NCBI GenBank assembly: GCA_017433295.1
Contig: JAFRHL010000028.1
Location: 1 to 32,572 of the forward strand
Length of the DNA stretch: 32,572 bases
Direction of reading: 5' to 3'
Origin: Eubacterium sp.
GTDB taxonomy: Bacteria > Bacillota > Clostridia > Lachnospirales > Lachnospiraceae
The position numbers were made by a program, and so were the translations under genes. Below the pieces are notes generated by a model that saw only the letters and a list, made by a program, of their open reading frames with translations, was not told where the DNA came from and made no database searches. Below, one piece after another: positions 1 to 32,572 of this stretch (positions are counted from its first letter, which is position 1; each line of letters opens with the position of its first letter).

Positions 1-185
1 CACGAAGAATAACTATCTATTTCATTTCCTCGAGCCAATCAGTACGAAGGAACATGTCGCCTCTCACTGAGTCACCGGCAGAATAAAACAAGAATCCCTT
101 TGAATCTTCCCATACAATCACACGTTGGGGGAGGGTTCAAAGGGGTTCATCGTTTTATTGTATCAAATCTGCGAGACAGACAGAC

Positions 186-440
186 ATGGTGGTACCCAAG
201 TCAATCAGCCGCTTTGCCCGCAACACCCTGGACGCCAAGGGTGAAGACTGCCACAGGAAAGCGGCGAGTGTACAGCGGGAAGTACGCACTGTCCCATCTG
301 AATTCCTGCCGGGCATGCGGCTGGCGATGGACCGGGCGCTTGCTCAGAACAACAGCCCTCGGGTGGCGGAGATCGACGCACGGTCAGAGGAGCTGCAGAA
401 GGAGCTCCTGAAGAAGGCCAACGCCAAGCAGGGGTTTGAG
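186..440 (+). pseudogene. Large serine recombinase relic
   Basis: The frame begins with a piece reading DMVVPKSISRFARNTLD, the signature of the catalytic (resolvase) domain of large serine recombinases, the integrases of clostridial conjugative and mobilisable elements. The sequence then jumps to IDARSEELQKELLKKANAKQ, which resembles the long coiled-coil/zinc-ribbon part found hundreds of residues later in intact proteins. The catalytic serine region, most of the DNA-binding domain and the C-terminus are missing, so this is a deletion remnant and not a working enzyme. It runs into the palindromic repeat at 440-468, which supplies its last residues. It suggests a mobile element once sat here. 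Bases 1-185 hold nothing else I recognise. Confidence 0.7.
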
Positions 441-468
441 GAACCGTCCCCTGTCTCCCCCTGTCTCC
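440..468. repeat. Palindromic GGAGACAG repeat, partial copy A
   Basis: This copy carries the right half of the repeat seen at 19442, 19972 and 20035: GAACCGTCCC followed by CTGTCTCC, with CTGTCTCC repeated again at 461-468. The left arm is absent. It lies between the recombinase relic and the stop codon of the hybrid kinase (471-473). Confidence 0.75.
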
Positions 469-470
469 AT

Positions 471-3400
471 TCACTTCATTAGTATGTTCAGCGTTCCCAG
501 TATTTCCGGAATATCATAGGGCTTGGCAAGGTGTCCGTTCATCCCTGCCTCCAAAGCAGCCCTCCGGTCTTCCTCGAAGGCGTTGGCTGTAACCGCGACA
601 ATGGGAATGCCTGCCTTCTCTTTGTCCTCTAAGGCACGGATCTGTCTGGCTGCTTCATATCCATCCATCTTCGGCATCTGAATGTCCATAAGGATAATGT
701 CGTAATATCCTGCGGGTGCGGCTTTTACCATTGCAACCGCCTCGGTGCCGTCATTGGCAATCTCCACCTGGAGATTGGCTTCGGTCAGGATCGTTTCCGC
801 AATCATCTGGTTTACATCATTGTCTTCAGCCAGCAGCACACGCTTCCCGGAGAAGTCCGGCAGCGTTTCCGGCTCATATTGTTCAGCCTGCAGCTCCTGG
901 GCAGACATAAACGGCTGTGTGAGTACATTCCTCAGTTCTGACATGAACAGCGGCTTTGAGCAGAAAGCGGTCACTCCTGCCTCTATTGCTTCTTCCTCAA
1001 TATCTGCCCAGTCATAAGCCGTCAGGATGATGATGGGAACGTTGCTCCCGATCACCCTGCGAATCCTTCGTACGGTTTCGATGCCGTTCTGATCCGGCAT
1101 CAGCCAGTCGATAATGTAGACCTGGAACTCATCTGCCTGATTCAGCGCTTCCTTTGCTCGGACTACCGCTTCTTTCCCGTAGTTTGTCCAGTCAGGCCGC
1201 ATTCCGATTTCCCGGAGCATGGAGCAGATGGAGAGGCAGGTGTTCGTATCGTCATCCGCTACCAGTGCTCGAACGCCTTTCAGTTCCGGTACCGGTTCAA
1301 ATTTAGTACAAACGTCGCTGATCTTGCATGGAATGATTACAATAAACTCGCTGCCCTTCCCCTCTTCGGAAATGACATCAATCGTTCCTCCCATCATATC
1401 GACGATATTTTTAGTGATCGCCATGCCGAGACCGGTTCCCTGAATACCGCTTACTGTACTGGTTCTCTCGCGGGTAAAGGCATCGAAGATGGTTTTCTGG
1501 AATTCACTGCTCATGCCGATGCCGTTATCCCTGATACGGAATTCAAAGCTGGTGAGCGCGGGGGATGGCAAGGGCCTTTCTATCACGCGAAAACTGATCG
1601 TGCCGCCGGCCGGCGTAAACTTGACAGCGTTGGTCAGAATGTTCAGCAGTACCTGATTGAGCCGCAGGCTGTCAGTAATAATATCTTCGTGGATCACATC
1701 CTGTGTGTCGATAAACAGCTCCATCTGCTTGGAGGAGATGTTGGCGTGGATGATCGTCCGCAGATCGTGGATTACATCCGGCAAATGGACGCTTGTTTCC
1801 TCAATCGTCATCTTTCCGCTTTCAATGCGGCTCATGTCCAGCACATCGTTGATCAGCGAAAGGAGGTGCTGGCTGGATACGGATATCTTGCCCAGGTAAT
1901 CCTGGACCTGCTCTTTGTTATCGATATGAGAAGCGGCAAGCGCCGTAAACCCCACGATGGCATTCATTGGCGTGCGGATGTCGTGGGACATACTGTTCAG
2001 GAAAGCCGTTTTTGCGTTATTGGCATGCTCTGCCGCAATGAGCGCATCCGAAAGTGCCTGCTGACTCTCGGCCAGTTCCAGGTTCTTTTCCTCAAGTACC
2101 AGTCTGGATGCTTCTTTTTCACGAATCTCCTGTTTTGACCGTCTGCTGTCGCGAACCAGCAGGAAAATGATGATCGAGGCGATGGCAAGAATGCCTGAGA
2201 CGAACAATGCCATATGATCCATCAATATATCGGCAAAACCGTAAGTAAACAGCCCGTCATTATAGCGGTGAAGAAGATTCTGCGTGTATTCCACACCGAG
2301 AATGCTGATGCCGCGGTTCAGCAGCCTCAACAGACCCTCGTTTCCAATTTTCACGCCGAAGCACCGCCCGTCGATATAACTGATCTGCCGGTGGGACAGG
2401 GCATTGTATTTCCGGTTCCTTAAGATGTCATTGGCCCGCAGACCGTTCATGGTCACGCAGCCCGCCTTGCCGGAAAGCACTGCGGTAAGACATTCATCAA
2501 TGGACTGATAGAAAGTGATCTTCGCATCGGGATAGTTGGTCCGCACGAAATAATACTGCATACGGTTGTTTTCGTTAATGGCGAAATGCTTCGTTGTCTT
2601 TTCGGTGAATTCGCCCCGATAGACCAGTTCTGCGGGTGACGCTGACACGGTGTTGGACTGGTAGATACCGTTCTTTTCGGAAAAGTAAAACCCGCCGCCG
2701 ACCGGAAAAGCAGCGTCGATTTCACCGGAGTTGACGGCCGCGATCATGTCGTCATAGCTCCTGTAGCCGCTGCAGGTGACGTCAATGTCCGATCTTCCGA
2801 TGGCGTTCAGAATGGCGGGAACGATCTCCTTTACCGCGCCATCCACATTGCCCTGACTGTCCGTGTCACTGAATGGCAGATAGTTTTCAAGATACCCAAC
2901 GTGAAGCGTCGTATGCCCGTCCAGCCACTCAAGTTCGGCCTTTGAAAAAGCGCGGGCTGTGACGCTGAGGGAATAATACTTTGCTCTCAGTGTGCTCAGA
3001 TAGCCCGGCTCTGATGTTGCCAGCAACGTCTGCGCGGTGTTCAGCTCCGCCAGCAGATCCGGCCGGTTTTTATTGACGCACAGATAATAGTCCGATGCAC
3101 CGAAGATGGAGATCACTTCCGCGTGCTCCCTCCCGCGTGTGCCATCACTCTCCGCGGCAAGGACATCCACGGTATGGGTATCAAAAGCGTTGAACAGCTG
3201 CGTGTTATCCTGATAGGTGACAACCTCAGCTGTAATGCTGCGGTCATGCAGATATTGATTCAGAACGCTCACCATCGCACTGTTTAAAACGCCGATGGTA
3301 CACCCGTTCAGGCTGGCGGGATCCGCCGTAATGTGATCGTCTTTTTCGTGTTTGACAAGGTAATAGGACTCGCTGCCCATGATTGCGTCGGGATACCCGA

Positions 3401-3806
3401 TCAGTCCGGCCCGTTCCTCTCTCCATGCAAGACCTGCGAGCAGATCGATCTCGCCGTCCAGAAGCTTTTGATACAGCTCATTGAAGCCACCGTAAACATA
3501 GGTGTATCTCCAGCCGGTATATTCAGAGAGCTTCTGATAATACTCGTAGGCATAGCCGGTTCTGACCGCACTCTCCTCAGCTCCCTCCTGAAACACCTCG
3601 TTTTCATAGTATCCGACACGAATGGTATCGTGCCCGTTATCCGCATAAACAGCTGCAGGCCGGACGGCAAATATCATAATAGCCGCGCAGGCAAGGAAAA
3701 CAAGTCTGCGGAAAGACATGTGCATACCCCGCAGGGCGATAAAGCCACTTATATGCTTTGTGGTACCAGGTAGCCCGGCATGTGGGTTTATTGAAAAAAA
3801 TCTCAT
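471..3806 (-). CDS. Hybrid sensor histidine kinase with two SBP_bac_3-type sensor domains
   Basis: BvgS/EvgS-like membrane kinase of 1111 residues. A signal peptide ends near VYA (residues 52-54). Two tandem extracytoplasmic solute-binding domains of the amino-acid type follow (about 60-290 and 298-515), then one membrane helix (about 533-552), a coiled coil, HisKA with phospho-acceptor H608 (SMSHDIRTPMNA), and HATPase (NILTNAVKF, DNGIGM, GTGLGMAI). Two receivers end the protein: D900 with K951, and D1041 with its own TA and KP residues. No Hpt domain is visible, so a phosphorelay would need an external partner. I chose the ATG at 3806 because GGAGGG sits 5-6 bases upstream. An ATG at 3719 would give a more compact signal peptide and cannot be excluded. 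The gene follows the permease fusion by 16 bases, clearly in one operon. The bound ligand is unknown; amino acids are inferred from the domain family. Confidence 0.93.
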   Translation of the reverse strand: MRFFSINPHAGLPGTTKHISGFIALRGMHMSFRRLVFLACAAIMIFAVRPAAVYADNGHDTIRVGYYENEVFQEGAEESAVRTGYAYEYYQKLSEYTGWRYTYVYGGFNELYQKLLDGEIDLLAGLAWREERAGLIGYPDAIMGSESYYLVKHEKDDHITADPASLNGCTIGVLNSAMVSVLNQYLHDRSITAEVVTYQDNTQLFNAFDTHTVDVLAAESDGTRGREHAEVISIFGASDYYLCVNKNRPDLLAELNTAQTLLATSEPGYLSTLRAKYYSLSVTARAFSKAELEWLDGHTTLHVGYLENYLPFSDTDSQGNVDGAVKEIVPAILNAIGRSDIDVTCSGYRSYDDMIAAVNSGEIDAAFPVGGGFYFSEKNGIYQSNTVSASPAELVYRGEFTEKTTKHFAINENNRMQYYFVRTNYPDAKITFYQSIDECLTAVLSGKAGCVTMNGLRANDILRNRKYNALSHRQISYIDGRCFGVKIGNEGLLRLLNRGISILGVEYTQNLLHRYNDGLFTYGFADILMDHMALFVSGILAIASIIIFLLVRDSRRSKQEIREKEASRLVLEEKNLELAESQQALSDALIAAEHANNAKTAFLNSMSHDIRTPMNAIVGFTALAASHIDNKEQVQDYLGKISVSSQHLLSLINDVLDMSRIESGKMTIEETSVHLPDVIHDLRTIIHANISSKQMELFIDTQDVIHEDIITDSLRLNQVLLNILTNAVKFTPAGGTISFRVIERPLPSPALTSFEFRIRDNGIGMSSEFQKTIFDAFTRERTSTVSGIQGTGLGMAITKNIVDMMGGTIDVISEEGKGSEFIVIIPCKISDVCTKFEPVPELKGVRALVADDDTNTCLSICSMLREIGMRPDWTNYGKEAVVRAKEALNQADEFQVYIIDWLMPDQNGIETVRRIRRVIGSNVPIIILTAYDWADIEEEAIEAGVTAFCSKPLFMSELRNVLTQPFMSAQELQAEQYEPETLPDFSGKRVLLAEDNDVNQMIAETILTEANLQVEIANDGTEAVAMVKAAPAGYYDIILMDIQMPKMDGYEAARQIRALEDKEKAGIPIVAVTANAFEEDRRAALEAGMNGHLAKPYDIPEILGTLNILMK

Positions 3807-3822
3807 CACGCCCTCCATCATT

Positions 3823-6800
3823 TTATGATTCCGGCCGCACACCGATTACGATATGGTGGTCATCACTGCTTCTTGTCTTTATTGCCTGTACTGAGTACTG
3901 CTTCCATTCGCCGTCACGCAGGCATCTGAAGGACAGGGCTTCCGTTTCTTCCCGGCCGATCCACCGCATCAGGCTGGTCTTGCTGAGTGACTCCCTGATT
4001 CTATCTGAGTCTTCTTCACACACATCGGAAAGCAGTCTCTCCCACACGTCCCCGAAGAAATCCGCGCCGCCGGGTCTGATCTGGAGATCTCCGCCCTTCC
4101 CGGTATAGAACTCCAGGAAATAATTCGAAACCACATCCACGTAGAAAATGCTTTCGAAGTCGCTGGTAAGCGCTTTGGAAATGCTCATATAGGTTTTCTT
4201 GACCGAAGGCGTCATTTCCACACACACCTCTCCCCGTTCAATCAGGAAGGGGTCAAAGGCTTCCGGAGGCACGGGTTTTGAGAAGTAATAGCCCTGCACG
4301 AAATCGCAGCCCATCGCCTTCAATACCAGGTACTGCTCTTCGGTTTCCACGCCTTCTGCCACCACGGGCACATGGAGGTAATCCGCGATGTCGATGATCA
4401 GCTCGATCATCCGCACGTCCCGTGTCTCGCCGAAGGCGCTGCGCACGAAGCTCATATCCAGCTTCAGCACATCGATGGGCAAATGCGACAGCATCCCCAG
4501 AGAGGAATAGCCTGTACCGAAGTCGTCCATCTCGATACGGAAGCCCATGCCCATGCCGCGCAATTCACGCGCCGTGGAAATAACCTGCTCGGCATCCTCG
4601 GTATAGGCCGACTCCGTGATTTCCAGCATCAGATCCTCCGGGTTCAGGCCATAGGTGTTCAAAATTTCGCCGAATATACCTTTCAGGTTTGGTGTCAGCA
4701 TATCAATGCGGGAAACGTTCACGGACACCGGAACGGAATAGCCGAAGCGATCCTTCCAATCCCTGATGCGGGCGGCGGCTTCGTTCCAGACGAACTTGTC
4801 AAGCTCCAGAATCAGGCCGTTATCCTCCAGCAGCGGGATAAAGACACCGGGGCTGATCATGCCCATTTCAGGGTGGTCCCAGCGTACCAGAGCCTCTGCG
4901 CTGGCGAGGACAGGCTTGTCCGGGCGAATATCGAACTTGGGCTGGAAGAAAACTCTGAACCTGTTGTTATCCAGCGATGGCCTGAAGTCTTCCAGCAATC
5001 GCTCGCGATAGAGCTCCGCATTATGCATATCGGTATCGTAAATACCGACGCCATTACTGTATCCGGTCCTGACGGTATTTGCGGCAATCTTGGCATAGTC
5101 GAAGCGCCGTTCGATTTCCAGAGTCTTGTCTACATTGGAGTAAACGCCCATGCGCAAACGTACCCTGTTTGCCGAAGCCTCTTCGTCCACAAGCCCTTCT
5201 GAGGCTTTCGACAGGAGCACCTCGTAATCCTCACGATGGGGGCAGTAGATCAGGAAAGTGTCGCCGACGCGGCGGCAGCCGACGCCGCCCACTTCCCGGG
5301 AGATCCTTCGAATGCGCTCGCCGATCCGGGCGAGTACGCTGTCACCGTACTGCTTGCCATAACGCTCGTTGATCATGTGGAAGCGGTTTACATCTATCAC
5401 GATGGCATCCATCGGCATTTCCGTATATTGCCGGTCATACATCCTGACAAAATTGAGAAAGTAGTTCATGTTATATAGCTTTGTGAGCGGGTCACGTTCC
5501 GTGGATTCGATGATATTCCGTTTTTCAGACAGCTCAATACAGCGGTGGACTCTGGCCTGAACGATTTCCCAGGAAGGATAGGGTTTCGGGATAAAATCCA
5601 TGGCGCCGATTTTCAGGCATTTCACCTCGGCGCTTTGATCGGCTGTCAGTACGATGACGGGGATATCCGCAAGTTCACGCTCTTCTTTCATTACCTTCAG
5701 CACTTCCATGCCGTTCATGTGGGGCATCTGTAAATCCAGAAGAACGATTGCGATTTCATCCTTGTGTTCTTTGATCTGTTCCAGCGCTTCAACACCGTCA
5801 GAAGCATACAGCAGATCCCAGTCTCCCTTGAGCATATTGCCCAGCATCATCAGGTTGACGTATTCATCCTCCACGATGAGGATATACCGTTTGTCATTCA
5901 GGATCTCCTGGCCGTTCAAGCCCGGAACCGCAGACCCGGACGCTTCCTCTGCGTCATCCCTTGTGACCGCTCCGAGGCCCTTCAGCAGCTGCTTTTCCTT
6001 ATACATCAAAGCGTCAGCGCGCTCAAACACGCTGTGGAAGCTCTGATCCTCGCCCTGCCTGTATTCCGAAAGGCCGCCCGAGATAACAACTCCGCCGCCG
6101 TCGATGTGCTCCACGGACCGGTCGTGCAGCGCCAGCACAAGCTCCTTGCGGATAACATAGTCGCGCCCCGTCAGTATGACTACAAATTCATCCCCGCCGA
6201 TCCGAAATACGGGGCTGTGCTGGAAGATGTCACAAATCATTCCGAAGGCCTGACAGATATACTCGTCGCCGGCTTTGTGCCCGAGGGTATCGTTGATTTT
6301 TTTCAGGCCGTTTACATCGCAGACCACAACGGCAAAATCCTTCGCACAGCTTTCATCGATGGACTTGTCGAATTCTTTCTCGCTTACCAGATAGGCATGC
6401 TTGCTCTTTGCGCCGGTAAGCGGATCCCTGAATGCGGTCTCCTTTGCTTTATCCCGCTCCTCTACCGCTCTTTTCTCCCATCGCTCCATTGATATATGGT
6501 TAATAAGCATTGCGGAGAGTGCAAGAATGAATAACACGGTAATGAGCAGGGTGTTTATGGTATCAACCTTGTGGATATGGTCGATCTGGCCCTGAATAAA
6601 ATCTGCCTCATCTAAGCTCTGTACAGTCTCATCCGCCTGACCGTTGTAGTATTCCTGAATAGTATAGATTGATTCATTTGTGGATTTCTCATCCACACGT
6701 CCCGACCAGATTATAGCCATGAAGACCACCAGGGACAGAAGCACGATCCAGACGATGATTGCTTTACCAAACCGCCGGGCATGGTCTTTCTTAATGATCC

Positions 6801-8187
6801 ACCGGAAATAAAAGAAGCCCAGAACGGTCCACACCATGAAGAGGATATAAGTCTCTGTCTCCAGCAGGGCATCCGAGAACAGGTTGGGAAAGAGCAGATA
6901 GATTCCGAAGACCAGCATGATTCCGAAGCCGAGGAAGCCGGTAATGGTCTGCCTGCGGTCTTTCATCTTTTTTGCCAGCTTGAATGTTGTCGCAGACACA
7001 AAGCCATACAGCATGGTCGCGCCCAGTGTCGTTACATCCACGATCCATCCAATCGCTGTGCGGCCGACAAAAGCCATCGGGATACTGAGGGCGGCAACCA
7101 GGAGCATTGCGTTTGCGGGAATCTGCTTGTCATTAAGCCGGGCAAAGGGACTCGGAAGAATATCATCCCGGGCGGCGGCATAGAACAATCTGCTTAGAGC
7201 CCGAAGATTAGCGATAAGGCTTGTCAGAACCAGTGAAAGCAGCGAAGCCATCAGCACGGCCACACCGACATTCCCCATATAATGGTGTGCAGCGTAAAAC
7301 GCGGGCAAACCGGCGATACCGGAGAAGCTTCCGCAATTTTGGATATAATCCAGCCAGGAGCTGCAGCCTTCTGGATAAGCGGTAATACTCAGCAGTGTGA
7401 CAAAAATGTATAAAGCCGTCGAGGTCAGCACAGAAAGGATCAGTATGCGTTGCAGTTTATCCCGTTTGAAATTGAATTCTTCCACAGAATGCGTAATGCC
7501 TTCAAATCCGATAAAGGCCCAGGGCGATATGAAGGCAATCCGAAGTGTCCGTGACAAGGCGTTCCCGTCAGGAATGAATGCCGGACTCAGGCTGCCCCTG
7601 TGTCCCCAAATCGCAGCCCCAAAGCAGAGCGTAATACCGATCACAAATATGCCGACCATTACTGTCATCGCTTTTGCGGCAATCATCTTGCTGCGCATAC
7701 AAAGAACAGTTATGGCGCTGACCGCGACAATGGTGAGCAGCACTTCACCGAAATAGACCTCATATTCAAATAAGATAAACATGTATCCGAACCGGCAAAT
7801 GTCTCCCACGAAATATCTGGCAAAAAGTGGAAGACTGGTCGCATTTGCCCAGAACATGGAGATATATGTCAGGCTGAGGAACCAGAACACAAGGAAGGCG
7901 CGGTCGTAGCCGAAAACCTCCTTTGTATAGGTATAAGCACCACCGGCGCGGGGATAATGATTCGCCATGTAGAAAAAGTTTTCGCACATCAGCAGCATCA
8001 GCACCGTGCCGATCAGAAGGCCAAAGACTGTGCCGGCCGGTCCTGCCTGTGCCAGGTATGTGTTGCTGGTGACGACCAGCGACCCCCATCCGACGGCAGC
8101 ACCCACAGAAAGCGCCCATGCCGCCGCAGGTGAGAGATAAGGCTGCAGCCCTATCTGCGGCTTATTATCCGACGCCTGATTTTTCAT
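3823..8187 (-). CDS. Amino-acid permease fused to GGDEF-REC-GGDEF*-EAL c-di-GMP module
   Basis: A 1454-residue fusion in one uninterrupted frame. Residues 15-465 form a 12-helix APC-superfamily amino-acid permease, with a TM1 GWGSLVV segment and RAGGAYTYTKEVFG after TM2. Two extra helices (about 473-495 and 544-563) bracket a short extracytoplasmic loop. Then come a canonical GGDEF (664-668, no RxxD inhibitory site), a receiver (D818, K868), a second GGDEF degenerated to VGDTF (974-978), and an EAL domain with all main motifs (EAL 1098-1100, EITES, DDFGTGYSS, KLD, AEGVE, QGYYFSKP). The last 120 residues look like the PAS-type region common in Lachnospiraceae GGDEF proteins. The protein should both make and degrade c-di-GMP at the membrane, possibly gated by substrate transport. 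AGGAGGG precedes the ATG. The kinase gene downstream may phosphorylate the receiver; that is inference. Confidence 0.93.
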   Translation of the reverse strand: MKNQASDNKPQIGLQPYLSPAAAWALSVGAAVGWGSLVVTSNTYLAQAGPAGTVFGLLIGTVLMLLMCENFFYMANHYPRAGGAYTYTKEVFGYDRAFLVFWFLSLTYISMFWANATSLPLFARYFVGDICRFGYMFILFEYEVYFGEVLLTIVAVSAITVLCMRSKMIAAKAMTVMVGIFVIGITLCFGAAIWGHRGSLSPAFIPDGNALSRTLRIAFISPWAFIGFEGITHSVEEFNFKRDKLQRILILSVLTSTALYIFVTLLSITAYPEGCSSWLDYIQNCGSFSGIAGLPAFYAAHHYMGNVGVAVLMASLLSLVLTSLIANLRALSRLFYAAARDDILPSPFARLNDKQIPANAMLLVAALSIPMAFVGRTAIGWIVDVTTLGATMLYGFVSATTFKLAKKMKDRRQTITGFLGFGIMLVFGIYLLFPNLFSDALLETETYILFMVWTVLGFFYFRWIIKKDHARRFGKAIIVWIVLLSLVVFMAIIWSGRVDEKSTNESIYTIQEYYNGQADETVQSLDEADFIQGQIDHIHKVDTINTLLITVLFILALSAMLINHISMERWEKRAVEERDKAKETAFRDPLTGAKSKHAYLVSEKEFDKSIDESCAKDFAVVVCDVNGLKKINDTLGHKAGDEYICQAFGMICDIFQHSPVFRIGGDEFVVILTGRDYVIRKELVLALHDRSVEHIDGGGVVISGGLSEYRQGEDQSFHSVFERADALMYKEKQLLKGLGAVTRDDAEEASGSAVPGLNGQEILNDKRYILIVEDEYVNLMMLGNMLKGDWDLLYASDGVEALEQIKEHKDEIAIVLLDLQMPHMNGMEVLKVMKEERELADIPVIVLTADQSAEVKCLKIGAMDFIPKPYPSWEIVQARVHRCIELSEKRNIIESTERDPLTKLYNMNYFLNFVRMYDRQYTEMPMDAIVIDVNRFHMINERYGKQYGDSVLARIGERIRRISREVGGVGCRRVGDTFLIYCPHREDYEVLLSKASEGLVDEEASANRVRLRMGVYSNVDKTLEIERRFDYAKIAANTVRTGYSNGVGIYDTDMHNAELYRERLLEDFRPSLDNNRFRVFFQPKFDIRPDKPVLASAEALVRWDHPEMGMISPGVFIPLLEDNGLILELDKFVWNEAAARIRDWKDRFGYSVPVSVNVSRIDMLTPNLKGIFGEILNTYGLNPEDLMLEITESAYTEDAEQVISTARELRGMGMGFRIEMDDFGTGYSSLGMLSHLPIDVLKLDMSFVRSAFGETRDVRMIELIIDIADYLHVPVVAEGVETEEQYLVLKAMGCDFVQGYYFSKPVPPEAFDPFLIERGEVCVEMTPSVKKTYMSISKALTSDFESIFYVDVVSNYFLEFYTGKGGDLQIRPGGADFFGDVWERLLSDVCEEDSDRIRESLSKTSLMRWIGREETEALSFRCLRDGEWKQYSVQAIKTRSSDDHHIVIGVRPES

Positions 8188-8315
8188 GACTTATCCCTCC
8201 TCATTTTCTTCAATTCAGTATTATCCCGGAGCATTGAAACACCCCCTCCGAAAAGCAGCATATGACTTGATTTGATTTTCCGACAATGTCCCTGTATTTG
8301 TATAACTTCTGACCT

Positions 8316-8327
8316 CATGTTAACATG
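8316..8327. promoter_or_regulatory. 12-bp palindrome in the leader of the permease fusion
   Basis: CATGTTAACATG is a perfect palindrome, flanked by CTGAC and GTCAG, which are also complementary. It lies between the putative promoter and the start codon at 8187. It could be an operator or form a hairpin in the leader RNA; the regulator is unknown. Confidence 0.45.
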
Positions 8328-8363
8328 GTCAGGGTAATAAATCAATCCGTTTTAAATAAAGCA

Positions 8364-8390
8364 AATATATCATGGTATTTTCTATGTCAA
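8364..8390 (-). promoter_or_regulatory. Putative promoter of the permease-kinase operon
   Basis: On the minus strand a perfect -35 box TTGACA (8385-8390) is followed after 15 bases by TATATT (8364-8369). The spacer is shorter than the usual 17, so the assignment is moderate. It would give a leader of about 170 bases before the start at 8187. Confidence 0.5.
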
Positions 8391-8422
8391 AGAGAGATTA
8401 ATTCCCCTATCACTGCATCTTT

Positions 8423-8800
8423 TTACCCTGCTTTTGGCAGGAACTGCCTTAACTGTTCAACACGATCTTTTCCTTCATGATCATGAAATCCCTCTTCAGC
8501 CAGCCTGTGAATCTCCCTGCAGGTCTTGTGAAGGATGATTTCCGTCAGGACATGGATATACCCGTGATTTTCTGCTGCATGGATAAAGCTGTATGGCATC
8601 ACAATCCCTGTTTCGGGAAGGTTCAGACGCATCAAAGCCTCCGCTGTATCGAAGCGTCCGGTCTTGAGATTATAAACCGGCTGGCAATAGGCCAGTACAC
8701 GAGGATCGTCCATATCGGCCCTGCTGTAAATGTCGGCTAATTCCCGAAGAATATACTCAGTCCGGCTGATCTCTTTCACGGATTCGCCTGGAAAATGCAA
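8423..8800 (-). pseudogene. EAL-domain gene fragment
   Basis: About 125 codons that match the beginning of an EAL phosphodiesterase domain: a linker (ISRTEYILRELADIYSRADM), then VLAYCQPVYNLKTG, TAEALMRLNLP and the PYSFIHAAENHGYI segment. The catalytic EAL glutamate is present, but everything after the first quarter of the domain (EITES, DDFG, AEGVE) is missing and the last 15 or so residues look unrelated. No ATG or ribosome binding site is evident; the frame opens with TTG. This is most likely the remnant of a GGDEF-EAL gene. The nearby intact fusion has a complete EAL domain, so this piece is redundant debris. Confidence 0.75.
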
Positions 8801-8916
8801 GTGCTGAGAGTGGCTGGCACTAATGCAGGGCTGTTTTTATATTTTGGGGGATGGAAAAAGGTGTTGATCTATGATATATTTCTATAAATATTTATTTACA
8901 AGGGAGGTTCCTGCCC

Positions 8917-9388
8917 ATGATGACATATTACACATTGATTTCTCCATACATACATCATTGATGTCGAGGTGGTCATACCGTTCCAGCCCAGCTGCTTCTT
9001 CATCGGTATCATGTTCGCTTATACGCTTCTGATCACAACGGCTTATAAGGAAACGGAGGAGCAGAACGTAAGACTGACGGAGCGCGCGCTGGCAGCAGAG
9101 CGAATCGCGGAATTGTCCGAGTCTGTTTCTGCGCTGCTGTCCAATATGCCCGCCATGACTTTTTCAAAGGATGTAAAGACGGGCAGATACCTGGCCTACG
9201 GTTATACGGATCTTTTCTATGTCGATCTCAAAAACAGGGACTTCATCAAATACAAGCCTTCTGACGAGGATGGCAGTCTTACCGAATTGCGGCATGGCGA
9301 GGTATGAGGATGACGATTGTGTAGCGGCAGTATTGAACGTGCAGATCATCTGATGTACGAGAATAAGAATGCGCTGAAACCTGACTAA
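8917..9388 (+). pseudogene. Decayed sensor-GGDEF (diguanylate cyclase) gene
   Basis: Pieces of one gene lie in order. An ATG at 8917 with GGGAGG upstream starts a 14-codon frame that soon stops. From 8969 a longer frame carries a membrane helix (FFIGIMFAYTLLITTAY), a coiled coil and a PAS-like start (SALLSNMPAMTFSKDVKTGRYL), jumping to YTDLFYVDLKNRDFIKYKPS and ending at 9307. After two in-frame stops the same frame continues as ERADHLMYENKNALKPD (9332-9388), the usual C-terminal end of a GGDEF domain. The GGDEF core is deleted. It is oriented away from the EAL fragment, so at least two c-di-GMP genes have decayed here. Confidence 0.75.
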
Positions 9389-9548
9389 AGGATCATCAGA
9401 ATCTTGCTCTCTGCGTCGCTTAAGCTGCAATCTGCATGTATCAGGGTTTTTACGGAGATATCTATGTTAGAGACGTGAGGGATCTCATGCCGGAAGCAGG
9501 CATGAAGAGTACAGTTTTAAAGGTGTGTGGAATAAAGGAGTATCGGGT

Positions 9549-10220
9549 ATGGAAATCAAAAGCATTGAAAGTCTCGATTTTGGCTCATTGACATCTGAAG
9601 AAGCCGGTAATCTGGGGCTTAATGTCATATTTGTAGAGGATGACGGTACGTACAACTGGATTTACTGTCTGAAAATGTTTCAAAATCGTTCCATGTTAAA
9701 ATTTGTAATGAAGATCATTGCCATTATATACACGATAATAATAGTATTTATGCTTGTACTGGCAGGAGGGTCCGATGATATTCTCCTGATCCTTGGCATT
9801 TTGGGCCTGGTCTTTGTCGCTGTGATAGTGATCATCCTGTTTTCATTCTGGCTGGTAGATAAGATTTATAAAGGAAACTATATGCTCATTTATGAGATGA
9901 ATACCCGGGGGATCACATTTTCCCAGACCACAGATCAGGCACAGATGACCCGTGCGATAGCAGCAGCTTCAGCGGCGGCAAACGCGGCGGGCGGTAATGT
10001 CGGGGGAGTGGTTTCGGGAACCGGTCTGGCCATGAGACCCAATTCCTGGCAGGCAGAGTTTTCAAAAGTAAGATCTGTCAGGGGGAAGAGAAGTGACAAT
10101 CTGATATGGGTGAATACATTTCTGCAATATCTGATGGTTTACGTTCCGGATGATGCCTATGATTTTGTCTGGACCTACATTACCAGCCGATGTGTAAATG
10201 CAAAAATTACACCCTGCTAA
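9549..10220 (+). CDS. Hypothetical membrane protein with two central helices
   Basis: A 223-residue protein I do not recognise. The ATG at 9549 has AAAGGAG eight bases upstream; an in-frame start 24 bases earlier lacks a comparable site. A soluble N-terminal part of about 45 residues is followed by two adjacent hydrophobic helices (about 50-75 and 80-105), then a soluble C-terminal part. That part contains a small-residue stretch (AIAAASAAANAAGGNVGGVV) and the segment NLIWVNTFLQYLMVYVP. Such an arrangement resembles small bacterial PH-like or YcxB-like membrane proteins, but I cannot assign it. It precedes the LytTR/GHKL locus by about 200 bases and is separated from it by a promoter, so a functional link is unproven. 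Confidence 0.7.
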   Translation: MEIKSIESLDFGSLTSEEAGNLGLNVIFVEDDGTYNWIYCLKMFQNRSMLKFVMKIIAIIYTIIIVFMLVLAGGSDDILLILGILGLVFVAVIVIILFSFWLVDKIYKGNYMLIYEMNTRGITFSQTTDQAQMTRAIAAASAAANAAGGNVGGVVSGTGLAMRPNSWQAEFSKVRSVRGKRSDNLIWVNTFLQYLMVYVPDDAYDFVWTYITSRCVNAKITPC

Positions 10221-10291
10221 AAACAATCGGGATTGCTGAGGCGATTTGGAATGAAAGTATTTTCAGGCAGGAAAAGAATATTTTTAAGTGC

Positions 10292-10346
10292 TTGCATTTT
10301 AAGTCCATTAATAGTATAATCAGTTTTAAAACAATTATAGTATAAT
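10292..10346 (+). promoter_or_regulatory. Promoter of the LytTR/GHKL locus with duplicated -10 element
   Basis: TTGCAT (10292-10297), a 17-base spacer and TATAAT (10315-10320) make a near-consensus promoter. The ten bases ATAGTATAAT recur exactly at 10311-10320 and 10337-10346, giving a second possible -10 box 26 bases downstream, although its -35 region is weak. The leader to the start at 10425 is roughly 100 bases. Confidence 0.6.
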
Positions 10347-10424
10347 ATTAAAAATCACAATACAACAGAGATTTAATATTACAGGTTCTCTGGTGTTACC
10401 ATTGCTGGGGGATTGAGGGATTAT

Positions 10425-11135
10425 ATGGTACTTGCACTGGTAGATGATGACTGTACATGGTTGGAGAAGGCGGCAGGCATTCTTCAGGAGTGTGCGGACA
10501 GATTATCGATTACATTGGAGCTCCTGTGCTTTCAAAGCGGACGGGAGCTCCTTTCCTACGCTGAAAAACCGGTTAATGCTGCTTTTATAGATATTGAGCT
10601 GGAAGAGGAAAACGGGATAAAGCTCGCCTCGACCATAAACAGCCAGTGGCCTGAATGTCAGATTATCTATTGTACGAACTATGTACACTACGCCATAGAT
10701 GTCTATGGTACGAAGCATTCGTATTTTTTGACCAAGCCCAGGCTGGAGGAGAGTGTTGATGCCATTGTCAGGAAGCTGTATCAGATATGGTGTATGGAGA
10801 ATGAGCTGCTTTCCTTTCATGTGATAAAACTAGGTAAAACAGCCTTCAGGGTAAAGGATATCCTCTACTTTGAGCGTAAAACCAGGCAGACGACTTTAGT
10901 AACTACCCGGGGAAAGTATAATTTATCCGAGAAGATCACAGAGATCACAGATAGTCTGCCCGAGGGTGAATTTACCAGGTGCCATGCCTGTTTTACGGTG
11001 AACCTCTCCTGTATTGCCAGAAAGAACGGGAATTCCTATGAACTGGTCACCGGTGAATCCATTCCCATCAGTAAGAGTTTTTCAGATATGACCAGACGGG
11101 ATTACCTGAGCTGGTGCGCGGAGCAGATCGAGTGA
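10425..11135 (+). CDS. LytTR-family response regulator (AgrA/VirR type)
   Basis: A 236-residue cytoplasmic regulator. Residues 1-120 are a receiver: acidic DDD near the start (7-9), phospho-acceptor D56 in AAFIDIELEEENG, and conserved K104 in YFLTKP. Residues 130-236 are a LytTR DNA-binding domain (FRVKDILYFERKTRQTTLVTTRGKY, GEFTRCHACFTVNLSCIA). Proteins of this type bind paired direct repeats at promoters, often of peptide, virulence or cell-envelope genes. I chose the ATG at 10425, with GAGGG just upstream, over an in-frame TTG at 10413. A strong hairpin follows immediately, before the kinase gene. The target promoters cannot be read from this window; autoregulation through the upstream repeat is possible. 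Confidence 0.92.
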   Translation: MVLALVDDDCTWLEKAAGILQECADRLSITLELLCFQSGRELLSYAEKPVNAAFIDIELEEENGIKLASTINSQWPECQIIYCTNYVHYAIDVYGTKHSYFLTKPRLEESVDAIVRKLYQIWCMENELLSFHVIKLGKTAFRVKDILYFERKTRQTTLVTTRGKYNLSEKITEITDSLPEGEFTRCHACFTVNLSCIARKNGNSYELVTGESIPISKSFSDMTRRDYLSWCAEQIE

Positions 11136-11136
11136 G

Positions 11137-11180
11137 CTTTTATCAGCCGGGAGATTGTATCCCCGGCTGATAAAAGTTTT
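11137..11180 (+). terminator. Strong hairpin between regulator and kinase genes
   Basis: A perfect 15-bp stem (11137-11151 with 11162-11176, arms CTTTTATCAGCCGGG and its complement) has a 10-base loop and is followed by TTTT. It starts two bases after the regulator's stop codon. It should act as a partial intrinsic terminator or a transcript-stabilising hairpin that sets the kinase level below the regulator level. Confidence 0.7.
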
Positions 11181-11205
11181 CCGAGTCTTAAAAAAAGGGA
11201 GTGTC

Positions 11206-11988
11206 ATGACTGACTTTATAGGCCTGTTTTTGATTACTATCATAGCGGTAGTGCTGGTATTTTATATTAAGAGTCTCCGAAGGATGGAGGAGAGGAACCT
11301 GCGGCTGCAGGAGAATATCAATCTGGCCAGGCATTTTTTTGATGAAGTTCAGGAACATGCGGACAGTATCCGCCATTACCGTCATGACCTGAATAAGCAT
11401 ATGCGCATCCTGGAGGAGTTTCTTGAAAAAGGGAAGAAGTTTGACCACAGTGAGGAGTACCGGGAGCTGAGCTGCTCCTATCAGCGGATGCAAAAGGATG
11501 CGGCGGCCATGTATCAGAACGCTTACTGCGATAATAATATTATTAATGCCATCTGTGAGATCAACCAGAGGGAATGCCAAAAAAGGGACATTATTTTTGA
11601 AACGGATATTTCAGGTGACGAAAATGCCTGGAAAAAGCTGGACTGGATCAGCGAGTATCATCTGACAGGCATCCTTATGAATCTTCTGGATAATGCCAGG
11701 GAAGCCCAGCTGCGCCTTGAGCCCGGGGAAAGAAAGTTCATTTTTCTTTTGGTTCATCTGACGCCGGCTTCAGACATGACCCCGGAACGCTTGGATATAA
11801 CGGTAAGCAATACTGTACCCGGGGGAGTGAAACCGGACTTTCATACCGGGAAAGCAGATAAGGACCGGCATGGGCTGGGTCTTGATATCGCAGAAAAGTA
11901 TTGCGGGATCTATCATGGATGTTTGTCCTTTCAGCATGACCCGGAACGACACTGTCTTACTGTGGCTGCCACCCTCATTGGCAGCTGA
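11206..11988 (+). CDS. Short GHKL sensor histidine kinase, single membrane helix
   Basis: A 260-residue kinase of the AgrC/CitA-type GHKL group. It has one N-terminal helix (about 4-21), a coiled coil, and a phospho-acceptor motif RHYRHDLNKHM with H60. The ATP-binding part has an intact N box (ILMNLLDNAREA) and G box (RHGLGLDIAEKY). It has no extracytoplasmic sensor domain, so its input must come from another protein. The ATG at 11206 has AAGGGAG just upstream; an earlier in-frame TTG lies inside the hairpin and is rejected. It follows the response regulator, its probable substrate, and precedes the polytopic pseudokinase, its probable partner. A hairpin follows the stop codon. Confidence 0.9.
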   Translation: MTDFIGLFLITIIAVVLVFYIKSLRRMEERNLRLQENINLARHFFDEVQEHADSIRHYRHDLNKHMRILEEFLEKGKKFDHSEEYRELSCSYQRMQKDAAAMYQNAYCDNNIINAICEINQRECQKRDIIFETDISGDENAWKKLDWISEYHLTGILMNLLDNAREAQLRLEPGERKFIFLLVHLTPASDMTPERLDITVSNTVPGGVKPDFHTGKADKDRHGLGLDIAEKYCGIYHGCLSFQHDPERHCLTVAATLIGS

Positions 11989-11990
11989 CG

Positions 11991-12008
11991 CCGGCTTTTA
12001 GAAGCCGG
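11991..12008 (+). terminator. Small hairpin after the short kinase gene
   Basis: CCGGCTT (11991-11997) pairs with AAGCCGG (12002-12008) across a four-base loop, followed by GAGATTTTATT. The stem is short and the U tract poor, so it is probably a weak terminator or processing site within the operon. Confidence 0.4.
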
Positions 12009-12051
12009 GGAGATTTTATTGATAGATTTGCATCAGGGGGATCCTGCATAG

Positions 12052-13425
12052 ATGACAGCTTTTCTTTTAGATAACATCAGATCCTTATATCTAACCTTCT
12101 TTGGCTCCCTGATGATGTTTTTTGTTTTGACTAAGACCGCAGGCTGCAGGTATTCAAAGAAGATCACCTGTTTTGTCTGGATGCTGGTCTGGCTTTTTCG
12201 CTATTCTTTTTATTCTCTTTATATGGCAAATTATCTGGCGGGATTGTACCAGGGTCAGGAATGGTTTTCAAACCTGGTGCTTTTTTTGAATGCGGCAAAT
12301 TTGTGGATGTGTATGATCCTGATAGCTTTTCTTTTTAAGGGACGGCTACGGAAAAACATGGTCACGGTGGCAGTATTTGAGATGACCTATGCGGTCTTAA
12401 CAATGATTCCCCATTTACTGTATTCATTTTTTGTCCATGGCAGGGCTACGGCACCATTAATGAATGATATCAATATAATGGATATTATTATGCCGGTTTA
12501 TACGGGGGTCATTCTATGGGCCTTTTTATATTATGGCGATTCATATTTGAAAAGATATGCCGGGTGGAACAGCAGCCACCCAGTCATGGTTAATTTATTC
12601 CTTTTTTTGTATCTTACAACAGCTTTGATCGGCAACTTCGACTATGTACAAACCAGAGGGAATATGGGTTTTGTCCTGTATGTTGTTTTGATAATGATGG
12701 TTTTTGTCTACTTTATTTACGATTATCTCTATACCGAAAGGGAGAAGGAGAAAAAACGCTATCTTGAGCTTGTTTACAGGGAAAAGGCTTTAAAGAACCA
12801 CTATGAAAGAGTCAGGGAGCAGGCAGACAAGATCAGGCTTTATAACCGGGAAATCCGGGATAATATGGATGCCCTGCTAAAAAAGATATCTGACTCTGAA
12901 GGGAATAATGGGGAGGGGTCCGGTGAGTCATCAGAGGAAACCGCTGCTTATGAAGACAATATTAATTCGATGGTATCAGGCTATTTTAAGATTCTCAAAG
13001 AGCATTATCAGGAGCTGTCTTTCCGCTCCTGGTGTGATGACCCATTGATGGACCATCTATTAAGGACTTATGATGGTTATTTCAAAGATAAAGGGATAGA
13101 AGCCGTATTCTGTTTTCAGGATTATCGGACGCCTCTGGGAGTATCCGGACAGGAAGTGGAACAGATACTCATGTGGATGCTGGACTGGGCAGTGGCTCAC
13201 CTGAATAAACAGAGCCGGGCAGACCGTACCGGACTGGTCCTGCAGGGAGGCGTTGTGAGGGAGGAACTTATTCTTTCCTGCCATCTTACAGGCGCCGATG
13301 GAAAAATATCAAAGAACCGGAGCATCAGGAGGCTGCTTAAGAAGGTGAACGGAGATATAAGTATTATTTCCGATGAAAATGTCAACAAAGTCCTGATCGG
13401 GATCCCCATAGGAACTGAAGAATAA
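12052..13425 (+). CDS. Polytopic AgrC-like GHKL pseudokinase
   Basis: A 457-residue protein with about seven membrane helices (residues 8-228), a coiled coil (229-265) and a C-terminal region laid out like an AgrC kinase but stripped of its catalytic residues. At the dimerisation helix the family motif RHDIKNHLDAL is replaced by NREIRDNMDAL (265-275), so the phospho-acceptor histidine is R266. At the ATP-binding N box, NLLDNA is replaced by WMLDWA (375-380), losing both asparagines, and no GLGL motif is present. It cannot plausibly autophosphorylate. Lying directly after a short active kinase that lacks a sensor, it is best read as a signal-sensing partner that controls that kinase by heterodimerisation; this is inference. 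AGGGGG lies about 11 bases before the ATG. The membrane part does not identify the signal. Confidence 0.85.
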   Translation: MTAFLLDNIRSLYLTFFGSLMMFFVLTKTAGCRYSKKITCFVWMLVWLFRYSFYSLYMANYLAGLYQGQEWFSNLVLFLNAANLWMCMILIAFLFKGRLRKNMVTVAVFEMTYAVLTMIPHLLYSFFVHGRATAPLMNDINIMDIIMPVYTGVILWAFLYYGDSYLKRYAGWNSSHPVMVNLFLFLYLTTALIGNFDYVQTRGNMGFVLYVVLIMMVFVYFIYDYLYTEREKEKKRYLELVYREKALKNHYERVREQADKIRLYNREIRDNMDALLKKISDSEGNNGEGSGESSEETAAYEDNINSMVSGYFKILKEHYQELSFRSWCDDPLMDHLLRTYDGYFKDKGIEAVFCFQDYRTPLGVSGQEVEQILMWMLDWAVAHLNKQSRADRTGLVLQGGVVREELILSCHLTGADGKISKNRSIRRLLKKVNGDISIISDENVNKVLIGIPIGTEE

Positions 13426-13432
13426 CTTTTCC

Positions 13433-13460
13433 TTGATTTCCCCTCGCTTTCATGTATAAT
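13433..13460 (+). promoter_or_regulatory. Promoter of uraA
   Basis: TTGATT (13433-13438), a 16-base spacer and TATAAT (13455-13460), preceded directly by TG, form a good sigma-A promoter. It gives a leader of about 115 bases before uraA. Confidence 0.7.
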
Positions 13461-13462
13461 AT

Positions 13463-13511
13463 GATATCAGAGTTGCGAAAGCTGCATCACAGCGAAGCAA
13501 TCCGTGATATC
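13463..13511 (+). promoter_or_regulatory. Nested inverted repeats in the uraA leader
   Basis: Three nested complementary pairs lie at the start of the transcript: GATATCA/TGATATC (13463-13469, 13505-13511), TTGC/GCAA (13473-13476, 13497-13500) and GCTG/CAGC (13481-13484, 13490-13493) around a five-base loop. GAAA and GAA face each other in the inner internal loop. The outermost left arm overlaps the expected start of transcription, so only the inner pairs are sure to be in the RNA. I do not recognise a known riboswitch or a PyrR site. Confidence 0.45.
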
Positions 13512-13553
13512 TTATGGCTCCGATTTTAATAATTCAGCCTGAAACTTTATCAA

Positions 13554-13569
13554 TTCTTTAATTAAAGAA
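13554..13569. promoter_or_regulatory. 16-bp perfect palindrome before the uraA ribosome binding site
   Basis: TTCTTTAATTAAAGAA reads the same on both strands and abuts the AGAGGG ribosome binding site of uraA. It is an operator candidate or a weak hairpin that could shade the ribosome binding site; it is A/T-rich, so chance is possible. Confidence 0.4.
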
Positions 13570-13580
13570 AAGAGGGAATT

Positions 13581-14984
13581 ATGAACGAAAGAGATAATGC
13601 TATCCGGGATGCGAAGGTCCTGGGTATTCCCAAGCTGCTGCTTTTGGGACTGCAGCACATGTTTGCCATGTTTGGCGCTACCATTCTTGTACCTATTCTT
13701 GTTAATTCTTACTTCAACGGAGAAGGCCTTTCTATTCAGGTTACTCTCATCTGTGCCGGTCTTGGTACTCTTTTATTCCATTTATGTTCAAAGTTTAAAG
13801 TGCCTGCTTTCCTGGGATCTTCCTTTGCCTATCTGGGAGGATTTGCAACGGTTGCCAACCTGAACGCAGGAAAATACGCGGATATGACCATGGGTGAGAA
13901 GCTTCCCTATGCCTGCGGAGGTATTGTGGTGGCAGGTCTTATGTATCTGGTTCTTGCCGGTGTAGTGAAGGTCGTGGGAATCAGAAGGGTCATGAAGTAT
14001 CTTCCTCCGGTGGTGACAGGCCCCATCATCATCTGCATCGGCTTAAGCCTTGCTCCCTCCGCCATAGGGAATGCATCCACCAACTGGCCCCTGGCCCTGA
14101 TTGCCCTGGCAGTAGTTGTCATTTTCAATATCTGGGGAAAGGGAATGTTTAAGATCATCCCTATCTTAATGGGAGTTGTTATTTCCTATATGGCAGCCCT
14201 GGTTATGAATGCCGCGGGAATGACCAATGCAGACGGTTCATCCATTCTTGTTTTTGAAGGGATGAAAGCCGCTAAGCTGATCGGCCTTCCTCCTTTCCAG
14301 ATCTGCAAGTTTGATATTACGGCGATTCTTGTCATGGCCCCCATCGCCATAGCCTCCATGATGGAGCATATCGGTGATATCAGTGCTATTTCCGCCACAG
14401 TAGGAGAGAATTTTATTCAGGATCCCGGTTTGCACCGGACTTTGATGGGTGACGGACTGGCCACGGCTTTCGCCGGATTATTCGGGGGTCCTGCCAATAC
14501 CACTTATGGAGAAAATACCGGTGTTCTGGAGCTTTCCCATGTTTATGATCCCATGGTAGTCCGTCTGGCTGCCTGCTTTGCGGTGGTTTTAAGCTTTTTC
14601 CCGAAAATTGCCGAGTTGATCGGTTCCATGCCTTCTGCCATAGTCGGTGGCATCAGCTTTATCCTTTATGGTATGATTTCCGCCATCGGTGTCAGAAATG
14701 TGGTGGAAAACCAGGTGGACTTTACAAAATCGAGAAATCTGATCATCGCCGCGGTCATTCTGGTGTGCGGTCTTGGTTTCTCGGACGGACTTACCTTTAC
14801 CCTCGGAACCACCAGTATAACACTTACAAGCCTTGCCATCGCTGCCATCGCCGGCATTGTTCTTAATGCGGTCCTCCCGGGGAATGATTACGAGTTTGGT
14901 GCGAACCCGGCGGGAGATATCAGCCGGGGTGTTGGTGTGAACCCGCAGAATTCTGATGTGACCGGGAAGAAGAAAAAGAAATGA
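13581..14984 (+). CDS. uraA: Uracil permease (NCS2 family)
   Basis: A 467-residue membrane transporter that imports uracil, usually with protons. It shows the NCS2 hallmarks: LGLQHMFAMFGATILVP in helix 1, GSSFAYLGGF in the region of helix 3, the substrate-site motif EHIGDI near residue 262, and PANTTYGENTGVL, which is typical of uracil rather than xanthine or urate carriers. Length is slightly above E. coli UraA (429), mainly because of a hydrophilic C-terminal tail ending in a lysine run. AAGAGGG precedes the ATG. The upp gene downstream converts the imported uracil to UMP, so the two form a salvage pair, though upp seems to have a promoter of its own. Confidence 0.94.
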   Translation: MNERDNAIRDAKVLGIPKLLLLGLQHMFAMFGATILVPILVNSYFNGEGLSIQVTLICAGLGTLLFHLCSKFKVPAFLGSSFAYLGGFATVANLNAGKYADMTMGEKLPYACGGIVVAGLMYLVLAGVVKVVGIRRVMKYLPPVVTGPIIICIGLSLAPSAIGNASTNWPLALIALAVVVIFNIWGKGMFKIIPILMGVVISYMAALVMNAAGMTNADGSSILVFEGMKAAKLIGLPPFQICKFDITAILVMAPIAIASMMEHIGDISAISATVGENFIQDPGLHRTLMGDGLATAFAGLFGGPANTTYGENTGVLELSHVYDPMVVRLAACFAVVLSFFPKIAELIGSMPSAIVGGISFILYGMISAIGVRNVVENQVDFTKSRNLIIAAVILVCGLGFSDGLTFTLGTTSITLTSLAIAAIAGIVLNAVLPGNDYEFGANPAGDISRGVGVNPQNSDVTGKKKKK

Positions 14985-14997
14985 GATGAAAAAACTA

Positions 14998-15058
14998 TCG
15001 ACAAGAACTGCAGATAATTATATATTAATAGTAGAAACTTTGCCTTTAAGCCGGCTTA
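14998..15058 (+). promoter_or_regulatory. Putative upp promoter with downstream palindrome
   Basis: TCGACA (14998-15003), a 17-base spacer and TATATT (15021-15026) form a moderate promoter. The 12-base perfect palindrome TAAGCCGGCTTA at 15047-15058 lies in the resulting leader, about 75 bases before the upp start. upp could also be reached by read-through from uraA, since I see no terminator between them. Confidence 0.45.
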
Positions 15059-15134
15059 TAACTCACAGGATATGCAGGCAAATGTAATGTTAGCACAGAT
15101 GATACAAATTTCTATGATACAAAAGGAGGACAAT

Positions 15135-15773
15135 ATGGAAAAACTGGATAACGTTATTGAGATGACTCATCCCCTGATTCAGCATAAGATTTCACTGCTC
15201 CGGGATAAAAATACCGGTACCAATGAGTTTCGCGCGATCGTAGAAGAAATTGCCATGCTTATGGGATATGAAGCCCTTTCTGATCTTCCTTTAGAAGATA
15301 CAGAGGTGGAGACTCCCATTGAAAAGTGTATGACACCGGTGATAGCCGGAAGAAAGTTTGCGGTTGTTCCTATCCTTCGAGCCGGTCTGGGAATGGTCAG
15401 TGGAATTCTGGCGCTTGTTCCTGCCGCCAAGGTCGGTCATATCGGACTTTACCGTGATGAGGAGACCCATGAGCCCCATGAATATTACTGTAAGCTGCCA
15501 AATCCCATTGATGAGAGGCTGATCGTGGTGACAGACCCCATGCTGGCAACGGGCGGTTCCGCCGTGGCTGCTGTGAATTTCATCAAGGAGCATGGTGGAA
15601 AGAAGATCAAGTTTATGTCCATTATTGCTGCTCCTGAAGGTATCCGCAGGCTTCATGAAGCCCATCCGGATGTGCAGCTTTATGTAGGACATATCGACAG
15701 AGAACTCAATGCCGATGCCTATATCTGCCCGGGTCTCGGGGATGCCGGAGACAGGATTTTCGGAACCAAATAA
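15135..15773 (+). CDS. upp: Uracil phosphoribosyltransferase
   Basis: A 212-residue cytoplasmic enzyme that joins uracil and PRPP to give UMP and pyrophosphate. The PRPP loop is [10 protein letters not shown] and the C-terminal uracil-binding loop is [14 protein letters not shown], both fully typical; [10 protein letters not shown] is also conserved. Length matches the family (about 209). The ATG at 15135 has a very strong AAAGGAGG seven bases upstream. An in-frame ATG 63 bases earlier would add an atypical N-terminus and is rejected. It works with the uracil permease just upstream. A strong terminator follows. Confidence 0.97.
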
Positions 15774-15789
15774 ATATTTGATACAAAAT

Positions 15790-15822
15790 CGGGAGGGGGC
15801 AGATACATGCGGCCCCCTCCCG
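15790..15822 (+). terminator. Intrinsic terminator after upp
   Basis: An 11-bp GC-rich stem, CGGGAGGGGGC (15790-15800) with its complement at 15812-15822, 11-base loop, followed by GCGTTTGTTT. The converging SDR gene ends at 15853 on the other strand, so the hairpin may serve both directions. Confidence 0.85.
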
Positions 15823-15852
15823 GCGTTTGTTTAAAATGTTTAATAGAAAAGA

Positions 15853-16908
15853 TCACAATTCCCGCAATATTCCGATCGTCCGGGTCAGGCCCGCCTTTAT
15901 ATCGTATCGCGGCTGCCAGCCCAGTTCTTTAAGCTTGCTGCCGTCAAGGCGGGCTTTTGTGGCGGTGCTGTAGCCGGCGGCTTCCACTGCGTCGGGAAGT
16001 TCAAAGACTACTTTCTTCCCTGCCACTTCAGCAATGATCGCCGCCAGATCTTTCAGCATGATGTCAGATGCCTCATCAGCAATATTGTAGGCTTCTCCGC
16101 TGACTCCGTTAAGAAGAACCGTTAGAAGGCCGCTGACAGCGTCTGCCACGTAGGTATAGCTATAATACTGGGTTCCTGCAGACTTCAGGACGATATCCTC
16201 ACCGGCGACTCCTTTCCGGATAGACTGGCTGATGGCCTTGGTATCGCTCATCAGCATGGTGGGCCCGTAGGAACGGGTGAGCCTCGGTATCACCACATCA
16301 AGCTTCTTCTGGGCCATGTAGGCCTGGCAGAGGGCTTCTCCGCAGCGCTTGCTCTCCGGGTAGCCGGCCCGCATGGTATTGCAGTTGATGTATCCGCAGT
16401 AATCCTCAGTAAACATCTCAACATCACCCCGGTTTTCTCCGTAGATCTCATTGGAGGAGGCGAAAGCAAACCGGGTGGCGTTATGGGCACAGGCAAAGTC
16501 CAGCATGTTGTAAAGGCCGATGATATTGGTGGTGATGGTGCCGATGGGATCGGTGGAATACTGCATGGGATGGGTATTCGAGGCCAGGTGGAGGATGTAA
16601 TCCACTGTGCCCAGGTCATCCCGGATAAAGGGCTTGTTTATATCATAGCTGATAAACTTAAGGAAAGGATCTTCCTTCCACCTGCTGAATCTTGCCGCGG
16701 CTCTTTGGGCGTTGCGGCTGAGAGCATAGACAGTACAGGAGAGTTCTTCCTGATTCTTAAGCATCAGCACATCCGTAAGAAAGCTTCCCACAAGACCGGT
16801 GGCTCCGGAGATCAGGATGGACCTGCCTTCAAGCTTGTCCCAGGGAAGGGGAAGGTTCATTACATACTTAAGGTCGTCCATATATTGTGAATTATTATAT
16901 AAATCCAT
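15853..16908 (-). CDS. NAD-dependent epimerase/dehydratase (extended SDR)
   Basis: A 351-residue extended short-chain dehydrogenase. The Rossmann motif GATGLVGS lies at 35-42. A DYILHLAS strand, FASSNEIYG with the catalytic serine, and YPESKRCGE holding the YxxxK pair follow in the expected order. Such enzymes remodel nucleotide-activated sugars for surface glycans; the exact sugar is not readable. I chose the ATG at 16908, seven bases from GAGGA, over the ATG at 16914, which overlaps the ribosome binding site. It is 36 bases downstream of the cytidylyltransferase gene on the same strand. That pairing suggests a CDP-linked sugar or alditol for wall or capsule polymers, but the rest of such a cluster is not here. 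Confidence 0.88.
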   Translation of the reverse strand: MDLYNNSQYMDDLKYVMNLPLPWDKLEGRSILISGATGLVGSFLTDVLMLKNQEELSCTVYALSRNAQRAAARFSRWKEDPFLKFISYDINKPFIRDDLGTVDYILHLASNTHPMQYSTDPIGTITTNIIGLYNMLDFACAHNATRFAFASSNEIYGENRGDVEMFTEDYCGYINCNTMRAGYPESKRCGEALCQAYMAQKKLDVVIPRLTRSYGPTMLMSDTKAISQSIRKGVAGEDIVLKSAGTQYYSYTYVADAVSGLLTVLLNGVSGEAYNIADEASDIMLKDLAAIIAEVAGKKVVFELPDAVEAAGYSTATKARLDGSKLKELGWQPRYDIKAGLTRTIGILREL

Positions 16909-16944
16909 ATTCATTTCCTCATTTCAGCATGTTATCCATTTTAT

Positions 16945-17661
16945 TTATTTCAGCCAATTGTCTTTATCAGACTTCAGATAAGCCTTGAACATTTCCAGGT
17001 CGTCTTTGGTGGTGAGCTTGATGTTTTTATCAGAGCCGGCGGCAAAATAGAGCCTTTCGCCCAGCTCCACCATCATGGTGTTGGTATAGGAAGAACCGTA
17101 GATGCCGATCTCTTTCTCAAATGCTTCGTGATAGGCTGAATCCAGCCTGCCGAACTTATAGGCCTGGGGGGTTGAAACCCTGCGCAGGGTCTCCCTGGGG
17201 ATATACTGCACCGTACTGATGTCGTCATCTATCACAAAGATCTGTTCATTGTAGGGAAGGGATGTTACTCCGTTTCCGTATTGTTTACATTTTATAATGA
17301 CATCTGAAAGAACCGTTTCATCCACCAGGGGACGGATCCCGTCATGGATAATAATTACGTCATCATCAGAGCACTTTCCTTCCAGATTATAGACACCGTT
17401 ACGGATAGACTCCTGGCCGGTATTTCCTCCGGATACGATCCATTTCAGCTTATCAATATTAAACTGTTTGGCGTAGGCCCATACGATATCATGCCAGCCG
17501 TCGATGCAGACTACCTCTATGGCATCGATCTGGGGGTGCTTCTGAAAGCCCTCCAGTGTATAAATCAGTACAGGTTTGTCATATACATTAATAAACTGTT
17601 TCGGAATATCCTGTCCCATGCGGTGGCCTGAGCCGCCTGCGATAATAATTGCTATGTTCAT
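16945..17661 (-). CDS. IspD/TarI-family cytidylyltransferase
   Basis: A 238-residue nucleotidyltransferase that transfers CMP from CTP to an alcohol phosphate. The N-terminal CTP motif is AGGSGHRMGQDIPKQF, followed by IIHDGIRPLV and STPQAYKFGRL. The C-terminal part has TNTMMVELGERLYFAAGSDKN where bona fide IspD usually has a TD-type motif. Together with the linked SDR gene, this favours a TarI-like role making a CDP-alditol for surface polymers over methylerythritol-phosphate synthesis. The ATG at 17661 has GGAGG six bases upstream; an in-frame start 18 bases earlier overlaps that site and is rejected. A good promoter lies about 60 bases upstream. Confidence 0.85.
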   Translation of the reverse strand: MNIAIIIAGGSGHRMGQDIPKQFINVYDKPVLIYTLEGFQKHPQIDAIEVVCIDGWHDIVWAYAKQFNIDKLKWIVSGGNTGQESIRNGVYNLEGKCSDDDVIIIHDGIRPLVDETVLSDVIIKCKQYGNGVTSLPYNEQIFVIDDDISTVQYIPRETLRRVSTPQAYKFGRLDSAYHEAFEKEIGIYGSSYTNTMMVELGERLYFAAGSDKNIKLTTKDDLEMFKAYLKSDKDNWLK

Positions 17662-17722
17662 GTTAATCCTCCGGTTCATTATGATAAATAAAAATATAAT
17701 TAGAAGTTTGCTGTTCTTTGTA

Positions 17723-17751
17723 ATTATAATATGAATGGGGGTAATTTACAA
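17723..17751 (-). promoter_or_regulatory. Promoter of the cytidylyltransferase-SDR operon
   Basis: Read on the minus strand: TTGTAA (17746-17751), 17 bases, TATAAT (17723-17728). It lies about 60 bases before the start at 17661. A 6-bp hairpin (CAGGCG/CGCCTG, 17761-17781) sits just upstream, between the two divergent promoters, with no assigned role. Confidence 0.65.
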
Positions 17752-17841
17752 TAGGCATTTCAGGCGGTGACATTTCGCCTGCGAGGGGATCATGCTGGTC
17801 AAAAAAAGCAGTAATTTATACTTTTTGCAGGAAATTTGCAA

Positions 17842-17870
17842 TTGACTTTCATAATTGCTTTTCTTATAAT
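17842..17870 (+). promoter_or_regulatory. Promoter of the AgcS symporter gene
   Basis: TTGACT (17842-17847), exactly 17 bases, TATAAT (17865-17870): a near-perfect sigma-A promoter. The leader to the ATG at 17936 is only about 60 bases, too short for a glycine riboswitch, and none was seen upstream either. Confidence 0.8.
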
Positions 17871-17935
17871 AAAAACATTAGTGTAAATCTATATAGGTAA
17901 TGATTTAAAACAAATGAGAGAAACGAGGTATTTGT

Positions 17936-19429
17936 ATGAAGATGATTGAACATGTAAACGGTATAGTCAACGGCCTGGTATGGGGCTGGCCGGCCCTGAT
18001 CCTGCTGGGCTTTGTCGGGATTCTGATGACCTGTATGACGGGCTTTTTCCAGCTGACCCATTTCGGACACTGGATGAAGAACACCATCGGAGCGATCTTC
18101 GGAGACCGGCATGTAACCTCTCACACCGAGGACCATTCTATTTCACAGTTTCAGTCACTTTGTACCGCTCTCGCGGCGACGGTCGGTACCGGTAACATTG
18201 TTGGTGTGGCAGGAGCCATTGCCACCGGCGGACCGGGAGCCGTTTTCTGGATGTGGCTGATTGCATTTTTCGGCATGATGACCAATTATTCCGAGAACGT
18301 ACTTGGTATCCTTTACAGGAGGAAGAATTCCAAAGGAGCCTGGGCCGGCGGAGCCATGTATTATCTGAAGGACGGTCTGGGAAGCAAGCCGGGATGCAAG
18401 ACCATCGGCCTTGTCCTTGCCACACTGTTTTCCTGCTTCTGTCTGCTGGCTTCCTTCGGTATCGGCAACATGAGCCAGGTAAACTCCATGGTAACAAATG
18501 TGAATACTGCTTTCGGTATTCCCAAGATTGCCACGGGTGTGTTCCTGTTTATCGCAGTTTCCCTGGTTATCCTCGGAGGACTTAAGCGTATCGCCGCCTT
18601 TACAGAGAAGATCGTTCCTTTTATGGTGGTGGCTTACCTGATCGGGACCCTGGTGATCATTATGATGCATATCGGTACAATTCCCGCTGTTTTCGTTTCC
18701 ATTTTCCGGGGTGCCTTTGCACTGAAGTCCGTAGGAGGCGGTATCGTTGGTTCAGGGATTGCCCTTGCCATGCAGATGGGTATGAAGAGGGGTGTTTTCT
18801 CCAATGAAGCGGGTCTCGGTTCCTCCGTTATGGTTCATTCAAGCTCTAACGTAAAAGAGCCTGTACGGCAGGGTATGTGGGGAATCTTTGAGGTGTTTGC
18901 GGATACCATTATCGTCTGTACACTTACAGCTTTGACAATATTAAGCTCCGGTGCCATTGATCTTGAGACCGGAAAGATGACAGAAGCTGCGGAAGCCATC
19001 GGCTCCAGTTCTCTGATGAGTTACTCCTTCGGGCAGACCTTCGGAAAGGCCGGTGCCGGTTTTATCGCCCTGGCCATCCTTTTATTTGCCTACTCCACAG
19101 TCCTTGGCTGGAGCCATTACGGATCCATTGCCTGCGAGTATCTCTTTGGAGAGAATTCTACAAAGGTTTACCGGGTGGTATTTGCCGTGATCGTTCTTCT
19201 GGGATCTATCATGGAAGCGCAGCTTGCATGGGACATCTCCGATACCTTTAACGGTATGATGATGATCCCCAACTTGATTGGTGTTCTGGTACTCTCGCCG
19301 CTGGTAATGAAGTGTACCAAGAATTACATAGACCGGCATTTCCACGGTTCTAAAGAGAGACCTATGCTGTCCATGATCGACGAGATCCAGGAAGAGCAGG
19401 AAAAGGAACTTCTGGCAGAGCCGGAGTAA
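17936..19429 (+). CDS. Sodium:alanine/glycine symporter (AGCS family)
   Basis: A 497-residue inner-membrane transporter that takes up alanine or glycine with sodium. Family signatures are clear: ATVGTGNIVGVAGAIATGGPGAVFWMW near residue 85 and MGMKRGVFSNEAGLGSS near residue 285, with about ten further hydrophobic helices between and after them. The C-terminal 35 residues are acidic and cytoplasmic. GAGG lies eight bases before the ATG. The gene stands alone behind its own strong promoter and ends just before copy B of the palindromic repeat. Substrate choice between alanine and glycine (and other small amino acids) is not determined by these motifs. Confidence 0.93.
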   Translation: MKMIEHVNGIVNGLVWGWPALILLGFVGILMTCMTGFFQLTHFGHWMKNTIGAIFGDRHVTSHTEDHSISQFQSLCTALAATVGTGNIVGVAGAIATGGPGAVFWMWLIAFFGMMTNYSENVLGILYRRKNSKGAWAGGAMYYLKDGLGSKPGCKTIGLVLATLFSCFCLLASFGIGNMSQVNSMVTNVNTAFGIPKIATGVFLFIAVSLVILGGLKRIAAFTEKIVPFMVVAYLIGTLVIIMMHIGTIPAVFVSIFRGAFALKSVGGGIVGSGIALAMQMGMKRGVFSNEAGLGSSVMVHSSSNVKEPVRQGMWGIFEVFADTIIVCTLTALTILSSGAIDLETGKMTEAAEAIGSSSLMSYSFGQTFGKAGAGFIALAILLFAYSTVLGWSHYGSIACEYLFGENSTKVYRVVFAVIVLLGSIMEAQLAWDISDTFNGMMMIPNLIGVLVLSPLVMKCTKNYIDRHFHGSKERPMLSMIDEIQEEQEKELLAEPE

Positions 19430-19441
19430 AAGAGATGAATA

Positions 19442-19468
19442 GGAGACAGGGGACGGTTCTCTGTCTCC
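19442..19468. repeat. Palindromic GGAGACAG repeat, copy B
   Basis: Arms GGAGACAG (19442-19449) and CTGTCTCC (19461-19468) enclose GGGACGGTTCT. It lies 12 bases after the AgcS stop and 10 bases before the end of the converging YbaK-type gene. No long T run follows on the plus strand, so termination here would be weak. Confidence 0.85.
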
Positions 19469-19478
19469 CTTCTCTCCC

Positions 19479-19940
19479 CTATTTACATACATCAACCCAT
19501 TCCGGGTCGTTGCAGCAGTATTCCAGCTCGGAGATGGATAATCGCACAGCGCTGCGGCTGGTGCCCGCAGCCGGGTAAACGGTTTCGTGAAGCTTTAAGC
19601 TTTCATCCAGATAGATACTCACATTATCGTTGACTCCAAAGGGGCAGACTCCTCCCACATCGTGGCCTATAAGCTCTTCCACCTGTCCCGCAGGTATCAT
19701 CTTTGCCTTGCATCCGAACCGTTTCTTATATTTCTGATTATCAATTCTTGCCATTCCTTCCGCCAGAATCAGTACAGGCCCTTCCTCCTGAAGAAATGAA
19801 AGACTTTTGGCAATCATACCGGGCTCGCAGCCCAGTGCCGCAGCAGCTTCCGCCACCGTGGCACTGCTTTGTTCCGGGATGATGATACGGTCCTCCAGTC
19901 CTTTTGCTTTAAGATAATCTTTTGCTTTTTCCAGTGACAT
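19479..19940 (-). CDS. YbaK/ProX-type aminoacyl-tRNA deacylase
   Basis: A 153-residue single-domain protein of the YbaK/INS/ProXp family, which hydrolyses mischarged aminoacyl-tRNAs in trans. Conserved elements are the invariant lysine in AKSLSFL, GHDVGGVCPFG and the C-terminal YPAAGTSRSAVRLS. Which misacylated tRNA it edits cannot be told from sequence by eye. The ATG at 19940 has AAAGGAG nine bases upstream and starts MSLEKAKDYL. A longer reading from 20000 would begin inside repeat copy C and translate repeat sequence, so it is rejected. The gene is closely bracketed by repeat copies B and C, an unusual setting that suggests the unit was inserted between the repeats or the repeats around it. 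Confidence 0.9.
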   Translation of the reverse strand: MSLEKAKDYLKAKGLEDRIIIPEQSSATVAEAAAALGCEPGMIAKSLSFLQEEGPVLILAEGMARIDNQKYKKRFGCKAKMIPAGQVEELIGHDVGGVCPFGVNDNVSIYLDESLKLHETVYPAAGTSRSAVRLSISELEYCCNDPEWVDVCK

Positions 19941-19971
19941 GCCGTATGGCTCCTTTCGGGTAACGAGGGAA

Positions 19972-19998
19972 GGAGACAGGGGACGGTTGTCTGTCTCC
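19972..19998. repeat. Palindromic GGAGACAG repeat, copy C
   Basis: Same arms as copy B (GGAGACAG and CTGTCTCC) with one changed base in the centre (GGTTGT for GGTTCT). It lies just upstream of the YbaK-type start codon, where its hairpin would be in or before the leader of that gene. Confidence 0.85.
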
Positions 19999-20034
19999 AT
20001 CTTTTTCTTTACTTTGTTTCCGGAGATAAAAAAA

Positions 20035-20061
20035 GGAGACAGAGAACCGTCCCCTGTCTCC
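20035..20061 (-). terminator. Palindromic repeat copy D acting as terminator of the S1 gene
   Basis: An inverted copy of the same repeat, 36 bases from copy C. On the minus strand it lies about 10 bases after the S1 gene stop (20072). The 8-bp stem GGAGACAG/CTGTCTCC is directly followed by seven T, the form of an intrinsic terminator. On the plus strand it is followed by five T. Confidence 0.75.
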
Positions 20062-20071
20062 TTTTTCCTGA

Positions 20072-20980
20072 TTAGTCCAGCTTGATTCCTTTCAGCAGAG
20101 CGCCGAGGCCTGTGGTGGCAGCACCCTCATCTTTGTAAGAAACGGAAGGACCGTTGTCTCTTTCGCGTCTCGGAGCATGATTTTCCTCTGCGTCCTTGAT
20201 GCTTAAGCTGATCTTGCCGTCAGCAACCTTTAATACTTTGGCTTTTACTTCCTGTCCTTTTTTGAGAACTTCGCCGGGTGATTCTATACGCTTCTGGGCG
20301 ATTCTTGAAATATGTACCAGGCCGGAGATGCCATCGCCAAGATCTATAAATGCACCGTATGGCATAAGAGACTCAACGGTACCTGTAACAATAGAACCGG
20401 GAACGATCTCATTTATTTTGCGCTCTTTTTCTTCGCGTCTCTTCTGGAAAAGAACTTCTTTCACAGAAAGAACAAGACGGTTCTTTGCCTGATCCGCTGT
20501 GATTACCTTCGCTTCTACGGTTTTGCCGAGGAAAGTATTGGTATCCTCCACATAGCCGATATCAAGGTGGGAAGCAGGGATGAAACCTCTGAGACCTTCT
20601 ACATAGGCAATAACGCCCTTATTGACAATGCCTCCGATCTTTACGGTAAGAACAGTACCTTCCTCAAGATATCTGCTTACAGCATCCCAGGCCAGGGCCT
20701 TTGTGGCATCCTTCGCGGAAAGAGCAACATTGCCCTCGCCGTCATCATCGGAAATCACCACAGCCTTCACGGTATCACCAACCTTTACACTCTGCAGGGA
20801 GAAAGAAGGATCTTCGCTGTAATCGGCCTTCCTGATAATGCCCTGTGCGTGATAGTTGATGTCGAGGTAAACGGCATCTTCGTCAACATTGGTGACAGTC
20901 CCTGTGAGCACGTCACCCTTCTGAAGCTTTCGGAAGGAAGCTTCTATTTCTTTTTCAAAATCTGCCATGGATTCAGTCAT
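20072..20980 (-). CDS. S1-domain RNA-binding protein (RpsA-like, three S1 repeats)
   Basis: A 302-residue protein with three S1 RNA-binding domains: about 19-95 (GDVLTGTVTNVDEDAVYLDINYHAQGIIR), 105-175 (less regular, GVIAYVEGLRGFIPASHLD) and 190-262 (GSIVTGTVESLMPYGAFIDLGDGISGLVHISRI). A charged tail follows. It resembles the short Firmicutes S1 homologues (YpfD type), which bind mRNA and ribosomes, rather than the six-domain E. coli S1. I use the ATG at 20980, with AAAGGGG upstream. A start 42 bases earlier and an internal ATG at 20968 are alternatives. It is divergent from rluF, with its own promoter, and ends at repeat copy D. Confidence 0.9.
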   Translation of the reverse strand: MTESMADFEKEIEASFRKLQKGDVLTGTVTNVDEDAVYLDINYHAQGIIRKADYSEDPSFSLQSVKVGDTVKAVVISDDDGEGNVALSAKDATKALAWDAVSRYLEEGTVLTVKIGGIVNKGVIAYVEGLRGFIPASHLDIGYVEDTNTFLGKTVEAKVITADQAKNRLVLSVKEVLFQKRREEKERKINEIVPGSIVTGTVESLMPYGAFIDLGDGISGLVHISRIAQKRIESPGEVLKKGQEVKAKVLKVADGKISLSIKDAEENHAPRRERDNGPSVSYKDEGAATTGLGALLKGIKLD

Positions 20981-21012
20981 AGTAATAATTCCCCTTTCGT
21001 CTAATCTATAAC

Positions 21013-21042
21013 AGTATAACATCAGAAGTGAATGAACTGCAA
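21013..21042 (-). promoter_or_regulatory. Promoter of the S1 gene
   Basis: On the minus strand TTGCAG (21037-21042), 18 bases, TATACT (21013-21018). It lies about 35 bases before the start at 20980. Confidence 0.6.
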
Positions 21043-21051
21043 GGTTTTTTG

Positions 21052-21080
21052 TTGTAAAATCTAAATATAACGATTATACT
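21052..21080 (+). promoter_or_regulatory. Promoter of the rluF-ligA operon
   Basis: TTGTAA (21052-21057), 17 bases, TATACT (21075-21080). It is followed by a tandem pair of AAAGCTTAAA (21091-21110) directly before the AGGAG ribosome binding site of rluF. Confidence 0.6.
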
Positions 21081-21124
21081 ATTACTGCGCAAAGCTTAAA
21101 AAAGCTTAAAAGGAGAAAACTTGA

Positions 21125-21946
21125 ATGATGGATTACAGCTTCAAAACGGCTTCCCGGGAGCCGGTACGATTAAATAAATACCTGAGTGATGCCGGAGTCT
21201 GCTCCAGAAGGCAGGCGGACCGCTATGTGGAAGAAGGAAGGATCACTGTGGATGGAAAGGCTGCAGTGATGGGACAGAAAGTTACGCCGTCCCAGAAGAT
21301 CTGCCTGGACGGGAAAGAGATCATGGCGAGTCGTAAACGGATCATTCTGGCGGTGAATAAACCCCGGGGGATAGTCTGTACCACAGAGAAAAGAGAAAAA
21401 GATAATATTGTTGACTTTATCGGTTATCCGGAAAGGATCTATCCCATGGGCCGTCTGGACAAAGACTCGGAAGGGCTGATCCTCATGACCAATGACGGAG
21501 AACTGATGGATCAGATCTTAAGAGCCAGGAACTATCATGAAAAGGAATACATTGTACGGGTGAACAGGCCTGTGACGATGGATTTCCTGAATCAGATGCG
21601 GTCGGGAGTACCTATTCTGGACACCGTGACCCGTCCCTGTAAAGTGGAGAAGATCGGGCCTTATATGTTTAAGATCGTTCTGACCCAGGGACTGAACCGG
21701 CAGATCCGGCGGATGTGTGAAGCCCTGGATTACAGGGTCAGATGGCTGAAAAGAGTCCGGATCATGAACATTAACCTGGGTCAGCTTCCCACAGGAGAGT
21801 ACCGTGAGATCAAGGGAAGTGAGCTTGAAGAGCTTGAGAGGATGCTGCGGTCAGGCAGTCAGAGATCGCCCCATGCCCGCCGGACAAGCGGTCAAAGACC
21901 GGGCAGATCTGAGAAAGGGAGGAGAAAAAATGCCCCAGAATCATAA
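21125..21946 (+). CDS. rluF: 23S rRNA pseudouridine synthase, RluF type
   Basis: A 273-residue enzyme that isomerises uridine to pseudouridine in 23S rRNA (U2604 in the E. coli RluF reaction). An N-terminal S4 RNA-binding domain (RLNKYLSDAGVCSRRQADRYVEEGRITVDG, about 15-60) precedes the RsuA/RluB-family catalytic domain with aspartate D112 in GRLDKDSEGLI. NRQIRRMCE and RVRIMNINLGQLP follow the E. coli RluF pattern closely. A basic tail of about 35 residues replaces the longer basic tail of E. coli RluF. AGGAG precedes adjacent ATGs at 21125 and 21128; either may be used. Its 3' end overlaps ligA by 17 bases, implying translational coupling. Confidence 0.9.
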   Translation: MMDYSFKTASREPVRLNKYLSDAGVCSRRQADRYVEEGRITVDGKAAVMGQKVTPSQKICLDGKEIMASRKRIILAVNKPRGIVCTTEKREKDNIVDFIGYPERIYPMGRLDKDSEGLILMTNDGELMDQILRARNYHEKEYIVRVNRPVTMDFLNQMRSGVPILDTVTRPCKVEKIGPYMFKIVLTQGLNRQIRRMCEALDYRVRWLKRVRIMNINLGQLPTGEYREIKGSELEELERMLRSGSQRSPHARRTSGQRPGRSEKGRRKNAPES

Positions 21947-23936
21947 AGAAATAACGGAAAAATCAGACAGGATCAGCAGGATGAAAGAACTGGTCCGTTT
22001 GCTGGGCGCAGCCTCCAGAGCTTATTATCAGGAAGACCGGGAGATCATGTCCAATCTGGAATATGATGCTCTCTATGATGAACTCGGGGTCCTGGAGAAG
22101 GAGACCGGAGTCATTCTTTCCGGGAGCCCCACGGTACAGGTGGGCTATGAGGTTTTAAGCGAGCTGCCCAAAGTGCCCCATGAGTCTCCCATGCTTTCTC
22201 TGGACAAGACCAAGAGTCCGGAGGACCTTAAGTCCTGGCTGGGGGACCAGAAGGGAGTGCTGTCCTGGAAAATGGATGGTCTTACCGTAGTACTGACCTA
22301 CAGGGAAGGAGCACTTGTTCAGGCTGTCACCAGGGGGAACGGAGTGATCGGCGAGCTGATCACCAATAACGCCCGGGTATTTCACAACCTGCCCGCCGCC
22401 ATACCATTTACCGGCGAGCTGGTACTCCGGGGGGAGGCAGTGATTCGCTATTCCGACTTTGAGAAGATCAACGAAAGGATTGAGGATGTCAGCGCCCGCT
22501 ATAAAAATCCCCGCAACCTCTGCAGCGGCACAGTGCGCCAGCTGAATAACCAGATTACTGCGGAAAGAAATGTATTCTTCTTTGCTTTTTCCCTGGTAAG
22601 CGCCCAGGGCCATGAATTATCCAATTCCGTGGAGGAGAATATGTTATGGCTTAGGGAGATGGGATTTGATATTGTTCCCTATGAGATGGTGACGGCGGAT
22701 ACCGTAGAGGCAGTCATCAGCGACTTTGCCGGACGGATCAGGGAAAATGATTTCCCCTCCGACGGGCTGGTGGTGATTTATGATGATATCGCCTATGGCC
22801 GGTCTCTGGGTGCCACCGCCAAATTCCCCAGAAATGCCATTGCATTCAAATGGGCGGACGAAGAAGCGGAGACCACCTTGACCGGTATCGAGTGGAGCCC
22901 TTCAAGAACCGGCCTCATCAATCCCATTGCTTTGTTTGAACCGGTGGAGCTGGAAGGAACAACAGTCAGCCGGGCCAGCCTCCATAATCTGAGCATTATG
23001 GACAGCCTGAAGCTGGGTATCGGAGACCGGATCATGGTATATAAGGCCAATATGATCATTCCCCAGGTATCGGAGAATCTGACCCGCAGCGGCAATTATC
23101 AGGTGCCTGACCACTGCCCGGCCTGCGGCGGTCCCACCAGGATTCGCATGGAGAATGAGGTAAAGACCCTCTACTGCTCCAATCCCTTCTGCAGTGCGAA
23201 AAAAGTCAAGCTATTTGGCCATTATGTAAGCAGGGATGCCATGAATATCGACGGTTTGTCGGAGGCGACCCTGACCAAGATGATCGACCGGGAGTTTGTA
23301 TCAGAGCTTTATGATTTATATACTCTGGATCAGTATAAAGAGGCCATCACAGCCATGGAGGGCTTTGGGGAGAAATCCTATAATAACCTGATCCGGTCCA
23401 TTGACCGGTCCAGGCAGACGACCCTGTCCCGGTTTGTTTATGCCCTCGGCATACCCAATGTGGGAGCCTCCAATGCCCGGCTGATCTGCCGGCATTTCGG
23501 AGATTCTCTGGAACGGTTGATGCAGGCGGCCCCGGAAGAAATGATTGAGATCGAGGGCATTGGATCCGTGATTGCCGACAGTGTCCGGGATTACTTTGAC
23601 AACGAACACAACCGAAAGGTCATCGCGAAGCTGCTGGATTATCTGACCTTTGAAAGTCCGGCTGCTCCTGCGGAGCCCGGAGATGGTTCGTCCGGCAGCA
23701 GCCTTGCCGGGAAAACCTTTGTGATCACCGGGTCTGTGGAACATTTTAAGAACAGAAAAGAACTGAAAGAGAAGATCGAGTCTCTGGGCGGAAAGGTGAC
23801 AGGATCCGTCACAGGAAAAACGGATTATCTTGTCAATAATGATCTCCATTCTTCTTCGTCCAAGAACAAAAAAGCCAAAGAACTCGGGGTTTCCATCATA
23901 AGTGAGGAGGACCTCATTAAGATGTTTAACGAATAA
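21930..23936 (+). CDS. ligA: NAD-dependent DNA ligase
   Basis: A 668-residue replicative ligase that seals nicks using NAD. Order of parts: Ia domain (about 10-75), adenylation domain with catalytic K114 in KMDG, OB fold, zinc finger C396/C399/C416/C421, helix-hairpin-helix repeats (LGIPNVGASNARLI, IEGIGSVIADSV), and BRCT (about 590-668, GKTFVITGSVEHFKNRKELKEKIE). The adenylation motif TRGNGVIGE differs from the E. coli TRGDG form, but this variant is usual in clostridial ligases. The ATG at 21930 has GGAGGAG five bases upstream. A frame extending 126 bases further upstream lies wholly inside rluF and is rejected. Its 5' end overlaps rluF. No clear terminator separates it from the converging phosphatase gene. 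Confidence 0.95.
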   Translation: MPQNHKEITEKSDRISRMKELVRLLGAASRAYYQEDREIMSNLEYDALYDELGVLEKETGVILSGSPTVQVGYEVLSELPKVPHESPMLSLDKTKSPEDLKSWLGDQKGVLSWKMDGLTVVLTYREGALVQAVTRGNGVIGELITNNARVFHNLPAAIPFTGELVLRGEAVIRYSDFEKINERIEDVSARYKNPRNLCSGTVRQLNNQITAERNVFFFAFSLVSAQGHELSNSVEENMLWLREMGFDIVPYEMVTADTVEAVISDFAGRIRENDFPSDGLVVIYDDIAYGRSLGATAKFPRNAIAFKWADEEAETTLTGIEWSPSRTGLINPIALFEPVELEGTTVSRASLHNLSIMDSLKLGIGDRIMVYKANMIIPQVSENLTRSGNYQVPDHCPACGGPTRIRMENEVKTLYCSNPFCSAKKVKLFGHYVSRDAMNIDGLSEATLTKMIDREFVSELYDLYTLDQYKEAITAMEGFGEKSYNNLIRSIDRSRQTTLSRFVYALGIPNVGASNARLICRHFGDSLERLMQAAPEEMIEIEGIGSVIADSVRDYFDNEHNRKVIAKLLDYLTFESPAAPAEPGDGSSGSSLAGKTFVITGSVEHFKNRKELKEKIESLGGKVTGSVTGKTDYLVNNDLHSSSSKNKKAKELGVSIISEEDLIKMFNE

Positions 23937-23956
23937 GCCGCTATAGTTTTTGGAAT

Positions 23957-25051
23957 TCAGTTTTCCAGCATAATTTTTTCAATAGTATTGAGTTCCTTCC
24001 GGGTCAGCCCTGTATCGAGAAGAAAAGCTTCGATATTGTATTCTAATGATCTGGAAGGATCTTTATAGCAGCTCATTTTATGGTAAAGCTTATTAAATTG
24101 TCTCATTTTCCGGTTTGGCACGGAACTGGAATGCTTCGACAGAAAGGTTAATTCATAATCCCGGTACAGATCCTTTTTGCTGACACCCAGCATTCCGTTC
24201 AGCAAAAAGGAGAGAGTGCCGGTCCGGTCCCGGCCATATATACAATGGAATACCACAGGATAATTGTTTTTATCTGTGAATACCCGCATAATCTTTGCCA
24301 CCCTGTCCCGTCTCTTCCTGCTTTTCAAGATTCTTTTATAAGAACTGCCTCTTAAATGGATATAATTGTCTACGGGAAGTGTCTTATGCCCTACCATACC
24401 CTCACCAGGCTTTCTTAAGTCCAGCTGTGTCTTTATTCCAAGCTCCTGTACGACTTTTTTTCCCTCTTTTTTCACAGAATCAAAATTCCCTGAGCGGTAA
24501 ACCATTCCCTGCCTGACTTTTTTACCGGAGGAAGTCCTGTAGCCACCGATATCTCTGGTATTATAGGCACCTTTAATTCTAATGGTCCGGGCACAGTCCT
24601 TTGTGTAGAACATATTTGTCATGGAAGTGCAGGAATTCCCGCTTTTCCGGCCTGTCACTTTCCAGTAGTATTTCGTGCCTCTGAAAAGATTATATACTTT
24701 TAAATAGTTTTTTCTGGTATGGAAAACCTTTGCATTTTTAAAATCAGGATGGGTGCTCAGATAAATATCATATTTGTGACCATGGGAACCATCTGAAGAA
24801 CTGTCAAGAGTCCAGCATAAAAGGACAGGTTCAGGTCTGCAGAATTCCTTTTTCCGGGCCATCTTTACTGCCTGATTCTTCTCATAGTGATCCCACCAGT
24901 CCTGTATTTTAGTATTGGTGATGGTAACCGAAGCATTATTTTCCGGTGAAACGAGCCGGATCGTTCCAAATAGGGAATGATACACAGGAAAAAGAAGTAT
25001 GAAGATCGTTTTAATAATATTTAATCTAAAAATAAAATAAGAATATTTCAT
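23957..25051 (-). CDS. Secreted or membrane-anchored tyrosine phosphatase with FN3-like domain
   Basis: A 364-residue protein. An N-terminal hydrophobic stretch (about 9-29, IIKTIFILLFPVYHSLFG) is a signal peptide or anchor. It is followed by a fibronectin-III-like domain (about 30-150: RLVSPENNASVTI, YDIYLSTHPDFKNAKVFHTRKNY, GTKYYWKVTG) and a protein tyrosine phosphatase domain of the Y_phosphatase3 type (about 160-364). That domain has NTRDIGG, VYRSGNF and the P-loop HCIYGRDRTG, which satisfies CX5R. Related secreted phosphatases (LipA/IphP types) act on phosphoproteins or phosphoinositides; the substrate here is unknown. The ribosome binding site is weak and the base composition is more A/T-rich than its neighbours. 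It converges on ligA and diverges from metA. Confidence 0.88.
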   Translation of the reverse strand: MKYSYFIFRLNIIKTIFILLFPVYHSLFGTIRLVSPENNASVTITNTKIQDWWDHYEKNQAVKMARKKEFCRPEPVLLCWTLDSSSDGSHGHKYDIYLSTHPDFKNAKVFHTRKNYLKVYNLFRGTKYYWKVTGRKSGNSCTSMTNMFYTKDCARTIRIKGAYNTRDIGGYRTSSGKKVRQGMVYRSGNFDSVKKEGKKVVQELGIKTQLDLRKPGEGMVGHKTLPVDNYIHLRGSSYKRILKSRKRRDRVAKIMRVFTDKNNYPVVFHCIYGRDRTGTLSFLLNGMLGVSKKDLYRDYELTFLSKHSSSVPNRKMRQFNKLYHKMSCYKDPSRSLEYNIEAFLLDTGLTRKELNTIEKIMLEN

Positions 25052-25275
25052 TGGTGGTTCTCTTTCATCAGAGGATAAATGTCGATAAATTATATTAATA
25101 AATCTTAAACCCGGAGTTGTGCCATGTATGGAGTTTATAATATCATATGATTATTTTTGACTCAATACATATTACAAATATTTTACAAAATTTACATTAT
25201 ATTAACATTCACACACTGAACAGAGATTCAGGCCGGATCTGTCTCAAGATTTCATCAGGTAAAAAAGAAAGGCAC

Positions 25276-25306
25276 TTGACTATTTGGATAGAAAAACATA
25301 TTCTAT
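25276..25306 (+). promoter_or_regulatory. Putative metA promoter with operator-like inverted repeat
   Basis: TTGACT (25276-25281), 17 bases, TATTCT (25299-25304). The inverted repeat ATAGAA (25288-25293) / TTCTAT (25301-25306) covers the spacer and -10 box, where a repressor would block polymerase. No SAM riboswitch or T-box was seen in the short leader to 25338. The rest of 25052-25275 is A/T-rich with nothing assignable. Confidence 0.5.
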
Positions 25307-25337
25307 AGGTATCGAAAAAGAAAAGAGATGATTAATT

Positions 25338-26267
25338 ATGCCTATCAGAATTAATGCCGATCTTCCGGCAAAGAAAATACTTGAAGATGAGAACATTTTC
25401 GTGATGGATTACGAGAGGGCCATGAGCCAGGATATCCGTCCTCTGGAAATAGTGATCATGAATCTCATGCCGACAAAACAGGCCACAGAGCTGCAGCTTC
25501 TGCGCAGCCTTTCCAACACACCCCTCCAGGTGGATATTATTTTCCTCAAAACGGAAAGCCATGATGCAAAAAATGAATCCGCCACCCATATGGATACCTT
25601 CTATCAGGTATTCTCTGATATCAAAGACCAGTATTTTGACGGTCTCATCATTACCGGCGCTCCGGTAGAGACTATGGAGTTTGAAGAAGTGGACTACTGG
25701 CCTGAACTTAAGGAAATCATGGAGTGGTCAAAGACCCATGTCACCTCCACCTTCCATATCTGCTGGGCCGCCCAGGCAGCCCTGTATTATCATTACGGCG
25801 TCCGCAAGGAAGAACTGCCGGAGAAAATATTCGGCGTATTTGAACATAAGACCATCCACGCCAAGCCCATGCTCATGCGGGGATTCGACGATGTATTTAA
25901 GGCTCCCCACTCCAGGCATACCCAGATCGTCCGCGAAGATGTGGAAAATAATCCCAACCTTACCATCCTGGCAGACTCGGAGAAAGCCGGTCCCTTCATT
26001 CTTATTGCCAAAGAAGGAAGACAGGTGTTTGTCATGGGTCATCCGGAGTACGACATCCTTACATTGGACGGCGAGTATCAGCGGGATATCAAAAAGGGAA
26101 TGGACAATGTTCCTTTCCCCCATGATTACTATAAGAACGATGATCCTGCCCAGGGCCCGGTGAAGTCCTGGCGCTGCCATGCCAATGCTTTATATACCAA
26201 CTGGCTCAATTATTACGTTTACCAGGTAACACCGTATATCCGGGAAGAGATCAAGGACATGAAATAG
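25338..26267 (+). CDS. metA: Homoserine O-acetyltransferase (MetA family)
   Basis: A 309-residue cytoplasmic enzyme that acylates homoserine, the first committed step of methionine synthesis. Catalytic residues fall at the family positions: C142 in FHICWAAQ, H235 and E237 in MGHPEYD. Residue 111 is glutamate (TGAPVE). In characterised MetA proteins E111 selects acetyl-CoA while G111 (E. coli) selects succinyl-CoA, so this enzyme most likely makes O-acetylhomoserine despite the historical succinyltransferase name. Length matches the family. The ATG follows an AAGAGATG ribosome binding site. The gene stands alone between its own promoter and a terminator. Confidence 0.96.
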   Translation: MPIRINADLPAKKILEDENIFVMDYERAMSQDIRPLEIVIMNLMPTKQATELQLLRSLSNTPLQVDIIFLKTESHDAKNESATHMDTFYQVFSDIKDQYFDGLIITGAPVETMEFEEVDYWPELKEIMEWSKTHVTSTFHICWAAQAALYYHYGVRKEELPEKIFGVFEHKTIHAKPMLMRGFDDVFKAPHSRHTQIVREDVENNPNLTILADSEKAGPFILIAKEGRQVFVMGHPEYDILTLDGEYQRDIKKGMDNVPFPHDYYKNDDPAQGPVKSWRCHANALYTNWLNYYVYQVTPYIREEIKDMK

Positions 26268-26287
26268 CCATAAACCGCATGAATAAA

Positions 26288-26318
26288 GGCTCATAACTGA
26301 GGTTGTGGGTCTTTTTTT
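26288..26318 (+). terminator. Intrinsic terminator after metA
   Basis: GGCTCATAAC (26288-26297) pairs with GTTGTGGGTC (26302-26311), ten pairs including G-U wobbles, four-base loop, followed by seven T. The stretch 26319-26511 that follows is A/T-rich and holds no gene I recognise. Confidence 0.8.
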
Positions 26319-26511
26319 ACGAAAAATAACTATTCTCAGCAGGCGAGGACGACATCCGTTCTCGCCTGTCGTCATGTGATTGAAGTGATTACTGGTCGGA
26401 GTTCATATATGTTTATTGAAAATAGCGCAACTTAATGATATGGTTATTATAGTTTTTTCGATGAAATAGTCATTATTAATATAGTTTGGTTATTATTGAG
26501 GAGGTTTCATC

Positions 26512-26841
26512 ATGAGTGATCAAGTCCAAAAAGATTTTTTAAGGAAGAGAATGGTTGAGTTAAGGGAGAAAAATCAAAAATCTCAGTCTGAACAATGATG
26601 GTAGAATTCTTGAGATTTCCAAAAAGGCTTCAGAGGAATTTAACTGTCCAGTCGATATAATTACCTATGACACAGGATTTGCTGCACGGTTAAAAGGGAC
26701 TGGTACAGCTGTTCGTTCTCTCTTTCTAGAAGAGTATATCGCGCTGATTTGTACAAATACAAAGACAGTATGCGTCCGCTGATTGAAAGGGACATGGAAG
26801 AAACGGAAAAGATACTGATGAATTCCAGCTTGTCGGGATAA
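26512..26841 (+). pseudogene. Frameshifted remnant of an unrecognised gene
   Basis: An ATG with a strong GAGGAGG ribosome binding site starts a 28-codon frame rich in lysine and glutamate (MSDQVQKDFLRKRMVEL) that stops at 26598. In another frame the sequence continues as a protein-like stretch (NNDGRILEISKKASEEFNCPVDIITYD) to about 26780. In a third frame it continues as RADLYKYKDSMRPLIERDMEETEKILMN to the stop at 26841. The pieces look like coding DNA broken by frameshifts or joined by deletions; they may come from more than one gene. I recognise none of them. Confidence 0.5.
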
Positions 26842-26895
26842 TGCGACAACAAGCTATATTGTAAGATAATCGTACTATAGATTGGAGAAATCTCC

Positions 26896-27021
26896 ATGGC
26901 AATAATAGATAAGCGGATAGATGCCGGAAAGGCATTTGACTGGGGAAGAACTTCAGAAGAATATGCAAAATACAGGGATATCTATCCGGAAGTATTTTAT
27001 AAAAAGATTGTGGACAGGTGA
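26896..27021 (+). pseudogene. N-terminal stub of a class I SAM methyltransferase
   Basis: A 41-codon frame reading [25 protein letters not shown], which matches the N-terminus of a common clostridial SAM-dependent methyltransferase. It stops just where the SAM-binding LDLGTGTG motif should follow. GGAG lies eight bases before the ATG. The rest of the gene is absent, and the TetR gene starts 22 bases downstream. Confidence 0.6.
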
Positions 27022-27043
27022 TTTTTGCTGTCGGAGGGATATC

Positions 27044-27661
27044 ATGGAAAAGGGCAATACAAGGGATGAAATACTGAACGTCGCACTCGATCTGTTTTCC
27101 GTGAATGGTTATGAAGCTACCAGCATTTCGCAGATCGCGGATGCCGTAGGCATACGAAAGGCCTCTCTGTACAGCCACTTCGGCAGCAAGCAGGAGATAC
27201 TGGATAATGTTGTAGTTTCAGTACTTACGGGATATGCAGAACACTCCATTTTTGCTAATGCCGACTGGGATGATCCTGAATTTACCAAGGATAAAGAGGG
27301 GATGACCGCTGGAGACGCTGCGAAGATGATCCAAGCTCAGGTCAGATATATAGTTCATGACCCGGCCATCAGCAGAGGAAGAAAGATGCTCTTGATCGAG
27401 CAGTTCCGCAACAAAGAGCTCGCCGTTCTGCAGACTAAGATGAATTACGCAGACATCATGAAATACTTTGAAGGTATGATCAGATTCCTTATCCGGTGCA
27501 ATACGCTTAGGGAAGCGGATACCGAGATCATGGCAGTGCAGCTCTCATCACCGATCACAGTGTGGATCAACCTGTGCGACAGGGAACCTGCCAGAGAGGA
27601 AGAAGTGATGGATCTGGTGCATAAACACGTGTTGCAGTTCTTTGAAATTTACGAAAAATAG
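27044..27661 (+). CDS. TetR/AcrR-family transcriptional regulator
   Basis: A 205-residue repressor-type protein. The N-terminal helix-turn-helix is canonical: [48 protein letters not shown] (residues 6-53). The remaining 150 residues form a helical ligand domain with no identifiable ligand. The ATG at 27044 has GGAGGG five bases upstream; an earlier in-frame start lies within the methyltransferase stub and is rejected. It is the only clearly intact gene in the 26.5-29.7 kb graveyard. An imperfect palindrome of TetR-operator type (27743-27756) lies between it and the next start codon, so it probably once controlled the downstream unit, now broken. Confidence 0.9.
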
Positions 27662-27742
27662 AATAAGACAAGTAATCAATTCTATAGAATTAATAACACC
27701 GGCCGGCCCTTAAGGCAGACCGGCAAAAAAATACACCTCAAA

Positions 27743-27756
27743 CTACCGAACGATAG
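27743..27756. promoter_or_regulatory. TetR-operator-like imperfect palindrome
   Basis: CTACCGAACGATAG has two half sites, CTAcCG and CGaTAG, with one mismatched pair around a two-base centre. It sits 87 bases after the TetR stop and 23 bases before the next start codon, where binding would block expression. Confidence 0.35.
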
Positions 27757-27779
27757 GGAGCAAAAGGAGGGGAGCAATA

Positions 27780-27962
27780 ATGTGTACAAGCATAGTAGTA
27801 AATAACAACAAGACAATAGTAGGCTGGAATCTGGATCTTCTGGATATGGAATACAGAGTCAGATCTACTGATGAAGGTGTCTATATAGAGATCAATGATG
27901 CAACAGAAGGTTGGAAGCCGCTGTTTGGCAGGACTATAGAGTGTTTACGGAAGGAGGCATAG
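27780..27962 (+). pseudogene. Truncated paralogue of the MCTSI amidohydrolase
   Basis: The first 50 codons match the start of the gene at 30231 (about 81% of 149 bases by direct count), including the Cys2 nucleophile and GWNLDLLDMEYRVR. Homology ends at PLFG, and ten unrelated codons (RTIECLRKEA) lead to a stop. It keeps a strong AAAGGAGGGG ribosome binding site. The loss of about 180 residues removes most of the Ntn fold, so it cannot be an active hydrolase. The next frame starts four bases after its stop. Confidence 0.8.
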
Positions 27963-27966
27963 GTAG

Positions 27967-28848
27967 ATGGCTTGTTTCTTTATTGTTGATACCTATATTG
28001 ATAAAAACAAAGGACGTGGTTCTTATGATGATTATATCGAGCAGGTGAAGCCTATTGTTGAAAGCTATGGCGGCGAGTATCTTGCGCGGTCAGAGAACGT
28101 TACAGCTCTTTCTCCGCTTCGCAAGCCGGATCGGGTAATAATCATACGATTCCCTCGCTCAGTCGGAGCCGGGATTCAGACCCCGGCAGTATCTGCCATG
28201 ATACCGTCACTTGTACCCGAAGATAAACTGATGAAAATCAATGGGTACAATGCATCCATACAGTCAGCAGTACAGTTCGCTGCACCTGCCGCAGCTGGAT
28301 TAGTATTATCAGCCCATAGGCTGAAGTATTTGATCTTCAGCTATGGGCTGTTCATATTACTTTGTGTACCTGCAGGCTTTTTGTGTTCGTTGTATGTGAC
28401 AAAATATTTTTCTGACAGCTATATTTATCTTAGCGGTGTGGAACTTGCAGGGTTTGCGGGTATGACGGCAGGCGGGCTGATCATGGCTTCCTTTGCTGGT
28501 AAGAGAGACCGCATGAAGATCTACGGGGGAGGTATTGCAGGTTTCGGAGTACTTGCTGTACTGCTTGCTTCAACAGGTTTATTTCCTGTATATCTTTCTC
28601 TTATGGTGGTATTCGGAATTATTCTCACGGTTGTTCAAACAGCAAGTACGACATTCCTTCAAGAGAATACCAGGGGAGATATGATCGGGAGAGTATTTGG
28701 TCAGGTCAAAGGCTATGAGACCTGGGTTGAACCTTGTCTCGTTTCTAATACGCTCGATTTACTTGACAAGGAAATACCCCGATTAAAAGATAAAATCGAA
28801 TCAGTACAGCTCTGTTTTACTACTGATCCCTTCATTAGAAGGCTGTAA
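27967..28848 (+). pseudogene. Chimeric frame: DUF1330 + MFS transporter + radical SAM pieces
   Basis: One uninterrupted 293-codon frame made of at least three gene fragments. Residues 1-60 match a DUF1330 protein (MACFFIVDTYIDKNKGRGSYDDYIEQVKP to DRVIIIRFP), cut before its end. Residues 61-240 resemble parts of a macrolide-efflux-type MFS transporter (VGAGIQTPAVSAMIPSLVPEDKLMKINGYNASIQS, later GRVFG), with an internal deletion near residue 115. Residues 245-293 resemble a radical SAM/SPL-like protein (YETWVEPCLVSNTLDLLDKEIPRLKDKI, LCFTTDPF). GGAGG lies nine bases before the ATG. A working function is doubtful: the MFS part has lost its N-terminal half and the radical SAM part its iron-sulphur motif. 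Translation could still occur. Confidence 0.7.
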
Positions 28849-28896
28849 TAGACAGCCATGATTTGGTGTTAGGACTCTACTGACCATATTTTACAC

Positions 28897-28944
28897 TTGA
28901 CTAGCTAATAAATGTTAGCTATAATATAGCTAATGATTATTAGC
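28897..28944 (+). promoter_or_regulatory. Consensus promoter covered by three overlapping palindromes
   Basis: TTGACT (28897-28902), 17 bases, TATAAT (28920-28925). GCTAAT-N4-RTTAGC occurs twice, at 28904-28919 in the spacer and at 28929-28944 just after the -10 box, with centres 25 bases apart. Between them TTAGCTATAATATAGCTAA (28915-28933) is a 19-base palindrome centred on the -10 box. This is the layout of a tightly repressed, probably autoregulated MarR- or TetR-type promoter. Its original gene appears lost. Confidence 0.75.
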
Positions 28945-28959
28945 AGAATGGAGGGGATC

Positions 28960-29082
28960 ATGCCTGCCGATAAGGTTTCATTTTGTAACCGAATTGATAT
29001 AGGAATTTTCATCTGTTTTATGGATATTTGCCTTGAGCATAACGGTGTTGGATTTGAGAAAACACTTTATGAAGGCGGCTGA
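28960..29082 (+). pseudogene. Short unrecognised frame behind the palindromic promoter
   Basis: A 40-codon frame (starts MPADKVSFCNRIDIGIF, ends EKTLYEGG) with GGAGGGG four to five bases before the ATG. I do not recognise it. It is probably a fusion of the start of the originally regulated gene to the tail of another one, as with its neighbours, but a genuine small protein cannot be excluded. Confidence 0.4.
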
Positions 29083-29111
29083 CATGCTGTTTGGATAGGA
29101 GGTAGCCAGTT

Positions 29112-29676
29112 ATGGATAATACTACGGCTAAAGTGAGCTGCTTTGCGAGGGCATATCACTTTGAGAACAACAAAACACACATTTTTGCTGATAGTATGGC
29201 GAAAAAGATTCTGGGAGATGATTTCGATTTCTTTGCTTCGGGCTATGATACTTTCTCACTCAGAAATGAAAATGCAGCAGTTCAAGTATATGAGCTGGAT
29301 CTGTCGGATCTGCTGGATGATAAGAAAATGCGGATTGGCAATGCCGGTCTGAAGACGATAGCGAAGTTTGTGCCATGTGATCTTGCTGAGGAAAGCTGGG
29401 TAGTAAAACTGCTCGAAAAGGGTTTTATGCCTTCTGAAAAATCATACGGAAGCGCTTTTATTTGAATGCGGATTTAAGGTGGCGGAGCATTTTGGAGCTG
29501 AGGATATGACAGATCGGTTCTTTGCGGATTATAACCGAAACATGCCTGAACATCCGATGACTGCGCCTGTTGGAGTGGATTATGTGTTTGCTGTGAGAGA
29601 GCTGTGTGACCGTGACCCGGAGAAAACGCAAAGAGACGGTAAGGTAGATCGCGGTTTTCAGCCGACATTTTATTAA
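29112..29676 (+). pseudogene. LCM/TIGR00027-type SAM methyltransferase gene with two deletions
   Basis: The start (DNTTAKVSCFARAYHFENNKTHIFADSMAKKILGDDFD) matches a clostridial class I methyltransferase of the leucine-carboxyl-methyltransferase-like group. The frame then jumps to FASGYDTFSLRNE, skipping the part before the SAM motif, and continues through LDLSDLLDDKKMRIGNAGLKT to YGSAFI at 29465. In a shifted frame the C-terminal end is present (LLFECGFKVAEHFGAEDMTDRFFADYNRNMPEHPMTAPVGVDYVFAVRE) to 29676. At least two internal deletions have removed about half of the gene. AGGAGG lies nine bases before the ATG. Confidence 0.75.
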
Positions 29677-29693
29677 GACATATAGAAAGGGTC

Positions 29694-30110
29694 ATGGATA
29701 AAATGGTCGCAAAACTGACCGTATTTTTTGAGGAGCCCTTTTGGGTAGGTGTTTTCGAGCAGATATCGGAAGGGCAATTATCTGTTTGTAAAGTTACATT
29801 TGGAGCAGAGCCAAAAGATTATGAAGTGTGGGAATACATCCTCAAGAATTACTATAAGCTGAAACCAAGCCCGGCTGTTAAGACTGAACTGAAAAAAACT
29901 GCTGACAATCCCAAAAGGAGACAGCGGGAAGCAAAAAAGCTGCTTCGAAATACCGGTATTGGTACGAAATCACAACACGCTCTGAAGATGCAGCGTGAGG
30001 AAATAAAAATAGAACGTAAACAGACCAGCAGGGAACAGCGGGAAGTAGAGAAACAAAGAAAGTTCGAGTTAAGGCAGCAGAAGAGAAAGGAAAAACACAG
30101 AGGGCATTGA
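29694..30110 (+). CDS. yjdF: YjdF family protein (DUF2992)
   Basis: A 138-residue protein of the YjdF/DUF2992 family. The N-terminal 60 residues are conserved (VAKLTVFFEEPFWVGVFEQI, CKVTFGAEPKDYEVWEYIL). The rest is a highly charged, lysine/arginine/glutamate-rich helix (about 75-138), suggesting nucleic-acid or ribosome contact. The function is not established; in Bacillus the gene is controlled by the yjdF riboswitch, which responds to azaaromatic compounds. No such riboswitch can be upstream here, because the methyltransferase relic ends 17 bases before it. Either ATG at 29694 or the one at 29703 may be the start; AAAGGG lies just before the first. The gene looks intact although its surroundings are decayed. 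Confidence 0.85.
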   Translation: MDKMVAKLTVFFEEPFWVGVFEQISEGQLSVCKVTFGAEPKDYEVWEYILKNYYKLKPSPAVKTELKKTADNPKRRQREAKKLLRNTGIGTKSQHALKMQREEIKIERKQTSREQREVEKQRKFELRQQKRKEKHRGH

Positions 30111-30138
30111 TTGTGGAGAGGATAGAGGAGTTGTAACT

Positions 30139-30228
30139 ATGATTATATATATAGAAAGACTGATCCTTCGTTCCCGGGAAGAAAAGGATGTAGAGAGGGA
30201 ATTGATCAGAAAGGAGAGCGTGGACTAA
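30139..30228 (+). CDS. Small frame upstream of the amidohydrolase
   Basis: A 29-codon frame (MIIYIERLILRSREEKDVER and on) with GAGGAG about nine bases before the ATG. It ends two bases before the next start codon and contains that gene's AAGGAG ribosome binding site. It could be a small leader peptide coupled to the hydrolase gene or another stub; I recognise no homologue. Confidence 0.35.
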   Translation: MIIYIERLILRSREEKDVERELIRKESVD

Positions 30229-30230
30229 AA

Positions 30231-30932
30231 ATGTGTACAAGCATTGTTGTAAATAAAAAGAAAACCATTGTAGGCTGGAACCTGGATCTTCTGGATATGG
30301 AGTACAGAGTACGGCCGTCAGACAAAGGAGTTTATATTGAAGTGAATGATGCGACAGAAGGCTGGATGCCTCTGTTTGGAGCCAATTCCCGGGGAGACTT
30401 CGTTGGAATGCCCACCTGCTGGCCTTTTGATGCGCGTTCCAATCCGACAGGACCCGGAGAAAATGTAATCCTTCTGGATATTGATCTTCTGCTGCAAAAG
30501 AAGACCCTGCAGGAGATTCGGGAGATCGTGGAAAAAACTCCTGTATTCAGCATTCCCGGTCTTACCTTTATGTCTGCTCTGTCAGATGCGGAGGGCAATG
30601 TGCTTCACATCATACCGGGTCAGGGGTTTGAGTATTACGAAAAGCCGGAATATAAGATCCTGACAAATTTCTCCCCCTATAAACAGGATTCGGAAAAGCA
30701 TCCCTGGATGGGTTGGGATCGGTATCATAAAGCAGAAGCCATGCTGAAAGACGCAGCCGACGATTTTGATGTGAGTGACTGTTTTGAGATGCTGAAAGCG
30801 GTTTCACAGGAAGTATGCCCGACGGTTGTGTCCATGGTATATGACGTGACTGAGCGGACTGTTTGGTGGTGTGAAAACCGGCAATGGACATTCCGACATG
30901 GCTGTATGTATGGACAGCTGTTATCGTTTTGA
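30231..30932 (+). CDS. Ntn-type linear amide C-N hydrolase (choloylglycine hydrolase-like)
   Basis: A 233-residue enzyme beginning MCTSIVV, in which Cys2, exposed after methionine removal, would be the N-terminal nucleophile as in the choloylglycine hydrolase/penicillin acylase family. GWNLDLLDMEYRVR and GANSRGDFVGMPTCWPFDARSN follow, and LTNFSPYK and VVSMVYDVTERTVWWCENRQW near the end fit the Ntn fold. It is shorter than bile salt hydrolases (about 320-330 residues), so a bile-salt substrate should not be assumed. The last dozen residues (RHGCMYGQLLSF) look unrelated, and the sequence beyond belongs to a different gene, so its 3' end may have been replaced. A truncated paralogue lies at 27780. 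AAGGAG lies upstream of the ATG. Confidence 0.75.
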   Translation: MCTSIVVNKKKTIVGWNLDLLDMEYRVRPSDKGVYIEVNDATEGWMPLFGANSRGDFVGMPTCWPFDARSNPTGPGENVILLDIDLLLQKKTLQEIREIVEKTPVFSIPGLTFMSALSDAEGNVLHIIPGQGFEYYEKPEYKILTNFSPYKQDSEKHPWMGWDRYHKAEAMLKDAADDFDVSDCFEMLKAVSQEVCPTVVSMVYDVTERTVWWCENRQWTFRHGCMYGQLLSF

Positions 30933-30964
30933 TCAAGTTTATCAATATTATATCCGGGTATGTT

Positions 30965-32221
30965 ATGGGTTTAAATAGAATAAGTATTCTGCTGATTATA
31001 GCTTTGTTGATCGGGTGCCTTATGTGTGCCTGTGGGAAAAAAGATAGTGAAGCCTATATAGAAAACATTGAAGAAATTAGTTCTATAGAAGATATATGCA
31101 GTGATGAGAAAGAAGCAGCAGAGCAATGGGCAAAGGGATATGACCTTTCCCTGGATGAACAGGAAGAGAAAGAATCCGAGAATGACTGCAGCACAATGAT
31201 GGAATTTATCAGGGGCATTTATGAACAGTCATATAAGGGTAAAGCATCTAATGTTGTTTTAAATGATGAAACGGTTCTTAAGATACAAAACAAATTAAAG
31301 GGAACTGGATGGCCGATTTCCACGACAGTAATATATTCAGATATGGAAAATTATAAGGGCGTTGACAATTTCCTTACTGAGTGTATGGAAGGAAAAAAAG
31401 GTTCTGTAGTAGTTTATTATGTCCATTATGATGGTGGCATTAGTAGAATGAAGTTTATTTTTGATGGAACAGACATGTATCTTGTAAATGCAAGGGGAAT
31501 CTGGAATGATGACAATAAGCCGGGGATCTCAAGTATTTCCTACACCAGAATTAAGGAGTGGAAATATACGGATAAGGGATGGTTTTGTTATGAATTATGT
31601 GTGCCGGAGCCGCCGGAGGTCAGTGAAATCGTGGATGGAAGCTGCCTGATCAGAGTGAAGCCAATGACAGAAGAACAACGAGAAGCGTCCGAAAGATATG
31701 TGTTAGGTTTAGGATATCAGGGGAACAATCTTTTGTGTTCCAATTGGGATACAGATCATATGGACCAACTGGATTACAATGGGATGTATGAGTATTTATA
31801 CAGAATGAAATATCAGCAAAAGTCCGATTTGCCAGATTTTCCCAATGGAATACCAAAAGAGGAATTTGAAAGTCAGATCATGGAGTACCTTCCGGTAACA
31901 AAAGAACAGATAAGGAAATATGCAGTATTTGATAAAGAAAATCAGACTTATTTATGGGCAAGACTTGGTTGTGGTAGTTATACGCCTACTTTTTTTGGAA
32001 CTTCTCTGCCGGAGGTTGTCGATATTAAAGAAAATGAAGATGGGACGGTTACATTAACGGTGGAGGCAGTTTGTGATATGGTCATTTGCGATGATGCAGT
32101 CATAACTCATGAACTCACGATAAAATCTGCAGAGGACGGAAGCTTTCAGTATTTGGGGAATAAAATCCTGGGTGACGGGATTAAGCACATACCAGATTAC
32201 CAATACCGGATTCGTGAATAG
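30965..32221 (+). CDS. Putative lipoprotein of unknown function
   Basis: A 418-residue protein with a lipoprotein signal: ISILLIIALLIGCLMCACGKK, cleavage likely before the second cysteine (MCAC). The mature part is acidic and soluble, with many aromatic residues and no motif I recognise. A mid-region repeats the theme of stalk plus globular domain (about 80-220 and 290-418). I chose the ATG at 30965 because the signal peptide starts there; an earlier in-frame ATG at 30884 would overlap the end of the hydrolase gene. Neither start has a good ribosome binding site, so translation may be weak or coupled to the upstream gene. A related membrane protein gene follows 32 bases later. Confidence 0.75.
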   Translation: MGLNRISILLIIALLIGCLMCACGKKDSEAYIENIEEISSIEDICSDEKEAAEQWAKGYDLSLDEQEEKESENDCSTMMEFIRGIYEQSYKGKASNVVLNDETVLKIQNKLKGTGWPISTTVIYSDMENYKGVDNFLTECMEGKKGSVVVYYVHYDGGISRMKFIFDGTDMYLVNARGIWNDDNKPGISSISYTRIKEWKYTDKGWFCYELCVPEPPEVSEIVDGSCLIRVKPMTEEQREASERYVLGLGYQGNNLLCSNWDTDHMDQLDYNGMYEYLYRMKYQQKSDLPDFPNGIPKEEFESQIMEYLPVTKEQIRKYAVFDKENQTYLWARLGCGSYTPTFFGTSLPEVVDIKENEDGTVTLTVEAVCDMVICDDAVITHELTIKSAEDGSFQYLGNKILGDGIKHIPDYQYRIRE

Positions 32222-32253
32222 AAGCTGTGGAAAACACGGAAGGATGATGAAAA

Positions 32254-32572
32254 GTGGTTGCAGGAATCATTATTCTGTTAACAGTCTTATCTGTAGTCGG
32301 ATGTATCAAGGTTAAGAACCCGACAGCAAAGCTTCTCCTTGGAATGAATACCATAATATTACTGGTGCTCCTGTTATTGATAGGAAGCTATGTCTACGTC
32401 ACGAAGTATAAGATTACTGATATAGACTCTTCTGTTTCACCAGATGGAAAGTATGAGGTATTATTCCAGAGCGTCGGGGACCCGGACTGGCCCTTTGGGC
32501 ATTCCCATGCAAGGATTACCTTGAGACAGGATGATAAAACCATAGAACAATTTAAGCTTGCTGTTGCTAATG
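32254..32572 (+). CDS. Membrane-anchored protein of unknown function, partial
   Basis: The frame opens with GTG at 32254, 3 bases after an in-frame TGA and about nine bases after AAGGA. It runs off the window edge at codon 106. It encodes two hydrophobic stretches (IIILLTVLSVVG and TIILLVLLLLIGSYVYV), then an extracytoplasmic domain starting SSVSPDGKYEVLFQSVGDPDWPFGHSHARITLRQ. The SPDGKYEV type of opening is common in small Firmicutes envelope proteins of unknown function. The C-terminus is not in the window. Confidence 0.6.
   Translation, partial: MVAGIIILLTVLSVVGCIKVKNPTAKLLLGMNTIILLVLLLLIGSYVYVTKYKITDIDSSVSPDGKYEVLFQSVGDPDWPFGHSHARITLRQDDKTIEQFKLAVAN

Follow-up and report, generated by a model that had tools for sequence, protein, structure and literature searches.

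The part of the window (the whole 32,572-nucleotide stretch analysed) considered here carries a gene whose product is composed, in this order, of an APC permease, a TM13–TM14 hairpin, a GGDEF domain (GGDEF1), a receiver, a second GGDEF domain (GGDEF2), an EAL domain and a C-terminal tail (Table 1). The uninterrupted frame described in an earlier note on this DNA, which gave no strand, is borne out as one ATG-started frame of 1454 amino acids on the minus strand. A Pfam search of the 1454 residues recovered the permease (AA_permease_2), GGDEF in two stretches, Response_reg and EAL, all above cut-off.

Table 1. Features of the locus, with window coordinates, strand and basis of assignment
Feature	Position	Strand	Basis
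Whole gene, 1454 codons plus stop: permease-TM13/14-GGDEF-REC-GGDEF (degenerate)-EAL-tail	3823..8187	minus	
Ribosome-binding-site-like GGAGGG before ATG 8187	8195..8200	minus	read from sequence
APC permease core, TM1–TM12, residues 20–464; broken TM1 (GWG 33–35) and TM6 (PWAFIGFE 222–229)	6796..8130	minus	Pfam, hydropathy, alignment, fold model
TM13, outside helical hairpin, TM14 and continuous helix into cyclase, residues 473–585	6433..6771	minus	hydropathy, fold model
GGDEF1, residues 586–733; intact GGDEF 664–668, no RxxD I-site	5989..6432	minus	Pfam, motif reading
Receiver domain, residues 769–877; acceptor D818	5557..5883	minus	Pfam, alignment
Degenerate GGDEF2, residues about 890–1055; VGDTF 974–978	5023..5520	minus	second Pfam GGDEF stretch, alignment
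EAL domain, residues 1066–1305; EAL and DDFGTG intact	4273..4992	minus	Pfam, motif reading
C-terminal tail, residues 1321–1454; possibly PAS-like	3826..4227	minus	profile and PDB comparison
Downstream hybrid kinase (SBP_bac_3, HisKA, HATPase, REC, REC), likely start ATG 3806 after GGAGGG	471..3806	minus	Pfam; start inferred

The assignment of the permease relies on an AA_permease_2 match over residues 20–437 (3.7e-34; 118.8 bits versus a cut-off of 27) and an AA_permease match of 65.3 bits (versus 24.6). Its predicted model adopts the APC/LeuT fold, and family-mean hydropathy printed 22 peaks that were merged by eye into 14 segments, TM13 (approximately residues 473–498) and TM14 (approximately 543–565) among them, in agreement with the 12 permease helices and two extra ones counted earlier. 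AdiC, ApcT, GkApcT and y+LAT1 share this fold, including the breaks in TM1 and TM6 seen in the model, but they align to residues ~10–477 only and leave the output domains outside the match. K191 of GkApcT, the TM5 lysine for proton coupling, corresponds to F181 here, and lysine occurs at this position in none of 131 fused and none of 27 unfused rows. Because it is absent from both groups alike, the missing lysine decides nothing about transport, and the idea that transport was lost through it was dropped.

Beyond the permease core, the hydropathy profile has separate peaks for TM13 and TM14 in 127 of 133 fused rows but in 0 of 18 unfused rows; the TM13–TM14 unit goes with the signalling forms of the permease. 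The earlier description of two extra helices around an outside loop of roughly 45 residues holds for the helices, but the model shows the 'loop' as a helical hairpin, and TM14 is predicted to be a single 59-residue helix running into the cyclase. The hairpin is laid out in the model like a small outside sensor, and variation in its loop (conservation 0.36) is something that sensor parts can show; the permease could accordingly be a membrane anchor that binds nothing and places the enzymes at the membrane while the hairpin or the receiver senses. This is improbable, since the motifs in TM1, TM3, TM6 and TM10 are near-invariant among the 131 fused rows, which an anchor would not need, and permease divergence is dominated by third codon positions.

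In the cytoplasmic half, the best GGDEF stretch scored 3.1e-36, Response_reg 7.5e-21 and EAL 2.6e-60, and the four features named at the outset (an intact GGDEF, a receiver with D818, a degenerate VGDTF and an intact EAL, the last at residues 1098–1100) are all present. An intact GG[DE]EF occurs in GGDEF1 of 40/40 full proteins and in GGDEF2 of 0/40, and the RxxD inhibitory site of GGDEF1 was found in none of the 40 rows (columns 648–663). The EAL motif is kept in all 40, together with DDFGTG in 38 and DDFGSG in one, the remaining row (L115) being cut off by its contig. Receiver residues are likewise conserved, with D818, D774 and K868 in 40/40, glutamate (36) or aspartate (4) at position 773, and threonine (39) or serine (1) at position 848. 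Judged by these motifs, GGDEF1 must account for synthesis and the EAL domain for breakdown, because GGDEF2 is degenerate in 40/40. The GGDEF–EAL proteins DibA and DosP match the degenerate GGDEF and EAL half, with NCBIfam rows far below cut-off; they differ in having other inputs and no permease.

The tail, which the earlier note had called PAS-like, is present in 31 of the 40 full proteins. Its PAS likeness has weak support: the single Pfam row for the window tail reaches E 0.23, no PDB row is better than 0.43, and the homologous copy in L190 overlaps a sub-threshold PAS_3 match (3.7e-4); an hhalign comparison of the tail profile with one PAS-matching segment gave no match.

A chimeric contig or a missed frameshift joining two genes might be suspected in a draft genome of 56 contigs, when most named relatives are metagenome bins. 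Nevertheless, the survey of how often this domain order recurs found it in 39 further frames on other contigs among the best 80 of at least 574 confirmed relatives (3 of the 39 reach a contig end), and in comparisons of the window gene with L113 and L114 third codon positions diverge most, in every domain. The 1454-residue fusion is therefore confirmed as a real single protein, neither chance nor one bad join. In addition, the permease–GGDEF form of L191 and the permease–HD-GYP form of L166 lie in records titled neither MAG nor uncultured. An artefact at this locus is thus extremely improbable, and for the family as a whole this reading is already refuted.

Elsewhere, the same permease and hairpin are joined to GGDEF alone, PAS-GGDEF, HD-GYP or a histidine kinase. 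In a tree of permeases, sampled by seeding with fused proteins and retaining the best-scoring loci, a single branch separates 131 signalling permeases from 27 that are unfused or fused to Fe-ADH, the permease–Fe-ADH fusions falling on the unfused side; this split was recovered again in a careful tree (63/161 rows). To account for the five classes of output, 14 changes or more are required. These observations support a modular family, as expected for a sensory input. The tree input omitted permease stretches shorter than 380 residues and nine loci taken for duplicates, one of which, the kinase form L195, was not a duplicate; two identical rows were removed and three rows are unlabelled. Set A1 comprises 41 of 42 stretches (the half gene L009 was omitted) and A2 60 of 73 relative stretches. 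Order, phylum and family searches scored at most three candidates per genome, so their counts are lower bounds. The loci also include some from Coriobacteriia and Treponema, for which transfer across phyla is a possibility. A plasmid search returned three matches of about 25% identity and <80% coverage, two of them annotated as APC permeases. The fused form L204 has a HATPase_c match below the Pfam cut-off only.

The history of the C-terminal half can be followed through split REC-GGDEF-EAL genes. The nearest relative of each split module is another split module (18/18, and likewise for the module beside L119), and a single branch (100/100) sets apart the full-protein modules, in 42 rows that include the broken L118 and two identical ones. 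A quick tree built earlier, containing ten unlinked modules, required two changes for the full-protein group, and counting L118 and L119 as full made these no fewer. Since the split genes belong to another lineage than the full-protein modules, gene fission in the literal sense, linking full proteins with split pairs, was rejected. On the permease tree the full proteins are scattered (8 changes), so a single joining followed by losses of the C-terminal half would fit best.

The hybrid kinase gene downstream probably starts 16 nt after the end of the permease gene, and its SBP-bearing product may act with the receiver. Genes with an SBP domain were adjacent to 4 of 41 full proteins, in a count that skipped some ORFs behind longer overlapping ones (L119 among those missed), a filter that the 42-row module count did without; the neighbour is not constant. 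Searches of the genome gave no match for a PilZ protein or a c-di-GMP-I riboswitch. In the c-di-GMP-II riboswitch search, no control matched.

The system had been put forward as undescribed, and no APC permease fused to c-di-GMP enzymes was found in searches of the open-licence literature, but fusions of transporters to signalling domains are known (CbrA, Ks-Amt5, AmtE). AmtE of Azoarcus olearius, described as a likely transceptor, combines an ammonium transporter with GGDEF/EAL and so also unites transporter and c-di-GMP domains in one protein; it is an Amt and not an APC carrier, and the passage describing it mentions neither a receiver nor an extra hairpin (PMC8467165). As reported for Ks-Amt5, a carrier turned sensor for a fused output, transport was lost; it resembles the present proposal in using a carrier as input and differs in being an Amt joined to a kinase, without c-di-GMP (PMC5764959). 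No ammonium transporter domain had a row in the window protein at E<=0.01 in the Pfam scan. CbrA, which transports histidine, and CrbS/MxtR are SLC5-STAC histidine kinases (PMC13022988, PMC7918813; see also PMC5715377). In these signalling proteins, too, the N-terminal module is a carrier (PMC13022988, PMC7918813), but theirs is an SSS/SLC5 carrier with a STAC linker and kinase output, in contrast to the APC permease, TM13–TM14 hairpin and c-di-GMP output here. In the Pfam scan the window protein had no SSF row at E<=0.01 and no histidine kinase core, the latter being present in relatives.

Taken together, the protein is probably (roughly 0.6) a ligand-gated, APC permease-type sensor that drives c-di-GMP turnover, with the receiver as a second input. 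An amino acid or amine would bind the permease and might also be carried; the inward/outward change would move the TM13–TM14 hairpin, and the continuous TM14 helix would relay this movement to a GGDEF1 dimer, altering c-di-GMP synthesis. Breakdown would fall to the REC-degenerate GGDEF-EAL half as the phosphodiesterase counterpart, and phosphorylation of D818 by a separate kinase, for which the SBP hybrid kinase of the adjacent downstream gene is a candidate, would tune it. The putative transceptor role, in which substrate at the permease gates c-di-GMP, is read from the architecture. Control could run inside out, from c-di-GMP turnover or receiver phosphorylation on the tail to the transport activity of a working transporter. 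The fold and the TM1/TM6 motifs are kept, and KimA, among the listed fold matches, has been solved with c-di-AMP bound, which shows that carriers of the APC fold can bind a second messenger. This alternative is unlikely, though somewhat less so than an anchor, since the same permease is also joined to histidine kinases, which are outputs, the arrangement, with a TM helix entering the output domain, is sensor-like, and regulation needs no pair of synthesis and breakdown enzymes. Local pools are often suggested for genomes rich in similar domains, and 83 matches in this genome resemble domains of the 1454-residue protein; attaching the enzymes to the permease might accordingly serve to supply c-di-GMP to an effector close by, with no allosteric coupling involved. 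The repeated swapping of outputs, kinases and HD-GYP included, argues against such a scaffold and leaves it little likelihood.

The sensor reading extends to a broader proposal, the odds of which appear evenly balanced: APC permeases would have been turned once into a general receptor module, linked through the TM13–TM14 hairpin to an exchangeable output (a kinase, a cyclase, HD-GYP, or a cyclase with a phosphodiesterase), yielding amino-acid transceptors of gut anaerobes that write and erase c-di-GMP directly, and with them the first diguanylate cyclase gated by a permease of LeuT fold. The kinase, cyclase and HD-GYP forms that share this input offer a natural series of chimeras for asking how the conformational cycle of a carrier is read out. 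If the proposal is true, there would be a direct route from amino-acid supply to c-di-GMP, and nutrient carriers would count among the usual receptors of rumen and gut anaerobes, and not the rare case of a nutrient carrier as receptor that CbrA is called in the passage cited (PMC13022988).

The single frame in which the earlier note had read a permease, GGDEF, receiver and EAL domains is borne out by the domain search of its product that was called for there, since Pfam matches all four, GGDEF twice (table below). Its count of 12 permease helices plus two extra agrees with the family-mean hydropathy, in which 22 printed peaks give 14 segments after merging by eye, the last two (TM13 and TM14) at about residues 473-498 and 543-565. 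Among proteins with this same layout, here called full, the first GGDEF motif, the EAL motif, and receiver residues D818 and K868 are each kept in 40/40; the second GGDEF site, read as degenerate in the earlier note, is never GG[DE]EF in the 40 (GADTF in 18, others varied). This conservation suggests that the full protein has a single cyclase and a single phosphodiesterase, together with a receiver that can be phosphorylated and a conserved, non-catalytic GGDEF. Between the window gene and those of two other loci (L113 and L114), third codon positions diverge most in every domain; in this comparison, another locus (L116) stops short of the tail.

Features of the permease gene, its product, the downstream gene and a related locus
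Feature	Position	Strand	Remarks
Fused permease/c-di-GMP gene	3823-8187	minus	1454 codons, ATG start, open frame
GGAGGG	just 5' of permease-gene ATG	minus	read from sequence
AA_permease_2	residues 20-437		Pfam, window protein
GGDEF	residues 586-733, plus second stretch		Pfam, window protein
Response_reg	residues 769-877		Pfam, window protein
EAL	residues 1066-1305		Pfam, window protein
Hybrid kinase frame	471-3842	minus	next downstream of permease gene; Pfam: SBP_bac_3 stretches, HisKA, HATPase, receivers
L117, consecutive genes	518-12742		REC-GGDEF-EAL gene, permease-kinase (2643-5966), full protein (6007-10344), permease-GGDEF (10382-12742)

The likely start of the hybrid kinase, for which the Pfam scan gives no Hpt row, is the ATG at 3806, with GGAGGG ahead and 16 nt beyond the permease-gene stop. 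In the gap separating the two genes, a terminator scan gives no site on the minus strand, and we infer that they are co-transcribed as one operon. Beside the permease region, frames at 10413-13425 resemble a LytTR-type regulator and sensor kinases (by eye). The genome as a whole holds 83 matches to the window protein, most in its signalling domains; neither PilZ proteins nor a c-di-GMP-I riboswitch were matched there.

Two more permease copies occur in the same genome, a kinase form of 1407 codons on contig C13 and a copy of the full protein on contig C5 (L009, 3365-7680). The latter lies in two frames, the larger part 58% identical to the window protein, reflecting either disruption or an assembly error. 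Permease matches were found in 13/61 genomes (own and relatives, 1e-30), in 32/397 of the bacterial-family sample (1e-50), and in 45/392 and 14/398 of the order and phylum samples (both 1e-60). Fused forms, in which the permease and TM13-TM14 are joined to the full module, GGDEF, PAS-GGDEF, HD-GYP or a histidine kinase, occur in at least 27/397 family genomes (our count, from frames and domain calls, which leave unfused or cut forms only in 5/397), at least 11 order and at least 4 phylum genomes, domains being checked for most loci in the last two; at most three candidates were scored per genome in these samples, and the counts are lower bounds. The proposed survey of Lachnospiraceae shows the full order recurring, in at least 3/397 family genomes (G000, the window's own, G122 and G240).

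In a scan of named genomes, the best 80 of at least 574 confirmed relatives include 39 frames with the full order and give tree rows of 39 full, 36 permease-GGDEF, 4 HD-GYP, 3 kinase and 1 unlabelled. Most of the titles denote metagenome bins, with rumen or gut as a frequent source. The rows are labelled Lachnospiraceae, Oscillospiraceae and Erysipelotrichaceae, besides 11 rows from Coriobacteriia, two from Treponema and one each from Chloroflexota and Alphaproteobacteria. The loci labelled Coriobacteriia have a G+C of 0.545-0.614, which suits that class. Among records whose titles do not name a bin are Ruminococcus sp. YE71, with the HD-GYP form (L166), and Lachnospiraceae bacterium AD3010, with the GGDEF form (L191). 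Two loci (L218, L219) carry tandem permease-kinase genes without receivers, adjoined in L218 by a CheB-methylesterase-like gene.

In a tree of 161 permease domains, one branch (SH-aLRT 100) parts 131 fused signalling forms from 27 that are unfused or joined to an iron-containing alcohol dehydrogenase, and a 63-row mixture-model tree retains this split (support 100/100; 200/200 bootstraps). Positions that separate the two sides include W113 (124/131 fused versus 0/27), position 233 (H in 102/131 versus Q in 27/27) and position 229 (E in 129/131 versus D in 25/27). TM13-TM14 appear as two hydropathy peaks in 37/41 kinase, 43/43 full, 40/42 GGDEF, 2/2 PAS-GGDEF and 5/5 HD-GYP rows versus 0/18 unfused rows, where a mean of only 15 residues is left. 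Seven form labels require at least 18 changes on the 161-row tree, and five output classes at least 14 within the fused rows; if the tree is rooted, by assumption, on the unfused side, kinase outputs diverge earliest, with the c-di-GMP outputs nested inside. The dehydrogenase-bearing genes (L211-L216; 738-906 aa, same family and order; PF00465 and PF25137 in three scanned) form a separate APC-permease clade of carrier-enzyme fusions; judged by eye, frames in their vicinity resemble aminotransferases.

A separate REC-GGDEF-EAL gene lies within 400 nt of the permease gene in 11/42 permease-GGDEF and 8/41 kinase rows (7 independent), and in 0/43 full, 0/18 unfused, 0/5 HD-GYP and 0/2 PAS-GGDEF rows; for comparison, such genes make up 3/471 ORFs two or more places away. 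Permease and C-terminal module distances correlate in full proteins (r 0.77; 0/2000 permutations as high) and split kinase pairs (r 0.67; 8/2000), and weakly in split GGDEF pairs (r 0.44; 50/2000). The operon form is the one found in L119, the locus most closely related to the subclade of the window protein. Since the modules of full proteins constitute one lineage and split ones fall outside it, covalent and operon pairing appear to have arisen independently, and this favours a functional partnership between this permease type and the REC-GGDEF-EAL unit.

Excerpts of published work describe CbrA as a rare transceptor (PMC13022988, preprint), Ks-Amt5 as having lost transport and gating a kinase (PMC5764959), SSS-domain kinases (review, PMC7918813), AmtE of Azoarcus as Amt joined to GGDEF/EAL (PMC8467165) and, in a paper on the S-component fold, NRAMP as the one transporter fused in its set (PMC11109136). 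Searches of an open-access library yielded no title or abstract dealing with an APC permease fused to kinases or c-di-GMP domains. The permease-type sensor family is real and recurrent, and anatomy, conservation and modularity make ligand gating its most likely reading.
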